A stretch of DNA of 64,000 bases, from positions 496,001-560,000 of the forward strand of contig NZ_WSEL01000009.1 in NCBI RefSeq assembly GCF_009758015.1, read 5' to 3'. Positions within the stretch are counted from its first letter, which is position 1, and the number at the start of each line of letters is the position of its first letter. The notes under the pieces were generated by a model, which worked only from the letters and a program-made list of their open reading frames with translations, had not been told where the DNA came from and did not search any database. Below are positions 1 to 64,000 of this stretch, one piece after another. The translations under genes were made by a program, and so were the position numbers. This stretch comes from Ramlibacter pinisoli (GTDB lineage Bacteria; Pseudomonadota; Gammaproteobacteria; Burkholderiales; Burkholderiaceae_C).

Positions 1-64
1 TGTTGAGCGCATGGCGCTCCACGTCGTCGAAGCCGACCACCTTGACGAACACCCGCTGGCCCAT
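1..64 (-). CDS. 5' end of an unidentified protein, cut by window edge
   Basis: An ATG at 64 on the minus strand opens a frame that stays open to the window edge, encoding MGQRVFVKVVGFDDVERHALN and then running off the sequence. The codon choice is typical of the neighbourhood, and the frame diverges from the cys operon. Only 21 residues are visible and I do not recognise the family. The gap of about 190 bases between its start and the cysI start would have to hold both promoters. Confidence 0.5.
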   Translation of the reverse strand, partial: MGQRVFVKVVGFDDVERHALN

Positions 65-257
65 GGTTGTGTCCTGCTGCCCCCTTGGCGGGGCGGATTA
101 TGGCCGGGCTGGCGGCCGGGCGTGCGGGCCCTTATCCGGGATTAGCTCATGACGGCCCGCAAACCCGCGGGGGTACTGGCGCATATGCATATCCGCATAA
201 GCGACGAAGAAAAAAATCGTTTGTCGCCATATGCCCCTCCCGTACAGTTGCGGCCCT
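65..257. promoter_or_regulatory. Divergent promoter region upstream of the cys operon
   Basis: This gap separates the divergent partial gene from cysI. It contains the most AT-rich stretch nearby, about 180-232, with ATATGCATAT, CGCATAAG and a run of seven A residues flanked by the short imperfect arms CGACGAA and TTTGTCG. Cys operons in proteobacteria are usually activated by a LysR-type regulator (CysB or Cbl) binding AT-rich upstream DNA, so this is the likely site. I cannot define exact -35/-10 boxes. Confidence 0.4.
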
Positions 258-2069
258 ATGTATCAGTACACCGAGTTCGACAAGGCGTTCGTGCGTGCGC
301 GCGCGGCGCAGTACCGGGACCAGCTGGAGCGCAACCTGGCCGGCCAGCTGAGCGACGACGACTTCCGCCCGCTGCGCCTGCAGAACGGCTGGTACCTGCA
401 GCGCTACGCGCCGATGCTGCGCGTGGCCGTGCCCTACGGCGAGATCTCCAGCATGCAGTTGCGCGCCCTGTCGCGCATTGCGCGCGAGTACGACCAGCCC
501 GATGCCGCCCTGCTGCGCGACGCGCAGGAGAAGCAGCTCGCCCTGGGCGAGGTGCCCGTGCCCGGCGGCACGCCGGTGGTCACCCGGTTCAAGACCGGCT
601 ACGGCCACTTCACCACCCGCACCAATGTCCAGTTCAACTGGATCCCGCTGGACAAGAGCGCCGACGTCATGGACCTGCTGGCCAGCGTGAACATGCACGG
701 CATCCAGACCAGCGGCAACACCATCCGCAACATCTGCACCGACGAGCTGGCCGGCGTGGCGGCCGACGAGATCGCCGATCCGCGGCCGTTCGCCGAGATC
801 CTGCGCCAGTGGAGCACGCTGCATCCCGAGTTCGCCTTCCTGCCGCGCAAGTTCAAGATCTCCATCAACGGCGCCGAGGAAGACCGCGCGGCGCTGGGCT
901 GGTACGACATCGGCCTGCAGCTGCTGAAGGACCCGGCCGGCGAACTGGGCTTCCGCGTCCAGGTCGGCGGCGGCATGGGCCGCACGCCCATCATCAACAG
1001 CGTGGTGCGCGAGTTCCTGCCCTGGAACCAGCTGCTCAACTACGTAGAGGCCTGCATCCGGGTCTACAACCGCTACGGCCGCCGCGACAACCTGTGGAAG
1101 GCCCGCATCAAGATCCTCGTGAAGGCCGAGGGCCAGCGCTACATCGACCAGGTGGAAGAGGAGTTCGGCCGCATCCGCGCCGCCGGCGCCGCGCACACCA
1201 TCACCCAGGCCGAGTACGACCGCGTGGCCGCCTGCTTCGTGGCCCCGGCTGCCAAGCCGGCCTCCAGGGACGCCCGCATGCTGGACATCGTGCGCGCCGA
1301 CGCCGAGGCCGACCCCGAGTACGACCGCTGGCTGGTGCGCAACGTGCACCCGCACCGCAACCCGCAACTGCGCTCCGTCACCCTGTCGTTCAAGCGACTG
1401 GGCCAGGCGCCCGGTGACGCCGACGCCGACCAGCTGGCCGCCGCAGCCGACCTGGTCGACCGCTTCTCATCCGGCGAGGCACGCGTGACGCACAGCCAGA
1501 ACCTGCTGCTGCCCTGGGTGCACCAGGACGACCTGCCGGCGCTGTGGGCCGCCGCCCGCAAGCTGGGCCTGGCGCGCGCCAACATCGGCCTGCTGACGGA
1601 CATGATCGCCTGCCCGGGCGGCGACTTCTGCTCGCTGGCCAACGCGCGCTCGCTCCCGATCGCCGAAGCCATCACGCAGCGCTACCAGGACATGGACGAG
1701 CTGCACGACATCGGCGAGATCGACCTGAACATCTCCGGCTGCATCAACAGCTGCGGCCACCACCATGCCGGCCACATCGGCATCCTCGGCGTCGACAAGG
1801 ACGGCAAGGAGTGGTACCAGGTCACGCTGGGCGGCGCCGACGGCTCGCACCTGTCGGGCCCGGCCGTGCCGGGCAAGGTGGTCGGACCGTCGTTCTCCGC
1901 CGCCGAGGTCCCCGAGGTGATCGAGGCCGTGCTCGACACCTACCGGCGCGAGCGCATCACCGTCGACGGCAAGGGCGAGACCTTCATCGCCACCGTGCGG
2001 CGCATCGGGCTCGACCCCTTCAAGGCCGCCGCCAACGCGGCCCGTTTCACCGAGCGGGAGCTCGCATGA
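258..2069 (+). CDS. cysI: Assimilatory sulfite reductase hemoprotein (nitrite/sulfite reductase family)
   Basis: A protein of 603 residues that reduces sulfite to sulfide in cysteine biosynthesis. The siroheme/4Fe-4S ligand signature is intact: C-x5-C at residues 452 and 458 (CPGGDFC) and C-x3-C at 495 and 499 (CINSC), the latter followed by GHHHAGHIG. The length fits the ferredoxin-type or standalone family member. I chose ATG 258 (MYQYTEFDKAF) over an in-frame ATG nine codons upstream because family similarity begins there. It is the first gene of a five-gene operon, and its stop overlaps the next start (ATGA). No cysJ flavoprotein partner is visible, so electrons probably come from another donor, possibly the ferredoxin encoded at 5517. 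Confidence 0.95.
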   Translation: MYQYTEFDKAFVRARAAQYRDQLERNLAGQLSDDDFRPLRLQNGWYLQRYAPMLRVAVPYGEISSMQLRALSRIAREYDQPDAALLRDAQEKQLALGEVPVPGGTPVVTRFKTGYGHFTTRTNVQFNWIPLDKSADVMDLLASVNMHGIQTSGNTIRNICTDELAGVAADEIADPRPFAEILRQWSTLHPEFAFLPRKFKISINGAEEDRAALGWYDIGLQLLKDPAGELGFRVQVGGGMGRTPIINSVVREFLPWNQLLNYVEACIRVYNRYGRRDNLWKARIKILVKAEGQRYIDQVEEEFGRIRAAGAAHTITQAEYDRVAACFVAPAAKPASRDARMLDIVRADAEADPEYDRWLVRNVHPHRNPQLRSVTLSFKRLGQAPGDADADQLAAAADLVDRFSSGEARVTHSQNLLLPWVHQDDLPALWAAARKLGLARANIGLLTDMIACPGGDFCSLANARSLPIAEAITQRYQDMDELHDIGEIDLNISGCINSCGHHHAGHIGILGVDKDGKEWYQVTLGGADGSHLSGPAVPGKVVGPSFSAAEVPEVIEAVLDTYRRERITVDGKGETFIATVRRIGLDPFKAAANAARFTERELA

Positions 2070-2458
2070 CCTTGCGTACCCTGAAGATCCTGACCGCGCA
2101 GGAGTCCGCGGCCCTGGCCGCCGCCGCCAACGTGCTGCGCCTGACCAACGACGCCGACGTCGAGACCGTCGACCTGGACGGGGTGCAGCTGGTCGAGCTG
2201 GACTTCCCGAAGTTCACCGACGGCCGCGCGTTCAGCCAGGCCTACACCCTGCGCCGCCGCGGCTACGCCGGCGACATCCGCGCCACCGGCGCGGTGCTGA
2301 TCGACCAGCTGGTGCAGATGCAGCGTTCGGGCTTCTCGTCCGCCGTGCTGCGCGAGGACCAGGACATCGCGCACGCCCAGCGCCAGTTCGACCGCTTCCC
2401 CGCCTTCTACCAGGGCGACGTGCAGCTCAAGCGCCCGCACTTCGCGCGGGAGGCCTGA
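2066..2458 (+). CDS. DUF934 family protein of the cys operon
   Basis: A 130-residue protein matching the DUF934 family, a small protein regularly encoded between cysI and cysH in beta- and alphaproteobacteria and sometimes annotated as an oxidoreductase. The recognisable core is LDFPKFTDGRAFSQAY and LRRRGYAGDIRATG, followed by DQLVQMQRSGF. Its ATG overlaps the cysI stop, and its own stop overlaps the cysH start, so translation is probably coupled. A role in delivering electrons or assembling the sulfite reductase is plausible from context only. No catalytic residues can be assigned. Confidence 0.85.
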   Translation: MTLRTLKILTAQESAALAAAANVLRLTNDADVETVDLDGVQLVELDFPKFTDGRAFSQAYTLRRRGYAGDIRATGAVLIDQLVQMQRSGFSSAVLREDQDIAHAQRQFDRFPAFYQGDVQLKRPHFAREA

Positions 2459-3183
2459 TGGGAGCGATCGACCTCCACGCACGGCCATCCAGGGACTACG
2501 ACCGCAAGCTGGCCGACACGCGACAGCTGCTGGTGCGCGCCGCCGCCGAGTTCTCGCCACTCAAGCAGGCCAACAGCCTGGGCGCGGAGGACATGGTGAT
2601 CACGCACCTGGTGAACGCGCTCGCCCTCGACATCCCGGTGTTCGTGCTCGAGACCGGCATGCTGCACCCCGAGACCCTGCAGCTGCTGGAGCGCCTGCAG
2701 GCCACCTCGCGCGCGCCGGTGGAAGTGTGGAAGCCGGTGCAGGAGCAGGTGGTCCAGTTCGTGCAGCGCGAGGGCAAGGACGCCATGTACCGCAGCATCG
2801 AGCTGCGCAAGGGCTGCTGCCACATCCGCAAGGTCGAGCCGCTGCAGCGCGCGCTGGAAGGCCAGCGCGCCTGGATCACCGGCCTGCGGCGCGAGCAGTC
2901 GAACGCGCGCGCCGAGGTGCCGCTGGTGGACACCAGCGAGCCGCGCACCAAGATCAACCCGCTGGCCGACTGGACCTGGGGCGACGTCTGGCACTACATC
3001 GCCAGCAATGGGGTCGACTACCACCCGCTGCACGACCAGTTCTATCCCAGCATCGGCTGCGCGCCCTGCACCCGGGCCATCGCCCTGGGCGAGGACTTCC
3101 GCGCCGGACGCTGGTGGTGGGAGGACGAGGCCGCCAAGGAATGCGGCCTGCACGTGAAGAACCCCGAAGGAGTTGCGGCATGA
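2458..3183 (+). CDS. cysH: Adenylylsulfate (APS)/PAPS reductase
   Basis: A 241-residue reductase converting activated sulfate (APS) to sulfite. The CC pair at residues 120-121 (KGCCHIRK) and the C-x2-C at 201 and 204 (GCAPC) are the 4Fe-4S ligands that mark the APS-using bacterial/plant branch rather than the iron-sulfur-free PAPS enzyme of enterobacteria. The C-terminal ECGLH carries the catalytic cysteine at 229. The absence of an APS kinase domain in the downstream cysN agrees with direct use of APS. The start overlaps the DUF934 stop, and the end overlaps the cysD start. Confidence 0.95.
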   Translation: MGAIDLHARPSRDYDRKLADTRQLLVRAAAEFSPLKQANSLGAEDMVITHLVNALALDIPVFVLETGMLHPETLQLLERLQATSRAPVEVWKPVQEQVVQFVQREGKDAMYRSIELRKGCCHIRKVEPLQRALEGQRAWITGLRREQSNARAEVPLVDTSEPRTKINPLADWTWGDVWHYIASNGVDYHPLHDQFYPSIGCAPCTRAIALGEDFRAGRWWWEDEAAKECGLHVKNPEGVAA

Positions 3184-4112
3184 ACGCCCGCGTCGAACCG
3201 CAGCTGCTGTCGCAGCTTTCCAACCGCCACCTCGATGCGCTCGAGGAGGAAGCCATCTTCGTGCTGCGCGAAGTGGCGGGCGCCTTCGAACGCCCCACCC
3301 TGCTGTTCTCGGGCGGCAAGGATTCGCTGGTGCTGCTCAAGTGCGCCGAGAAGGCCTTCGGGGCCGGCCGCATCCCGTACCCGCTGCTGATGATCGACAC
3401 CGGGCACAACTTCCCGGAGGTGACCGATTTCCGCGACTACCGTGCGAAGCAGCTCGGCGCCGAACTGGTGGTGCGCAGCGTCGAGGACTCGATGCAGCGT
3501 GGCACGGTGCGCCTGGCCCACCCGGGCGAGTCGCGCAACGTGCACCAGTCGGTGACGCTGCTGGAGGCGATCGAGGAATTCCGCTTCGACGCCCTGATCG
3601 GCGGCGCGCGGCGCGACGAGGAGAAGGCACGTGCCAAGGAGCGCATCTTCTCGCACCGCGACAGCTTCGGCCAGTGGCAGCCCAAGGCCCAGCGGCCCGA
3701 ACTGTGGACGCTGTTCAACACCCGCATCCACCCGGGCGAGCACTTTCGCGTGTTCCCGATCTCCAACTGGACCGAGCTGGACGTCTGGCAATACATCGAG
3801 CGCGAGCAGATCGAGCTGCCCTCGATCTATTACGCGCACCAGCGCGAGGTGGTCGAGCGCAAGGGCCTGCTGGTGCCGGTGACCCAGCTCACGCCGCCGC
3901 GCGAGGGCGAGCAGGTCGTCACCCGCACCGTGCGCTTCCGCACCGTGGGCGACATCACCTGCACCTGCCCCGTGGCCAGCCCCGCCGCCAACGCCACCGA
4001 GGTGGTGGCCGAGACCATCACCGCCGACGTGAGCGAGCGCGGCGCCACCCGCATGGACGACAAGACATCCGATGCTTCCATGGAGAAGCGCAAGAAGGAC
4101 GGTTACTTCTGA
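3180..4112 (+). CDS. cysD: Sulfate adenylyltransferase small subunit
   Basis: A 310-residue ATP-pyrophosphatase-type subunit that adenylates sulfate to APS together with the CysN GTPase. The PP-loop is visible near the N-terminus (LLFSGGKDSLVLLK), followed by the conserved GGARRDEEKARAKER and the C-terminal end KRKKDGYF typical of CysD. The ATG at 3180 overlaps the cysH stop, and the stop overlaps the cysN start at 4112, giving stoichiometric coupled translation. Length is normal for the family. Confidence 0.96.
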   Translation: MNARVEPQLLSQLSNRHLDALEEEAIFVLREVAGAFERPTLLFSGGKDSLVLLKCAEKAFGAGRIPYPLLMIDTGHNFPEVTDFRDYRAKQLGAELVVRSVEDSMQRGTVRLAHPGESRNVHQSVTLLEAIEEFRFDALIGGARRDEEKARAKERIFSHRDSFGQWQPKAQRPELWTLFNTRIHPGEHFRVFPISNWTELDVWQYIEREQIELPSIYYAHQREVVERKGLLVPVTQLTPPREGEQVVTRTVRFRTVGDITCTCPVASPAANATEVVAETITADVSERGATRMDDKTSDASMEKRKKDGYF

Positions 4113-5413
4113 TGAACGCCAGCGTTTCCCCCGCCGTGCTCGCCGCCGTCCAGGACGAGGAGCACGCCGCCGCCCTGCGGTTCATCACCTGCGGCTCGGT
4201 CGACGACGGCAAGAGCACCCTCATCGGCCGCCTGCTGGTGGACAGCCAGGCCGTCCTGCAGGACCAGCTGGCGGGCGTGCAGCGCGCCGGCGCCACCGAC
4301 CTGGCCCTGCTCACCGACGGCCTGTCCGCCGAGCGCGAGCAAGGCATCACGATCGACGTCGCCTATCGCTACTTCGCCACCGCCGGGCGCAAGTTCATCA
4401 TCGGCGACGCGCCCGGGCACGAGCAGTACACCCGCAACATGGTGACGGCCGCCTCCAGCGCCGATGCCGCCGTGGTGCTGGTCGACGCCACCAAGCTGCG
4501 CTGGGCCGATGCCGGCCTCGCGCTGCTGCCGCAGACGCGCCGCCACTCGCTGCTGGTGCACCTGCTGCGCGTGCCGTCGGTGGTGTTCGCCATCAACAAG
4601 CTCGACGCCGTGGAACAGCCCGAGCTGGCCTTCCGCAACATCGCCGGCGCGCTGGCCACCTTCTGCGAAGCCGCCGGCATCACCGCCCGCGCCGTGGTGC
4701 CGATCTCGGCGCTGGAGGGCTTCAACGTCGTCCAGCCCACGCCCGGCTGGGCCGGCTACACCGGTGCCTCGCTGCTGCAGGTGCTCGAAAGCCTGCCCGC
4801 CGCAGCCGCCGAGACCGCGCAGGCCTTCGCCTTGCCGGTGCAGTGGGTCGAGAAATTCTCCGGCTCGGCCGACACCTCGCAGGGGCGGCGCGTGTTCTGG
4901 GGCCGCGTGGCCACCGGGACCGTGAAGCCCGGCCAGCCGGTGCGTGTCATGCCCTCGGGCCAGACCGCCGTCGTCGCCCAGGTGCTGGACACCGTGCGCC
5001 GGCCGCGCGACGTGGCCGCCGGCCACAGCGCCGGCATCGTGCTGGACCGCGAGGTCGACGTCTCGCGCGGCGACTGGCTGCTGGCGCCCGAGGCACCCGA
5101 GGCGGTGCGCGAGGTCAGCGGCACCATCGCCTGGCTCGACGACGAACCCCTGGTGGCGGGCCGCGCCTACTGGGCGCTGCACGGGCACCGCTGGGTCAAG
5201 GCCAAGGTGCGCCGCGTGGTGCACCGGCTGGACATCCACACCCTGGCCGAGGAAGACGCGACCCAGCTGGAACGCAATGCCATCGGCCATGTCGAACTGG
5301 TGTTGCAGGAACCGCTGGCCACCCGCCCGTACACGCAGGCCCGCCGGCCCGGTTCACTGGTGCTGGTGGACACCGCCAGCCACCGCACCGCAGGAGCGGT
5401 TCTCGTCCGTTGA
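4112..5413 (+). CDS. cysN: Sulfate adenylyltransferase large (GTPase) subunit
   Basis: A 433-residue translation-factor-type GTPase that drives sulfate adenylation by CysD. The G1 loop GSVDDGKST lies near residues 28-36, G3 is DAPGHEQYTRN, and G4 is NKLD. Elongation-factor-like beta-barrel domains follow. The protein ends after these domains, so it is CysN alone and not the CysNC fusion with APS kinase. This fits the APS-type reductase encoded upstream. It is the last gene of the cys operon, and the next start is about 100 bases away. Confidence 0.95.
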   Translation: MNASVSPAVLAAVQDEEHAAALRFITCGSVDDGKSTLIGRLLVDSQAVLQDQLAGVQRAGATDLALLTDGLSAEREQGITIDVAYRYFATAGRKFIIGDAPGHEQYTRNMVTAASSADAAVVLVDATKLRWADAGLALLPQTRRHSLLVHLLRVPSVVFAINKLDAVEQPELAFRNIAGALATFCEAAGITARAVVPISALEGFNVVQPTPGWAGYTGASLLQVLESLPAAAAETAQAFALPVQWVEKFSGSADTSQGRRVFWGRVATGTVKPGQPVRVMPSGQTAVVAQVLDTVRRPRDVAAGHSAGIVLDREVDVSRGDWLLAPEAPEAVREVSGTIAWLDDEPLVAGRAYWALHGHRWVKAKVRRVVHRLDIHTLAEEDATQLERNAIGHVELVLQEPLATRPYTQARRPGSLVLVDTASHRTAGAVLVR

Positions 5414-5516
5414 TCCCCCTGCGGCCAACGATGCGGCAGGGCTGTCCCTGCCGCCGTCAGGCCCTGCCCCGCCCGCTAAAATTCGGGGTTTTCCCCAAGC
5501 GTCCACGTAGAAGACC

Positions 5517-5846
5517 ATGACCCACGTCGTCACCGAACAATGTATTCGCTGCAAGTACACCGACTGCGTGGACGTCTGTCCCGTGGACTGCTTCCGCGAA
5601 GGGCCGAACATGCTGGTGATCGACCCTGACGAGTGCATCGACTGCGCCGTCTGCATCCCCGAGTGCCCCGTCAACGCGATCTACGCCGAAGAGGACGTGC
5701 CGGCCGACCAGGTCGGCTTCATCAAACTGAACGTCGAGCTGGCCCAGGCGACCGGCTGGAAGAGCATCACCAAGCGCAAGCCGGCCCTGGACGATGCAGA
5801 GGAATGGAAAGACAAGCCGGGCAAGCTGTCCGAGCTCGTCCGCTGA
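5517..5846 (+). CDS. fdxA: Seven-iron ferredoxin (3Fe-4S/4Fe-4S)
   Basis: A 109-residue low-potential electron carrier. The N-terminal half holds two clusters of cysteines: C-x2-C-x4-C-x3-CP ([17 protein letters not shown]) and [12 protein letters not shown], the FdxA arrangement of one 3Fe-4S and one 4Fe-4S cluster. A poorly conserved tail of about 45 residues follows, as usual for FdxA. The upstream gap contains TAAAAT at 5477-5482, a reasonable -10 element, so it probably has its own promoter. With the adjacent reductase at 5854 it may supply electrons to the CysI hemoprotein, which has no CysJ partner here. This is inference from neighbourhood. Confidence 0.93.
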
Positions 5847-5853
5847 CCGAACG

Positions 5854-6957
5854 ATGGATCCGCAACTCGACCAAGAAGTGATCAAGACCGCCGCCGCGCA
5901 CGACGGGCCGATCGAGACCGACGCCGTCATCATCGGCGCGGGCCCGGTCGGGCTGTTCCAGGTGTTCGAGCTCGGCCTGCTGGAGATCAAGGCCCACGTC
6001 ATCGACTCGCTCGCCTACCCCGGCGGTCAGCCGGTCGAGCTGTATCCCGACAAGCCCATCTACGACATCCCCGCCGTCCCGGTGTGCACCGGCCAGGAGC
6101 TGACCGACGCGCTGCTCAAGCAGATCGAGCCGTTCGGCGCCACCTTCCACCTGGGCCAGACCGTCACGGTGGTCGAGCGCCAGGAGGACGGCCGCTTCTG
6201 GGTCGAGACCTCGCGTGGCACCCGGTTCCTTACCCGCACGATCTTCATCGCCGCCGGCGTGGGCGCCTTCGAGCCGCGCCTGCTGAAGGTCGACGGCCTC
6301 GACAAGTTCGACGGCACGCAGCTGTTCTACCGGGTGAAGAACCCGGCCGATTTCGCGGGGAGGAACCTGGTGATCGTCGGTGGCGGCGACTCCGCGCTGG
6401 ACTGGGCCTTGAACTTCGCGGGCGAGGGCCCGAACAAGGCCGAGAGCGTGATCCTGATCCACCGCCGCGACGGCTTCCAGGCCGCGCCGGCTTCCGTGGC
6501 CAGGATGCACGAGCTGTGCGAGAACCACGAGATGCAGTTCCTCGTCGGCCAGGTCACCGGCTACGAGGAAAAGGACGGCCGCCTCACCGGCGCCAAGGTC
6601 ACCGGCTCGGACGGCGTGACCCGCGTGGTGCCGCTGGACGTGCTGCTGGTGTTCTTCGGCCTGTCGCCCAAGCTCGGCCCCATCGCCGACTGGGGCCTCG
6701 AGATCGAGCGCAAGCAGCTGGTGGTGGACACCGAGAAGTTCTCCACCAATGTGCCGGGCATCTTCGCGGTGGGCGACATCAACACCTACCCCGGCAAGAA
6801 GAAGCTCATCCTGTCGGGCTTCCACGAGTGCGCCCTGGCCGCCTTCGGCGCGGCGCCGATCGTCTTCCCCGAGAAGGGCAAGATCCACCTGCAGTACACG
6901 ACGACGTCGCCCAGGCTGCACAAGGTGCTGGGCGTGGAATCGCCGGTGTTCGACTGA
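5854..6957 (+). CDS. Ferredoxin-NADP reductase, thioredoxin reductase-like type
   Basis: A 367-residue flavoprotein with an N-terminal FAD Rossmann motif ([16 protein letters not shown]), a central NADPH motif ([15 protein letters not shown]) and the C-terminal FAD contact [17 protein letters not shown]. There is no CxxC redox pair between the two, which separates it from true thioredoxin reductases and matches the YumC-type ferredoxin/flavodoxin-NADP reductases. It starts 7 bases after fdxA, so the two are co-transcribed and most likely partners. A strong hairpin terminator follows at 7011. Confidence 0.88.
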
Positions 6958-7010
6958 ACAGCGGCCCGCTCGGCCCCGTGGGCCTGGCGTTCACCGGTCG
7001 GGTTGATGCA

Positions 7011-7032
7011 AGCCACCTTCGGGTGGCTTTTT
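7011..7032 (+). terminator. Rho-independent terminator after the ferredoxin reductase gene
   Basis: A 7-bp stem AGCCACC/GGTGGCT with a TTCG tetraloop is followed directly by a run of T. It lies 53 bases after the reductase stop and is oriented to stop plus-strand transcription before the convergent small gene. Confidence 0.88.
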
Positions 7033-7085
7033 CCTGCCTGCAGGATCGACGCGCGACCCTTGGCGGCGAGCAGCGCCGCCGTGCC

Positions 7086-7361
7086 TCAGTACTTGATGTC
7101 CCGCTTCGCCTGGCGGCCGCCTTGCTTGGTGTCGCGCTTGTCCTGGCGGCACTCGGCGTTGCTCTTCTGGTTCTCCTGCCGGCAATCGATCTTGGTCGTG
7201 CGGGCTTCGTGCTTGGCGGCCTGGTTCGCCTGCCTGCCGGCCTGGCGCTCGTCGGCCTGCCGGGTCTGGCCGGATGCGGCCCCTGCCAGCACCAGCAAGC
7301 TGGCAGCGGCAGCCAGGGGTGCGACGGTCCGGCACCAGCAGTCGAAGGTGGATTCGCTCAT
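7086..7361 (-). CDS. Small secreted basic hypothetical protein
   Basis: A 91-residue frame starting at MSESTFDCWCRT, with a hydrophobic segment (APLAAAASLLVLAGAASG) that looks like a signal peptide. The mature part is very hydrophilic and rich in Arg, Gln, Lys and Ala (repeated RQA, KRD and AKR units) with two cysteines. AGGAG lies 8 bases before the ATG, which supports this start over an upstream in-frame ATG. The composition suggests a periplasmic or nucleic-acid/polyanion-binding protein, but no family is recognised. It sits downstream of the thiamine operon on the same strand, separated by about 170 bases. Confidence 0.6.
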   Translation of the reverse strand: MSESTFDCWCRTVAPLAAAASLLVLAGAASGQTRQADERQAGRQANQAAKHEARTTKIDCRQENQKSNAECRQDKRDTKQGGRQAKRDIKY

Positions 7362-7529
7362 GCACACGCTCCTGTCGGGGAAAGATGGATGGCCGCGCGC
7401 TCGGCGGCCGTTGGCCAGTCTAAGCACGCCCCAGCTCCCCTGCCAACCTCGCCCGGCCAGCCGAGGTGTATCGGACGTAACCCTCCGACACGACGCGACG
7501 GACGGAGTGCGAACGGAAGCGCAGCCCCG

Positions 7530-8306
7530 TCAGAGCACGAACGGCCGTCCCGTCACCGGCGTGGTCGCCACCGCCATGTCCTGCTTGGCCATGATGCCGC
7601 CCTCGTACGCCAGGCGGCCGCCCTCGATGGCCAGCCTGAACGCGCGCGCCATGGTCACCGGGTCGTGTGCCAGCGCCACGGCCGAATTCACCAGCACGGC
7701 GTCGTAACCCAGTTCCATCGCCTGCACCGCATCGCGCGGCGAGCCGATGCCGGCGTCGACCACCAGCGGCACGTCGGGCAGGCGGGCGCGCAGCGTGCGC
7801 AAGGCGGTGGGGTTCAGCAGGCCCTGTCCGGACCCGATGGGCGCGCCCCAGGGCATGAGGATCCTGCAGCCGGCGTCGAGCAGGCGGTTGCAGGTGACGA
7901 GGTCGTCGGTGCAATACGGGAACACCTCGAAGCCGTCCCGGGCCAGCTCGCGTGCGGCCTCGACCAGCTCCCAGGGATCGGGCTGCAGGGTGTACTCGTC
8001 GCCCACCACCTCGAGCTTGATCCAGTGCGTGCCGAACATCTCGCGCGCCATGCGCGCCAGCGTGACGGCCTCGCGCGCGGTGGTGCAGCCGGCCGTGTTG
8101 GGCAGCAGGTGGGCGCCGCTGTCGCGCACCATGCGGTAGAAGTCGCCGGCGCCGGCGCCACCCGAGAGCTGGCGGCGCAGGCCGACGGTGACCACCTGGG
8201 TGCCGGCGGCACGGATGGCATCGCCCAGCACCTCGGGCGAGGGGTAGCTGGCGGTGCCCAGGAAGAAGCGGCTCTCGAGCGTGGCGCCGCCGATGGAAAA
8301 GGCCAT
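7530..8306 (-). CDS. thiG: Thiazole synthase
   Basis: A 258-residue TIM-barrel enzyme that builds the thiazole phosphate ring of thiamine from deoxyxylulose 5-phosphate, ThiS thiocarboxylate and dehydroglycine. Visible signatures are the N-terminal [15 protein letters not shown], the Schiff-base lysine context [23 protein letters not shown] and the phosphate-binding [12 protein letters not shown]. It is the last gene of the TPP-riboswitch operon and starts 4 bases after the thiS stop. ThiO, encoded two genes upstream, supplies the glycine-derived imine. Confidence 0.96.
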
Positions 8307-8310
8307 GGGA

Positions 8311-8514
8311 TCAGCCTCCGGTGATGGGTTCGAAGGTCAGCACGACGTCGCCGTCGCGCAGGGGATGCCGCTCGCGCAGGTCGCGCGGGACGAAGTCGCC
8401 GTTGACGGCGGTGGCCAGCGAGGCCGGTGGCTTGTCGAGCAGGGTGACGAGGGTGGCCAGCGTGGCGCCGTCGTCGAGCTCCAGGCGATCCTTGTTCAAC
8501 TGGATGGCGATCAT
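8311..8514 (-). CDS. thiS: Sulfur carrier protein ThiS
   Basis: A 67-residue ubiquitin-fold protein ending in the diagnostic Gly-Gly (FEPITGG), which is adenylated and converted to a thiocarboxylate that donates sulfur to ThiG. The start ATG overlaps the thiO stop, and thiG follows after 4 bases. Size and C-terminus are typical. Confidence 0.95.
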
Positions 8515-9542
8515 GCGAGGGACTCCAGGGCGGTCTCCACCAGGCCGGGCGCGATGAGCCAGCCGTGGCGGAACAGCCCGTTGATGCGGGTGAGGCCCGG
8601 CTGCGAGTCGAGCACGGGCTGGTTGTCGGGCAAGGCGGGACGCAGGTTGCTTTCCGAGTGCACGATCCGGGCTTCCGCCAGCGCCGGCACGATGCTGTGG
8701 GCGGCCGCGAGCAGTTCGACCGTGCTGCGCACCGAGACCGGCGAGCGGTCCTCGCTCTCGATCTCGCTGGCCCCCACGACCACGATGTCGGGCGCGCGCG
8801 GCACCAGGTAGACACGGTGGCGCGCATGCAGCAGGCGCACCGGCCGGCGCAGTTCCACGCCCGGCGCCTGCAGCCAGAAGATCTCGCCGCGCACGCCGCG
8901 CACCGGCAGCTGCGGGCGCGCGCCCAGCCCGCGCACGTCGAACACCCAGTCGTACGGCTCGCGCCGGCCGCCCAGGTGCAGGCAGCCCGGCTCGACCGCG
9001 TCGACCGGCGACGACCAGTGCCAGTGCGCCGAGGGAGCGCCGGCCACCAGGGCCTGCATGGCCTGCACGGTGTGGATGCGGCCCTCGCCGCGCAGCAGCC
9101 AGGCTTGCGGGCCGGCGCGCAGCGACGGCTCCAGGCCGGCGAGGTCGCCGGCCGTGAGGGGCTCGGCCTCGTGTCCTGCCGGCAATTTGCGGGCCAGCAG
9201 GTCCAGCACGCGGCGCGCCGCGCCGGCGTCCTCGCGGTGCGCGACCAGCAGGCTGCCGTCGAGCGCGAACTCCACCGGCTGCGGCAGCCCGCGCAGGATG
9301 GCCGGCCACAGCTCGATGGAGCGCAGGCCCCAGCGAAACACGCGGTCGTCGGCCGTCTCGAGTTCGGCCAGCGGACTGAGCATGCCGGCCGCTGTCCAGC
9401 CGGCCGCCCCGCGCCCGTCCGGGCCCGGGGCGGGATCGTGCACGTGCACCGCGTGGCCGGCGCGTGCGAGCGTGAACGCCAGCAGCCGGCCCAGCAGGCC
9501 GGCGCCGGCGATGCCGATGCGCAGGGAACGCAGCGAGGTCAT
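8511..9542 (-). CDS. thiO: Glycine oxidase ThiO
   Basis: A 343-residue FAD-dependent D-amino-acid-oxidase-family protein that oxidises glycine to the imine used by ThiG. The N-terminal dinucleotide-binding motif GIAGAGLLGRLLAFTLARAG and the AAGMLSPLAE segment are characteristic of ThiO, as is the C-terminal NGLFRHGWLIAPG. The start overlaps the thiE stop, and its stop overlaps the thiS start. Presence of thiO rather than thiH indicates the aerobic route to thiazole. Confidence 0.94.
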   Translation of the reverse strand: MTSLRSLRIGIAGAGLLGRLLAFTLARAGHAVHVHDPAPGPDGRGAAGWTAAGMLSPLAELETADDRVFRWGLRSIELWPAILRGLPQPVEFALDGSLLVAHREDAGAARRVLDLLARKLPAGHEAEPLTAGDLAGLEPSLRAGPQAWLLRGEGRIHTVQAMQALVAGAPSAHWHWSSPVDAVEPGCLHLGGRREPYDWVFDVRGLGARPQLPVRGVRGEIFWLQAPGVELRRPVRLLHARHRVYLVPRAPDIVVVGASEIESEDRSPVSVRSTVELLAAAHSIVPALAEARIVHSESNLRPALPDNQPVLDSQPGLTRINGLFRHGWLIAPGLVETALESLA

Positions 9543-10627
9543 GCGAGCGCTCCCAGCGTCGGGTGCGGCCGGGCCGGCACCGGCGTGGCCGCCGCCTCGG
9601 CATGACCGGTCGCGAACGCCTCCTGCAAGGCCGGCACGACCTGGCGCGGGTCGGCGCCGAGGCCGCGCAGCACGCACACGCCGTCGGCGCCGGCCCGGGC
9701 GGTGAGCCGGACCTGCTCGGCGGTGAGGATGCCACCGATGGCGACGACCGGCGCCCGGGCCGCGCGGCACCACCAGGCCAGGTTGTCCAGGCCCTGCGGC
9801 CGCCACGGCATGTCCTTGGTGGTGGTCGGCCACACGGGCCCGCAGGCGACATAGCGCGGCGCCAGCGCGCGGGCGCGGGCCAGCTCCCACATCGCATGCG
9901 AGCTGATGCCCAGGGCGACGCCGCTGGCACGCAGCTCGGCCCGGCCGGCCTCGCCCAGCGCCAGCAGGTCTTCCTGCCCGAGATGGACCGCCGCGGCGCC
10001 GAACTCGGCCGCCAGGCGCCAGTGGTCGTTGATGAACAGCGTGGCACCGGCGTCGCGTGCCAGCGCAAGGCCCTCGCCCAACGTAGGGCGCAAGGCGTTG
10101 TCCCAGGCCGCATCCGCGTCGGCCGGGCGCTTGACGCGCAGCTGCACGGTGCGAACGCCCGCCTGCAGCACCTGGCGCAGCCGGGCCGTGCTGTCGACGA
10201 TGGCGTACAGGCCGAGCGGCTCGCGCGCCGGCATGGCCGCCTGCGCCGCCGGCGCCCCCTGGTCGCCCCAGGACAGCAGGGGCAGCGACGGCCAGGCCAG
10301 CAGCGCGGCGTCGGCCGGCACGTGTCCCTGCGCCAGCGCGGCTCCCCAGGCCTGCGCGAAGGTCGGGACGTCGTCGCCGCGGATCCAGCCGCGGGCCTGT
10401 TGCGCGTCGAGCCAGTGGGCGGCTTCGCCATCGATCCGGTCGACGGACAGGACGACCACCGCCGCCGCACCACCGGCACGCAGCGCGGTCGCCAGCGCGC
10501 GGGCCGCATCGGCCGGCGCCAGGCCGCGGACGCCGTGCACTTCGCAGGCCTGCGCGAACGGCATGACCTCCGGCACCGTCGAGCCGGTGGCGAGCACCGC
10601 CACCAGGGGCATGGTTGCGGCGTTCAT
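9539..10627 (-). CDS. thiE: Thiamine-phosphate synthase with extra N-terminal domain
   Basis: A 362-residue protein, well over the usual 200-220. Residues from about 135 (LGLYAIVDS) to about 345 are a complete ThiE barrel that joins the pyrimidine and thiazole phosphates: QLRVK, FINDHWRLA, VHLGQEDL, YVACGPVWPTTTKDMP and VVAIGGI. The first 120 residues have no ThiE role. The stretch from AAVVVLS through HWLDA to AQGHVPADAALLA resembles the C-terminal part of a ThiD-type kinase, but the GTGCT phosphate-binding loop is missing, so this half looks like a decayed ThiD fragment (my inference). The start overlaps the SDR stop (ATGA). Confidence 0.92.
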   Translation of the reverse strand: MNAATMPLVAVLATGSTVPEVMPFAQACEVHGVRGLAPADAARALATALRAGGAAAVVVLSVDRIDGEAAHWLDAQQARGWIRGDDVPTFAQAWGAALAQGHVPADAALLAWPSLPLLSWGDQGAPAAQAAMPAREPLGLYAIVDSTARLRQVLQAGVRTVQLRVKRPADADAAWDNALRPTLGEGLALARDAGATLFINDHWRLAAEFGAAAVHLGQEDLLALGEAGRAELRASGVALGISSHAMWELARARALAPRYVACGPVWPTTTKDMPWRPQGLDNLAWWCRAARAPVVAIGGILTAEQVRLTARAGADGVCVLRGLGADPRQVVPALQEAFATGHAEAAATPVPARPHPTLGALA

Positions 10628-11391
10628 CGCATCACCCTCCCGCCATCGACGAACAGCACCTGGCCGGTCATGAAGCCGGCGAGCGGCGACGCCAGGAACA
10701 GCACCGGGCCGGCCACGTCGTCGGGCCGGGCCAGCCGGCGCAGCGGCGTGGCCGCCATCAGCGCCTCGCGGAACGACGCGCGGGTGCCGGCGCTGCCCTC
10801 GGTCGGGTGCACCAGGCCGGGCGCGACGCAGTTGACGCGCACGCCCTGCGGCCCGGCCTCGGCGGCCAGCTGCCGGCTGAAGCCGACCAGGGCCGACTTG
10901 GCCGTGGCGTAGTCGTGGTACGGCACGACGGGGTCCTCGACCAGGTCGGTCACGATGTTGACGATGGCGCCCTGCGCCCGCGTGCGCAGGTGCGGCAGCG
11001 CGGCGCGGCAGACATGGAAGGCCGCGCCGACCGAACCCTCGAACTGGCCCTGGTAGTCCGACCAGGCCAGGGCCTCGAACGGCTTGCGCCGCTCGGGGTC
11101 GAAGCTGTAGGGGGCGAACGCGTTGTTCACCACCACGTCGAGACGTCCCAGGTCCTGCGCGACACGGCCGACCAGTCCGGCCGCTTCGGACGGGACGGTG
11201 ACGTCGGCCTGCAGCGCCACACCGTCGCCGCCCGCCTGGCGGCAGGCCTGCGCCACGTCCTGGGCGGCGTCGGCGCGCCGCAGGTAATTGACTGCCACGG
11301 TGGCGCCGCGGGCCGCGAACGCCTTGGCGATGGCCGCGCCGATGCCGCGCGACGCGCCCGTGACCAGGACCACCTTGCCCGAAAAATCCAT
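10624..11391 (-). CDS. Short-chain dehydrogenase/reductase in the thiamine operon
   Basis: A 255-residue Rossmann-fold oxidoreductase. The cofactor motif is TGASRGIGAAIA, NNAF replaces the usual NNAG, and the catalytic YxxxK is YATAK. The position 13 residues before the active Tyr, normally Ser, is Thr (IVTDL), which is unusual. The C-terminal end (GQVLFVDGG) is of the FabG type. It starts 13 bases after the binding-protein gene behind AAGGAAGGA and overlaps thiE. It is not a standard thiamine gene. With the LuxE-like and LuxC-like proteins of the same operon it could complete reduction of an aldehyde to an alcohol. The substrate is unknown. Confidence 0.9.
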   Translation of the reverse strand: MDFSGKVVLVTGASRGIGAAIAKAFAARGATVAVNYLRRADAAQDVAQACRQAGGDGVALQADVTVPSEAAGLVGRVAQDLGRLDVVVNNAFAPYSFDPERRKPFEALAWSDYQGQFEGSVGAAFHVCRAALPHLRTRAQGAIVNIVTDLVEDPVVPYHDYATAKSALVGFSRQLAAEAGPQGVRVNCVAPGLVHPTEGSAGTRASFREALMAATPLRRLARPDDVAGPVLFLASPLAGFMTGQVLFVDGGRVMR

Positions 11392-11404
11392 TCCCGTCCT
11401 TCCT

Positions 11405-12394
11405 TCAGCGTCCCGGCAGCAGGTCGACCGCGACCACCTGCGCCATGTCCAGGGGGTGCTGCACCAGCTCGAGCTGCCGGTACACGTCGGCAGCCTTCTG
11501 CAGCATGGCGACGTCCATGGTGCCGAGCCCGCGCTGCCTGGTGAGCTCGCTCACGCTGGAGGCATTGCGGACCTTGATGATCTCCAGCGCGAGCTCCGGG
11601 TCGGTGGCGTCGATGGCGCGCTTGCCCGCCAGCGCGGCCGCCTCGGCCGGACTGGCCATCATCCAGGCCGCGCTGTCGCGGTAGCCGCGCAGGAACCGGC
11701 GCAGCACGTCCTTGCGGCGCTGGTACACCTCCTCGCGCACCACGAACAGGTCGCTCGAGACGTTGAGCACCTTGCCGACTTCCATCACGTCGACCTCGGC
11801 CAGGCCGCGCCGCCGGCCGACCAGCAGGCCGGTGTCGGTGGCCGCGGTGGCGTCGACCTGCCCCTGCAGCAGGGGCGCGAAATTCAGCAGGCCGGTGACG
11901 ACCACGGTGACGTCTGCCTCGCTCAGGCCGGCCAGGTGCAGCATCACCTGCAGGTTCTGGCGCGTGCCGCTGGACAGGCTGTAGACGCCGATGCGCTTGC
12001 CCTTGAGGTCGGCCGGCTTGCGGATCCCGCTCTTGCGCAGCGACACCACGTTGAACACGTTCTGCGGGTAGATGTCGTAGATGGCGCGCAGCTTCTCGCC
12101 CTTGTCGAGGGCGGCGAACAGCGAACCGGGATCGGTGAACGCCACGTCGGCCTGGCCGCTGAGGATGTTGCGGATGGCATCGCCGCCACCGGCGCCCGGG
12201 ATGTAGTCGAGGGTGATGCCCTGGGCCCGGTAGAACGGCTTGTCCTCGTCCACCAGCAGCGGCGTGACCTCGGTGATGGGCTTGCTCCAGCCCGCGACCG
12301 TCACCTTGTCGGGGCGCGGCTGTGCCAGGAGGGGAGCGGAGAGGCCGATGCCGGCGGCGGCCAGGAGCAGGTGGCGGCGGGTGGTCAGGTGCAT
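11405..12394 (-). CDS. thiY: ABC transporter substrate-binding protein, ThiY-like (NMT1/THI5 fold)
   Basis: A 329-residue periplasmic binding protein with an N-terminal export signal that has a twin-arginine look (TTRRHLLLAAAG) ending near LLAQP. The body has the NMT1/THI5 pattern (ILSGQADVAFTDPGSL, LKGKRIGVYSLSSGTRQ). In many proteobacteria the TPP-regulated ThiXYZ system imports formylated aminopyrimidine precursors of thiamine, and the position inside this riboswitch operon assigns it to that group. Its true ligand cannot be read from sequence. It follows the permease gene by 5 bases. Confidence 0.85.
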   Translation of the reverse strand: MHLTTRRHLLLAAAGIGLSAPLLAQPRPDKVTVAGWSKPITEVTPLLVDEDKPFYRAQGITLDYIPGAGGGDAIRNILSGQADVAFTDPGSLFAALDKGEKLRAIYDIYPQNVFNVVSLRKSGIRKPADLKGKRIGVYSLSSGTRQNLQVMLHLAGLSEADVTVVVTGLLNFAPLLQGQVDATAATDTGLLVGRRRGLAEVDVMEVGKVLNVSSDLFVVREEVYQRRKDVLRRFLRGYRDSAAWMMASPAEAAALAGKRAIDATDPELALEIIKVRNASSVSELTRQRGLGTMDVAMLQKAADVYRQLELVQHPLDMAQVVAVDLLPGR

Positions 12395-12399
12395 GGCGG

Positions 12400-13164
12400 T
12401 CAGGCGGAGTGGGTGTAGGGACGCAGCAGGCGGCGCTCGAGCAGCACGGTCGCCTGGTAGAGGGCCAGGCCGAGAACGGAGATCAGCACCAGCACCGCGA
12501 ACATCAGCGCGGTGTCCATGCTGCCCTGCGCCGCGATGATGAGCGCGCCCAGGCCGTGGCTGGCGCCGATGAACTCGCCCACCACGGCACCGACCAGCGC
12601 CAGCACGACGGCGATGCGCAGGCCGGCGAGGACGGACGGCAGGCCGCTGGGCAGCTTGAGCCGCCACAGCGTCTGGGCGCGGCTCGCGCCCAGCATCCGG
12701 AACAGCTCGAGCCGGTCGGGCGGCACCTGCGCCAGGCCGGTCATGGTGTTCTCCATCAGCGGGAAGAAACAGATCAGCGCGGTGATGACCACGGTGGATG
12801 TCTGGCCGAAGCCGAACCAGATGATGAAGAGCGGCATCAGCGCCAGCTTGGGCACGACCTGGCTCACCACCACGTAGGGCATGAGCAGCCGGCGCAGCGC
12901 GGGCTGCTCGGCCAGCACCACGCCGGCGGCGAACCCGATGCCGCAACCGAGGAGCAGCCCCAGCAGCAGTTCGCTGCCAGTGGCGCGCAGGTGCGGCCAC
13001 AGGTAACCGCTGGCCAGTCCCTTGCCCAGGGCGGCCAGCACTGCGCTGGGCGGCGGCAGCACCAGTGCCGAGAGCGACAACCCGCGGGCGGCGGCTTCCC
13101 ACGCCGCCAGCAGCGCCGCCAGCAGCGCGAGGCTGGCGAGCCGGTCGCGTGGGCTCACGCGCAT
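12400..13164 (-). CDS. thiX: ABC transporter permease, ThiX-like
   Basis: A 254-residue inner-membrane permease of the SsuC/TauC family with about six hydrophobic segments and the cytoplasmic EAA-type loop (ELFRMLGASRAQTLWRLKLPSGLPSVLAGLRI) that contacts the ATPase. The start ATG lies 10 bases inside the end of the ATPase gene. It is assigned as the thiamine-precursor importer because it sits in the TPP-riboswitch operon between ThiZ- and ThiY-like genes. Confidence 0.87.
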   Translation of the reverse strand: MRVSPRDRLASLALLAALLAAWEAAARGLSLSALVLPPPSAVLAALGKGLASGYLWPHLRATGSELLLGLLLGCGIGFAAGVVLAEQPALRRLLMPYVVVSQVVPKLALMPLFIIWFGFGQTSTVVITALICFFPLMENTMTGLAQVPPDRLELFRMLGASRAQTLWRLKLPSGLPSVLAGLRIAVVLALVGAVVGEFIGASHGLGALIIAAQGSMDTALMFAVLVLISVLGLALYQATVLLERRLLRPYTHSA

Positions 13165-13895
13165 GCCGCCTCCTCCAGGCCCAGGGCCTCGCGCACGTCG
13201 GCGCAGGCGCGGCCGAAAGCCGGCGTGTCGCGCGTGCGCGCCTCGGGAGCGACATCGACGGTGCGCACCAGCCGGCCCCCGGCGATGACCGAGACCTGGT
13301 CGCCCAGGAACACCGCCTCGGCGATGTCGTGCGTGACGAACAGCACCGAGGTGCCGCCGGTGCGCACCACCCGCAGCAGGTCGCGCTGCAGTTCCTCCCG
13401 GGTGATGGCGTCCAGCGCGGCGAACGGCTCGTCGAGCAGCAGCAGCGGCGGCTGCAGCAGCAAGGCGCGGGCGAGCGCGACCCGGCTCTGCTGGCCGCCG
13501 GACAGCTGGCGCGGGTAGCGCGGGCCGAAGCCGGCCAGGCCCAGTTGCGCCAGCAGCGCATCGGCTGCCTGCTCGTCCTGCCGGGCGGGGCGCCGTTGCA
13601 GCGAGACCGGCAGCAGCACGTTGGCGCGCACCGTCAGCCAGTCGAGCAGGGTCGCCGACTGGAACACGAAGCCGACCTCGCGCCGGTCGTCCGGCGCCGC
13701 GCCGCGCAGCAACACCCGGCCGCGCGCCGGCGCCAGCAGGCCGGCCGCGAGCTTGAGCAGCGTGGTCTTGCCGCAGCCGCTGCGGCCCACCAGGCAGCGG
13801 ATCTCCCCGGCCCCCACCGACAGCGAGACGTCGTCGACCACCGGCGGGAACCCGGGGTAGCCGAACGACACGCCTTGCAGTTGCAGGAAGCTCAC
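13155..13895 (-). CDS. thiZ: ABC transporter ATP-binding protein, ThiZ-like
   Basis: A 246-residue ATPase with Walker A GRSGCGKTT, signature LSGGQQSR, Walker B LLLLDEPFAALD and H-loop FVTHDIAEAV. A GTG start at 13895 is chosen because translation from SFLQLQGVSFGYPGF gives the normal family N-terminus, and it overlaps the stop of the acyl-reductase gene (GTGA). It energises the permease encoded immediately downstream. Confidence 0.9.
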   Translation of the reverse strand: MSFLQLQGVSFGYPGFPPVVDDVSLSVGAGEIRCLVGRSGCGKTTLLKLAAGLLAPARGRVLLRGAAPDDRREVGFVFQSATLLDWLTVRANVLLPVSLQRRPARQDEQAADALLAQLGLAGFGPRYPRQLSGGQQSRVALARALLLQPPLLLLDEPFAALDAITREELQRDLLRVVRTGGTSVLFVTHDIAEAVFLGDQVSVIAGGRLVRTVDVAPEARTRDTPAFGRACADVREALGLEEAACA

Positions 13896-15361
13896 GGCGA
13901 CCCCTCCTGCGCATACGGAGCCAGGCGGTCGGCGGCGCGCTCGGCCGCCTGTTCGATCTCGACGATGCGCACCAGGTCCGCCAGGTTGAAGCGGCCGTCG
14001 TGGTGCCAGCCGGCTTCCGGCTGCGTCATCGCGCCCAGCGGCGCGATGCGGGTGATGCCGGCCTGGCCGAACACGTCCGCCAGCCGGTGCAGCTCGGACG
14101 GGTCGGCCGCCAGGCCCAGCGTCTGCAGCACGGCGGCATGCGGTTGCACCAGCGGCACCACGTCGTCGAGCGCGTCGACGGCGCTGACTTGCACGCACCG
14201 ATGGCCGGCCGACGGCGCGAAGGGCTGGGGTGCCTCGCTGTAGGCGACCGCCCAGGGGCCTTGCTCGTCGCCGAACAGTTCGCCGCCCTGCCCGGCCAGC
14301 GCGCGCCATTCGGCCGACTGGCGCCAGCCCGCCACGCCGGCCGATTCGGCGAGCGAGAGGTGCCGCCGCGGGTGCCGCTGCTCCAGGTTCGCCAGTTCGC
14401 CGGCCAGGTGCTGGGCAAAGTCGCGCGGGGCCATGGCGCCGCCCCGCTCCACGTAGAGGGCATGCGGCGAGTAGCAGCCCTGCTGCTCGAAGCGCACCAC
14501 GTCGAGCGCCGCCAGCCGCGCCGCGGCCGGGCCGCGCTGGCGGTCCAGCGCCGCGCGGCCCACCAGGGCCAGGCCGAGCTTGTGGCCGTACCCCAGGAAA
14601 CGCGTCGTCACGGGCACGCGCTCGCGCACCTCGCGCAGCGCCGCGTTGCCGCCATAGGCGAGCACCACCTCGGCTTCGCGGTACAGCGCCACGTCGGGGC
14701 CGGCCTCGCCGCCCTTCCACCAGACCACCGCAAGGCAGTCCGCCAGCGGCGGGTGCACCTCGGCCAGCAGCCGTGCCAACAGGCTGGCGAACACGGGCTC
14801 CGCGCTGGGCAGCTTGCCGACGTTGCCGGCCTTCACCAGCAGGCCGCACGCCAGGCTCCAGAGCGGCAGCCCCGGCACGTTGCCGGCCCAGCCGTGGGCC
14901 AGCACGCGCGGCCCGAAGGCGCGCACCGCACCGCCCTTCACCGCGGGCTGGAAGCCGTCCAGCACCTTGGGGTTGGCGAAGTCCTGGGCCACGAAACGGC
15001 GCAACTGCGGTGCGCGGAACGCCTGCAGGTAGGCGGTCAGGCCCAGCCGCACCATCTCGGGGTCGTAGCCGGTGACCACCGGCAGCAGGTCGTCCAGGCG
15101 CCGGCGCACGGGGTCGGCGGGGTCGAGCAGGCGCGCGACGGCGCGGTCGACAACGTCGATGATGGCGTCCACCGGCATGCGGTGCAGCGTCTCCTGCGCG
15201 GCACGCCCGACCCGGCGGGCCAGGGCCTGCATCTGCGCCTCCGTGAGCAGGGGCACCTCGACCACGGCTTCGCGCCCGTGGGCGGCAAAGCGCAGCTCGC
15301 GCCACTGCACGTCGGCGGCATCCAGCCCCGGCAGGTGGCCGGCACGCAGGCGGTCGGTCAT
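13892..15361 (-). CDS. LuxC-like acyl-CoA/acyl-thioester reductase
   Basis: A 489-residue member of the LuxC family (aldehyde-dehydrogenase fold), which reduces an acyl thioester to an aldehyde with NADPH via an acyl-cysteine. The candidate nucleophile is Cys296 in FEQQGCYSPHALYVE, equivalent to the cysteine in the QQxCSSPH motif of bioluminescence LuxC. Other family blocks visible are VLAHGWAGNVPGLPLWSL and KLPSAEPVFASL. It overlaps the upstream LuxE-like gene and the downstream ATPase gene by four bases each. No luxAB is present, so light emission is not its role. The position in a TPP-riboswitch operon suggests a carboxylate reduction connected with thiamine precursors. Confidence 0.88.
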   Translation of the reverse strand: MTDRLRAGHLPGLDAADVQWRELRFAAHGREAVVEVPLLTEAQMQALARRVGRAAQETLHRMPVDAIIDVVDRAVARLLDPADPVRRRLDDLLPVVTGYDPEMVRLGLTAYLQAFRAPQLRRFVAQDFANPKVLDGFQPAVKGGAVRAFGPRVLAHGWAGNVPGLPLWSLACGLLVKAGNVGKLPSAEPVFASLLARLLAEVHPPLADCLAVVWWKGGEAGPDVALYREAEVVLAYGGNAALREVRERVPVTTRFLGYGHKLGLALVGRAALDRQRGPAAARLAALDVVRFEQQGCYSPHALYVERGGAMAPRDFAQHLAGELANLEQRHPRRHLSLAESAGVAGWRQSAEWRALAGQGGELFGDEQGPWAVAYSEAPQPFAPSAGHRCVQVSAVDALDDVVPLVQPHAAVLQTLGLAADPSELHRLADVFGQAGITRIAPLGAMTQPEAGWHHDGRFNLADLVRIVEIEQAAERAADRLAPYAQEGSP

Positions 15362-16458
15362 GCGCGGGCCGCCTCCAGGAACTCCTGCACGGCCAGCGAA
15401 CAGCCTTTGGCCTGCGCACCCTGCGCCCGACCGAGCAGCAGGAAGCCGTGGTCCGTGGCCACGCCCACGTCCTCGGTCAGGATGGCGGTGGCCGAATTGA
15501 AGTTCGCCAGGTCGCAGTGCGCCAGCACGCCGCGCTGGCCGGCCGGCACGTCGCGGCCGGTGAGCGGGTCCACCACGCGGGTGCGCACCCAGTGCGGGCC
15601 GGACTTGACCGAGGGCACGACGGCATTGCCGTCGTCGTAGAACTGCGAGCTGAGCTCGGTCATGCCGTACATGTTGATGCAGCGTTCGCGCGGCACGCCG
15701 AACGCGCGCACCAGCGCGTCGTAGAACGCGTCCGGCGCCAGCTCGCGCGACTGGTTCTTGTAGCCGCCGGTGTCCAGGATGCGGCTGCCCGCGGGCAAGG
15801 CGAAGGCCAGGCTGCGCGCCTGCAGGGCGTCCAGGAGGTGCACGAAGCTCGCACTCGCGCCGAGGATGGCGATCGGCTGCCCGCCGGCCTGCGCCTGGGC
15901 CAGGGCGGCGCAGACGCCGTCGACGTCGAGGCCGCTGGCCACGCTCACGTACGACCGGCCGCCCGGCGCGCCGAAGGTGCGGGCCGCCAGCGAGAGGTAG
16001 CGCGCCAGCGAGGAGTTGCGCAACTCGGCCTCGTCCGGGAACAGCAGGACCATGGGCATTTGCCGCGCGCCCTGCAGGAAGCGGCGCTCGAAGTTGCGGC
16101 GCATGGAGACATCCCACACCGCGATGGTCGGGTGGTGGTTGCGGCCCTTCACCTCGCCGCGCGTGGTGCCGCTGGTCATGAAGATGCGTTCGCAGTCGGC
16201 CGGTGGCACGCAGGTCAGCGTGGCGTCCTTGAACGCGCTGATCGGCACCGGCGGGATCTGACGCCACCCCTGCAGGCGGTGCGGGGCCATGCCGCGCCGC
16301 TGGCAGAAGCGCCGGTAGGGCTCGTCGTTCGCGAACTGGAAGGCGAACAGCTCCGCGGCGACGGCGTCGAATTCGGCGTCGGTGCAGCCCTCCTGCGCGA
16401 GGAAGGCGAGCAGGCGATCGACGACCGGCTGCAGGAGGGGCGGCACCGGGTGCGTCAT
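15358..16458 (-). CDS. LuxE-like acyl-protein synthetase (acyl-activating enzyme)
   Basis: A 366-residue adenylate-forming enzyme of the LuxE/PaaK group. It should activate a carboxylic acid with ATP and carry the acyl group on a C-terminal cysteine for delivery to a LuxC reductase. Visible motifs are TSGTT at about 95-99, DTGGYKNQS near 229-237, YGMTE at 264-268, and a C-terminal KGCSLAVQEF whose Cys353 matches the position of the acyl-carrying cysteine in LuxE. Its start overlaps the thiD stop, and its stop overlaps the LuxC-like start. The substrate is unknown, and neighbours imply a thiamine-related acid. Confidence 0.88.
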   Translation of the reverse strand: MTHPVPPLLQPVVDRLLAFLAQEGCTDAEFDAVAAELFAFQFANDEPYRRFCQRRGMAPHRLQGWRQIPPVPISAFKDATLTCVPPADCERIFMTSGTTRGEVKGRNHHPTIAVWDVSMRRNFERRFLQGARQMPMVLLFPDEAELRNSSLARYLSLAARTFGAPGGRSYVSVASGLDVDGVCAALAQAQAGGQPIAILGASASFVHLLDALQARSLAFALPAGSRILDTGGYKNQSRELAPDAFYDALVRAFGVPRERCINMYGMTELSSQFYDDGNAVVPSVKSGPHWVRTRVVDPLTGRDVPAGQRGVLAHCDLANFNSATAILTEDVGVATDHGFLLLGRAQGAQAKGCSLAVQEFLEAARA

Positions 16459-17297
16459 GCGAGGGGGCACAGTTGCATCGGCCGCGGTGCGTGGCCGTGG
16501 TTCAGGGGACCGCTGCCGGCGCCGGTGCGCACCTCGGCGCCGGCGCGCAGCGCCGACCGCACGTAGTCGCTGGCCTGGCGCACCGCCTGCTCGAGGCCAG
16601 CCCCCAGGGCGAGCGAGGCGGCGATGGCACTGGACAGGGTGCAGCCGGTGCCGTGGGTGTTGGGCGTGGCGATGCGCGGCTGGCGCAGCCACACGGGAGC
16701 GGCGCCGGTGGCCAGCAGCAGGTCGCTGACCGTGTCGCCCTGCAGGTGCCCGCCCTTGAGCAGGACGGCGTTCGCACCCATCGCCAGCAGCTGGCGGGCG
16801 GCGGCTTCCATGTCGGCTTCGGTTCGCAGCGGCCGTTCGACCAGCAGCGCCGCCTCGTCGAGGTTGGGCGTGACGAGCAGTGCCCGCGGGAACAGCTCGC
16901 GCACGAGCGAGGCGACCGCGGCCGGATCGATGAGGGTGGCGCCGCTCGTGGCCACCATCACGGGGTCGAGCACCACCTGGCGCAACGCGTGGCGATCGAG
17001 CGCGGCGGCGACGGCTTGCACCGTGGGAGCGGAATGCAGCATCCCGATCTTCACGGCATCGACCCCGATGTCTTCCACCACCGCATCGATCTGGTCGGCC
17101 AGGATGTCCAGCGGCACGGCATGGATGGACCGCACGCCGAGCGTGTTCTGGGCGGTGAGCGCCGTGATGGCCGTCATGCCGTAGCAGCCGAGCGCGGCGA
17201 TCGCCTTGAGATCGGCCTGCACGCCTGCGCCGCCTCCGGAATCGGACCCGGCGATGGACAGCACGCGCGGATACTGGAAGCGCTGCGGACCGTTCAT
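16455..17297 (-). CDS. thiD: Hydroxymethylpyrimidine/phosphomethylpyrimidine kinase
   Basis: A 280-residue ribokinase-fold enzyme that phosphorylates 4-amino-5-hydroxymethyl-2-methylpyrimidine twice before joining by ThiE. Signatures: LSIAGSDSGGGAGVQADLK, MTAITALTAQNT, VLDPVMVATSG and the anion-hole loop THGTGCTLSSA. The chosen ATG (MNGPQRFQYPRV) matches the family N-terminus and overlaps the stop of a 12-codon upstream reading frame. It is the first structural gene downstream of the TPP riboswitch and the head of an eleven-gene operon. Confidence 0.94.
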   Translation of the reverse strand: MNGPQRFQYPRVLSIAGSDSGGGAGVQADLKAIAALGCYGMTAITALTAQNTLGVRSIHAVPLDILADQIDAVVEDIGVDAVKIGMLHSAPTVQAVAAALDRHALRQVVLDPVMVATSGATLIDPAAVASLVRELFPRALLVTPNLDEAALLVERPLRTEADMEAAARQLLAMGANAVLLKGGHLQGDTVSDLLLATGAAPVWLRQPRIATPNTHGTGCTLSSAIAASLALGAGLEQAVRQASDYVRSALRAGAEVRTGAGSGPLNHGHAPRPMQLCPLA

Positions 17298-17332
17298 GGA
17301 CGGCCTCTCGCGGTGCTGGCAATCGGGATCAT
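17294..17332 (-). CDS. Possible 12-residue leader ORF coupling the riboswitch to thiD
   Basis: A short frame, MIPIASTARGRP, begins with ATG at 17332 directly after a very strong Shine-Dalgarno AAAGGAGG and ends in TGA overlapping the thiD start (ATGA). The ribosome site of thiD itself is weak (GAGAGG), so the riboswitch may act on this strong site and thiD be read by coupling. Whether the peptide is made is unknown. Confidence 0.45.
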   Translation of the reverse strand: MIPIASTARGRP

Positions 17333-17396
17333 GGAGCCTCCTTTGCGCAAATGGCAGGTGCTCCGAAGGACGGTGCGCCATGGCCGACGGCCCTGG

Positions 17397-17478
17397 CGGG
17401 TGCTCTTCTTACGCCGGTCTGAACCGGTTCAAGTTCACGGGTCTGGATCTCAGCACGCTATCGCGTACACCCCGGAGC
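17397..17478 (-). promoter_or_regulatory. TPP riboswitch (THI element)
   Basis: Reading the minus strand, the element shows GGGGTG near 17473, then GCTGAGATCCAGACCC, GAACTTGAACCGGTTCAG, ACCGGCGTAAG and a closing GAGCACC. These are the conserved thi-box landmarks (the CUGAGA core and the GAACCGGUU...ACCGGCG segment) in the right order and spacing. Downstream, TCCTT at about 17366-17370 can pair with the AAGGA of the strong ribosome site at about 17335-17344, suggesting translational control of the operon by thiamine pyrophosphate. Confidence 0.93.
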
Positions 17479-17644
17479 GCAGGCATTGTGACACACCGTC
17501 GCGACCGCACCCGCGCCAAGGCCGCAGCCGTCATGGGGATGCCTCAATGGATGAGGTTGCGGGCGGCGATGCGACGCGCCGTCCGGCGAAAACGTGCACT
17601 TCAACCTTGCGCGCAGGCGTGAATCGACTTACAACCACGATGCC

Positions 17645-18430
17645 ATGTCTAGCTCGTCCAGCGTTGCGGCCCCCTTCGAGAAGACGCGAGTCCTCGTCGT
17701 CGAGGACCACGACGACTGCCTGCTGACGATGGTGGAACTGCTGTCCGGCGCCGGGTGCGAGGTCCGGTCCGCGCGCAATGGCCCCGACGCGGTGGCCATC
17801 GCGCGCGACTTCCAGCCCGACGTGATGTTCCTGGACCTGGGGCTGCCCGTGATGAGCGGCTACGAGGTGGCCCGCATCCTGCGGGCCGATCCACGCACCG
17901 CCGGCATGATGATCGTCGCGGTGACCGGCTACGGCATGCCCCAGGAACGGGAGCGATCGACCTCCGCCGGCATCGACCTGCACCTGGTCAAGCCGGTGCC
18001 GTTCCAGCAACTGCATGCGGCGCTCAATGCCGCCACCACGCACGTGCCGGCGCAGCGCCAGAACCAGACCGTGCTGGTGGTCGACGACAACCCGGCCGGC
18101 CGCTACGCCACGGCGCGCGGGCTGGGCGCCGCCGGGTTCAAGGTGCTGGAGGCGTCGACCGGCAAGGAGGCGATGGAACTTGCCGTGCGCGCCCATGCCA
18201 TGGTGCTGGACGTCTTCCTGCCGGACCTGGACGGCCGCCAGGTCTGCCGGGCGCTGCGCGCCCAGGTGGCGACGGCGAACCTGCCCATCGTCCACGTCTC
18301 GTCCGTGTGCGTCAGCGAGTTCGACGCAGACGAAGGGCGCCGCGCGGGCGGCGACGCCTACCTCGTCACGCCGGTGCCCACCGTCACCCTGGCCCGGGTG
18401 ATCGATTCGCTCATCGCCGCCAGGTCCTGA
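17645..18430 (+). CDS. Response regulator with two receiver domains and no output domain
   Basis: A 261-residue protein made of two CheY-like domains. The first (about 12-128) is canonical: VVEDHDD acidic pair, FLDLGLP phospho-acceptor Asp, VAVTGYG and LVKPV lysine. The second (about 138-258) keeps VVDDNPAG and VLDVFLPDLDG, but the conserved switch lysine is replaced by Thr (LVTPVP), so its phosphorylation response may be altered. There is no DNA-binding or enzymatic output region. ATG 17645 (MSSSSS) is preferred over an ATG 17 codons upstream because homology begins soon after. No cognate kinase is adjacent, and it probably acts as a phosphorelay or adaptor protein. Confidence 0.85.
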   Translation: MSSSSSVAAPFEKTRVLVVEDHDDCLLTMVELLSGAGCEVRSARNGPDAVAIARDFQPDVMFLDLGLPVMSGYEVARILRADPRTAGMMIVAVTGYGMPQERERSTSAGIDLHLVKPVPFQQLHAALNAATTHVPAQRQNQTVLVVDDNPAGRYATARGLGAAGFKVLEASTGKEAMELAVRAHAMVLDVFLPDLDGRQVCRALRAQVATANLPIVHVSSVCVSEFDADEGRRAGGDAYLVTPVPTVTLARVIDSLIAARS

Positions 18431-18454
18431 GCGGCCCCGGCCGGCGCCGGCCCG

Positions 18455-19471
18455 TTATTGCATCGCGGCGACATTGCGCCAGAACGTCTCGAGGCTGGGC
18501 GTGCGGCCCGAGAGTGTCGTGAAATGCGCCACGTCCACCATCACGACGTCGCCGGCACGCTGTCCGTTCGGCGCGATCCAGAGCAGCGCATTGAATTCGG
18601 TGTTGCCGGCCGTGACGAACGGGTGCGGCCGCGTGGTGTCGACCGGCTGGCGGCCGAGCACCCTGATCAGGCTGTTGCCGGGGTCCAGCACTTCATAGTG
18701 CGGCAGGTGGGGATGGAAGTTCAGGGACGTCACCCCGTTCAGCAACCCCAGTTGGTCGATGTCCCGGTCGGCCGTGAGCGGCATCGGCGTGCGCGCGCCC
18801 GGCAGCACGGCGGGCCGCAGGCCCCAGCGGTTGACCACCGGAATGCCCAGCGCCTTCATCAGGCTGCGCGTGTAGCAGCTGAAGCGCTGCTGCCTCGGCA
18901 CCACCGGGTCGCCGTGGTGCAGGTACTCCTGCTGCCGCATCTCGGGATCGTCGCTGAAGCCCACGTCGTGGTGCGGCGCCAACACGAGGCAGGTGCCCTC
19001 GCGCTCGAGCCACTCCTTGATCGCGGCGATCTCCCCGGTCGAGGCCTCGTCGCCGCAGGCCAGGTGGTCCATGCCGAAGACCAGCAGGGTGTCGGCGTCG
19101 GCCAGCACCCGTTCGTCGAGCGGCTGCCGGTAGCCGGCCTGGTCGATGCGCTGGAACACCGCGACCGGCTGGCCCGTCGCCTCGCCCGCGACGGCCTGGA
19201 ACTGCTGTGCCGATCGGTGCAGCAGTTCCAGCGTGCCGGCGATGCCCTGCAGGAACGCAGCGTCGCTCCACTGCCATCCCTCGTAGGCCGGCCAGGCCGC
19301 GCGGCGGAATTCCGTCATCGTGGCGAACCGGTTGTCCAACTGCATCAACTCGCGGTTGCTCTCCCAGCCATAGCTCCACGTCCAGTAGATGCTGATGCGG
19401 CGCTTGCCGCGCGCGAACCGGCGTGGCACGTGGACCTGGTTGTAGGTACGGGCGGCGGACAGCGTCGTCAT
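18455..19471 (-). CDS. Hypothetical protein, possible ThuA/glutamine-amidotransferase-like fold
   Basis: A 338-residue soluble protein with no signal peptide or membrane segment. The frame starts MTTLSAARTYNQVHVPRRF behind a GGAG site. The middle section (DADTLLVFGMDHLACGDE, IKEWLEREGTCLVLAPHHDVGFSDDP) alternates hydrophobic strands and helices like class-I amidotransferase/ThuA domains, but no catalytic Cys-His-Glu set is evident. It is Trp- and Tyr-rich near the N-terminus (IYWTWSYGWES). It converges with the response regulator gene. I do not recognise the family. Confidence 0.75.
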   Translation of the reverse strand: MTTLSAARTYNQVHVPRRFARGKRRISIYWTWSYGWESNRELMQLDNRFATMTEFRRAAWPAYEGWQWSDAAFLQGIAGTLELLHRSAQQFQAVAGEATGQPVAVFQRIDQAGYRQPLDERVLADADTLLVFGMDHLACGDEASTGEIAAIKEWLEREGTCLVLAPHHDVGFSDDPEMRQQEYLHHGDPVVPRQQRFSCYTRSLMKALGIPVVNRWGLRPAVLPGARTPMPLTADRDIDQLGLLNGVTSLNFHPHLPHYEVLDPGNSLIRVLGRQPVDTTRPHPFVTAGNTEFNALLWIAPNGQRAGDVVMVDVAHFTTLSGRTPSLETFWRNVAAMQ

Positions 19472-19772
19472 CCGGGATCTCCAGGCGGGAATGCCGTTCA
19501 GGCGCGGATGTCCACGATCGGCTCGGCGCGTCGCCGCCCGACCCCGCGGACCGCCGCAGCACGGAGCCGATCCCGGTCGTCCGTCGTGGGGAAGTCGGCC
19601 ATGGAGTCCTCTGCGGGCAGGCAATGACGCTGCCTCCACAGTGCGCGACCCCTGCAAGACGGGCAATGCGACCAAGGTCCAAGGCCAGCCGGACGGCGCG
19701 CGTTTGGGGTGAACGGCGCAGGCCGGCAGCGGCAGGCTGGACCGCGCAGGGCGAGGAAGCGCCACAAAGACA
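19472..19772. other. Intergenic stretch with no recognised gene
   Basis: About 300 bases between the unknown gene and the tRNA terminator. It must hold the promoter of the minus-strand unknown gene. Open frames here lack ribosome sites and family features, and nothing else stands out. Confidence 0.5.
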
Positions 19773-19800
19773 AAGGCCCCGCACTTGCGTGCGGGGCCTT
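19773..19800 (-). terminator. Terminator downstream of tRNA-Asn
   Basis: A 12-bp perfect stem AAGGCCCCGCAC/GTGCGGGGCCTT with a 4-base loop sits 9 bases after the tRNA 3' end on the minus strand, followed by TTTGTCTTTG. Confidence 0.85.
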
Positions 19801-19808
19801 GCTGTTCT

Positions 19809-19884
19809 TGGCTCCCCGACCTGGGCTCGAACCAGGGACCTACGGATTAACAGTCCGGCGCTCTACCGACTGAGCTATCGGGGA
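19809..19884 (-). tRNA. tRNA-Asn (GTT anticodon)
   Basis: On the minus strand a 76-base cloverleaf starts TCCCCGATAGCTCAG and ends TCGGGGA, discriminator G and encoded CCA. The acceptor arms TCCCCGA/TCGGGGA pair perfectly, the D-arm holds GCTCAGTCGGTAGAGC, the anticodon loop is CTGTTAA (GTT, asparagine), and the T-arm is CCTGGTTCGAGCCCAGG. No copied 3' end that would suggest an integrated element is visible nearby. Confidence 0.97.
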
Positions 19885-20069
19885 ACAGCCCACGAGTATA
19901 ACCGGCTTTTGCGCGACCTCGTCAGCAAGTCGAACGCAAAAAATCCGGGCGGCTCGACATCACGGCGCCGTTCGCCGATGCAGCCCTCGATTCCCGCCCC
20001 GAACTCGACGGTCGCGCTGTCTTCGCTACCATCGGCGCACCACCCCGGCCGTCGAGAGACCCGATCCCC

Positions 20070-20819
20070 TTGCTCCCCATCCGCGTGATCAGCCTGCAGC
20101 GCACGCCCGAGCGGCGCCAGGCCTTCCTCGCCCGCAACGGCCATCTGCCCTGCACGTTCTTCGATGCCGTGGATGGGGCGCGCCTGACGCCCGAGGACAT
20201 TGCCGCCACCGGCCTGTTCGCGCCGGGCCTGGCAAGGACGTACACGCCGGGTGCCTACGGCGCCGCCCTGTCGCATTGGCAACTCTGGGGCGAAGCCATC
20301 GACGGTGGCCGGCCCCTGACCGTGGCCGAGGACGACGCCGTGTTCCGGCACGACTTCGCCGACCATGCGCAGCGCCTGCTCGACGGGCTGCCGGTCGGCT
20401 GGGATTTCATGCTGTGGGGCTGGAACTTCGACTCGGTGCTGTCCGTCCACGCGATGCCGGGCGTGTCGCCGGCGGCCATGGTCTTCGACCAGGCTGCGAT
20501 GCGCGGCTCGCTCGACGCCTTCCAGGCCCTGCGCGACCCGGTGCTCGCGTTGCGACTCGACAAATGCTTCGGCATCCCGGCCTATACCATCAGCCCGGCC
20601 GGTGCGGCGCGGCTGCGCAAGCTATGCTTCCCCCTGTCGGAACTGTCGGTTCCGATGCCCATCCTGAATCGCAGCTTCCCCAACCTCGGCATCGACGCGG
20701 CGATGAACGCGGCGTATTCCAACACCTCCAGCCATGCCAGCTTCCCGGCCCTGGTGGTGACGTGCAACGACGCGCGCATCTCGACCATCCAGCGGCAGCG
20801 GCCGTCCCGCGAAAGCTGA
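20070..20819 (+). CDS. Glycosyltransferase family 25 (LPS biosynthesis type)
   Basis: A 249-residue protein of the LgtB/LpsA family that transfers sugars (often galactose) to lipopolysaccharide. Seen: the N-terminal VISLQRTPERRQAFLARN, TFFDAVDGARL, GAYGAALSHWQLW and the metal-binding acidic AEDDAVF motif. The frame has no suitable ATG at its beginning. TTG at 20070 gives the expected LPIRVISL start, though a GTG a few codons later is possible. The nearest plus-strand neighbour is aat, 13 bases downstream, so they may share a transcript without functional connection. Confidence 0.82.
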   Translation: MLPIRVISLQRTPERRQAFLARNGHLPCTFFDAVDGARLTPEDIAATGLFAPGLARTYTPGAYGAALSHWQLWGEAIDGGRPLTVAEDDAVFRHDFADHAQRLLDGLPVGWDFMLWGWNFDSVLSVHAMPGVSPAAMVFDQAAMRGSLDAFQALRDPVLALRLDKCFGIPAYTISPAGAARLRKLCFPLSELSVPMPILNRSFPNLGIDAAMNAAYSNTSSHASFPALVVTCNDARISTIQRQRPSRES

Positions 20820-20832
20820 GACCCCGACCGGC

Positions 20833-21597
20833 ATGCCCGTCAAGCGACTGCCCTGGCTCGAACCCGGCGACCGGTTCCCACCGGCATCGAAGGCCTGGGA
20901 CGCGTCGCAGCCGGCGCCCGGGCTGCTGGCGGCCGGTGGCGCACTGGATGTGTCGACGCTGGAGCGCGCCTATCGCGGCGGCATCTTCCCCTGGTTCAGC
21001 GAAGGCCAACCCATCCTGTGGTGGAGCACCGACCCGCGCATGGTGCTGTTCACGGACGAGTTCGTCCTGCACCGCTCCTTCCGCAAGACGCTGCAGCGGT
21101 TGTTGGCGTCCGGACGCTGCGAGGTCCGCTTCGACACCGCGTTCGCCGAGGTGATCCGCGCCTGCGCCGCCAGCCCGCGCGAAGGCCAGTCCGGGACCTG
21201 GATCGTGGCGGAGATGGTGCAGGCCTACGAGGGCCTGCACGCCGCGGGCAACGCGCACAGCGTCGAGACTTGGATCGACGGCCAGCTGGCCGGCGGACTG
21301 TACTGCGTGAACTTCGGCAAGGCGGTGTTCGGCGAGTCCATGTTCACCCGCATGCCGGACGCCTCCAAGATCGCACTGGCCGCGCTCGTGGCCTTCTGCC
21401 GCGTGCAAGGCATCGACCGCATCGACTGCCAGCAGAACACGCGCCACCTGGCGTCGCTGGGGGCGCGCGAAATCCCGCGCGCCGACTTCGTCGCGGGAGT
21501 GGCCGAACGCGCCGAGCAGGCCGCGCCGCACTGGCGATACGAGCCCGTATACTGGCGCGAACTCCCCCTGTTGCCGAAGACGAAGAGCGCCGCGTGA
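20833..21597 (+). CDS. aat: Leucyl/phenylalanyl-tRNA--protein transferase
   Basis: A 254-residue cytosolic enzyme that adds Leu or Phe to proteins with N-terminal Lys or Arg, marking them for ClpS/ClpAP degradation. Signatures: the N-terminal [56 protein letters not shown] and FGESMFTR. The stop overlaps the GTG start of bpt, so both N-degron transferases are translated together. Confidence 0.95.
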
Positions 21598-22343
21598 CGC
21601 ACCTCAAGGACCTTCCGCTCCAGACCCTCCAGTTCTACGCGACGGCGCCTTACCCGTGCAGCTACCTGCCGGGCAAGCAGGCCCGCTCCCAAGTGGCCAC
21701 GCCCAGCCACCTGATCCACAACGACGCGTACTCCGACCTGGTCACCAGCGGCTTCCGGCGAAGCGGCATGTTCACGTATCGGCCGTACTGCGACGGTTGC
21801 CGCGCCTGCGTGCCGTTGCGGGTGCTGGCGGCGCAGTTCAAGCCTGACCGCAGCCAGCGCCGCGCGTGGGCCCGCCACGGCAACCTGCAGGCGCGGGTGC
21901 TCAAGCTGTGCTTCGTGCCCGAGCACTACCAGCTGTACCTGCGCTACCAGAGCGGCCGCCATGCGGGCGGCGGCATGGACCACGACAGCATCGACCAGTA
22001 CACGCAGTTCCTGCTGCAGAGCCGCGTCAACTCCCGGTTGGTGGAGTTCCGCGACACCCTGCCCGACGGTTCGCCCGGCGCCTTGCGCATGGTGTCCATC
22101 CTCGACGTGCTGGGGGACGGCCTGTCGGCGGTCTACACCTTCTACGAACCCGACAGCACCGCCAGCTATGGCACCTACAGCGTCCTCTGGCAGATCGACC
22201 AGGCGCGCAAGCTCAAGTTGCCGCACGTCTACCTGGGCTACTGGATCGGCGAAAGCGCCAAGATGAACTACAAGGCGCGCTTCCAGCCGCACCAGGTGTT
22301 GCACGAAGGCACGTGGACCAACGTTCCGCCTTCCACGGCTTAA
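21594..22343 (+). CDS. bpt: Aspartate/glutamate leucyltransferase
   Basis: A 249-residue enzyme of the ATE1-like group that conjugates Leu to N-terminal Asp or Glu, the second bacterial N-degron transferase. Visible: the [14 protein letters not shown] opening, the cysteine-rich [16 protein letters not shown] region, and the C-terminal [13 protein letters not shown] followed by [20 protein letters not shown]. The GTG start at 21594 overlaps the aat stop (GTGA). Length is typical. Confidence 0.94.
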
Positions 22344-22383
22344 TTTCACAAAGTAAAATCATGGGACGCATCCGGACGTTCCC

Positions 22384-23190
22384 ATGAGAAAGCCAGACAG
22401 CGGCCCGGCCGCCACCCCCACCATCCAGGTCATCGAGCGCATGTTCTCGGTGATCGACGTCCTCGCCGCGCGCGAGGAGGCGGTGTCGCTGAAGGAGATC
22501 AGCGAGAAGACCGGCCTGCATCCCTCCACCACCCACCGCATCCTCAACGATCTCGCGGTCGGCCGTTTCGTCGACCGGCCCGAAGCCGGCAGCTACCGGC
22601 TGGGCATGCGCCTGCTGGAACTGGGCAACCTGGTCAAAGGACGCCTGAACGTGCGGGATGCAGCCCTGCCCTTGATGCGCGAACTGCACAAGCAGATCCA
22701 GCAGCCGGTGAACCTGTCGGTCCGGCAAGGCGACGAGATCATCTATGTCGAACGCGCCTACAGCGAGCGTTCGGGCATGCAGGTCGTGCGCGCCATCGGC
22801 GGCCGCGCGCCGCTGCACCTGACCTCCACCGGCAAGCTGTTCCTGGCCGCCGACGATCCCCAGCGGGTGCGTGCCTACGCCACGAGAACCGGCCTGTCGG
22901 GCCACACGCGCAACAGCATCACGCAGCTGCCGGTGCTCGAGCGCGAACTGTCGAAGGCACGCCAGTACGGCATCGCCCGCGACAACGAGGAACTGGAGCT
23001 GGGCGTGCGCTGCATGGCGGCCGGCATCTACGACGACCAGGGCAAGCTGATCGCGGGCCTGTCGATCTCCGCGCCGGCCGACCGGCTCGACGAAGGCTGG
23101 CTCACCAAGCTGCAGACCACCGCCAACGAGATCTCGACGTCGCTCGGACATCGGCCCCCTCCCGCGGCGGCGCCGGCCAAAGCGGCCTGA
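22384..23190 (+). CDS. IclR-family transcriptional regulator
   Basis: A 268-residue regulator with an N-terminal winged helix (EAVSLKEISEKTGLHPSTTHRILNDL) and a C-terminal effector domain of the IclR type (YVERAYSERSGMQ, APLHLTSTGKLFL, RCMAAGIYDDQGKLIAGLSISAP). An Ala/Pro-rich tail ends the protein. The upstream 40 bases contain AATTTCACAAAGTAAAATCATG, AT-rich for this genome and likely promoter. No adjacent catabolic operon identifies the target. Confidence 0.9.
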   Translation: MRKPDSGPAATPTIQVIERMFSVIDVLAAREEAVSLKEISEKTGLHPSTTHRILNDLAVGRFVDRPEAGSYRLGMRLLELGNLVKGRLNVRDAALPLMRELHKQIQQPVNLSVRQGDEIIYVERAYSERSGMQVVRAIGGRAPLHLTSTGKLFLAADDPQRVRAYATRTGLSGHTRNSITQLPVLERELSKARQYGIARDNEELELGVRCMAAGIYDDQGKLIAGLSISAPADRLDEGWLTKLQTTANEISTSLGHRPPPAAAPAKAA

Positions 23191-23202
23191 GGCTCCAAAG
23201 GG

Positions 23203-23226
23203 AAACGGCCCCGACGGGGCCGTTTT
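23203..23226. terminator. Bidirectional terminator between convergent genes
   Basis: A 10-bp perfect stem AAACGGCCCC/GGGGCCGTTT with a GAC loop ends in T-rich sequence in both directions, between iclR and the endopeptidase gene. Confidence 0.88.
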
Positions 23227-23250
23227 GCTGTTGCCGCGAGCGCTGCGGCC

Positions 23251-24276
23251 TTATCCGTTGACCTGCCGCACGACGGCCGAGGTGGCGGGCGTACCAGGCG
23301 TCGCGGCCGGGGCATTCGACTCGACCCAGCGGCGCACGCGCTCGGCATCGGCAATGCGGCTCAACTTGCCGGCGGAATCGAGGAACACCATGATCAGCTT
23401 GCGGCCGGCCACCTTGGCCTGCATGACGAGGCACTGCCCGGCTTCGGAGATGTAGCCGGTCTTCTGCAGGCCGATGTCCCAGTCCGGGTGCTTCACCAGG
23501 CGGTTGGTGTTGTTGTACTGGAGGGTGCGCTTGCCGACCGCGAACTCGTAGCTCGGCGACGTGGAGTACTCGCGCAGCTGGGGATCCTGGTAGGCGGTGT
23601 TCACCAGCGTGGCGAGATCCTGCGCGCTCGACTGGTTGCGGCTGGACAGGCCCGTGGGCTCGACGTACTGCGTGTCCTTCATGCCGAGCACATGGGCCTT
23701 GGCATTCATCAGCGACACGAAGGTCTGCAGGCCACCGGGATAGGTGCGGCCCAGCGCATGCGCGGCCCGGTTTTCGCTGGACATCAGCGCCAGGTGCAGG
23801 GCTTCGGCGCGGGTGAGCGTGGTGCCCACGCGCAGGCGCGAGCTGCTGCCCTTTTCGGTGTCGACGTCGTCCTGGGTGATCGTGATGACCTCGTCCATCG
23901 GCAGCTTGGCTTCGCTGACGACCAGGCCCGTCATGAGCTTGGTGAGCGACGCGATCGGCAGCACGGCCTGGTCGTTCTTGGAGAACAGCACCTCGCGGGT
24001 GTCCTGGTCGATGACCAGGGCCACGCTGGAGCGCAGGTCGAGTTCGTCCTTGCCGTGCAGGCCGGCCAGCTGGCCGAACGAGGGGCGCGCCGCGGCCATG
24101 ATGACGGGCCGGCGCTTGGTGGCGACGACGGTCTTGGCGACGCGCGGCTTCTTGACGACCTTGCGGGGTGCAGCTTCCGCAACGGCGGGCAGGAGCGCAG
24201 CCGCCAGGGCGACCGCCGTCAAGGCAGTCAACAATCGGTTCAGGGTCTTCTTCACAAGATTCGGCGCTTGGTGCAT
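23251..24276 (-). CDS. pbpG: D-alanyl-D-alanine endopeptidase (PBP7 type)
   Basis: A 341-residue periplasmic serine peptidase of the S11 family that cuts cross-links in peptidoglycan. After a signal peptide (KKTLNRLLTALTAVALAAALLP) and a Lys/Arg-rich linker come the SxxK motif (SLTK), SxN (SEN) and KTG (LQKTGYIS), all intact. The start MHQAPNLVKK is chosen for the signal peptide and an AAGGAA site. An upstream in-frame ATG would bury the signal. A short Thr/Ala/Pro C-terminal tail is present. Confidence 0.92.
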   Translation of the reverse strand: MHQAPNLVKKTLNRLLTALTAVALAAALLPAVAEAAPRKVVKKPRVAKTVVATKRRPVIMAAARPSFGQLAGLHGKDELDLRSSVALVIDQDTREVLFSKNDQAVLPIASLTKLMTGLVVSEAKLPMDEVITITQDDVDTEKGSSSRLRVGTTLTRAEALHLALMSSENRAAHALGRTYPGGLQTFVSLMNAKAHVLGMKDTQYVEPTGLSSRNQSSAQDLATLVNTAYQDPQLREYSTSPSYEFAVGKRTLQYNNTNRLVKHPDWDIGLQKTGYISEAGQCLVMQAKVAGRKLIMVFLDSAGKLSRIADAERVRRWVESNAPAATPGTPATSAVVRQVNG

Positions 24277-24391
24277 ATCCACGGTTCCTTGTGGCCCTTG
24301 GTTACCGGGGGGCATGACCCGGTAAAAACTGCACAACATCAACGACTTAGGAATGGTTCCTCATCGTGCGCCGAATTATATGGACACAACC

Positions 24392-25930
24392 CTAACCTTG
24401 TGCAGCCACCCGCTCAGCTTTACTTTGTAACTTGTTGAGGGCGCTCAGGTAAGCCTTGGCCGACGCCACGACGATGTCGGGGTCGGCGCCGACGCCGTTC
24501 ACCACCCGCCCGGCGTTCTGCAGCCGAACGGTCACCTCGCCCTGGCTCTCCGTCGATCCGCTGATGGCGTTGACGGAATACAACACCATTTCGGCGCCAC
24601 TCTTCACGTAGCTTTCGATGGCTTTCAGGGACGCATCGACGGGACCGTTGCCGTCGGACGAGCCGCGCACCTCCTTGCCTTCGGCAGTGAACACCACCTC
24701 GGCATGGGGCCGCTCGCCGGTCTCGCTGTGCTGGCGCAGCGACACCAGACGGAAGGTTTCCTGGTGCTGGGTCACCGCCTCGTCGCTCACCAGTGCCAGG
24801 ATGTCCTCGTCCAGGATCTCGCTCTTGCGGTCGGCCAGTTCCTTGAACTTGGCAAACGCTGCGTTGGCTTCGCTTTCGCTGTCGAGCTGGACGCCGAGCT
24901 CCTGCAGGCGCTGCTTGAAGGCGTTGCGGCCCGACAGCTTGCCCAGCACGATCTTGTTGGCGGACCAGCCCACGTCCTCGGCCCGCATGATCTCGTAGGT
25001 GTCGCGCGCCTTGAGCACGCCGTCCTGGTGGATGCCGCTGGCGTGGGCAAAGGCGTTCGCGCCCACGACCGCCTTGTTGGGCTGCACCACGAAGCCGGTG
25101 GTCTGGCTGACCATGCGGCTGGCCGGCAGGATGTGCCGCGTGTCGATGCCCACCTCGAGCCCGAAGTAGTCCTTGCGGGTCTTCACGGCCATGACGACTT
25201 CCTCGAGCGAGCAGTTGCCGGCCCGCTCACCCAGGCCGTTGATCGTGCACTCGACCTGCCGCGCCCCGCCGATCTTCACGCCCGCCAGCGAGTTGGCGAC
25301 GGCCATGCCCAGATCGTTGTGGCAATGCACAGACCAGATGGCCTTGTCCGAGTTCGGGATGCGCTCGCGCAGGGTCTTGATGAAGTTGCCGTACAGCTCG
25401 GGGACTGCGTAGCCCACCGTGTCGGGCACGTTGATGGTGGTGGCGCCCTCTGCGATGACGGTTTCCAGCACGCGGCAGAGGAAATCGACGTCGCTGCGGT
25501 AGCCGTCCTCGGGCGAGAACTCGATGTCGCCGCAGAGGTTGCGTGCGAACCGCACCGACAGCTTGGCCTGCTCGAGCACCTGCTCGGGCGACATCCGCAG
25601 CTTCTTCTCCATGTGCAGCGGCGAGGTCGCGATGAAGGTGTGGATACGCGAGCGGACCGCCCCCTTCAGCGCCTCGGCCGCGCGGCTGATGTCGCGGTCG
25701 TTGGCCCGCGACAGCGAACAGACGGTGGAGTCCTTGATGGCCCCGGCGATCGACTGCACCGCCTCGAAGTCGCCGTTCGAGCTGGCCGCGAAACCGGCCT
25801 CGATGACGTCGACCTTCAGGCGTTCGAGCTGGCGCGCGATGCGCAGCTTCTCGTCCTTCGTCATCGAGGCGCCCGGCGACTGCTCGCCGTCGCGCAGGGT
25901 GGTGTCGAAGATGATCAGTTGGTCTGCCAT
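24392..25930 (-). CDS. leuA: 2-isopropylmalate synthase, class 1
   Basis: A 512-residue enzyme condensing acetyl-CoA with 2-ketoisovalerate, the first step of leucine synthesis. Seen: [16 protein letters not shown], the metal-binding [23 protein letters not shown] and the C-terminal LeuA dimer/regulatory domain from about 395 on ([24 protein letters not shown]). It is the enterobacterial-type form. It starts 16 bases inside the end of a second, distantly related leuA gene, so both are on one transcript. Confidence 0.95.
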
Positions 25931-27615
25931 GCTGCCTCCTGTCCGGTGGTCCGCCCGACGGCCCGCTGCAGGCCGGACACGATGGCCTTGAGCGACGCCG
26001 ACACGATGTTCGCATCCATCCCGACGCCGAACAACGTCTTGTGCCCGATGCGCAGCTCGAGGTAGGCGACGGCCTTGGCATCGGCCCCCGAGCCGATGGC
26101 GTGCTCGTGGTAGTCGAGCACCCGGACGACCTGGCCGGTGGCCGCGGCCAGGCCCTCGACGAAGGCGTCGATCGGCCCGTTGCCAGCTCCCTGCACCTGC
26201 AGCGAGCGCCCGGCGACCACCAGGTCGGCCGACAGCTTCACGAGCGTGCCGTCCGCGCCGGCCTGCTCCACCAGCTGATGGCGCGGCGCGGTGATCTCCG
26301 CCAGGCCGTACTCGCGTGTGAACAGCTCATGGATCTCGCGCGCACTCAGCTCCTTGCCGCTGGCGTCCATCACCGCCTGCACCACCTGGCTGAACTCGAT
26401 CTGCAGCCGCCGCGGCAGCTCCAGGCCGTATTCGCTCTCGAGCAGGTAGGAAATGCCGCCCTTGCCCGACTGGCTGTTGACCCGGATCACCGCCTCGTAG
26501 CTGCGCCCCAGGTCCTTGGGGTCGAGCGGCAGGTAGGGCATGTCCCAGAGATCGCTGTCCTTGCGGGCCGCAAATGCCTTCTTGATCGCGTCCTGGTGCG
26601 AGCCGGAGAACGACGTGTAGACCAGTTCGCCGACATAGGGATGGCGCGGGTGCACCGGCAGCTGGTTGCAGTGCTCGACGGTCCGGCGGATCTCGTCGAT
26701 GTCGGAGAAGTCGAGGCCCGGATGGACGCCCTGGCTGTAGAGGTTGAGCGCGACGTTCACGAGGTCGAGGTTGCCGGTGCGCTCGCCGTTGCCGAACAGG
26801 CAGCCCTCGAGACGGTCGGCCCCGGCCATCACCGCGAACTCGCCGGCGGCTGTGCCGGTGCCGCGATCGTTGTGCGGGTGCACCGACAGCACGAGGCTGT
26901 CGCGGCGCGCGAGGTTGCGGTGCATCCACTCGATCATGTCGGCGAAGATGTTCGGCGTGGAATGCTCCACCGTCGAGGGCAGGTTGACGATGCACTTGCG
27001 CTGCGGCGTCGGCTGCCAGACGTCCATGACGGCGTCGACCACGCGCTTGGCAAACGTGAGCTCGGTGCCGGAGAACATCTCGGGCGAGTACTGGAACACC
27101 CACTCCGTCCCCGGCTGCTGCGCGGCCAGTTCGTTGAACAGGCGCGCCTGCGAGGTGGCGAGGCCGACGATGCCGTCCTCGTCGAGGCCCAGCACCACCT
27201 TGCGCATCACCGGCGCGGTGGCGTTGTACAGGTGCACGATGACCCGGCGCGCGCCCTGGAGGGCTTCGAACGTGCGGCGGATGAGGGGTTCACGTGCCTG
27301 GGTCAGCACCTGGATCGTGACGTCGCGCGGGATCAGGTCCTCGTCGATCAGCTTGCGGACGAAGTCGAACTCGACCTGGGAGGCGGACGGGAAGCCGACC
27401 TCGATCTCCTTGAAGCCGATCTGCACCAGGGTCTGGAACATGCGCAGCTTGCGCGGGATGTCCATGGGCTCGATCAGGGCCTGGTTGCCGTCCCGCAGGT
27501 CGACGCTGCACCACACGGGAGGACGGGTCAGCACGGCATCCGGCCAGGTGCGGTCGGCCAGGCGCACCGGCGCGAAGGGGCGGTACTTGCTGGCGGGATT
27601 CTTCAACATGGACAT
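25915..27615 (-). CDS. leuA: 2-isopropylmalate synthase, class 2 (actinobacterial/yeast-like)
   Basis: A 566-residue isopropylmalate synthase of the longer form. Motifs: [43 protein letters not shown] and a C-terminal LeuA dimer domain ([17 protein letters not shown]). Start [16 protein letters not shown] matches the family. It is the first structural gene after the leucine leader/attenuator and overlaps the class 1 gene downstream. Having both forms adjacent suggests different feedback sensitivity or a side substrate for one of them. Confidence 0.95.
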
Positions 27616-27652
27616 GGGATCGTCTTTCGTCTCGGTGGTGAACCAGCAGCCC

Positions 27653-27690
27653 CAAAGAAAAACGGCCCGCTGCTGGTGCAAACGGGCCGT
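27653..27690 (-). terminator. leuA attenuator hairpin
   Basis: On the minus strand the stem ACGGCCCG/CGGGCCGT with a 13-base loop is followed by TTTTTCTTT. It lies between the leader peptide stop and the first leuA start, the classic position for a transcription attenuator. Confidence 0.88.
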
Positions 27691-27715
27691 CGAGTGAGGT
27701 GTTCTTGCGCGCGCG

Positions 27716-27769
27716 CTACCGACTCCGCCCGTGGGGGATTAGCAGTAGGGCCAGCGCGATGCGGTTCAT
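27716..27769 (-). CDS. leuL: Leucine operon leader peptide
   Basis: A 17-residue frame [17 protein letters not shown] with four Leu codons in five positions, two of them the rare CTA. It stops 25 bases before the attenuator hairpin. Slow reading of the leucine codons when charged tRNA-Leu is low would prevent terminator formation, raising expression of both leuA genes. The peptide agrees with leu leaders known in Burkholderiales. Confidence 0.88.
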
Positions 27770-27803
27770 GGGCGCGACTGTAGCACAGGGGCGGCGGGAA
27801 CCG

Positions 27804-28619
27804 CTAGCGGTGCAGCCCCCGCTCGTCCGGCTCGTCGGTGGAGGTGCTGATCACGCTGGTCTGGATGCCCTTGGCCTTGCGCCAGCCATAGAGCGCATAG
27901 CCCGAGACGCCGTACAGGCAGAACAGCACGAACAGCACCACCGGCGGGTCGATGTTGATGACGGCGATGCCCAGCGCGATGAGGACGATGACCGCGAACG
28001 GCACGCTCCGTTTCATCGACACGTCCTTGAAGCTGTAGAACGGAACGTTGGTCACCATGGTCAGGCCCGCGAACAGCGCGAAGGCGAACATGGTCCACGC
28101 CACCTCGTAGCCCTTGACCTGGTAGTCGTTCATCAGCCAGATGAAGCCGGTGACCAGGGCCGCGGCCGCCGGCGACGGCAGCCCCTGGAAGTAGCGCTTG
28201 TCGACCACGCCCGTGTTGACGTTGAACCTGGCCAGCCGCAGCGCAGCGCAGGCGCAATAGACGAAGGCCGCGATCCACCCCCAGCGCCCCAGCCCCTTGA
28301 GCGCCCACTCGTAGGCGATCAGGGCCGGCGCGGCGCCGAACGAGACCATGTCGGACAGCGAGTCCATCTGCTCGCCGAAGGCGCTCTGCGTGTTGGTCAT
28401 GCGGGCCACGCGCCCGTCCAGGCTGTCCAGCACCATCGCCACGAACACGCCGGCGGCAGCCATGTCGAAGCGCTGGTTCATGGCCATGACCACCGCATAG
28501 AAGCCGCCGAACAGTGCCGCCAGCGTGAACAGGTTGGGCAGGATGTAGATGCCCTTGCGGCGCTTGCGCACCACCACCCCGTCCTGCGGGGTCTGTTCCG
28601 ATTCCGTGCCGTCATGCAT
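27804..28619 (-). CDS. pssA: CDP-diacylglycerol--serine O-phosphatidyltransferase
   Basis: A 271-residue inner-membrane enzyme making phosphatidylserine, precursor of phosphatidylethanolamine. The CDP-alcohol phosphotransferase signature D-G-x2-A-R-x8-G-x3-D-x3-D is complete (LDGRVARM...GEQMDSLSD). About eight hydrophobic segments follow an N-terminal basic stretch (VVRKRRKGIYILPN). It lies between ilvC and the leu leader, the usual place in this order although unrelated to branched-chain synthesis. Confidence 0.94.
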   Translation of the reverse strand: MHDGTESEQTPQDGVVVRKRRKGIYILPNLFTLAALFGGFYAVVMAMNQRFDMAAAGVFVAMVLDSLDGRVARMTNTQSAFGEQMDSLSDMVSFGAAPALIAYEWALKGLGRWGWIAAFVYCACAALRLARFNVNTGVVDKRYFQGLPSPAAAALVTGFIWLMNDYQVKGYEVAWTMFAFALFAGLTMVTNVPFYSFKDVSMKRSVPFAVIVLIALGIAVINIDPPVVLFVLFCLYGVSGYALYGWRKAKGIQTSVISTSTDEPDERGLHR

Positions 28620-28659
28620 GGGGGCGAGTGTAAGGGCTGCCCTGCGGCACGAAAACGAC

Positions 28660-28683
28660 GAAAGCCGCCGGAAGGCGGCTTTC
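28660..28683. terminator. Terminator between ilvC and pssA
   Basis: A 10-bp perfect stem GAAAGCCGCC/GGCGGCTTTC with a GGAA tetraloop lies just after the ilvC stop region. It may end ilvBNC transcription, or attenuate it, before pssA. Confidence 0.7.
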
Positions 28684-28711
28684 GCTGGATCCCGGCCTTC
28701 GCCGGGATGAC
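28684..28711. repeat. Short dispersed palindromic repeat (REP-like)
   Basis: TGGATCCCGGCCTTCGCCGG and the following GATGAC form a small palindrome of the type scattered between genes in Comamonadaceae. A longer related copy lies at 30364. Confidence 0.55.
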
Positions 28712-28741
28712 TTCGCGTGCGAGCGCCGCTCGCGTGCGACG

Positions 28742-30287
<1,546 letters not shown>

Positions 30288-30363
30288 TCTCGATTCCTCT
30301 TTTCGGCGCCCTCCCCTGCCCACGGTAATGGGCAGGCTCGGCGACCAATAGATTCGTCTTGGG

Positions 30364-30441
30364 CCGTCATCCCCGCGCGGAAGGGGGATCCAGGGCGTCC
30401 AGGGCAGATGCGCTGGATTCCCGCCTGCGCGGGAATGACGG
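30364..30441. repeat. Intergenic inverted repeat (REP-like element)
   Basis: Two imperfectly complementary arms, one beginning CCGTCATCCCCGCGCGG and the other ending GCGCGGGAATGACGG, face each other across about 30 bases between ilvB and ilvN. This fits a small mobile palindromic repeat, with a half-copy at 28684. Confidence 0.7.
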
Positions 30442-30447
30442 GGCTGG

Positions 30448-32250
30448 TTAGAGGTCTTCGCTGCCCAGCAGCATCTCCGTGATGCCCTTGCCGGCCTTGA
30501 CCATGGGGAACACGTTTTCCGTCGGGTCGGTGCGGAAGTCCATGAACACGGTGCGGTCCTTGAGCTTGCGCGCTTCCCGCAGGGCCGGTTCGACGTCGCG
30601 GGCGTGCTCGATCAGCATGCCGACGTGGCCATAGGCCTCGGCCAGCTTCACGAAGTCGGGCAGAGCGTCCATGTAGCTGTGGCTGTAGCGGCCCTCGTAA
30701 TCGAGCTGCTGCCATTGCCGGACCATGCCGAGGTAGCGGTTGTTCAGCGACACCACCTTGATCGGGGTCTTGTACTGCAGGCAGGTCGACAGTTCCTGGA
30801 TGCACATCTGCACCGAGCCCTCGCCGGTGACGCAGTACACCTCGCTGTCCGGCCGGGCCAGCTTGATGCCCATCGCGTAGGGGATGCCCACGCCCATCGT
30901 GCCCAGGCCGCCGGAGTTGATCCAGCGGCGCGGCTCGGCGAACTTGAAGTACTGCGCGGCCCACATCTGGTGCTGGCCGACGTCGGACGTGATGTAGGTG
31001 TCGACGTCCTTCGTCAGGGCCGCCAGCGTCTCGATGACGTACTGCGGCTTGATGACGTCCTGGTTCTTGCGGTCATAGCGCAGGCAGTCGCGCTTGCGCC
31101 AGGCGTCGATCTGCTCCCACCAGGCGCCCAGCGCGTCCTTGTCGGGCCGCACCGGCGATTCCTTCAGCATGGCGATCAGCTCGGCCAGCACCTCGCGCAC
31201 GTCGCCGACGATCGGGATGTCGACCTTCACCCGCTTCGAGATGCTCGAGGGGTCGATGTCGACGTGGATGATCTTGCGCTCGTTTTGCGCGAAGTGCTTC
31301 GGGTTGCCGATGACCCGGTCGTCGAACCGCGCGCCCACCGCCAGCAGCACGTCGCAGTTCTGCATGGCGTTGTTCGCCTCGAGCGTGCCGTGCATTCCCA
31401 GCATGCCCAGGAACTTGGGGTCGTGGCCCGAGATGGAGCCCAGGCCCATCAGCGTGTTGGTGCAGGGGTAGCCGAGCAGGTCGGCCAGCTGCCGCAGCTC
31501 CTGGGTGGCGTTGCCCAGCACCACGCCGCCGCCGGTGTAGATGTAGGGCCGCTTGGCCGCCAGCAGCAGCTGCAGGGCCTTGCGGATCTGGCCGCCGTGA
31601 CCCTTGCGCACCGGGTTGTACGAGCGCATCTCCACCTTGTCCGGGTAGCCAGTCCAGGGGGTCTTGTTGAAGGAGACGTCCTTCGGGATGTCGACCACGA
31701 CCGGCCCGGGGCGGCCGCTGCGCGCGATGTGGAAGGCCTTCTTGAGCACGTCGGCCAGCTGCCGGACGTCCTTGACCAGGAAGTTGTGTTTCACGATGGG
31801 GCGCGTGATGCCGACCGTGTCGCACTCCTGGAAGGCGTCCAGGCCGATGGCGGCCACCGGCACCTGGCCGGTGATGATGACCATCGGGATGCTGTCCATA
31901 TACGCCGTGGCGATGCCGGTCACCGCGTTCGTCACGCCGGGGCCGGACGTCACCAGGGCCACGCCGACGTCACCCGTGGCGCGGGCGTAGCCGTCGGCGG
32001 CGTGCACGGCCGCCTGTTCGTGGCGCACCAGCACGTGCTGGATGGTGTCCTGCTTGTAGAACGCGTCGTAGATGTGCAGGACGGCGCCGCCGGGGTAGCC
32101 CCAGACGTACTTGACGCCCTCGGCCTGCAGCGACTTGACCAGGACTTCGGCGCCGCGCAGGTCCTGCGGGGTGGAGGCGGACGCCGGATGGGAGGGGGTG
32201 CCGGCCGTGGCGGCCGCCGCGGAGGTGAGCTCCGCCTTGCTGATTTCCAT
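30448..32250 (-). CDS. ilvB: Acetolactate synthase large (catalytic) subunit
   Basis: A 600-residue TPP enzyme joining two pyruvates, or pyruvate and 2-ketobutyrate. The catalytic Glu lies in HEQAAVHAADGYARATG, and the TPP/Mg motif is GEGSVQMCIQELSTCLQ...LNN. A 25-residue Ala/Ser/Thr-rich N-terminal extension precedes GAEVLVKSLQAEGV. ATG 32250 has an AAAGGTTG site. A far longer in-frame extension upstream is not credible. It is the first gene of ilvBNC on the minus strand. Confidence 0.97.
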   Translation of the reverse strand: MEISKAELTSAAAATAGTPSHPASASTPQDLRGAEVLVKSLQAEGVKYVWGYPGGAVLHIYDAFYKQDTIQHVLVRHEQAAVHAADGYARATGDVGVALVTSGPGVTNAVTGIATAYMDSIPMVIITGQVPVAAIGLDAFQECDTVGITRPIVKHNFLVKDVRQLADVLKKAFHIARSGRPGPVVVDIPKDVSFNKTPWTGYPDKVEMRSYNPVRKGHGGQIRKALQLLLAAKRPYIYTGGGVVLGNATQELRQLADLLGYPCTNTLMGLGSISGHDPKFLGMLGMHGTLEANNAMQNCDVLLAVGARFDDRVIGNPKHFAQNERKIIHVDIDPSSISKRVKVDIPIVGDVREVLAELIAMLKESPVRPDKDALGAWWEQIDAWRKRDCLRYDRKNQDVIKPQYVIETLAALTKDVDTYITSDVGQHQMWAAQYFKFAEPRRWINSGGLGTMGVGIPYAMGIKLARPDSEVYCVTGEGSVQMCIQELSTCLQYKTPIKVVSLNNRYLGMVRQWQQLDYEGRYSHSYMDALPDFVKLAEAYGHVGMLIEHARDVEPALREARKLKDRTVFMDFRTDPTENVFPMVKAGKGITEMLLGSEDL

Positions 32251-32523
32251 GTTCAACCTTTCGGGTTTGGAGGACCAAGAACCTTGGGGTGCCCCTTCGC
32301 CAGCCCTTGTGGGGCCGCGTCGGGACTTAGAACCTCGGGCCATGGGTGCGCCAATCGCGACACCGGATCCGGGCTCGTTTGCCTTTTGACTTGCAGCGCG
32401 CATTATGGCACCGGCCCGCCCGCGCCAACCCGACAGCAAACCGCCGGATGCCATAATCCCCGCCCGAAACGCGTGCATTCCAGACCGCGTCGAGACAAAC
32501 AGCCGCCCAAGGCGGCACCTTCC
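32251..32523. promoter_or_regulatory. Divergent promoter region of ilvB and the sigma factor
   Basis: A 273-base gap between ilvB and the sigma factor. Around 32395-32460 it holds AT-richer spots (CCTTTTGACTTG, GCATTATGG, GCCATAATCCCC) suitable for -10/-35 elements in both directions. I looked for a branched-chain leader peptide or U-tailed hairpin before ilvB and saw none. Confidence 0.45.
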
Positions 32524-33090
32524 TTGGCCACCGAAAGAGAACTGTCCGACTTCCTGCGGAGCGTCGAGAAGCGGGCCTTCAAGCGCTCGGTCTACCACGT
32601 GCGCGACGAAGAGGCCGCCCTGGACATCGTCCAGGACAGCATGATGAAGCTGGCCGAGCACTACGGTGACAAGCCGGTGGCGGAGCTGCCGATGCTCTTC
32701 CAGCGCATCCTGTCGAACTGCACCCTCGACTGGTTCCGGCGCCAGAAGACCCGCAACGCGCTGTTCTCCAACATGAGCGATTTCGAATCGGCGTCGGATG
32801 ACGGAGATTTCGACCTGCTGGAAACTTATGCGGTCAACGACGACTCTCAGCAGTCGGAGAGCGCCGAGGACGCCACCCGCCGGGCTCAGATCTTGCGAGA
32901 GATCGAGACGGAGATCCAGGCCCTGCCCACGCGTCAACGCGAAGCATTCCTGATGCGTTACTGGGAGGACATGGACGTGGCCGAGACGGCGACGGCCATG
33001 GGCTGTTCCGAGGGCAGTGTCAAGACGCACTGCTCGCGGGCAGTCCAGGCCCTCAGCAAGGCACTGAAGGCAAAGGGATTACAACTATGA
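32524..33090 (+). CDS. ECF-like RNA polymerase sigma factor
   Basis: A 188-residue sigma-70 family protein. Region 2 spans about 20-75 (EEAALDIVQDSMMKLAEHY, LFQRILSNCTLDWFRRQK) and region 4 about 125-180 (ALPTRQREAFLMRYWEDMDVAETATAMG, SEGSVKTHCSRAVQAL). There is no region 1 or 3, and the linker is acidic. A TTG start is chosen because AAGGCGG lies 8 bases upstream and LATERELSDF fits homologues. An in-frame GTG at 32473 is the alternative. The stop overlaps the DUF3619 start, so the next protein may be its regulator. Confidence 0.88.
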   Translation: MATERELSDFLRSVEKRAFKRSVYHVRDEEAALDIVQDSMMKLAEHYGDKPVAELPMLFQRILSNCTLDWFRRQKTRNALFSNMSDFESASDDGDFDLLETYAVNDDSQQSESAEDATRRAQILREIETEIQALPTRQREAFLMRYWEDMDVAETATAMGCSEGSVKTHCSRAVQALSKALKAKGLQL

Positions 33091-33521
33091 CGAACACCGC
33101 CCCCACGCTGGCACTCACCCGCCAGGACCAGTTCGGCCGCCGCGTGGCGGCCCGGCTGGACGAGGGCGCCTCGCAGTTGCCCCACGACCTGGGCGAGCGG
33201 CTGCGCGCCGCCCGCATGCAGGCCGTCGCCCGCCGCAAGGTCTCCAGCCTCCAGCCGGTGCGCACCGGCGTCGTGGCCGTGTCGGCCGGTGGCCAGGCCA
33301 CCCTGGGCGGCGGCGACGACAACCTCAGCCTCTGGCAGCGCATCGCTTCCGCCTTGCCGCTCATCGTCCTGCTCGCCGGCCTGGTGACCATCCACGTCGT
33401 CCAGAACGAGCGCCGGGCACGGGAGCTGGCCGACGTCGACGCCGCCCTCCTCATCGACGACCTGCCCCCGTCCGCCTACGCGGACCCCGGTTTCGTCCAA
33501 TTCCTGAAGGCCGGCGACTGA
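33087..33521 (+). CDS. DUF3619 membrane protein, possible anti-sigma partner
   Basis: A 144-residue protein of the DUF3619 family. The N-terminal 85 residues are soluble (QDQFGRRVAARLDEGASQLPHDLGERLRAAR), followed by one membrane helix (IASALPLIVLLAGLVTIHVV) and a short outer tail (DVDAALLIDDLPPSAYADPGF). The ATG overlaps the sigma factor stop. A single-span protein co-translated with an ECF-like sigma factor is the usual layout of an anti-sigma factor, but no known anti-sigma motif is visible. Confidence 0.8.
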   Translation: MTNTAPTLALTRQDQFGRRVAARLDEGASQLPHDLGERLRAARMQAVARRKVSSLQPVRTGVVAVSAGGQATLGGGDDNLSLWQRIASALPLIVLLAGLVTIHVVQNERRARELADVDAALLIDDLPPSAYADPGFVQFLKAGD

Positions 33522-33535
33522 AGGCGGGCTCGCGC

Positions 33536-34243
33536 ATGCAGGGCCACCCCGCTTCCCCTCTCCCGGCTGTCGACCGCCGGCTCCCGCTGCTCGCCCTGAC
33601 TGCCAGCCTGGTGCTGGGAGCCGCCGTGGCCTGGCACGGCCCGGCCGCCGCCCAGCAACCGCAGCCATCGGCCGGCCCGCAAGCCCTGGCGCCTGCCGCA
33701 CCGCGGCCGCAAGCTGGCCGTCCGGTGTCGCGCGCCGTCGACACCAAGCCTGCCTGGACCGAGCTCACGGCCGACCAGCAGCAGGCGCTCAAGCCGCTGG
33801 CCGCCCAGTGGCCCACGCTCAGCGAGCCGCAGAAGCGCAAGTGGATCGCCATGTCCGGCAACTACCGGGCGCTCCCCCCGGCCGAGCAGGACAAGCTCCA
33901 CAGCCGCATGACCGAGTGGGTCGCCCTCAGCCCGCAGCAGCGCACCCAGGCCCGCCTGAACTTCGGCGAGGCCAAGGGCCTGTCGCCCGATGACAAGAAG
34001 GCCAAGTGGGAGGCCTACCAGGCGCTGTCGCCCGAGGAAAAGCACAAGCTTGCCGCCGGCGCCGGCGGCAAGACCCCTCCCACCGCCGCGGCCGTGCGCC
34101 CCGTGCCAGCCCAGAAGCTCGCCAACGTGCCGCGCGGCAGCGCCGACGCCAAGGCGCCGCGCATCGTCGCCGGCCCGCTCGCGGAAGCCCATCCGCCGCA
34201 CCAGCCGGCGCCGCATGGCGTGCCAGGCCCCCAGGCCAACTGA
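33536..34243 (+). CDS. DUF3106 secreted protein
   Basis: A 235-residue protein with a signal sequence (LPLLALTASLVLGAAVAWHGPAAAQ), a Pro/Ala/Gln linker, and the DUF3106 core of repeated W-x5-L-P/S-x2-Q units (LKPLAAQWPTLSEPQKRKW, NYRALPPAEQDKL, WVALSPQQRTQARLNF, YQALSPEEKHKL). The repeats resemble a helical periplasmic folding or metal-response module. The C-terminal 60 residues are Pro/Ala-rich and probably disordered. It follows the sigma/DUF3619 pair by 14 bases. Confidence 0.82.
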   Translation: MQGHPASPLPAVDRRLPLLALTASLVLGAAVAWHGPAAAQQPQPSAGPQALAPAAPRPQAGRPVSRAVDTKPAWTELTADQQQALKPLAAQWPTLSEPQKRKWIAMSGNYRALPPAEQDKLHSRMTEWVALSPQQRTQARLNFGEAKGLSPDDKKAKWEAYQALSPEEKHKLAAGAGGKTPPTAAAVRPVPAQKLANVPRGSADAKAPRIVAGPLAEAHPPHQPAPHGVPGPQAN

Positions 34244-34256
34244 TTTCCCTGCCCGG

Positions 34257-34805
34257 ATGACCGAATCGCCGAAGCACCCCGGCAGCGCGGCAGCGCCCGC
34301 CCCCATCGCCCCCGACCTCACCGCGCCGCCGCTGCCCCGCCGCATGGCGGCCTGGCTGTATGAAGGCATGCTGCTGTTCGCCGTGGTCTTCGTCGCCGGC
34401 TGGCTGTTCAGCACCCTGGCGCAGGTGCGCAGCGGCATGGACTCCCGCCGCCCCCTCCTGCAGGCGTTCCTGTTCGTGGTGTTCGGCATCTACTTCGCGG
34501 CGTTCTGGAGTCGCGGCCAGACCCTGGCCATGAAGACCTGGCACATCCGGGTGGTCGACACCGCCGGCCGGCCGCTGTCGCAAGGCCGTGCGGTGCTGCG
34601 CTACATCTGCTGCTGGCTCTGGTTCCTGCCGCCGCTGGCCGCGCTGGCGCCGCTCAACCTGCCCGGCGCCCAGGACGCGGTCATCGTGGCCGGTTGGGTC
34701 GCCGTCTGGGCCATCCTGAGCCGCTTCCACCCCCAGCGCCAGTTCTGGCACGACGCGCTAGCCGGCACGCGCCTCGTGGCGGCTCCGCCGCTGCCCAAGC
34801 GCTGA
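34257..34805 (+). CDS. RDD family membrane protein
   Basis: A 182-residue inner-membrane protein with the RDD pattern: the first segment begins PRRMAAWLYEGMLLFAVVF, then GQTLAMKTWHIRVVDTAGRPLSQGRAVLR and a C-terminal FWHDALAGTRLV. There are about four hydrophobic segments. It starts 13 bases after DUF3106, likely in the same operon as the sigma factor. Function is unknown; some RDD proteins are cation antiporters. Confidence 0.85.
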   Translation: MTESPKHPGSAAAPAPIAPDLTAPPLPRRMAAWLYEGMLLFAVVFVAGWLFSTLAQVRSGMDSRRPLLQAFLFVVFGIYFAAFWSRGQTLAMKTWHIRVVDTAGRPLSQGRAVLRYICCWLWFLPPLAALAPLNLPGAQDAVIVAGWVAVWAILSRFHPQRQFWHDALAGTRLVAAPPLPKR

Positions 34806-34834
34806 CCTCCACCCGAGTCGTGGAAAATCGGGGA

Positions 34835-35239
34835 ATGTCCAGCCGCCCCGATGCCCTGCCACCCGCCAATCCGCAGAAGCTGCGAACCGGCCTGAGCCGC
34901 GTCTGGCACGCGGCCGGCTATTCGCTGGAGGGGCTGCGCGCCGGCTGGGGCGAGACCGCCTTCCGCCAGGAATCCATGGCAGCGCTGGTCCTGCTGCCGC
35001 TGGCGTTCTGGATCGGCCGCGGATGGGTCCAGGTCGCGCTGCTGGCTGGCTCGGTCCTGCTGGTGATGATCGTCGAGCTGCTCAACACGGGCCTGGAGGC
35101 GGTCGTCGACCGCATCGGGCCGGAGTGGCACGACCTGTCCAAGCGGGCGAAGGACATGGGCAGTGCCGCCGTCCTGCTGGCCCTGCTGCTGGCGCTGGGC
35201 ATCTGGACCGCCGCCATCGTCGAAAGGTTCGCCGGATGA
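34835..35239 (+). CDS. dgkA: Diacylglycerol kinase (prokaryotic DgkA type)
   Basis: A 134-residue inner-membrane kinase recycling diacylglycerol to phosphatidic acid. Signatures: GLRAGWGETAFRQESMAAL, the catalytic VELLNTGLEAVVDRIG (Glu and Asn conserved), and the KRAKDMGSAAVLLALLLA helix. Three membrane helices. Start MSSRPDALPP follows GGGGA. The stop overlaps the LOG-family start. Confidence 0.94.
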   Translation: MSSRPDALPPANPQKLRTGLSRVWHAAGYSLEGLRAGWGETAFRQESMAALVLLPLAFWIGRGWVQVALLAGSVLLVMIVELLNTGLEAVVDRIGPEWHDLSKRAKDMGSAAVLLALLLALGIWTAAIVERFAG

Positions 35240-35826
35240 GCGCCCCGCCCTTTTCCGTCTGCGTCTACTGCGGCTCGCGCAACGGCGTCGACGAGCCCTA
35301 CGTGCGGGCCGCCCGCGAGGTCGGCCGCTGGATCGGCGAGCGCGGCGGCCAGCTGGTGTACGGAGGCGGCACCAACGGCCTGATGGGCACGGTGGCGCAG
35401 GCCACGATGGCGACCGGCGGCAGCGTCGTGGGCATCATCCCGCAGGCGCTGGTCGACAAGGAGTGGGCCAAGCGCGACGTGACCGAGCTGCACATCGTCG
35501 AGACCATGCACGACCGCAAGCGGATGATGGCCGAGCGGGCGGGCTCGTTCCTGGCGCTGGCCGGCGGCATCGGCACGCTGGAAGAGCTCTTCGAGGTGTG
35601 GACGTGGCGCCAGCTGGGCTACCACGACAAGCCGGTCGGCATCCTGGACACCGCGGGCTACTACCAGCCCCTGCTGGCCTTCCTCGGCGAAAGCGTGAAC
35701 AAGGGCTTCATGAACGACTGGCAGATGGACCTGGTGCGGGTGGGCAGCGAAGCGCCCGCACTGCTCGAGGCCATCGTCGATGCCTCCCTGGGCGCCGGCG
35801 CGCCGTCGGACTTCAGCCAGATCTGA
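35236..35826 (+). CDS. LOG-family nucleotide phosphoribohydrolase (TIGR00730)
   Basis: A 196-residue Rossmann-fold protein of the lysine-decarboxylase-like/LOG family, hydrolysing nucleoside 5'-monophosphates (cytokinin-type or others) to base and ribose phosphate. The signature GGxGTxxE is present as AGGIGTLEELFEVW. Also seen: VYCGSRNG, LVYGGGTNGLMG and MHDRKRMMAERAG. It overlaps dgkA and ends close to the convergent P-II gene. Confidence 0.9.
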   Translation: MSAPPFSVCVYCGSRNGVDEPYVRAAREVGRWIGERGGQLVYGGGTNGLMGTVAQATMATGGSVVGIIPQALVDKEWAKRDVTELHIVETMHDRKRMMAERAGSFLALAGGIGTLEELFEVWTWRQLGYHDKPVGILDTAGYYQPLLAFLGESVNKGFMNDWQMDLVRVGSEAPALLEAIVDASLGAGAPSDFSQI

Positions 35827-35850
35827 GGCCGCGCTGCGGCGGCCGTCGGC

Positions 35851-37868
<2,018 letters not shown>

Positions 37869-37876
37869 TGTCAGCA

Positions 37877-39052
37877 GTGAAAAACGACCCGGACGATTAT
37901 GTCATCCGCATGCACGCCTCGCCGGCAGAGATCCCGGCGCGGGACTGGAACGAACTGCTCGCGCAGCAGGACGCGCCGACGCCGTTCATGCGCCACGAGT
38001 ACCTGTGCGCCCTGCAGGACAGCGGCAGCGCGACGCCCGAGACGGGCTGGCAGTCCAGCTTCGTGACGCTGCGGCGCGGCGGGACGCTGCTGGCGGCCTG
38101 CGCGCTGTATGGCAAGAGCCATTCCTACGGCGAGTACGTGTTCGACTGGGCCTGGGCCAACGCCCACGAGCAGCACGGACTGGCCTACTACCCCAAGGGA
38201 CTGGTCGCCGTGCCGTTCACGCCGGTGCCCGGCTCGCGCCTGCTGGCACGCGACGACAACGCGCGGCGCGTGCTGGCCGAGGGGCTGGTGCAGCTGTGCC
38301 GGCAGCAGGAGCTGTCGTCGCTGCACCTGCTGTTCCTGTCCGACGCCGACGTGCGCGCCTGCGAGGCCGCGGGCCTGATGGCCCGGCACACTGTCCAGTT
38401 CCACTGGATGAGCCAGGGCTGGCCCACGTTCGATGCCTTCCTGGCCAGCCTGGCGCAGGACAAGCGCAAGAAGATCCGGCAGGAACGGCGCAAGGTGCAG
38501 GAGGCGGGCGTCACCTTCCGGGCACTGCACGGCGCGCAGATCCGGCAGGCCGACTGGGACTTCTTCTACCGCTGCTACGAACGCACCTACCGCGAGCACG
38601 GCAACCCGCCCTACCTGAAGCGGGCGTTCTTCCGCACCATGGCGCGGGACCTGCCCGACAACTGGCTGCTGTTCATCGCGCAGCGCGCGGGCCGGGACAT
38701 CGCCTGCAGCCTCATCGCCCTGGGCAACGGCCCCGACGGGCGTCCGGACGTGGCCTACGGCCGCTACTGGGGCGCGCTCGAACGCGTCGACTGCCTGCAC
38801 TTCGAGGCCTGCTATTACCAGCCGCTCCAGTGGTGCATCGAGCACGGCGTCCCGCGCTTCGAGGGTGGCGCCCAGGGCGAGCACAAGATGGCCCGGGCCC
38901 TCATGCCCGTGATGACGCACAGCGCGCACTGGCTCGCGCACCCGGCGTTCGCCGACGCCGTCGAGCGGTTCCTCGAGCGCGAGGGCGCCGGCATCGGCCA
39001 GTACCTGGACCACCTGCAGGACCGCTCGCCGTTCCGCCGCGAGCCAGCCTGA
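37877..39052 (+). CDS. DUF482/GNAT-like (FemAB-type) N-acyltransferase
   Basis: A 391-residue protein of the COG3146/DUF482 family, GNAT fold. Family landmarks: TPFMRHEYLCALQDSGSA, YVFDWAWANAHEQHGLAYYPK, DKRKKIRQERRKVQEAGV, FFYRCYERTYREHGNPPYL, and GAQGEHKMARALMP near the end. The frame opens with TTG at 37868. GTG at 37877 is preferred because AAGGG sits 12 bases upstream. An internal ATG at 37910 is also possible. It starts 8 bases from the opposed nadE start, so each promoter lies inside the other gene. The substrate is unknown. Confidence 0.85.
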   Translation: MKNDPDDYVIRMHASPAEIPARDWNELLAQQDAPTPFMRHEYLCALQDSGSATPETGWQSSFVTLRRGGTLLAACALYGKSHSYGEYVFDWAWANAHEQHGLAYYPKGLVAVPFTPVPGSRLLARDDNARRVLAEGLVQLCRQQELSSLHLLFLSDADVRACEAAGLMARHTVQFHWMSQGWPTFDAFLASLAQDKRKKIRQERRKVQEAGVTFRALHGAQIRQADWDFFYRCYERTYREHGNPPYLKRAFFRTMARDLPDNWLLFIAQRAGRDIACSLIALGNGPDGRPDVAYGRYWGALERVDCLHFEACYYQPLQWCIEHGVPRFEGGAQGEHKMARALMPVMTHSAHWLAHPAFADAVERFLEREGAGIGQYLDHLQDRSPFRREPA

Positions 39053-39070
39053 GCGACTCTCGCCATGCAA

Positions 39071-39092
39071 AAGGCCGGGCGAACCCGGCCTT
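39071..39092. terminator. Bidirectional terminator between convergent genes
   Basis: A 9-bp stem AAGGCCGGG/CCCGGCCTT with a CGAA loop and T-rich flank lies between the DUF482 gene and ppa. Confidence 0.85.
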
Positions 39093-39117
39093 CTTCATGC
39101 GTGCCGACCGAGGGGAC

Positions 39118-39663
39118 TCAGGCCTTCGCGCCGTGCGCCTTCTGGTAGTTGGCGATCCCGTCCAGCACTTCCTGGCGAGCCGACTCGGGGCCTTCCCAGC
39201 CGAGCACCTTGACCCACTTGTTGGGCTCGAGGTCCTTGTAGTGCTCGAAGAAGTGCGCGATGGTCTTCAGGCGCAGCGGATTCAGGTCCTCGGGCTTCTG
39301 CCACTGGGTGTAGATCGCCAGCACCTTGTCGACCGGAACGGCGAGTACCTTGGCGTCGTCGCCGGCCTCGTCCTGCATCTTCAGGATGCCGATCGGACGG
39401 CAGTTGACCACCACGCCCGGGATCAGGGGCACCGGCGTGATCACGAGCACGTCGACCGGGTCGCCGTCACCGCTGATGGTGCGCGGCACATAGCCGTAGT
39501 TGGTCGGGTAGTGCATGGACGTGCTCATGAAGCGGTCCACGAAGATGGCGCCAGTTTCCTTGTCGACCTCGTACTTGACGGGGTCGGCGTTCATCGGGAT
39601 CTCGATGATCACGTTGAACGATTCGGGAACATTCTTGCCGGGGGTGACGTTGTCGAGGGACAT
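39118..39663 (-). CDS. ppa: Soluble inorganic pyrophosphatase (family I)
   Basis: A 181-residue cytosolic enzyme hydrolysing pyrophosphate. The active-site signature DGDPVDVLV is intact, with [16 protein letters not shown] and [11 protein letters not shown] upstream. Start [14 protein letters not shown]. It is transcribed divergently from the membrane proton-pumping pyrophosphatase at 39891. Confidence 0.96.
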
Positions 39664-39890
39664 GGGGAACTGCCTGGGATGGTGGGGAACACTCGGGATT
39701 AACCCTGATTTTACTTTCGCGGGGCTTGCTTGCCCGCAACTCGACATAGGCCTGCCACATTCCTTCCCGTATAGTCCGCGCGTTGGCCAATCGGGTCTCC
39801 GCCGTGGAGTGCCGCGAGGAAGCAACGCAGCGGGGGCTCCGCTTGCGTGGCGCCTCCTCCAAGCAAAGCAATGTGTAGGAGATCGAAGAA
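39664..39890. promoter_or_regulatory. Divergent promoter region of ppa and hppA
   Basis: Between the two pyrophosphatase genes. TATAGT at 39770-39775 is a likely -10 for hppA. The 110-base leader after it contains a G/C hairpin (ACGCAGCGG...CCGCTTGCGT near 39812-39836) and the ribosome site AGGAG before the ATG. No known riboswitch class was recognised. Confidence 0.45.
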
Positions 39891-42026
<2,136 letters not shown>

Positions 42027-42048
42027 CGGCGCCCCTCCCGCGCCCGCA

Positions 42049-42072
42049 GGGCCCGCTCCGGCGGGCCTTTTT
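42049..42072 (+). terminator. Terminator after hppA
   Basis: The stem GGCCCGC/GCGGGCC with a TCCG loop is followed by five T residues, directly after the hppA stop and overlapping the end of the convergent TetR gene. Confidence 0.88.
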
Positions 42073-42662
42073 CATGGGTGCTCGGCCGCGACCGCGCGCA
42101 CCAGCTGCGCGGCCGGCGCCACCAGGTCGCCCAGGCGGTCGACCCGGTCGTGCTCGATGCACTCGAGCACCAGTTCGTTGATGCCGCCCACCACCACCAT
42201 GGCCATCTGCCCGGACAAGGGCGGTCCCTTGCGGTCGGCGCCGTTCACCACGTCCAGCACCAGGGCGGCAATTTCGCGGTTGACGCGCCGCCGCGCCGCC
42301 AGCCCTGCCGGACCAAGGCCCAGGATCTCGATGTACAGGGTGCGCAGCAGCACCGGATTGGCGGCCATCGCCTGCAGGTAGGCGGCCAGCGCGCGCTCCA
42401 CCTGCGTCGGCCAGGGGTGCGCGGGATCGATGGCATCGCGCAGGACTTTCAGCGCGTTGTGGCTGGCCGCCTCGAACAGGGCGACCAGGCATTCCGCCTT
42501 GCCTTCGAAGTGCTCGTAGAACGTGCGGCGCGAAACACTGGCCTCGCCCACGATGTCGGCGATGGTGGTCGCGGCATAGCCGTTGCGCGCGACGGCGTGC
42601 GCCATGCCTTCCAAGAGGCGGCTGCGGTGCTCGGACGGGAGGGACGGAAGGGGCACGGCCAT
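42072..42662 (-). CDS. TetR-family transcriptional repressor
   Basis: A 196-residue regulator with the N-terminal helix-turn-helix (NGYAATTIADIVGEASVSRRTFYEHFEGKAECLVALF) and a C-terminal ligand domain of about 130 residues. The ATG at 42662 (MAVPLPSLPSEHRSR) is chosen because an upstream in-frame ATG would extend into the operator area. It is transcribed divergently from the metal-dependent hydrolase at 42764 and two palindromes lie between, so it probably controls both itself and that gene. Confidence 0.9.
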   Translation of the reverse strand: MAVPLPSLPSEHRSRLLEGMAHAVARNGYAATTIADIVGEASVSRRTFYEHFEGKAECLVALFEAASHNALKVLRDAIDPAHPWPTQVERALAAYLQAMAANPVLLRTLYIEILGLGPAGLAARRRVNREIAALVLDVVNGADRKGPPLSGQMAMVVVGGINELVLECIEHDRVDRLGDLVAPAAQLVRAVAAEHP

Positions 42663-42687
42663 GCGCCATTGTCGGCGTGGCACGAAC

Positions 42688-42705
42688 TGGTACTTGACAG
42701 TACCA
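42688..42705. promoter_or_regulatory. Palindromic operator 1 for the TetR regulator
   Basis: TGGTACTTGACAGTACCA is a perfect 7-bp inverted repeat with a 4-base spacer, 26 bases upstream of the TetR ATG. It contains TTGACA, a consensus -35, so repressor binding would block the plus-strand promoter. Confidence 0.8.
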
Positions 42706-42732
42706 AGCGGCCCGCGCCATCATCCCGGGCTC

Positions 42733-42748
42733 GGTACGACCCAGTACC
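42733..42748. promoter_or_regulatory. Palindromic operator 2 for the TetR regulator
   Basis: GGTACGACCCAGTACC repeats the GGTAC-N6-GTACC plan of operator 1, with centres 44 bases apart (about four helical turns), just before the hydrolase start at 42764. Confidence 0.72.
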
Positions 42749-42763
42749 ACCACCATCTCCCAC

Positions 42764-43582
42764 ATGACAGACCTCGTCGTCCGCCGCCTGCTCGTCGACA
42801 TGGAACAGCCCATCGAGCGCCACTGGTGCGCCGGGGACGCGTTCCGCACCGCGTTCTTCGATGCCCTCTCGATGAGCTTTCCGCTCGGCGAGCAGTTCTT
42901 CATCGACTCGGTCCGTGACGGCTTCAAGGCGTTGCCGCCCGACCAGCAGGCGCACTTCCAGTCCGAGGTGCAGGGCTTCATCGGCCAGGAAGCCACGCAC
43001 CGCCGGCTGCACGACCTGTACAACCAGCACCTCGCCCGCCGCGGGTTCGTCAACCACTGGGAGGTGCGGGCGCGCCAGCGGTTGCAGCTGATGCAGGGAG
43101 TGGACGTGCGTCACTGGCTGGCGATCACGGCTGCCAACGAGCACTTCACGGCCATCTTCGCCGACTGGATGCTGCGCAACCCCGACCTGCTGGGGGACCG
43201 CGACCCGCGCCTGGCCACGCTCTGGCTGTGGCACAGCGCCGAGGAATCCGAGCACAAGAACACCGCCTTCGACCTGTACCAGGCCCTGGGCGGCAGCCAC
43301 GAATGGCGGGTGCGCTGGTTCCGGCGCATCACCGTCACCTTCCTGTCCGAAACCCTGCTGCAGACCGCGCGCAACCTGCGCCACGACGGGACGCTGTGGC
43401 GCTGGAGCACCTGGAAGAGTGCGGCGTCCTACCTGTTCGGGCGGCGCGGGCTGGTGCGCCAGACGTTCCGGCCCTGGAAGGACTACCTGCACCCCGACTT
43501 CCACCCGTCCCGGCACGACGGTGCGGCCGCCGAGCGCTGGCTGGCCGAGCACCGGCACGCGTACATCCCGGTCGGCCGCTGA
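42764..43582 (+). CDS. Predicted metal-dependent hydrolase (PF10118 family)
   Basis: A 272-residue protein of the PF10118 family. Conserved acidic/His clusters that look like a di-metal site: GQEATHRRLHDLYN (about 80-93), ITAANEHFTAIFADW (about 122-136) and WHSAEESEHKNTAFDLYQ (about 157-174). No signal peptide. The gene is under two putative TetR operators. Families of this fold are ferritin-like in pattern, and the true activity is unproved. Confidence 0.85.
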   Translation: MTDLVVRRLLVDMEQPIERHWCAGDAFRTAFFDALSMSFPLGEQFFIDSVRDGFKALPPDQQAHFQSEVQGFIGQEATHRRLHDLYNQHLARRGFVNHWEVRARQRLQLMQGVDVRHWLAITAANEHFTAIFADWMLRNPDLLGDRDPRLATLWLWHSAEESEHKNTAFDLYQALGGSHEWRVRWFRRITVTFLSETLLQTARNLRHDGTLWRWSTWKSAASYLFGRRGLVRQTFRPWKDYLHPDFHPSRHDGAAAERWLAEHRHAYIPVGR

Positions 43583-43646
43583 CCCGCGCAGCGCCCCGCC
43601 GCGGGCGCCTTGCTCCTTGCACAGCGGCATGTCGCAAAATCGCGGG

Positions 43647-45080
43647 ATGCAACTCCACTACATCGGCAACAGCGGCCAGCGCTCGGCGTCGGGCCGCACC
43701 ATCCCCGTGATCGATCCGTCCGACGGCCAGCCGTTCGACGAACTCCAGCGCGGCGGCCCCGAAGACATCGACGCCGCGGTCAAGGCCGCGCGCCAGTGCT
43801 ACGACGGGGTCTGGAGCAAGCTCAGTGGCGCCGAGCGCGGTCGCCTGCTGATGCGCCTGTCGGCCAAGGTGGCCGAGCATGCAGAGGAACTGGCCGCGAT
43901 CGAGCAGCGTGACTGCGGCAAGCCCACCAAGCAGGCCCGCGCCGATGCCCTGGCCCTGGTGCGCTACTTCGAGTTCTATGCCGGCGCCTGCGACAAGCTG
44001 CACGGCGACACCATCCCCTACCTGGACGGCTACAGCGTCCTCACCTGGCGCGAGCCGCACGGCGTCACCGGGCACGTGATCCCCTGGAACTACCCGATGC
44101 AGATCTTCGGCCGCAGCGTCGGCGGCGCCCTGGCGGCCGGCAACGTCTGCGTGGTCAAGCCCTCGGAAGACGCCTGCCTGTCCCTGCTGCGGGTCGCGCA
44201 GCTCGCGGCGGAGGTCGGCTTCCCGGCCGGGGCCATCAACATCGTCACCGGCTTCGGGCACGAGGTCGGCGACGCACTGGCTCGGCACCCCGACATCGAC
44301 CACATCAGCTTCACCGGCAGTCCCCGCGTCGGCACGCTGATCCAGCAGGTGGCGGCCGAGCGGCACTGCCCGGTGACGCTGGAGCTGGGCGGCAAGAGCC
44401 CGCAGATCCTGTTCGACGACGCCGACCTCGACGCCGCGCTGCCGATGGTGATCAACGCCATCGTGCAGAACGCCGGCCAGACCTGCTCGGCCGGCTCGCG
44501 CCTGCTGGTGCAGCAATCGATCTACGAGCCCCTGCTCGACCGGCTGGGCGGCCTGTTCGCCAACCTGCGCGTGGGCCCCGCCGCGATGGACCTCGACGTC
44601 GGCCCCCTGATCCGGGCCAGCCAGCAGCAGCGCGTCTGGGATTTCCTGTCCGATGCCCAGGTCGCCGCCATCCCCATGGTGGCCCAGGGCCAGATCGTCG
44701 ACGAGGCGCCCGACACCGGGTACTACCAGGCCCCCACCCTGCTGCGTGACGTGCCGGTCACGCACCGGCTGGCGCAGGAGGAGGTGTTCGGCCCCGTGCT
44801 GGCCGCGATGCCCTTCCAGAACGAGGACGAGGCCGTGCAACTGGCCAACGCCACCCAGTTCGGCCTGGTGGCCGGCATCTGGACGCGCGACGGCGGGCGC
44901 CAGCTGCGCATGGCCCGGCGCGTCAAGAGCGGCCAGGTGTTCATCAACAACTACGGCGCCGGCGGCGGCGTCGAACTGCCGTTCGGCGGCGTCAAGTCCT
45001 CCGGCTACGGCCGCGAGAAGGGCTTCGAGGCGCTGTACGGCTTCACCACCCTCAAGACCGTGGCCATCCGGCACGGCTGA
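43647..45080 (+). CDS. Aldehyde dehydrogenase family protein
   Basis: A 477-residue NAD(P)-dependent aldehyde dehydrogenase. The general-base Glu lies in LELGGKSPQ, and the nucleophile Cys in NAGQTCSAGSRL. Also present are PWNYPMQIF and EVFGPVLAAMPF. It resembles the betaine/aminobutyraldehyde dehydrogenase branch. Start MQLHYIGNSGQ. Followed after 28 bases by an SDR gene, probably one transcript. With the TetR-controlled hydrolase upstream it may form a small oxidation pathway of unknown substrate. Confidence 0.92.
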   Translation: MQLHYIGNSGQRSASGRTIPVIDPSDGQPFDELQRGGPEDIDAAVKAARQCYDGVWSKLSGAERGRLLMRLSAKVAEHAEELAAIEQRDCGKPTKQARADALALVRYFEFYAGACDKLHGDTIPYLDGYSVLTWREPHGVTGHVIPWNYPMQIFGRSVGGALAAGNVCVVKPSEDACLSLLRVAQLAAEVGFPAGAINIVTGFGHEVGDALARHPDIDHISFTGSPRVGTLIQQVAAERHCPVTLELGGKSPQILFDDADLDAALPMVINAIVQNAGQTCSAGSRLLVQQSIYEPLLDRLGGLFANLRVGPAAMDLDVGPLIRASQQQRVWDFLSDAQVAAIPMVAQGQIVDEAPDTGYYQAPTLLRDVPVTHRLAQEEVFGPVLAAMPFQNEDEAVQLANATQFGLVAGIWTRDGGRQLRMARRVKSGQVFINNYGAGGGVELPFGGVKSSGYGREKGFEALYGFTTLKTVAIRHG

Positions 45081-45108
45081 CGACCGAACGGGAACAGGAG
45101 ACACACAC

Positions 45109-45870
45109 ATGCGAGTCCAGGACAAATCCATCATCGTCACCGGCGCCGCCCAGGGCATCGGGGAAGGCATCGCCAGGCGGCTGGCGCAGGAAGGCGCCAG
45201 GGTCATCGTGAACGACCTCAATGCCGACCTCGGCGAGAAAGTGGTCGCCGCCATTCGAGCCGCCGGTGGCCAGGCATCGTTCTTCCGCGCCGACGTCACC
45301 AGGTCAGCCGACGTGAAGGCGCTGGTGCAGGCCGCCGTCGACCGCCACGGCAAGCTCGACGCCATGGTGAACAACGCCGGCTGGACCCACCGCAACCGCC
45401 CCGCGCTGGAAGTGAGCGAGGACGAGTTCGACAAGGTGTATGCCATCAACATGAAGAGCATCTACCTGTCGACCATCCATGCGGTGCCGGCCTTCCGCGC
45501 CAACAAGGGCGGCAGCTTCATCAACATCGCCTCCACCGCCGGCGTGCGGCCGCGGCCCGGCCTCACCTGGTACAACGGTTCCAAGGGCGCGGTCATCACC
45601 ACCAGCAAGTCGCTGGCCGCCGAGTTCGGCCCCGACAACATCCGCGTGAACTGCATCAACCCGGTGTTCAACCCCGACACCGGCCTGTCGGCCGAGTTCG
45701 CCGGCGGCCCGGTCGACGAGGAGCGCAAGGCCAGGTTCCGCGCCACCATCCCGCTCGGCCGCTTCTCCACCGCGCTCGACGTGGCCAATGCCGCGCTGTA
45801 CCTCGCCAGCGACGAGGCGGCGTTCATCTCGGGCGTCTGCATCGAGGTCGACGGCGCGCGCTGCGTCTGA
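45109..45870 (+). CDS. Short-chain dehydrogenase/reductase
   Basis: A 253-residue classical SDR. Cofactor motif [16 protein letters not shown] ([10 protein letters not shown]), Ser-Tyr-Lys triad in [23 protein letters not shown], and C-terminal CIEVDGAR. A strong ACAGGAG site precedes ATG 45109. It is located directly after the aldehyde dehydrogenase gene and ahead of the molybdenum cofactor genes. An Asp after the second beta strand (VNDLNA) suggests NAD preference. Confidence 0.92.
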
Positions 45871-45952
45871 CCCCGGCAAGACCGCGGTGCCCCTGCGGCC
45901 GGCCGCGCCGCAGGCCGGTCCGCCGGCGCCGCTGCGGCACAATCCACGGTTG

Positions 45953-47068
45953 ATGGCCGAGCGCGTGATCCCCCTCGTCGACCAGCGCGGTGCCGCGCTG
46001 GCTGCCCGCCTGCCCGCCACCCCCGTGGCCGCCACCGGGCAGTTGCGCGACACGCTGGCGCGGCCGCTGCGCGACCTGCGCATCAGCGTCACCGACCGCT
46101 GCAACTTCCGCTGCAGCTATTGCATGCCCAAGGAAGTCTTCACCAAGGACTACCCGTACCTGCCGCATGCGGACCTGCTGAGCTTCGAGGAGATCACCCG
46201 CCTGGCGCGGCAGTTCGTCGCCCACGGGGTGCACAAGATCCGGCTCACCGGCGGGGAACCGCTGCTGCGCAAGAACATCGAGATCCTGGTGGCGCAACTC
46301 GCCCAACTGCGCACGGTGGACGGCGAGCCGGTGGAACTGGCGCTCACCACCAACGGGTCGCTGCTGGCGCGCAAGGCCCGGGCCCTGAAGGACGCTGGCC
46401 TGCAGCGCGTCACGGTCAGCCTCGACGGGCTCGACGATGCCGTGTTCCGAAGCATGAACGACGTCGACTTCCCGGTCGCCCAGGTCCTCGACGGCATCCA
46501 GGCCGCGCGCGAGGCCGGGCTGGGCCCGGTGAAGGTCAACATGGTCGTGCAGCGCGGCACCAATGAACACGAGATCCTGCCGATGGCACGCCATTTCCGC
46601 GGCACCGGCATCGTGTTGCGCTTCATCGAGTACATGGACGTGGGCGCGACCAATGGCTGGAAGATGGACCAGGTGCTGCCGTCGGCCGAGATTGTGCGCC
46701 GCCTGGATGCCGAGTTCCCGCTGCAGGCGCTGGATGCCACCGCCCCCGGCGAGACCGCCGGGCGCTGGGCCTACCGCGACGGCGCCGGCGAGGTGGGCGT
46801 CATCAGCAGCGTCACCCAGGCCTTCTGCGCCAGCTGCAACCGGGCCCGCCTGTCCACTGAAGGGCAGCTGTACCTGTGCCTGTTCGCCACCCAGGGCCAC
46901 GACCTGCGTGGCCTGCTGCGCGGCGGCGCCTCCGACGCCGACCTGGCCTCGGCCATCGGCCACATCTGGCAGGACCGCGGCGATCGCTATTCCGAACTGC
47001 GCGGCCAACTGCCGCCCGACGCCGGCGGCGGCCGCCGCCGTGTCGAAATGAGCTACATCGGCGGCTGA
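45953..47068 (+). CDS. moaA: GTP 3',8-cyclase (molybdenum cofactor)
   Basis: A 371-residue radical SAM enzyme converting GTP to the cyclic precursor of molybdopterin with MoaC. N-terminal SAM cluster CNFRCSYC, second C-terminal cluster [19 protein letters not shown], and the functionally required C-terminal Gly-Gly (SYIGG). A 35-residue N-terminal extension precedes [10 protein letters not shown]. Followed directly by mobA. Confidence 0.96.
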
Positions 47069-47680
47069 ATGCCCATCAGTGACGACATCACCGGCCTCGT
47101 GCTGGCCGGCGGCCGCGGCTCCCGCATGGGCGGGGTCGACAAGGGCCTGCAGAACTTCAACGGCGTGCCGCTGGCCCTGCACACGCTGCTGCGCCTGCAG
47201 CCGCAGGTAGGCGACCTCCTGGTCAACGCCAACCGCAACCTGGCGGCGTACGAGTCGTTCGGCGCCCCGGTCTGGCCCGACGCCCTGCCCGACTTCGCGG
47301 GCCCGCTGGCCGGCTTCCTGGCCGGGCTGGAGCAATGCGCCACGCCCTGGCTGGTCACCGTCCCCTGCGACACGCCGCTGTTCCCGGTCGACCTGGTGGC
47401 GCGGCTGGCCCAGGCTGCCGACGCCCACGACGCCGAGATCGCGATGGCGAGCGGCCCCGAGCAGGACGGGCAGCTGCGCACCCAGCCGGTGTTCTGCCTG
47501 CTGCGCCGCGAGCTGCTGGAAAGCCTGGTCCGCTTCACCCACGAGGGCGGCCGCAAGATCGACGCCTGGACGGCGCAGCACCACACGGTGACGGTCCCCT
47601 TCGACGCCCCGGGTGACGACCCGCGCGCCTTCTTCAACGCCAACACCCTGGCCGAGCTGCGGATCCTGGAGGGGCGGTGA
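47069..47680 (+). CDS. mobA: Molybdenum cofactor guanylyltransferase
   Basis: A 203-residue nucleotidyltransferase attaching GMP to molybdopterin for DMSO-reductase-family enzymes. Signature [19 protein letters not shown] at the N-terminus, then VPCDTPLFP. It begins one base after the moaA stop, and its stop overlaps the GTG start of moeA. Confidence 0.95.
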
Positions 47681-48948
47681 AGACGCTGGACCAGATCGCG
47701 GCCGAGCTGCAAGGCTACGACCCGCAGGCCTTGCCGGCCGCCGCGGTCAATGCCTTCCTCGATCGCCTGGCCGAACCGGTCAGCGGCGCCGAGGACGTGG
47801 CCCTGGTCGATGCGCTGGGGCGCGTGCTGGCCGCCGACGTGGTCTCGCCGTTCAGCGTCCCGCCGCACGACAACAGCGCCATGGACGGCTACGCCTTCGA
47901 CGGCGCGCAGCTGGCAGCCGATGCGCCGCTGCAGCTGCAGGTGGTCGGCACCGCGCTGGCCGGCGCTGCCTGGCAGGGCACGGTCGGTGCCGGCCAGTGC
48001 CTCAAGATCATGACCGGCGCCATCCTGCCGCCCGGCCTGGACACCGTGGTGCCGCAGGAGTTCACCCGGCCGGCGGCCGACGGCCGCGTCGAGATTCCCG
48101 CCGGCGTGCTGCGGCGCGGGGACAACCGACGCCTGGCCGGCGAGGACCTGATGGCCGGCCGGCCGGCCCTGTTGCGCGGCGAGCGCCTCGGCCCCGCCGC
48201 CTGCGGGCTGCTGGCCAGCCTGGGCCTGCCCACCGTCCGTGTCGCGCGCCGGCTGCGGGTGGCCTACTTCTCCACCGGCAACGAGATCCTCAGCCTCGGC
48301 GAGGCGCCGCGCGAAGGGGCGGTCTTCGACAGCAACCGCTACACGGTGCGCGGCCTGCTGCAGCGGCTCGGCTGCGAGGTGGTCGACCTGGGCGTGGTGC
48401 GCGACGAGCCGGCCTTGCTGGAGCAGGCTTTCCGCACCGCTGCCGCGCAGGCCGATGCGGTCATCACCAGCGGCGGAGTGAGCGTCGGCGAGGCCGACTT
48501 CACCAAGGCCATGATGAAGCAACTGGGCGACGTCGCGTTCTGGAAGATCGCCATGCGGCCGGGCCGGCCCATGGCCGTGGGCCGCATCGGCGGCTCCGTC
48601 CTGTTCGGCCTGCCGGGCAATCCGGTCGCGGTGATGGTCACGTTCCTGGCCTTCGTCCGACCCGCCCTGCTGCGCATGATGGGCTGCCGCGACACGTCCC
48701 CGCCACCTTTGCTGCGGGCGCACAGCCTCGAGCCCCTGCGCAAGAAGCCGGGCCGCACCGAATACCAGCGCGGCATCGTCAGCGCCGCGCCCGACGGCAC
48801 GCTGCAGGTGCGCACCACCGGCAACCAGGGCTCCGGGGTGCTCAGCTCCATGGTGCAGGCCAACGGCCTCATCGTGCTGCACCACGCCCAGGGGAACGTG
48901 GCCGTGGGCGACGAGGTCGACGTCATGGTGTTCGAGGGCGTGGTCTAG
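47677..48948 (+). CDS. moeA: Molybdopterin molybdenumtransferase
   Basis: A 423-residue enzyme inserting molybdenum into adenylated molybdopterin. Seen: [57 protein letters not shown] and [19 protein letters not shown] start at 47677 overlaps the mobA stop (GTGA). It completes a moaA-mobA-moeA operon. Confidence 0.96.
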
Positions 48949-48983
48949 GGCCGCTCGCGTCCAGCCAAGGGTGCCACGGCACC

Positions 48984-49142
48984 TCAGGCGAACATTCGCC
49001 TCGCCTCGTCCGCCAGTTCCTGGCGCTTCATGACCAGCTTGGGCAGGTCGGGGTGCATCGGGTCGATCTCGCGCAGAGCCCAGCCGTAGAACGCCTGCGA
49101 GAACGTCAGGTGGATGAAACGGATGATCTTCATGGCCGCCAT
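48984..49142 (-). CDS. Small conserved hypothetical protein
   Basis: A frame of 52 residues (MAAMKIIRFIHLTFSQAFYG... ending DEARRMFA). The composition is amphipathic, with a helix-rich C-terminal end (LPKLVMKRQELADEARR). The codon use looks genuine and it fits between moeA and the RND pump. Start is uncertain: ATG at 49142 or ATG at 49133, neither with a strong ribosome site. No function is recognised. Confidence 0.55.
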   Translation of the reverse strand: MAAMKIIRFIHLTFSQAFYGWALREIDPMHPDLPKLVMKRQELADEARRMFA

Positions 49143-49275
49143 GGTGCGGACATATGGCAGAGCCATCCGGTCAGCGCCCGGCGCGACGCCATGTCGGCAG
49201 GCAGCGCGTCACCTGTCGGACGGATTGGACACTTCCGTGGCACAGCCGCGGCGCCGCGAAGGCGGCGCGGATCGG

Positions 49276-52200
49276 CTACTTGGCGATGAGCTCGCCGGGG
49301 ACCGGATGAACCAGCTCATCCTTGGCCACCGCCTTGTTGGCTCCCGGCACCGAGCGGCGCGCGAACAGCAGGTACATGGTGGGCACCACGAACACCGTCA
49401 GCAGCGTGCCCAGCGACATCCCGCCCACGATGACCCAGCCGATCTGGATGCGGCTCTCGGCACCGGCGCCGGTGGCCAGCGCGAGCGGGATCGCACCCAG
49501 CACCATGGCACCGGTGGTCATGAGGATGGGGCGCAGGCGCAGCGTGGCCGCCTCGACGACGGCCTCGATCAGCTCCTTGCCTTGCTCGCGCAACTGGTTG
49601 GAGAACTCGACGATCAGGATGCCGTGCTTGGTGATCAGGCCCACCAGCGTGATCAGGCCGATCTGCGAGTAGACGTTGAGCGAGCCGCCCGACCACTTGA
49701 GCGCCAGCAGCGCGCCGATCATCGACAGCGGCACCGACAGCATGATCACCAGCGGGTCGACGAAGCTCTCGAACTGGGCCGCCAGCACCAGGAAGATGAA
49801 CAGCAGGGCCAGCACGAACACGATGGCCAGCGCGCCCTGCGAGTTGCGGAACTCGCGCGAGGTGCCGTTCAGGTCGGTGGTGTAGCCGGGCTTGAGCACC
49901 TTGGCCGCGGTGTCGTTCATGAACCGCAGGGCCTGGCCCAGGGAGTAGTCGGGTGAGAGGTTGGCGGTGATCGTGGCCGAGCGGCGCTGCCCGAAGTGGT
50001 TGAGTTCCCGCGGGCTGACGCTCTCGTTCACCTTCACCAGCGCCGACAGCGGGATCATGGTGTCGTTGCGGCCGCGCACGTAGATGCTGTCGATGTCCTC
50101 CGGCGTGGTGCGGCCGCTGGCGCGGTTCTGGACGATCACGTCGTACTGTTCGGCGTCGCGCTTGTAGCGCGTGACCTGGCGCCCGCCCAGCTGGGTTTCC
50201 ATCGCGCGCGCCACCACGTCGACCCCCACGCCCATGTCGGCCGCCTTCTCGCGGTCGACCACGATGCGCAGCTCGGGCTTGTTCAGGCGCAGGTCGACGT
50301 CGACGCCCTGGATGCCCGGGTTCTTGGCGATCTCGTCCTGCATCTGCCGCACGACCCGGGCCAGGTTCTCGTAGCTGTCGGAGGTCTGGATGACGAAGTT
50401 CACCGGCCGGTCGCGAAAGCCCTGGCCGAGCGAGGGCGGCGTGATGATGAAGGCGTTGATGCCGGGCAGGCCACCCACCCGGGGCGCCATTTCGCGCGCG
50501 ATCTCGAGCGTGGTCTTCTTGCGGTCCTCCCAGTCGACCGCCCGGTAGACCACGCTGCCCTGCGACACCGTGGGGTTGCCGATGTTGGCGAAGATGCGGT
50601 CGAACTCGGGGTACTGCTGCCCCATGCGCTCCAGCGCGCGCGCATAGCGGTCGGTGTAGTCGAGCGTGGCGCCGTCGGGGGCGTTGATGTTGGCCAGGAT
50701 GGTGCCGCGGTCCTCCAGCGGTGACAGCTCGGACTTCATCGTCGGCCACACCAGGGCGATGGCCAGCGCGCTGGCGAGCATCACGCCGATGACGATCCAG
50801 CGCGCCTGCAGCAGCCTGCCGGTGGCCCCGCGCCCGCCGCTGGCGCGGGCGGTGAGCACCCAGCGCAGCGCCCTGCCGTAGGCGGCCGCCAGGCGCGTCA
50901 GCGCGCGTTCCATCCCGCGGTCGAACCAGTTCGGCTTGGGGTTGTGGCGCAGCAGCTGCGAACACATCATGGGCGTGAGCGTCAGGGCGACGAAGCCCGA
51001 CACCAGCACCGCCCCGGCCAGCGCCAGCGCGAACTCGACGAACAGGCGGCCGGTGCGCCCGGGCGTGAACGCCAGCGGCGCGTACACGGCCACCAGCGTG
51101 AAGGTCATGGTGATCACCGCGAAGCCGATCTCGCGCGCGCCCTTGATGGCGGCCGAGAACGGATCGAGCCCCTCCTCGATGTGCCGGAAGATGTTCTCCA
51201 GCATCACGATGGCATCGTCGACCACCAGGCCGATGGCCAGCACCAGGGCCAGCAGGGTCAGCGTGTTGATGGTGAAGCCGGCCAGCGCCATCATCGCGAA
51301 GGCGCCGATCAGGCTGACCGGGATGGTGACGATGGGGATGATGGACGCACGCACGGTGCGCAGGAACACGAAGATGACCAGCGCCACCAGCACCACCGCC
51401 TCGCCGATCGTGTGGTACACGTTCTTCACCGACCGGTCGATGAACAGCGAGTTGTCGTTGGCGACATCGATCATGATGTCCGGCGGCAGGTCCAGCTTCA
51501 GCTTGGGAATCATGTCCCGCACGCCCTGCGACAGCGTGAGCGGGTTGGCCGTGGCTTGGCGGATGACGCCGGCCGAGATGGCGTAGCGGTTGTTCAGGCG
51601 GGCCGAGGTGCGCTCGTCGGCGGCGGCCTCCTGCACCGTGGCGACGTCGCGGATCTTGACCGGGAAGCCGTTGACGCTCTTGATGACGATGTCGGCGAAC
51701 TGCGCCGGCCGCACCAGGTCGGTCTGCGAGGTGACGCTGAACTCGCGCTGCTGCGACTCGATGCGCCCGGCCGGCACCTCGAGGTTGTTGCGGCGCACGG
51801 CGTCCTCGACGTCCTGCGTGGTGAGTCGGTAGCCGGCCAGCTTGTCGGGGTCGAGCCAGACCCGCATCGCGTACTTGCGTTCGCCGTAGATGCGCACGTC
51901 GGCCACGCCGGTCACGGTCTGCAGGCGCGGCTTGACGATGCGGTTGACCAGATCGTTGATCTGCAGCGGGGTGAGCGTGTCGCTGGTGAAGGCCAGCCAG
52001 ATGACCGGGAAGGCATCGGCCTCGACCTTGGCGATGACCGGCTCGTCGATGGCCTGGGGCAGCCGGTTGCGCACGCGCGAGGTGCGGTCGCGCACCTCGG
52101 CCGCTGCCGCGTCGGCGTCCTTCTCGAGGCGGAAGCGCACCGAGATCTGGCTCTGCTCGGCCCGGCTGATGGAGGTGATGACGTCCACCGCATCGATGCC

Positions 52201-52416
52201 GGCGATCGAATCCTCCAGCGGCTTGGTCACCTGCGACTCGATGACCTCGGCCGAGGCGCCGGCGTACTTGACGCTGACCGTGACGATGGGCTCGTCGATC
52301 TTGGGGTACTCGCGCACCGAGAGCCGGTTGAAGCTGACCAGGCCGACCAGCAACACCAGCAGCGACAGCACGGTCGCGAACACCGGGCGACGGATGGAGA
52401 TCTCGGGCAGCTGCAT
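49276..52416 (-). CDS. RND multidrug efflux transporter (AcrB/MexB-like, HAE1 family)
   Basis: A 1046-residue inner-membrane pump with twelve expected membrane helices and two large periplasmic loops. Family landmarks: the N-terminal ISIRRPVFATVLSLLVLLVG, GAFAMMALAGFTINTLTLLALVLAIGLVVDDAIVM carrying the proton-relay Asp pair, the second half FVLALLFIFLVLAAQFESF and ITLVGLITKHGILIVEF. Transcribed after its adaptor gene with a 20-base spacer. There is no outer-membrane channel gene beside it, so it likely uses a shared TolC-type protein. Confidence 0.95.
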   Translation of the reverse strand: MQLPEISIRRPVFATVLSLLVLLVGLVSFNRLSVREYPKIDEPIVTVSVKYAGASAEVIESQVTKPLEDSIAGIDAVDVITSISRAEQSQISVRFRLEKDADAAAAEVRDRTSRVRNRLPQAIDEPVIAKVEADAFPVIWLAFTSDTLTPLQINDLVNRIVKPRLQTVTGVADVRIYGERKYAMRVWLDPDKLAGYRLTTQDVEDAVRRNNLEVPAGRIESQQREFSVTSQTDLVRPAQFADIVIKSVNGFPVKIRDVATVQEAAADERTSARLNNRYAISAGVIRQATANPLTLSQGVRDMIPKLKLDLPPDIMIDVANDNSLFIDRSVKNVYHTIGEAVVLVALVIFVFLRTVRASIIPIVTIPVSLIGAFAMMALAGFTINTLTLLALVLAIGLVVDDAIVMLENIFRHIEEGLDPFSAAIKGAREIGFAVITMTFTLVAVYAPLAFTPGRTGRLFVEFALALAGAVLVSGFVALTLTPMMCSQLLRHNPKPNWFDRGMERALTRLAAAYGRALRWVLTARASGGRGATGRLLQARWIVIGVMLASALAIALVWPTMKSELSPLEDRGTILANINAPDGATLDYTDRYARALERMGQQYPEFDRIFANIGNPTVSQGSVVYRAVDWEDRKKTTLEIAREMAPRVGGLPGINAFIITPPSLGQGFRDRPVNFVIQTSDSYENLARVVRQMQDEIAKNPGIQGVDVDLRLNKPELRIVVDREKAADMGVGVDVVARAMETQLGGRQVTRYKRDAEQYDVIVQNRASGRTTPEDIDSIYVRGRNDTMIPLSALVKVNESVSPRELNHFGQRRSATITANLSPDYSLGQALRFMNDTAAKVLKPGYTTDLNGTSREFRNSQGALAIVFVLALLFIFLVLAAQFESFVDPLVIMLSVPLSMIGALLALKWSGGSLNVYSQIGLITLVGLITKHGILIVEFSNQLREQGKELIEAVVEAATLRLRPILMTTGAMVLGAIPLALATGAGAESRIQIGWVIVGGMSLGTLLTVFVVPTMYLLFARRSVPGANKAVAKDELVHPVPGELIAK

Positions 52417-52436
52417 CGCAGATCTTCTTCCGGGCG

Positions 52437-53876
52437 TCAGTTGAGGGCGGCGCGGGCGCCGCGGGCCGGGCGACCCGAGGAGCCGCCGGCCGGGGCGCTG
52501 CGGGGCGCGGCGCCCTGGGCGACGTCGAGGTTGCAGGGATTGGGACCGTTGAGCGCAGCGGGCCTGGCCGCCTTGTCGACGACGGGCACCTGGGCCGGGC
52601 GCGCCCCCGAGGCTGCCACGGGCATGGCCACCGGGTCGGCGGGCTGACCGTTCGCCGGGGCCGCCGCGGCCGGCCCCACCGTCGGCGCGCCGCCCGCAGG
52701 GGCGCCGCCACCGGCCGGAGCACCGCCGGCACCACCGGCGCCACCGCCACGACTCACCTCCAGGACACGGACCGGCATGCCGTCCTTCTGCACCCGTTGC
52801 TGGCCTGCGGTGACGACCATGTCACCGGGCTGCAGGCCCTCGATGATCTCGACCCGGCCGGGGCGGCGCAGGCCGACCTTGACCTCGACGCGCTGGGCCG
52901 TCTTGCTGTCCTGGTCGGGGCCGTCGACCAGCCGGATGACGAACTGGCGGCTGCCCTGCGGCACGATGGCCTCCTCGGGCACCACCATCGCGTTGGCACG
53001 CTCGCCGAACACGGCCGTCACGCGCGCGAACATGCCCGGGCGCAGCTCCAGCTGGCGGTTGTCGATGCAGCCGCGGATGCCGACCGAGCGACCGTTGGCA
53101 TCGACCAGCGGATCGACGGCCTGCACCTGCGCGGTCCACTTGCGGCCCGGCACGGCGTCGGCCTGCACCAGCGCCGGCTGGCCCGGCTTGATCTTGGTCT
53201 GGAACCGCTCGGGCAGCCGGAAATCGACGTACACCGCGTCCAGGTCTTCCAGGTTGACGATGTCGGCGCCGTCCTTGAGGTAGTCGCCGATGTTGATGCT
53301 GCGGATGCCCGCGATGCCGTCGAAGGGCGCCACGATGCGCAGCCGTGCGGCGGTGGCTTCGGCCAGCGCCAGCTTGGCCTCGGCAACCTGCAGGTTGGCC
53401 GAGCTCTCGTCGACGCTGCGCTGGCTGATGAACGACTGCGCCACCAGGTCCTGGTTGCGCTTGTGGTTGGCCCGCGCGATCGACAGCTCGGCCCGCATCT
53501 GCTGCACCACCGCCAGCGGCAGCTGGTCGTCCAGTTGCACCAGCAGCTGGCCCTTGCGCACCCGCTCGCCGTCGCGGAAATTGATCTGGGTGACGCGGCC
53601 GCTGATCTCGGGGCGCAGCACCACGCTCTGGCGCGAGCGCAGGCTGCCGACGGTCTGCGCGTCGTCGGTCAGGCGCATGACCTCCACGCGCCCCACCTCC
53701 ACCACCGGGGGCCGGGTCGGGCCGCTGGCGCCACCGGCCGGCGCGGCCGCCGCGGGGCTGCCGGTGGTCGCGGGCGGTGCCGCGGCCGGCGCCTTGTGCT
53801 GGTACCACCAGGCGGCGGTGGAGGCCGCGGCGATGCCGGCGACTGCGATGACCGTGTAGAGGGGCTTGGCTGCCAT
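52437..53876 (-). CDS. RND efflux periplasmic adaptor (membrane fusion protein)
   Basis: A 479-residue adaptor. An N-terminal membrane anchor (TVIAVAGIAAASTAAWWYQ) precedes a Pro/Ala linker. The lipoyl/hairpin part is visible as VVLRPEISGRVTQINFRDGERVRKGQLLVQLDD, with a coiled segment (ANHKRNQDLVAQSFISQRSVDE) and a barrel (APFDGIAGIRSINIGDYL). The last 90 residues are an unusual Gly/Ala/Pro-rich tail with repeats of GGAPAGG. Start MAAKPLYTVIAVAG, and an in-frame upstream ATG lacks support. Pairs with the transporter downstream. Confidence 0.92.
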   Translation of the reverse strand: MAAKPLYTVIAVAGIAAASTAAWWYQHKAPAAAPPATTGSPAAAAPAGGASGPTRPPVVEVGRVEVMRLTDDAQTVGSLRSRQSVVLRPEISGRVTQINFRDGERVRKGQLLVQLDDQLPLAVVQQMRAELSIARANHKRNQDLVAQSFISQRSVDESSANLQVAEAKLALAEATAARLRIVAPFDGIAGIRSINIGDYLKDGADIVNLEDLDAVYVDFRLPERFQTKIKPGQPALVQADAVPGRKWTAQVQAVDPLVDANGRSVGIRGCIDNRQLELRPGMFARVTAVFGERANAMVVPEEAIVPQGSRQFVIRLVDGPDQDSKTAQRVEVKVGLRRPGRVEIIEGLQPGDMVVTAGQQRVQKDGMPVRVLEVSRGGGAGGAGGAPAGGGAPAGGAPTVGPAAAAPANGQPADPVAMPVAASGARPAQVPVVDKAARPAALNGPNPCNLDVAQGAAPRSAPAGGSSGRPARGARAALN

Positions 53877-54014
53877 GAACTTCAGGGACCGAAACGAACG
53901 GCGGACGATTGCATGCAAACGTACCAATGTAGCAGTCGCCGCCCCTGCCGGCGATGGGCAAATGCCCGAACACCGGGGCGCTGCAGCGGATGGGTTGGGG
54001 ACTTTACGGCTTCT

Positions 54015-54476
54015 TTACAACGGCGCCTTGCGGCGGCCGAGAGCAACTTCCACGCCCATGTTGGCCAGCGCATCGGCACGCTCGTTGCCGGCATCGCCGT
54101 TGTGGCCCCGCACCCAGCGCCAGTCGATGGCGTGGCCGCCCCCCTGCACCAGCCCGTCGAGGCGCTGCCAGAGTTCGACGTTCTTCACCGGCGCCTTGGC
54201 GGCCGTGCGCCAGCCCTTGGCCTTCCAGCCAGGAAGCCATTCCGTGATGCCCTTCAGGACGTACTGGCTGTCGAGCCACAGCGTCACCGAGCACGGCCGC
54301 TTCAGCGCCTCCAGCGCCTGGATCACCGCCATCATCTCCATGCGGTTGTTTGTGGTGCCCAGCTCCCCGCCGTACAGCTCCTTCTCGGTGGCGCCCGACT
54401 TGAGCACCACGCCCCATCCACCGGGACCCGGGTTGCCCTTGCAGGCACCGTCGGTGTAGATCACGACTTCGTTCAA
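54015..54476 (-). CDS. rnhA: Ribonuclease HI
   Basis: A 153-residue nuclease cutting RNA in RNA-DNA hybrids. The acidic active-site residues are seen: Asp9 in [16 protein letters not shown], Glu in [10 protein letters not shown], Asp in WLDSQYV and Asp in NERADALAN. The start is a TTG at 54476 with GGAG 7 bases before it. This TTG overlaps the stop of the methyltransferase gene (TTGA), supporting coupling and the unusual start. Confidence 0.94.
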
Positions 54477-55273
54477 ACAGTCTCTCCGGTCAATTCGGGT
54501 TGCGGCGAGCCGGCGGGACGGCTGCGGTTCGCCAGCGGCACCGGGGCCGTGGCAATGGACTTGGCCGGCTTCCAGCGCCTGGCCATCAGCTTGACGCCGC
54601 GCACGCGCTTGGTGGCCACGATGAAGTAGACGGCGCCCAGGATGGGCCACCAGCGTTCGCCGGCCCGATCCATCCAGTCGAAGCGGCCCAGCCACTTGTC
54701 GGTGGCGAAGGCGGGGCGCCAGCAGCCGAAGTTGCCGGTCTCGACCTCGAAGTTCAGCAGTCGCAGCCAGTCGCGCAGGCGCCGGTAGCCGATGAACTCG
54801 CCGGCCTCGGGCAGGAACAGCTCGCCCAGTCCGAACCGGCGATACAGCTGCGCGCGGCGCTGGCGCACACCCCACAGGCTGTGCGGGTTGAGGCAGCTGA
54901 TCACGACCTTTCCTTCCGGCACCAGCACGCGCTCGACCTCGCGCAGGGTGGCGTGGGGGTCGGGGTTGAGTTCCAGCGAATGCGGCAGCACCACCAGGTC
55001 GAGGCTGTGGGCTTCGAACGGCAGCGCGGCGTACTCGGTCCACAGCGCCGGGCGGCGGATGTCGGCCGGGGCATGGGGCTCGCGCAGGCCCAGCCAGCGG
55101 TGCGGCATGCGGTTGGCCGCCAGCGTGTCGAGTTCCGGCAGCCCGAGTTGCAACGCGTGGTAGCCGAAGATGTCGGCGACGGCACGGTCGAACTCGGCCC
55201 GCTCCCAGGCCAGCAGGTACCGGCCGGGTGGCGTTTCGAACCACTCGTGCATTCCTATAATCGCGTCGCTCAT
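54473..55273 (-). CDS. SAM-dependent methyltransferase (class I)
   Basis: A 266-residue methyltransferase. The N-terminal SAM region is divergent ([17 protein letters not shown]), with the later strand-helix landmarks [19 protein letters not shown] and [26 protein letters not shown] typical of the type 11 family seen beside gloB and rnhA in betaproteobacteria. ATG 55273 has an AGGGG site 9 bases upstream. An alternative ATG at 55252 lacks such spacing. The start codon overlaps the opposed gloB start by two bases. Substrate unknown. Confidence 0.85.
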
Positions 55274-56075
55274 GAAGTTGATTCCCCTGCCCGCGTTCCA
55301 GGACAACTACCTCTGGTTGTTGCACAACGGGCGGCGGGCCCTGGTCGTGGACCCCGGCGAGGCGCAGCCGGTGCTCGATGCCCTGCAGCGGGACGGCCTG
55401 CAACTGGACGCGATTCTAGTCACGCACCACCACGCCGACCACGTGGGTGGCGTGGCGCGCCTGCACGAGGCCACCGGGGCTGCGGTCTGGGGACCGGCCG
55501 CCGAGTCCGTGCCCGCGCCCCACACGGCGCTCGTCCAGGGCGACACGGTCGACGTCCTGGGCGTGCGTTTCCAGGTGCTGGAGGTGCCCGGCCACACCGC
55601 CGGCCACATCGCCTACTACACGAGCCACTGCCCGCTCGACACGCCCTCGGGGCCGGCCGCCGAAGGCCGCCCGGTCGTGTTCTGCGGCGACACCCTGTTT
55701 TCCGGCGGCTGCGGCCGCCTGTTCGAAGGCACGCCGGCCCAGATGCTGGCGTCGCTCGATGCCCTGGCGGCCCTGCCGCCGGCCACCCTCGTGTGCTGTG
55801 CGCACGAGTACACGCTGTCCAACCTGCGGTTCGCGCGCGCCGTCGAACCCGGCAATGGCGAGCTGCAGCAATACCAGCAGCGCTGCGAGGCGCTGCGCCG
55901 CGAAGGCACCCCGACCCTGCCGTCCACCATCGGACTCGAGCGGGCCGTGAATCCCTTCCTGCGCACCCGCTCGCCCGGCGTGCGGCAGGCCGCCCATGCC
56001 TTCAACGGCGCACCCGCCGAGGATGACGTGGCGGTCTTCGCCGCCATCCGCCAATGGAAGAACGAGTACCGATGA
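55272..56075 (+). CDS. gloB: Hydroxyacylglutathione hydrolase (glyoxalase II)
   Basis: A 267-residue metallo-beta-lactamase-fold enzyme hydrolysing S-lactoylglutathione. Metal-binding signature [10 protein letters not shown], second His in [27 protein letters not shown] and the glutathione-binding C-terminal [19 protein letters not shown] at 55256-55261 lies only about 10 bases before the ATG, so the mRNA may have almost no leader. The stop overlaps the mltD start. Confidence 0.95.
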
Positions 56076-57604
56076 AGTTTTCAACGCTGGCCGCCCTGGC
56101 CTTCGCCGTGTGGCTGGCCGGCTGCGCGACAGCGCCGACCGACACCACCCTCCCCCCTCTCTCGAGCGAAGGCGTCACGTCCTCGGTCCCGGCGACGCCG
56201 CCGGCCGCCGCGGTGCCCGCCGGTCCCCTCAAGCCAATCACGCCCGCCGACGCCTCCTCGCGCGGCGTCGCCGCCACCCAGCCGCCGGCCGACCTCTGGG
56301 ACCGCATCCGCCGTGGCTACGCGATGCCCAACCTCGAAGGCGACCTGGTGCGCCAGCAGGAGCAGTGGTACGCCACCCGGCCCGACTACATGCAGCGCAT
56401 GACGGACCGGTCGCGCAAGTACCTGTTCCACATCGTCGAGGAGCTCGAGCGGCGCGGCATGCCGGTCGAGCTGGCCCTGCTGCCCTTCATCGAGAGCGCC
56501 TTCAACCCGCAGGCCGTCTCCAGCGCCCGCGCCGCCGGCATGTGGCAGTTCATGCCCGGCACCGGCCGCGACTACGACCTCAAGCAGAACCTGTTCCGCG
56601 ACGACCGCCGCAACGTCCTGGCCTCGACCCGCGCGGCGCTCGACTACCTGCAGCGGCTGTACGGCATGTTCGGCGACTGGCACCTGGCCCTGGCGGCCTA
56701 CAACTGGGGCGAAGGCAACGTCGGGCGCGCCATCGCGCGCAACCAGCGGGCCGGGCTGGGCACGCGCTACGTCGACCTGTCGATGCCCAACGAGACGCGC
56801 AACTACGTTCCCAAGTTGCAGGCGGTGAAGAACATCGTCGCCAATCCGGACAGCTTCCGCGCCGAGCTGCCGGTGATCGAGAACCACCCGTACTTCGACA
56901 CCGTGACCGTCGGCCGCGACATCGACATCGACCTGGCGGCGCGGCTGGCGGGCATCGAGCTGGACGACTTCAAGGCGCTGAATCCGCAACTCAACCGGCC
57001 CGTGGTGCTGGCGGCCGGCACGCCGCAGATCCTGCTGCCCTGGGACAACGCCCAGGTGTTCCAGCGCAACATGTCCGAGTACAACGAGGGCCGCTTCGCC
57101 AGCTGGACCGCCTGGACCGTGCCCGGCACGATGAGCGTGGGCGAAGCCGCACGCCGCGTCGGCATGAACGAGAACGAGCTGCGCAGCGTCAACGCCATCC
57201 CGCCGCGCATGCTCATCAAGGCCGGCTCGGTGCTGGTGGTGGCCAGGCCGCCCTCCAAGCAGGAAGACGTGGCCGAGCACCTGGCCGACAACGGCCAGCT
57301 GAGCCTGGCGCCGGAGGTCACCCAGCGCCGCACCACGGTCAAGGCCGGCCGCAACGAGTCGGTGGCCAGCATCGCGCGGCGCTACAAGGTCGCGCCGGCG
57401 CAGGTCGCCGAATGGAACAACGTCGGCGCATCGGCGGCGTTCCGTGCCGGTCAGCAGGTCGTCGTCTACCTGCCGGTCCGCGCCGCCGCACGTGCGACCC
57501 CGCGCACCCACGGCCCGCACGCCGTGGCCGCCGTGCCGCGCGCGAAGCCGGCACCCGCCAAGACCACCAAGTCCTCGAAGATCGCCAAGTCCCAGCGCCG
57601 CTGA
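56072..57604 (+). CDS. mltD: Membrane-bound lytic murein transglycosylase D with LysM repeats
   Basis: A 510-residue lipoprotein; the lipobox is LAGC at about residues 15-18. The SLT (GH23) domain carries the catalytic Glu141 in [30 protein letters not shown], followed by [12 protein letters not shown]. LysM-like modules follow: one about 345-390 ([27 protein letters not shown]) and another about 425-470 ([27 protein letters not shown]). A Lys/Ala-rich tail ends the protein. The enzyme cleaves glycan strands of peptidoglycan. Confidence 0.95.
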
Positions 57605-58178
57605 CGGCGCGCGTCCTGCCGGACGCCGGGCCACCGCGGCGTAGGAGGAAACCCACAACTGGTGTGGACAACTCTGTGCGAAAGCAGTGGTGCCCAGGGG
57701 CAAAGCGGCGTGGATACTGGGCTCCGCCAGATCGCTGAAAAAAGAGGCAGCGACCCGACAGTGGATCGGGTGGTCCCAGCCGTTGGCACAGGGTTTGCGG
57801 ATGCCTGCGCATCCCATGACCCGCCCCGAGACCTTCCCGCCCTCCCTCCTCCACGGCCACGCCGCCTGCTCGCACGGTTTCGGTGCGAGCGGCCCGCGGG
57901 CGGTGCGGTGAGGCCGTCATGCGTCCTCGAGACCAGTTTCCATGCGGCACTGCACGGCCGCCTGCGCTGGACGGCCATCTCCATGGGCCCGCCGCATCGC
58001 TACTGCGCGGCCTCACCGGCAACACGGAACACGTCGACCACCGCGCCTGCGACCACCTGAACGTGGCCACCGAACCAGGCTGGCGCGCTTCCTGCGCTCG
58101 GTCGGCCAGGCCTTCACCCGTTTCGCCTGACCGGCGGCCGGCGCGCCGCCCCGCTTGTCCTGTTTGCTGGAGACACCC
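57605..58178. other. Long intergenic region with a hairpin, no recognised gene
   Basis: 574 bases between mltD and the creatininase-family gene. Frames present lack ribosome sites and recognisable domains. An 8-bp hairpin, GCTCGCAC/GTGCGAGC with a 7-base loop, sits at 57868-57890 without a T run. It may be mltD's 3' structure or part of the promoter region of the next operon. Nothing else stands out. Confidence 0.5.
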
Positions 58179-59045
58179 ATGCTGCACGGCTACATCCCGC
58201 CGCACCGCTTCCTGCCCTATCTCAGCTGGACAGCCATCGACGGCCTGCCCGACAAGGCCGACACCGTCATCGTGCTTCCAGTGGGCGCCATCGAGCAGCA
58301 CGGGCCGCACCTGCCGTGCTCGGTCGACAGCGTCATCGCCAGCGGCGTGCTCGGCAAGGCACTCGAGAAGCTGCCGGCCAGCATCCCGGCGTTCGGGATG
58401 GCGCCCATCACCTACGGCAAGAGCGACGAGCACCTGCACTTCCCCGGCACCATGACGCTCACGGGCCCGACCCTGCTGGCCAGCGTCACCGAGATCGGCG
58501 AGTCGGTCTACCGGGCGGGATTCCGCAAGCTGCTGCTGGCCAACGGCCACGGCGGCCAGCCGCAGGTGCTGGAGATGGCGGCACGGGAACTGAGGCTGCG
58601 GCACGGCGACTTCCTCATCGTCCCGTTCCACGTCTCGCGCCTGCCCAATGCGTCGGGCCGGTTCATCTCCGACGAGGAGAAGCGGCTGGCCATGCACGCC
58701 GGCCATTCGGAGACGGCGCTGATGCTCGCGCTCGCGCCCGACACCGTGCACATGGAGCGGGCGGTGGCCAACGTGCCGCCGGTGTTCCCGAGCAAGCTGC
58801 TGTCGGCCGACGGGCGCCCGGCCTGCGCCTGGACCGCGCGCGACTTCGGCCCCAGCGGCATCATCGGCAACCCGCTCGGCGCCACGCGCGAGCAGGGCCT
58901 GGAGATCCTGGACACGCTGTCCGACAGCTGGGTGCAGGCCATCACCGACCTGCACCAGATGCGCTGGATCGAACGCGACGCCGGCTCCTGGGAGCACGGC
59001 CACCAGCAGGGCCACATCGAGCGCGCGCCGTCGGCCGGCTTATAG
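58179..59045 (+). CDS. Creatininase-family amidohydrolase
   Basis: A 288-residue member of the creatininase family (PF02633), metal-dependent hydrolases of cyclic or linear amides. Metal-ligand signatures: VLPVGAIEQHGPHLPCSVD (about 29-47), NGHGGQPQVLE (about 123-133) and the HAGHSETALML block (about 174-184). ATG 58179 (MLHGYIPPHRF) has GGAG at ideal distance, so an upstream in-frame ATG is rejected. It heads an operon with an ABC importer and an FAD oxidase, suggesting breakdown of an imported nitrogen-containing compound. Confidence 0.9.
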   Translation: MLHGYIPPHRFLPYLSWTAIDGLPDKADTVIVLPVGAIEQHGPHLPCSVDSVIASGVLGKALEKLPASIPAFGMAPITYGKSDEHLHFPGTMTLTGPTLLASVTEIGESVYRAGFRKLLLANGHGGQPQVLEMAARELRLRHGDFLIVPFHVSRLPNASGRFISDEEKRLAMHAGHSETALMLALAPDTVHMERAVANVPPVFPSKLLSADGRPACAWTARDFGPSGIIGNPLGATREQGLEILDTLSDSWVQAITDLHQMRWIERDAGSWEHGHQQGHIERAPSAGL

Positions 59046-59106
59046 GCCGACTGGCCCGCTCCTTGCTGGTTGCCTGCCGCACGCATCCCACGACCGAGGA
59101 GCCCCG

Positions 59107-60093
59107 ATGAAGACGATCCCATTCGCACGCACCCTGCTCGCCGCCGGCCTGGGCCTGGCGCTGTGCGGCGCCGCGCAGGCGCAGGAGAAGCTCACCTACA
59201 TGACCAACTGGTACGCGCAGGCCGAGCACGGCGGCTTCTACCAGGCGGTGGCCACGGGCATCTACAGGAAGCACGGCCTGGACGTCACCATCCGGATGGG
59301 CGGCCCGCAGGTCAACATCCTGCAGCTCATGGCCGCCGGCCAGGCCGACTGCATCATGGGCTCGAGCGACATGCAGATGATGATCGCGCGCGCGGGCGGC
59401 CTGCCGGTGGTCACCGTCGCGGCCATCTTCCAGAAGGATCCGCAGGTCCTGATCTCGCACGAGAACGTCAGGAGCTTCGAGGAGATGAAGGACAAGACCA
59501 TCCTCATCGCTCCCTCGGCCCAGCGCGGCTACTGGCTGTGGCTCAAGGGCAAGTACGGTTTCAAGGACGAGCAGACGCGTCCCTACACCTTCAACATCCA
59601 GCCCTTCGTGGCCGACGGGAACACGGTGCAGCAGGGCTACCTGACGTCCGAGCCGTTCGCCATCCAGAAGGCGGGCGTGAAGGCCAATGCCCACCTGTTC
59701 GCCGACCAGGGCTGGACCTCGTACGCCACCACCGTGTCGTGCATGGAAGAGACCATCAGGAGCCGACCCAAGGCCGTCGAGTCCTTCGTCAAGGCCACCA
59801 TGGAAGGCTGGAAGGCCTACCTGGCCGACCCGGCGCCGGGCAATGCGCTGATCCGCAAGGACAACCCCAACATGACCGACGAGCAGCTCGCGTACAGCGT
59901 CGGCAAGCTCAAGGAGATGGGGATCATCGGCTCGGGCGACGCCAGGACCGCCGGCATCGGCGTCATCAACGAGGCGCGGGCGAAGCAGAACTACGCCTTC
60001 CTGGTCGACAACAAGCTCATCGAGCCCTCGAAGCTGAAGGTGGAGGACGCCTTCAAGCTCGACTGGGTGAAGGCCGCCAAGGTGCTGCCTTGA
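59107..60093 (+). CDS. ABC transporter substrate-binding protein, NMT1/THI5-like
   Basis: A 328-residue periplasmic protein with a signal peptide (LLAAGLGLALCGAAQAQ). The mature start LTYMTNWYAQAEHGGFYQAVATGIYRKHGLDV is the SsuA/THI5 pattern, followed by LMAAGQADCIMG and MKDKTILIAPSAQ. It overlaps the ATPase gene by one base. A close paralogue begins at 63613. The ligand is unknown. The NMT1/THI5 fold includes pyrimidine, sulfonate and aromatic-acid binders. Confidence 0.92.
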   Translation: MKTIPFARTLLAAGLGLALCGAAQAQEKLTYMTNWYAQAEHGGFYQAVATGIYRKHGLDVTIRMGGPQVNILQLMAAGQADCIMGSSDMQMMIARAGGLPVVTVAAIFQKDPQVLISHENVRSFEEMKDKTILIAPSAQRGYWLWLKGKYGFKDEQTRPYTFNIQPFVADGNTVQQGYLTSEPFAIQKAGVKANAHLFADQGWTSYATTVSCMEETIRSRPKAVESFVKATMEGWKAYLADPAPGNALIRKDNPNMTDEQLAYSVGKLKEMGIIGSGDARTAGIGVINEARAKQNYAFLVDNKLIEPSKLKVEDAFKLDWVKAAKVLP

Positions 60094-60935
60094 TGCGCGA
60101 ACCGCCCGCCGCGGCCCTGCACGCCGCGGCGCAGGCCGGCGCCACTACGCCGCCCGCGGTGGAGGTGCTGTCGGCGCACAAGACCTACCCGAACGGTACC
60201 GTCGCCCTGCAGCCGGTCGACCTCACGGTGCAGGAAGGCGAGTTCATCACGTTGCTGGGGCCATCCGGCTGCGGCAAGAGCACGCTGCTGAAGATGGTGG
60301 CGGGCCTGCTGGAGCCGAGCGACGGCCGCCTGCTGCTGTGGCGCAAGCCCGTCCAGCAACTCGACGAGGCCGGCAGGCGCATGGCCTTCGTGTTCCAGTC
60401 GCCCACGCTGATGCCCTGGGCCAGCGTGGCCACCAACGTGCGGCTGCCGCTCGACCTGGCGGGCGTGCCGCGGGCCGAGGCCGACCAGCGCGTGCAGGAC
60501 GCCCTGGCGCTGGTGGGACTGGCGAAGTTCGCCGGTTCGCTGCCGCGCAACCTGTCCGGCGGCATGCAGATGCGCGTGTCCATCGCGCGCAGCCTGGTCG
60601 TGCAGCCGCAGCTGCTGCTGATGGACGAGCCGTTCGGCGCCCTCGACGAGATCACGCGGCACAAGCTCGACACCGAGCTGCTGTCGCTGTGGCGCGAGAA
60701 GAAGCTGACCGTGATCTTCGTCACCCACTCCATCCACGAGGCGGTGTTCCTGTCCAACCGCGTCGTGATGATGGCGGCCCGGCCGGGGCGCATCGTCGAG
60801 GAGGTGGCGATCGACGAACCGTACCCGCGCACCCCCGACTTCATGGTGACGCCGCGCTTCGCGCAATACGCCAAGCGCCTGCAGGACAGCCTGCTGCGTG
60901 CCAGCCGGGACACCGACGAGGAGAGCGTGTCGTGA
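60093..60935 (+). CDS. ABC transporter ATP-binding protein
   Basis: A 280-residue ATPase of the SsuB/TauB group. Walker A GPSGCGKST, signature LSGGMQMR, Walker B LLLMDEPFGALD and FVTHSIHEAV. A 25-residue Ala/Pro-rich N-terminal extension is unusual but harmless. The stop overlaps the permease GTG start. Confidence 0.94.
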   Translation: MREPPAAALHAAAQAGATTPPAVEVLSAHKTYPNGTVALQPVDLTVQEGEFITLLGPSGCGKSTLLKMVAGLLEPSDGRLLLWRKPVQQLDEAGRRMAFVFQSPTLMPWASVATNVRLPLDLAGVPRAEADQRVQDALALVGLAKFAGSLPRNLSGGMQMRVSIARSLVVQPQLLLMDEPFGALDEITRHKLDTELLSLWREKKLTVIFVTHSIHEAVFLSNRVVMMAARPGRIVEEVAIDEPYPRTPDFMVTPRFAQYAKRLQDSLLRASRDTDEESVS

Positions 60936-61726
60936 GCACTGCCAAGCCGCGCCATGCGCAGCGCGTCCTGTATCCCGCCCTGGTGGCCATCGTGCTGCTG
61001 GGCGCCTGGCAGGGCCTGGTCACCGGCCTGAAGCTGCCGCCCTACCTGGTGCCCTCGCCGGTGCTGATGCTGCAGACCCTGGTCACCGACTGGGCCGCGC
61101 TGTTCACCGCCCTGCTCGTGACGCTGAAGATCACGGTGCTGTCGTTCTCGATGGCGGTGCTCGTCGGCGTGCTGGTCTCGTTCGTGTTCGTCCAGAGCCG
61201 CGCCATCGAGACCGCCCTCTTCCCGTACGCGGTGCTGCTGCAGGTGACGCCCATCGTGGCCGTCGCGCCGCTCATCATCATCTGGGTCAAGAATCCCACC
61301 GCCTCGCTGGTGCTGTGTGCCGCGCTGGTGGCGCTGTTCCCCATCATCAGCAACACCACCCTGGGCCTGCGCAGCATCGATCCGGACCTGCAAAGCTACT
61401 TCGCGATGAACCGGGCCAGCCGGGTGCAGACGCTGTGGCGCCTGCGCATCCCGAGTGCCCTGCCGTACTTCTTCGGCGGCCTGCGCATCTCCAGCGGCCT
61501 GGCGCTCATCGGCGCGGTGGTGGCGGAGTTCGTCGCCGGCACCGGCGGGGCGGCCACCGGGCTGGCCTACCAGATCCTGATGGCGGGCTACCAGCTGAAC
61601 ATCCCGCGCATGTTCGCCGCCCTGCTGCTGATCTCGCTGACCGGCGTCGCGCTGTTCGTGCTGATGGCGTGGCTGTCCAGGCTGGCGCTCGGCTCCTGGC
61701 ACGCCAGCGAACTCTCGCGAGATTGA
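60932..61726 (+). CDS. ABC transporter permease
   Basis: A 264-residue permease of the SsuC family with about six membrane helices and the EAA-like loop (FAMNRASRVQTLWRLRIPSALPYFFGGLRI). A GTG start at 60932 overlaps the ATPase stop (GTGA). It completes the importer with the two upstream genes. Confidence 0.93.
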   Translation: MSTAKPRHAQRVLYPALVAIVLLGAWQGLVTGLKLPPYLVPSPVLMLQTLVTDWAALFTALLVTLKITVLSFSMAVLVGVLVSFVFVQSRAIETALFPYAVLLQVTPIVAVAPLIIIWVKNPTASLVLCAALVALFPIISNTTLGLRSIDPDLQSYFAMNRASRVQTLWRLRIPSALPYFFGGLRISSGLALIGAVVAEFVAGTGGAATGLAYQILMAGYQLNIPRMFAALLLISLTGVALFVLMAWLSRLALGSWHASELSRD

Positions 61727-61751
61727 CTTCCCCTTCCACGCTCGGCCCTCC

Positions 61752-63116
61752 ATGAACGCTCCGGTGCACCCGATCGAACACCTGCAAGTCGAACTGTCCG
61801 ACCTCGACTGGGTCACGGACGCCGGCCGCATCGCGCGGCTGTCCCAGGACTTCTCCTGGTTCAGCCCCGTGCTCAAGCGCCAGCTCGAAGGCAAGCAGGC
61901 CCAGGCCGTGGTGCGTCCGCGCAGCCAGGACGAGATCGTGCGGCTCGTGTCCCTGTGCGCGCGCCTGCGCGTGCCCGTCACGGTGCGCGGCAGCGGCACC
62001 GGCAACTACGGCCAGGCCGTGCCGCTGCAAGGCGGCGTCGTCCTGGACATGAGCGGCTACAACGCCTTCCTGTGGGCGCGCGACGGCGTGGCCCGGGCGC
62101 AGGCCGGCATCCGGCTGTCGGAGCTGGAGAGCGCCATCCGGCCGCTCGGCTGGGAACTGCGCTGCGTGCCCAGCACCTGGCGCAGCGCCACGCTGGGGGG
62201 CCTGTACGGCGGCGGCTTCGGCGGCATCGGTTCGATCAACTACGGCCCGCTGGCCGCGCGCGGCAACGTGCTGGGCATCAAGGCCATCACGTTCGAGGCG
62301 CAGCCCCAGGTGGTCGAGCTTCGGGGCAGCGACGCACTGCAGCTGCACCACATGTGGGGCACCAACGGCCTGGTGCTCGAAGTCGAGGTGGGCCTTGCGC
62401 CGGCGCACGACTGGGTGGAGCAGCTGGTGGTGTTCGACAGCTTCGATGCCGGGCTGGACTTCGGCGACGCCGTCTCGCGCAGCACCGGCATCGTCAAGCG
62501 CGAGCTGTGCTTCCTGGCGGCACCCATCCCCGACTACCTGCGCCAGCTGGCCGACCACCTGCCGGCCGGCTGCCACGCCTGCATCGTGGCGGTGGCGCCG
62601 GCCAGCGAGCCGGCGCTGCAGGAAGTGGTGGCGCAGTTCGGCGGCAAGGTCACCTGCCGCAAGACCGCCGAGGAGGTGCGCACCAGCAACCGCACGCTGC
62701 TCGAATACACCTGGAACCACACCACCCTGCATGCCCTGAAGGTCGACATGACCCTCACGTACCTGCAGATCGCCTTCACCCCCGGCCAACACCTGGAGCA
62801 GGTGCGCCGGATGGAGGCGTTCTTCGCCGGCGAGGTGCTCACCCACACGGAATTCATCCGCAACATCGACGGTCACATGGTCTGCACGGCCCTGCAGCTG
62901 GTGCGCTTCACCTCCGAGGAGCGGCTGCGGGAGATCATGCGGCTGTACCGCGAGAACGGCATCCGCGTGAACGACCCCCACGTCTTCATCGTCGAGGACG
63001 GCCGGGCCCAGGGCTCCCTGGCCCCGGGCGCCCTCGCCATGAAGCGACGCTTCGATCCCCTCGGGTTGCTGAACCCGGGCAAGGTCAGGGCGTGGATGGA
63101 TGGGGTGCCGGCATGA
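61752..63116 (+). CDS. FAD-binding (PCMH-type) oxidoreductase
   Basis: A 454-residue flavoprotein of the FAD_binding_4 group. The PP-binding region VRPRSQDEIVRLVSLCARLRVPVTVRGSGTGNYGQAVPLQGGVVLDM is complete, with the typical GGLYGGGFGGIGSINYG and C-terminal DPLGLLNPGKV. No signal peptide. It starts 25 bases after the permease and is probably the last gene of the operon. Likely oxidises the imported compound (for example a hydroxy acid or amine). The substrate is not known. Confidence 0.9.
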   Translation: MNAPVHPIEHLQVELSDLDWVTDAGRIARLSQDFSWFSPVLKRQLEGKQAQAVVRPRSQDEIVRLVSLCARLRVPVTVRGSGTGNYGQAVPLQGGVVLDMSGYNAFLWARDGVARAQAGIRLSELESAIRPLGWELRCVPSTWRSATLGGLYGGGFGGIGSINYGPLAARGNVLGIKAITFEAQPQVVELRGSDALQLHHMWGTNGLVLEVEVGLAPAHDWVEQLVVFDSFDAGLDFGDAVSRSTGIVKRELCFLAAPIPDYLRQLADHLPAGCHACIVAVAPASEPALQEVVAQFGGKVTCRKTAEEVRTSNRTLLEYTWNHTTLHALKVDMTLTYLQIAFTPGQHLEQVRRMEAFFAGEVLTHTEFIRNIDGHMVCTALQLVRFTSEERLREIMRLYRENGIRVNDPHVFIVEDGRAQGSLAPGALAMKRRFDPLGLLNPGKVRAWMDGVPA

Positions 63117-63204
63117 GCTGCCGGCCGGGACCGAACCGTCCAGGGGCCTGCCAGAAACGCCAGAGCGCAGAACGAACCCGCGTCGATCAGGCAGAGCCTG
63201 CCCA

Positions 63205-63446
63205 CGCGGCAGGTGGTGCCTGGCAGGGTCGATTTGTGGGACGGCGGAGACGGACCGGGCCGGGCGGAGCGCGCGCCAGCGCGCATCGTGAACTGACTCC
63301 GGCTCATTGTCTGAACGGAGCGCTTAGCGCGCAGTGAGTTTGAGCCGGCAAGCCCGGCCCGGTGCTAGTTGGAGCGCAGTCGCGGGCGAGCGAAGCAAAG
63401 CCGCGACCGGCACACCATGAGAACCTGCCAGGCACCACCTGCCGCG
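63205..63446. repeat. Nested inverted repeat, possible MITE-like or structured element
   Basis: Perfect 23-bp arms at 63205-63227 and 63424-63446 (beginning CGCGGCAGGTGGTGCCTGGC) enclose a second perfect 12-bp pair ACCGGGCCGGGC at 63254-63265 and its complement at 63352-63363, and a third pair CCGGCTCA/TGAGCCGG at 63299-63306 and 63341-63348. The stretches between arms do not pair, so it is a mosaic palindrome and not one simple hairpin. No gene is visible in the whole 63117-63612 gap. Confidence 0.75.
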
Positions 63447-63612
63447 CCCCCACCCCATCGCGCTCCCACCCGGCACGCCTCTTGCAAATCGCTCCCCGGA
63501 GTAGAAGCAGTCAGTGGCGCAGGCCGCGGGTCATTGCTCCGGTGGCGGGACGAGGGTCCCGCCGCGCACCTGATCGGTGCGCCTTGTTCCATCGACATCA
63601 CCGGAGAACCGC

Positions 63613-64000
63613 ATGCAGGCCAGATCCTTCTTCACCGTCTTCGCCCTCGCGGCAGCCGCCACGGCGGTCCACGCGCAGGACAAGGTGTCCATCCTCACCT
63701 CCTGGTATGCCCAGGCCGAGCACGGCGGCTACTACCAGGCCCTGGCGACCGGCATCTACAAGAAGTACGGCCTGGACGTCACCGTGAAGATGGGCGGGCC
63801 GCAGGTCAACTCGGTCCAGCTCATCGCGGCGGGCCAGGCCGACTTCATCATGGGCAAGGACTTCCAGACCCTGTCGGCCATCGAGCAGGGCGTGCCGCTG
63901 GTGACCGTCGCGGCGCTGTTCCAGAAAGAGCCACAGGGAATGGTCACGCATCCCGACGTGAACGGCCTGGGCGACCTGAAGGACAAGACCGTTCTGCTGG
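63613..64000 (+). CDS. Paralogous NMT1/THI5-like ABC substrate-binding protein, cut by window edge
   Basis: At least 129 residues from MQARSFFTVFALAAAATAVHA, a signal peptide, to the window end. The mature part (SILTSWYAQAEHGGYYQAL, GLDVTVKMGGPQVNSVQL, AAGQADFIMG) is closely similar to the binding protein at 59107 over its whole visible length, with changes in the putative ligand-facing stretch after IMG. GGAG precedes the ATG. Probably opens a second importer operon of related specificity. Confidence 0.9.
   Translation, partial: MQARSFFTVFALAAAATAVHAQDKVSILTSWYAQAEHGGYYQALATGIYKKYGLDVTVKMGGPQVNSVQLIAAGQADFIMGKDFQTLSAIEQGVPLVTVAALFQKEPQGMVTHPDVNGLGDLKDKTVLL

Follow-up and report, generated by a model that had tools for sequence, protein, structure and literature searches.

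LuxE-like, LuxC-like and SDR genes in a TPP-riboswitch thiamine operon of Ramlibacter pinisoli: a candidate salvage route for the pyrimidine half of thiamine

The thiamine pyrimidine HMP-P is reached by the ThiC and THI5 routes. The ThiXYZ-YlmB-TenA system salvages base-degraded thiamine by the FAMP route, which usually ends in TenA, and import of FAMP or HMP has been proposed for other ThiXYZ systems. Relays of the LuxE/LuxC type are of the kind used to make the aldehydes of bioluminescence, and the two families are known for their action on long-chain fatty acids. Among the TPP-riboswitch thiamine regulons, we know of none with LuxE and LuxC. In the open-licence literature, covered partly by title and abstract, we found no description of a LuxE/LuxC acid-reducing module in a thiamine operon; among the matches, PMC3599157 and PMC6482342 concern other subjects, judging by their titles. 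Term matching in the main text of a survey of RNA-controlled regulons (PMC3766115) gave no words starting with "lux".

An acid-reducing trio within a thiamine operon

We analyzed a window of 64,000 nucleotides from R. pinisoli (contig NZ_WSEL01000009.1, positions 496,001 to 560,000). As presented in Table 1, we observed the eleven-gene minus-strand operon headed by a TPP riboswitch that a sequence-only reading of this DNA had described, with coordinates about as first given. The tight gene joins were also recovered: 7 of the 10 junctions are 4-base overlaps, and the remaining ones have gaps of 5, 13 and 4 bases. The riboswitch and thiD, thiE, thiO, thiS and thiG are common to this locus and the known TPP-riboswitch thiamine regulons; inside the operon, the LuxE-like, LuxC-like and SDR genes flank thiZXY. 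Because the riboswitch match scores slightly below the Rfam gathering score of 54.3, a default Rfam scan misses it. The riboswitches of relatives, at the same position, were above gathering in 4 of 7 and 7 of 7 cases in two sets, and also at loci L162 and L163. L163 gave a further, riboswitch-like match of 21.9 bits that was dropped, as Rfam at gathering did not confirm it. The thiD start was chosen by eye, and an earlier in-frame start at 17381 was used for both of its profile matches. The N-terminal part of ThiE, about 140 residues, has no Pfam match.

Table 1. Features of the thiamine operon, in window positions.
Feature	Position	Strand	Evidence
TPP riboswitch aptamer (RF00059), operon head	17389..17484	-	Covariance-model match, 51.4 bits, E 3.6e-9
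thiD, HMP/HMP-P kinase	16455..17297	-	PF08543 E 2.6e-94; TIGR00097 316.7 bits (cut-off 204.95)
LuxE-like acid-activating enzyme (predicted)	15358..16458	-	PF04443 72.5 bits; 7xc6 LuxE match E 1.3e-20
LuxC-like thioester reductase (predicted)	13892..15361	-	PF05893 257 bits (last 41 residues omitted)
thiZ-like ABC transporter ATPase	13155..13895	-	PF00005; conserved order
thiX-like ABC transporter permease	12400..13158	-	PF00528; conserved order
thiY-like solute-binding protein, NMT1/THI5 fold	11405..12394	-	PF09084 E 2.4e-45 (first 8 residues omitted)
Short-chain dehydrogenase/reductase (SDR)	10624..11391	-	PF13561; Tyr161-x3-Lys165 in alignment
thiE, thiamine phosphate synthase	9539..10627	-	PF02581 over residues 145-322 of 362
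thiO, glycine oxidase	8511..9542	-	PF01266; TIGR02352 225.9 bits, below cut-off 250.8
thiS, sulfur carrier, 67 aa, GG end	8311..8514	-	Reading frame at site and relatives
thiG, thiazole synthase	7530..8306	-	PF05690 E 4.6e-101

Both key cysteines named by the sequence-only reading, Cys353 of the LuxE-like and Cys296 of the LuxC-like protein, are present, and each is invariant among close relatives (alignments of 8 and 15 rows, respectively). When distant homologues are added, in a LuxE alignment of 30 rows, Cys353 falls in the 90%-or-more class. The LuxE-like protein carries TSGTT and YGMTE stretches, and its structure model reached a pLDDT of 92. By sequence, the sole clear solved relatives of the two proteins are chains of 7xc6, the LuxCDE fatty acid reductase of luminous bacteria, with a match of E 1.2e-14 for the whole LuxC-like protein against its LuxC. 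LuxE- and LuxC-type enzymes are common to both systems, and the cysteines align with those of 7xc6 that we take to be the catalytic ones. Unlike LuxCDE, the module stands under TPP control with an importer and an SDR in the same operon, and no counterpart of the LuxD acyl transferase was found among the ten operon proteins scanned (all but ThiS).

This kinship, together with the long-chain substrates known for the two families, would suit a trio that acts as a fatty-acid or general carboxylic-acid reductase and is a mere hitch-hiker in thiamine operons. However, the scores were far from the NCBIfam equivalog cut-offs of the luminous enzymes (77.1 of 550 bits for LuxE and, with the last 41 residues omitted, 69.8 of 750 bits for LuxC), and the LuxE-like model appears similar to aryl-acid ligases, in a comparison made without a luminous LuxE control. 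The luminous LuxE of 7xc6 was absent among the 50 structural matches listed for this model, which carries no conclusion. As for the SDR, oarX is a name used for a thiamine-linked oxidoreductase; the word did not appear in any of the papers listed for it.

Conservation of the module among relatives

A scan of species genomes gave 308 stretches encoding a LuxE relative, and neighbourhoods were counted for the best 80 of the 308, which include near relatives and two loci of one assembly (L097 and L101). The order LuxE-LuxC-ThiZ-ThiX-ThiY-SDR was identical in 74 of these 80, the other 6 being truncated by contig ends, and all 80 fit the module; the six genes are a conserved unit. We observed a TPP riboswitch upstream in 79 of the 80 loci but in none of 12 distant-LuxE loci. 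The association of LuxE/LuxC homologues with TPP riboswitches, which the sequence-only reading had proposed to look for by neighbourhood comparison, is thus present in this set. Its own refuting test, namely homologues occurring mostly away from thiamine genes, gave a mixed outcome: an adjacent thiD was not found in 49 of the 80 loci, yet the riboswitch was there, and the riboswitch is therefore the constant thiamine link. Based on the riboswitch association and the equivalog shortfall, we ranked long-chain fatty-acid reduction low, and the hitch-hiking reductase appears very improbable.

At one locus (L157), the riboswitch and LuxE-LuxC-SDR are present and the transporter genes are missing. 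An extra conserved flanking gene was also sought at 46 stand-alone loci; the widest cluster occurred in 11 only, looks like within-clade synteny, and was rejected.

The ThiXYZ importer and its nearest relatives

ThiY has a likely N-terminal signal peptide, judged by eye. Its structure model (pLDDT 88.4) placed 3ix1 and 4nmy as the top two matches in both rankings; by Z the model is nearest to 3ix1, a FAMP-binding protein that ranked only ninth by sequence profile (E 9.4e-6), and 4nmy binds whole thiamin. The model thus places ThiY with the solute-binding proteins that have the NMT1/THI5 fold, its nearest structures being known binders of thiamine-related compounds. If ThiY were instead a THI5-like enzyme making HMP-P, it could replace ThiC alone. 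The THI5 sequence shows a cysteine motif (CCCFC) in alignment, whereas a CC-x-C motif is absent from 23 of 23 module ThiY proteins; considering also the signal-like N-terminus and the fixed linkage to a permease and an ATPase, we ranked HMP synthesis of the THI5 type low and give it next to no credence.

An NMT1-type importer under thiamine control is common to the module and to ThiXYZ-YlmB-TenA, but the latter has an amidohydrolase and TenA where the module has the acid-reducing trio. The importer might still carry FAMP or HMP, with the trio acting on another thiamine-pathway metabolite or modifying the imported compound in some other way. We consider this improbable, given that the six genes are kept together at 74 of the best 80 of the 308 loci and that strong TenA matches were confined to 3 of the 12 panel genomes lacking ThiC, the window's genome having one weak PF03070 match (E 1.3e-10, 42.7 bits, above the cut-off of 22).

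ThiC and ThiG content and the proposed role of the module

In the window's whole genome, ThiC (PF01964) had no match at E 0.001, a point missing from the sequence-only reading. ThiG is retained, and the absence of thiM noted in the window extends to the whole genome (PF02110). Among 42 module genomes, ThiC was missing in 12 and kept in 30, and ThiG was missing in none. Since most module genomes retain ThiC, the module is not an obligate ThiC replacement; the L043 and L049 genomes, in which it is thiD-linked, also carry ThiC.

We then considered a family survey of 250 genomes, 23 with and 227 without the module, in which six genomes with distant LuxE matches were scored module-less and 29 with weak ThiG matches only were scored ThiG-less. 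The panel and the survey are not independent because some genomes appear in both (G400, for example, is G521). No association was found in the survey between the module and ThiC absence (ThiC in 15 of 23 module genomes versus 145 of 227 others, p=1), and we rejected the module as a general replacement for ThiC. A link with ThiG was visible only after splitting the ThiC-less genomes by ThiG: the module was present in 7 of 11 with ThiG versus 1 of 79 without (p=3.4e-7, shared descent ignored). ThiG was present in 22 of the 23 module genomes, the exception being G517, which has neither ThiC nor ThiG and is 55% complete. As the module goes with ThiG retention in ThiC-less genomes, the pyrimidine branch is favoured. 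Four ThiC-less, ThiG-positive genomes are without the module, so that either other sources exist or these genomes are incomplete. Strong TenA, found in 3 of the ThiC-less panel genomes and in survey genome G636, likewise counts against the pyrimidine-salvage reading, as does the transporter-less locus L157.

Alternatively, the substrate of the trio might be thiamine acetic acid, reduced to thiamine, or thiazole acetic acid, reduced to hydroxyethylthiazole. Both acids are known thiamine catabolites, and the whole-thiamin binder 4nmy is one of the two best structural matches of ThiY. However, thiazole salvage would allow the reverse of the gene losses in the 42 module genomes, and the one survey genome lacking ThiG also lacks ThiC. 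ThiM, which hydroxyethylthiazole requires, was over cut-off in 8 of 48 panel genomes, including a marginal case, and salvage of whole thiamine would make the linkage to thiD, thiE and thiG hard to explain. Thiazole salvage was ranked low on ThiG retention and ThiM scarcity, and we regard the reduction of either acid as unlikely.

The claim that the trio serves thiamine is supported by the riboswitches, the fixed order with thiZXY and ThiG retention in ThiC-less genomes. On balance, we lean towards the module being a TPP-repressed salvage of the pyrimidine half of thiamine via acid reduction. While the genes, the riboswitch, the conserved cysteines, the conserved unit and the ThiG link were computed directly, we infer the chemistry, the direction of the reduction and the substrate. 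ThiXYZ would import an oxidised thiamine-related pyrimidine, for which 4-amino-2-methylpyrimidine-5-carboxylate is the likeliest candidate. The LuxE-like enzyme would activate the carboxylate with ATP and hold the acyl group on Cys353, and the LuxC-like enzyme would take it on Cys296 and, at the expense of NAD(P)H, reduce it to the aldehyde. With the SDR as candidate for the last reduction step, the acid group would become the alcohol, giving HMP for ThiD. The earlier interpretation thus stands for the thiamine role, with the pyrimidine branch favoured, and its substrate and SDR step are kept as candidates. The module would supply to ThiD and ThiE the same pyrimidine as the ThiC and THI5 routes, the ThiC gene being unmatched in the window's genome and the THI5 cysteine motif missing from module ThiY.

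In a wider form, which we consider plausible though short of even, the thiamine pyrimidine would have a third source next to ThiC and THI5: after losing ThiC, bacteria would import an oxidised pyrimidine acid, reduce it by a LuxE/LuxC/SDR relay and finish thiamine. Under TPP riboswitches, this relay would have spread across Burkholderiales and reached alphaproteobacteria as well as a further order of the same class. If so, vitamin B1 salvage would gain an energy-spending reductive route, LuxE/LuxC enzymes would gain a new role beyond light production, and an oxidised thiamine breakdown product would become usable again. The module may explain how B1 synthesis continues in some bacteria after the usual enzyme is lost. 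Predictions of B1 auxotrophy would also change, as ThiC-less genomes, the window's included, are scored as pyrimidine auxotrophs yet may live on the acid. Ramlibacter tataouinensis TTB310 is reported to require thiamine, in the legend of a supplementary file of PMC3164672.

TPP riboswitch control and conservation of the module

The sequence-only reading had placed eleven minus-strand genes behind a TPP riboswitch (thiD, LuxE-like, LuxC-like, thiZ, thiX, thiY, SDR, thiE, thiO, thiS and thiG). Reading frames and family scans bore out the genes and their positions, as well as their tight coupling, with 4-base overlaps at seven of the ten junctions and gaps of 5, 13 and 4 bases at the other three. 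Compared with the parts list, the family-scan frames lacked the last 41 residues of LuxC and the first 8 of ThiY and gave ThiD and ThiZ some additional N-terminal residues. The riboswitch heading the operon was also recovered, below the Rfam gathering score (54.3), and a default Rfam scan of the window did not report it. ThiE has 362 residues; the Pfam thiamine phosphate synthase model covers only 145-322, leaving the N-terminal ~140 unmatched. The genome comprises 5,505,957 bases in 11 contigs and is 99.98% complete.

Coordinates of features in the window, its genome (G000) and two related loci
Feature	Source	Position	Strand	Score
TPP riboswitch heading the operon	window	17389-17484	minus	51.4 bits, E 3.6e-9
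ThiE	window	9539-10627	minus	
ilvH leader RNA, RF02993	window	30291-30358	minus	88.1 bits
Xanthine riboswitch, RF03054	window	63494-63544		49.6 bits
Frame leaving the window	window	from 63577	plus	
Second LuxE-family frame, L001	genome of the window	G000:C11:115327-116301		119.7 bits (Pfam LuxE)
Riboswitch, LuxE, LuxC and SDR set, L157	genome G1016	4117-10463		
Second TPP riboswitch	module locus L101	13269-13366		56.4 bits

Of 399 genomes of the order searched for LuxE, 17 had matches, eight at 57-100% identity and nine at 23-28%. The order LuxE-LuxC-ThiZ-ThiX-ThiY-SDR was found in all eight close loci (the window and seven others), and among these eight, thiD, thiE, thiO, thiS and thiG flanked this module only in the window and in genome G240. 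Scanning species genomes with the 8-row LuxE alignment, we obtained 308 relatives; in the best 80, the six genes kept a constant order in 74, the block meeting a contig end in the other 6, with thiD immediately upstream in 31/80 and thiE immediately downstream in 23/80. A comparison of the genes flanking 46 stand-alone loci revealed no further generally conserved neighbour. By their record titles, hosts include Ramlibacter, Curvibacter, Polaromonas, Variovorax, Acidovorax, Bordetella and Achromobacter, together with the alphaproteobacterial Bosea. A phylum survey of 398 genomes added strong LuxE matches in G830 (another class), which has all six genes and whose LuxE groups with Bosea, and in G1016 (same class, other order), which has the riboswitch, LuxE, LuxC and SDR, transporter genes being absent from the 19.9 kb examined. 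Next to this latter set lie a Macro-domain gene and an AbiE-like pair. A 51-row LuxE tree placed the 48 module rows in a single clade (support 100/100). One module copy, L089, comes from a sequence recorded as Variovorax plasmid pVarWS11_2, a location that hints at transfer.

An Rfam TPP riboswitch was found upstream of LuxE in all seven other first-round members, above the gathering score in four and below it in three. The sequence-only reading had asked whether LuxE homologues go with such riboswitches: a model built from the eight first-round riboswitches (window plus seven) gave a same-strand upstream match in 79 loci of the best 80 of 308, compared to none of 12 distant-LuxE loci (model at E 0.01; Rfam at gathering). 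In the sole locus without a match, L063, the LuxE match starts at base 266 of the contig. The model also matched 8/8 module loci of a second set. When loci matching the model weakly were rechecked with Rfam, all seven tested were above gathering, as were L162 and L163; four of these nine (L094, L101, L113 and L115) belong to the 80. These results provide the strongest evidence that the trio of LuxE-like, LuxC-like and SDR proteins serves thiamine. Locus L101 carries a second TPP riboswitch downstream of the module, and also thiO- and thiG-like genes.

Catalytic residues and proposed reaction direction

The LuxE-like and LuxC-like proteins matched the luminous LuxE and LuxC of structure 7xc6, but both fell far under the NCBIfam equivalog cut-offs for the luminous enzymes. 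The key cysteines were intact as first described, Cys353 being invariant in 8 first-round LuxE rows and Cys296 in 15 LuxC rows; T95-S96-G97-T98 and Y264-GMTE of the LuxE-like protein were invariant in the same 8 rows. In the SDR, Tyr161 and Lys165 were kept in 15/15 rows and the usual serine place held Ser or Thr, residues which we take to be catalytic. The structures nearest to the LuxE-like model (pLDDT 92) were PaaK-type aryl-acid ligases; this likeness is weak evidence and may apply to the LuxE family as a whole. For the ThiY model (pLDDT 88.4), the closest structures were 3ix1, which binds FAMP, and thiamin-bound 4nmy. Because genes that TPP represses should serve thiamine synthesis or salvage, we infer that the trio works from acid to alcohol.

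The genome of the window holds a second LuxE-family frame, L001, with one in-frame TGA and a higher Pfam LuxE score than the thiamine-operon LuxE (71.8 bits). In L036, the larger region around it, neither the eight-riboswitch model nor Rfam detected a TPP riboswitch.

Pyrimidine and thiazole genes in module genomes

A 48-genome panel combined 40 module genomes with 8 family members lacking the module. ThiC had no match in 12/40 of the former, the window's among them, and in 3/8 of the latter. ThiC was present in G830 and G1016, and ThiG in 42/42 module genomes (the panel's 40 and these two). ThiC was missing in 11/13 thiD-linked cases (exceptions L043 and L049) compared to 1/27 stand-alone cases (L070); Ramlibacter ancestry strongly confounds this difference (p=3.8e-7). 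L043 is from Ramlibacter ginsenosidimutans G400, the same genome as G521 (ThiC places identical), which is classed in the genus of the window and so would place the window in Ramlibacter. The reported absence of ThiM held, with no match over the cut-off in the window's genome and matches over it in 8/48 panel genomes, one marginal. Of the panel's 12 module genomes without ThiC, 3 had a strong TenA match (E below 1e-45) and the window's own only a weak one (E 1.3e-10).

Across a family survey of 250 genomes, ThiC was found in 160, a close LuxE (>=48% identity) in 23 and a strong ThiG in 168. The module was not associated with ThiC as such (15/23 module genomes vs 145/227 others, p=1). Within the ThiC-less subset (90 genomes), it was present in 7/11 with ThiG, including the window's, vs 1/79 without (p=3.4e-7, shared descent ignored), the lone exception, G517, being 55% complete. 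Counting genera without ThiC in any sampled member, the module occurred in 4/6 with ThiG vs 1/46 without (p=2.7e-4). None of the survey's three ThiC-positive, ThiG-negative genomes carried it. TenA was strong in two of the 11 ThiC-less, ThiG-keeping genomes: G636, with the module, and G552, one of the four without (87% complete); in the window's genome, also among the 11, it was weak. ThiC state changed at least 8 times on the LuxE tree, thus ThiC gains or losses recur. We read these counts as a tendency of ThiC-losing genomes that carry the module to retain the thiazole branch, as would be expected were the module to supply the pyrimidine.

Candidate substrate and precedents

The substrate first put forward, 4-amino-2-methylpyrimidine-5-carboxylate, fits the riboswitch, gene-loss and chemistry evidence. 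This acid is found in nature: by its title, Neal and Pearson 1964 (cited in PMC7780320) describes it as a thiamine metabolite in rat urine. A passage of PMC10881298 names HMP, AmMP and FAMP as salvageable pyrimidine vitamers and does not list the pyrimidine acid. Titles and abstract openings of the open literature yielded no description of a LuxE/LuxC thiamine module, and the term 'lux' does not occur in the main text of PMC3766115; the module may be annotated in subscription papers or regulon databases.

Elsewhere in the window, an ilvH leader RNA was detected, and a xanthine riboswitch stands directly before a plus-strand frame that resembles, by eye, an NMT1-type binding protein.
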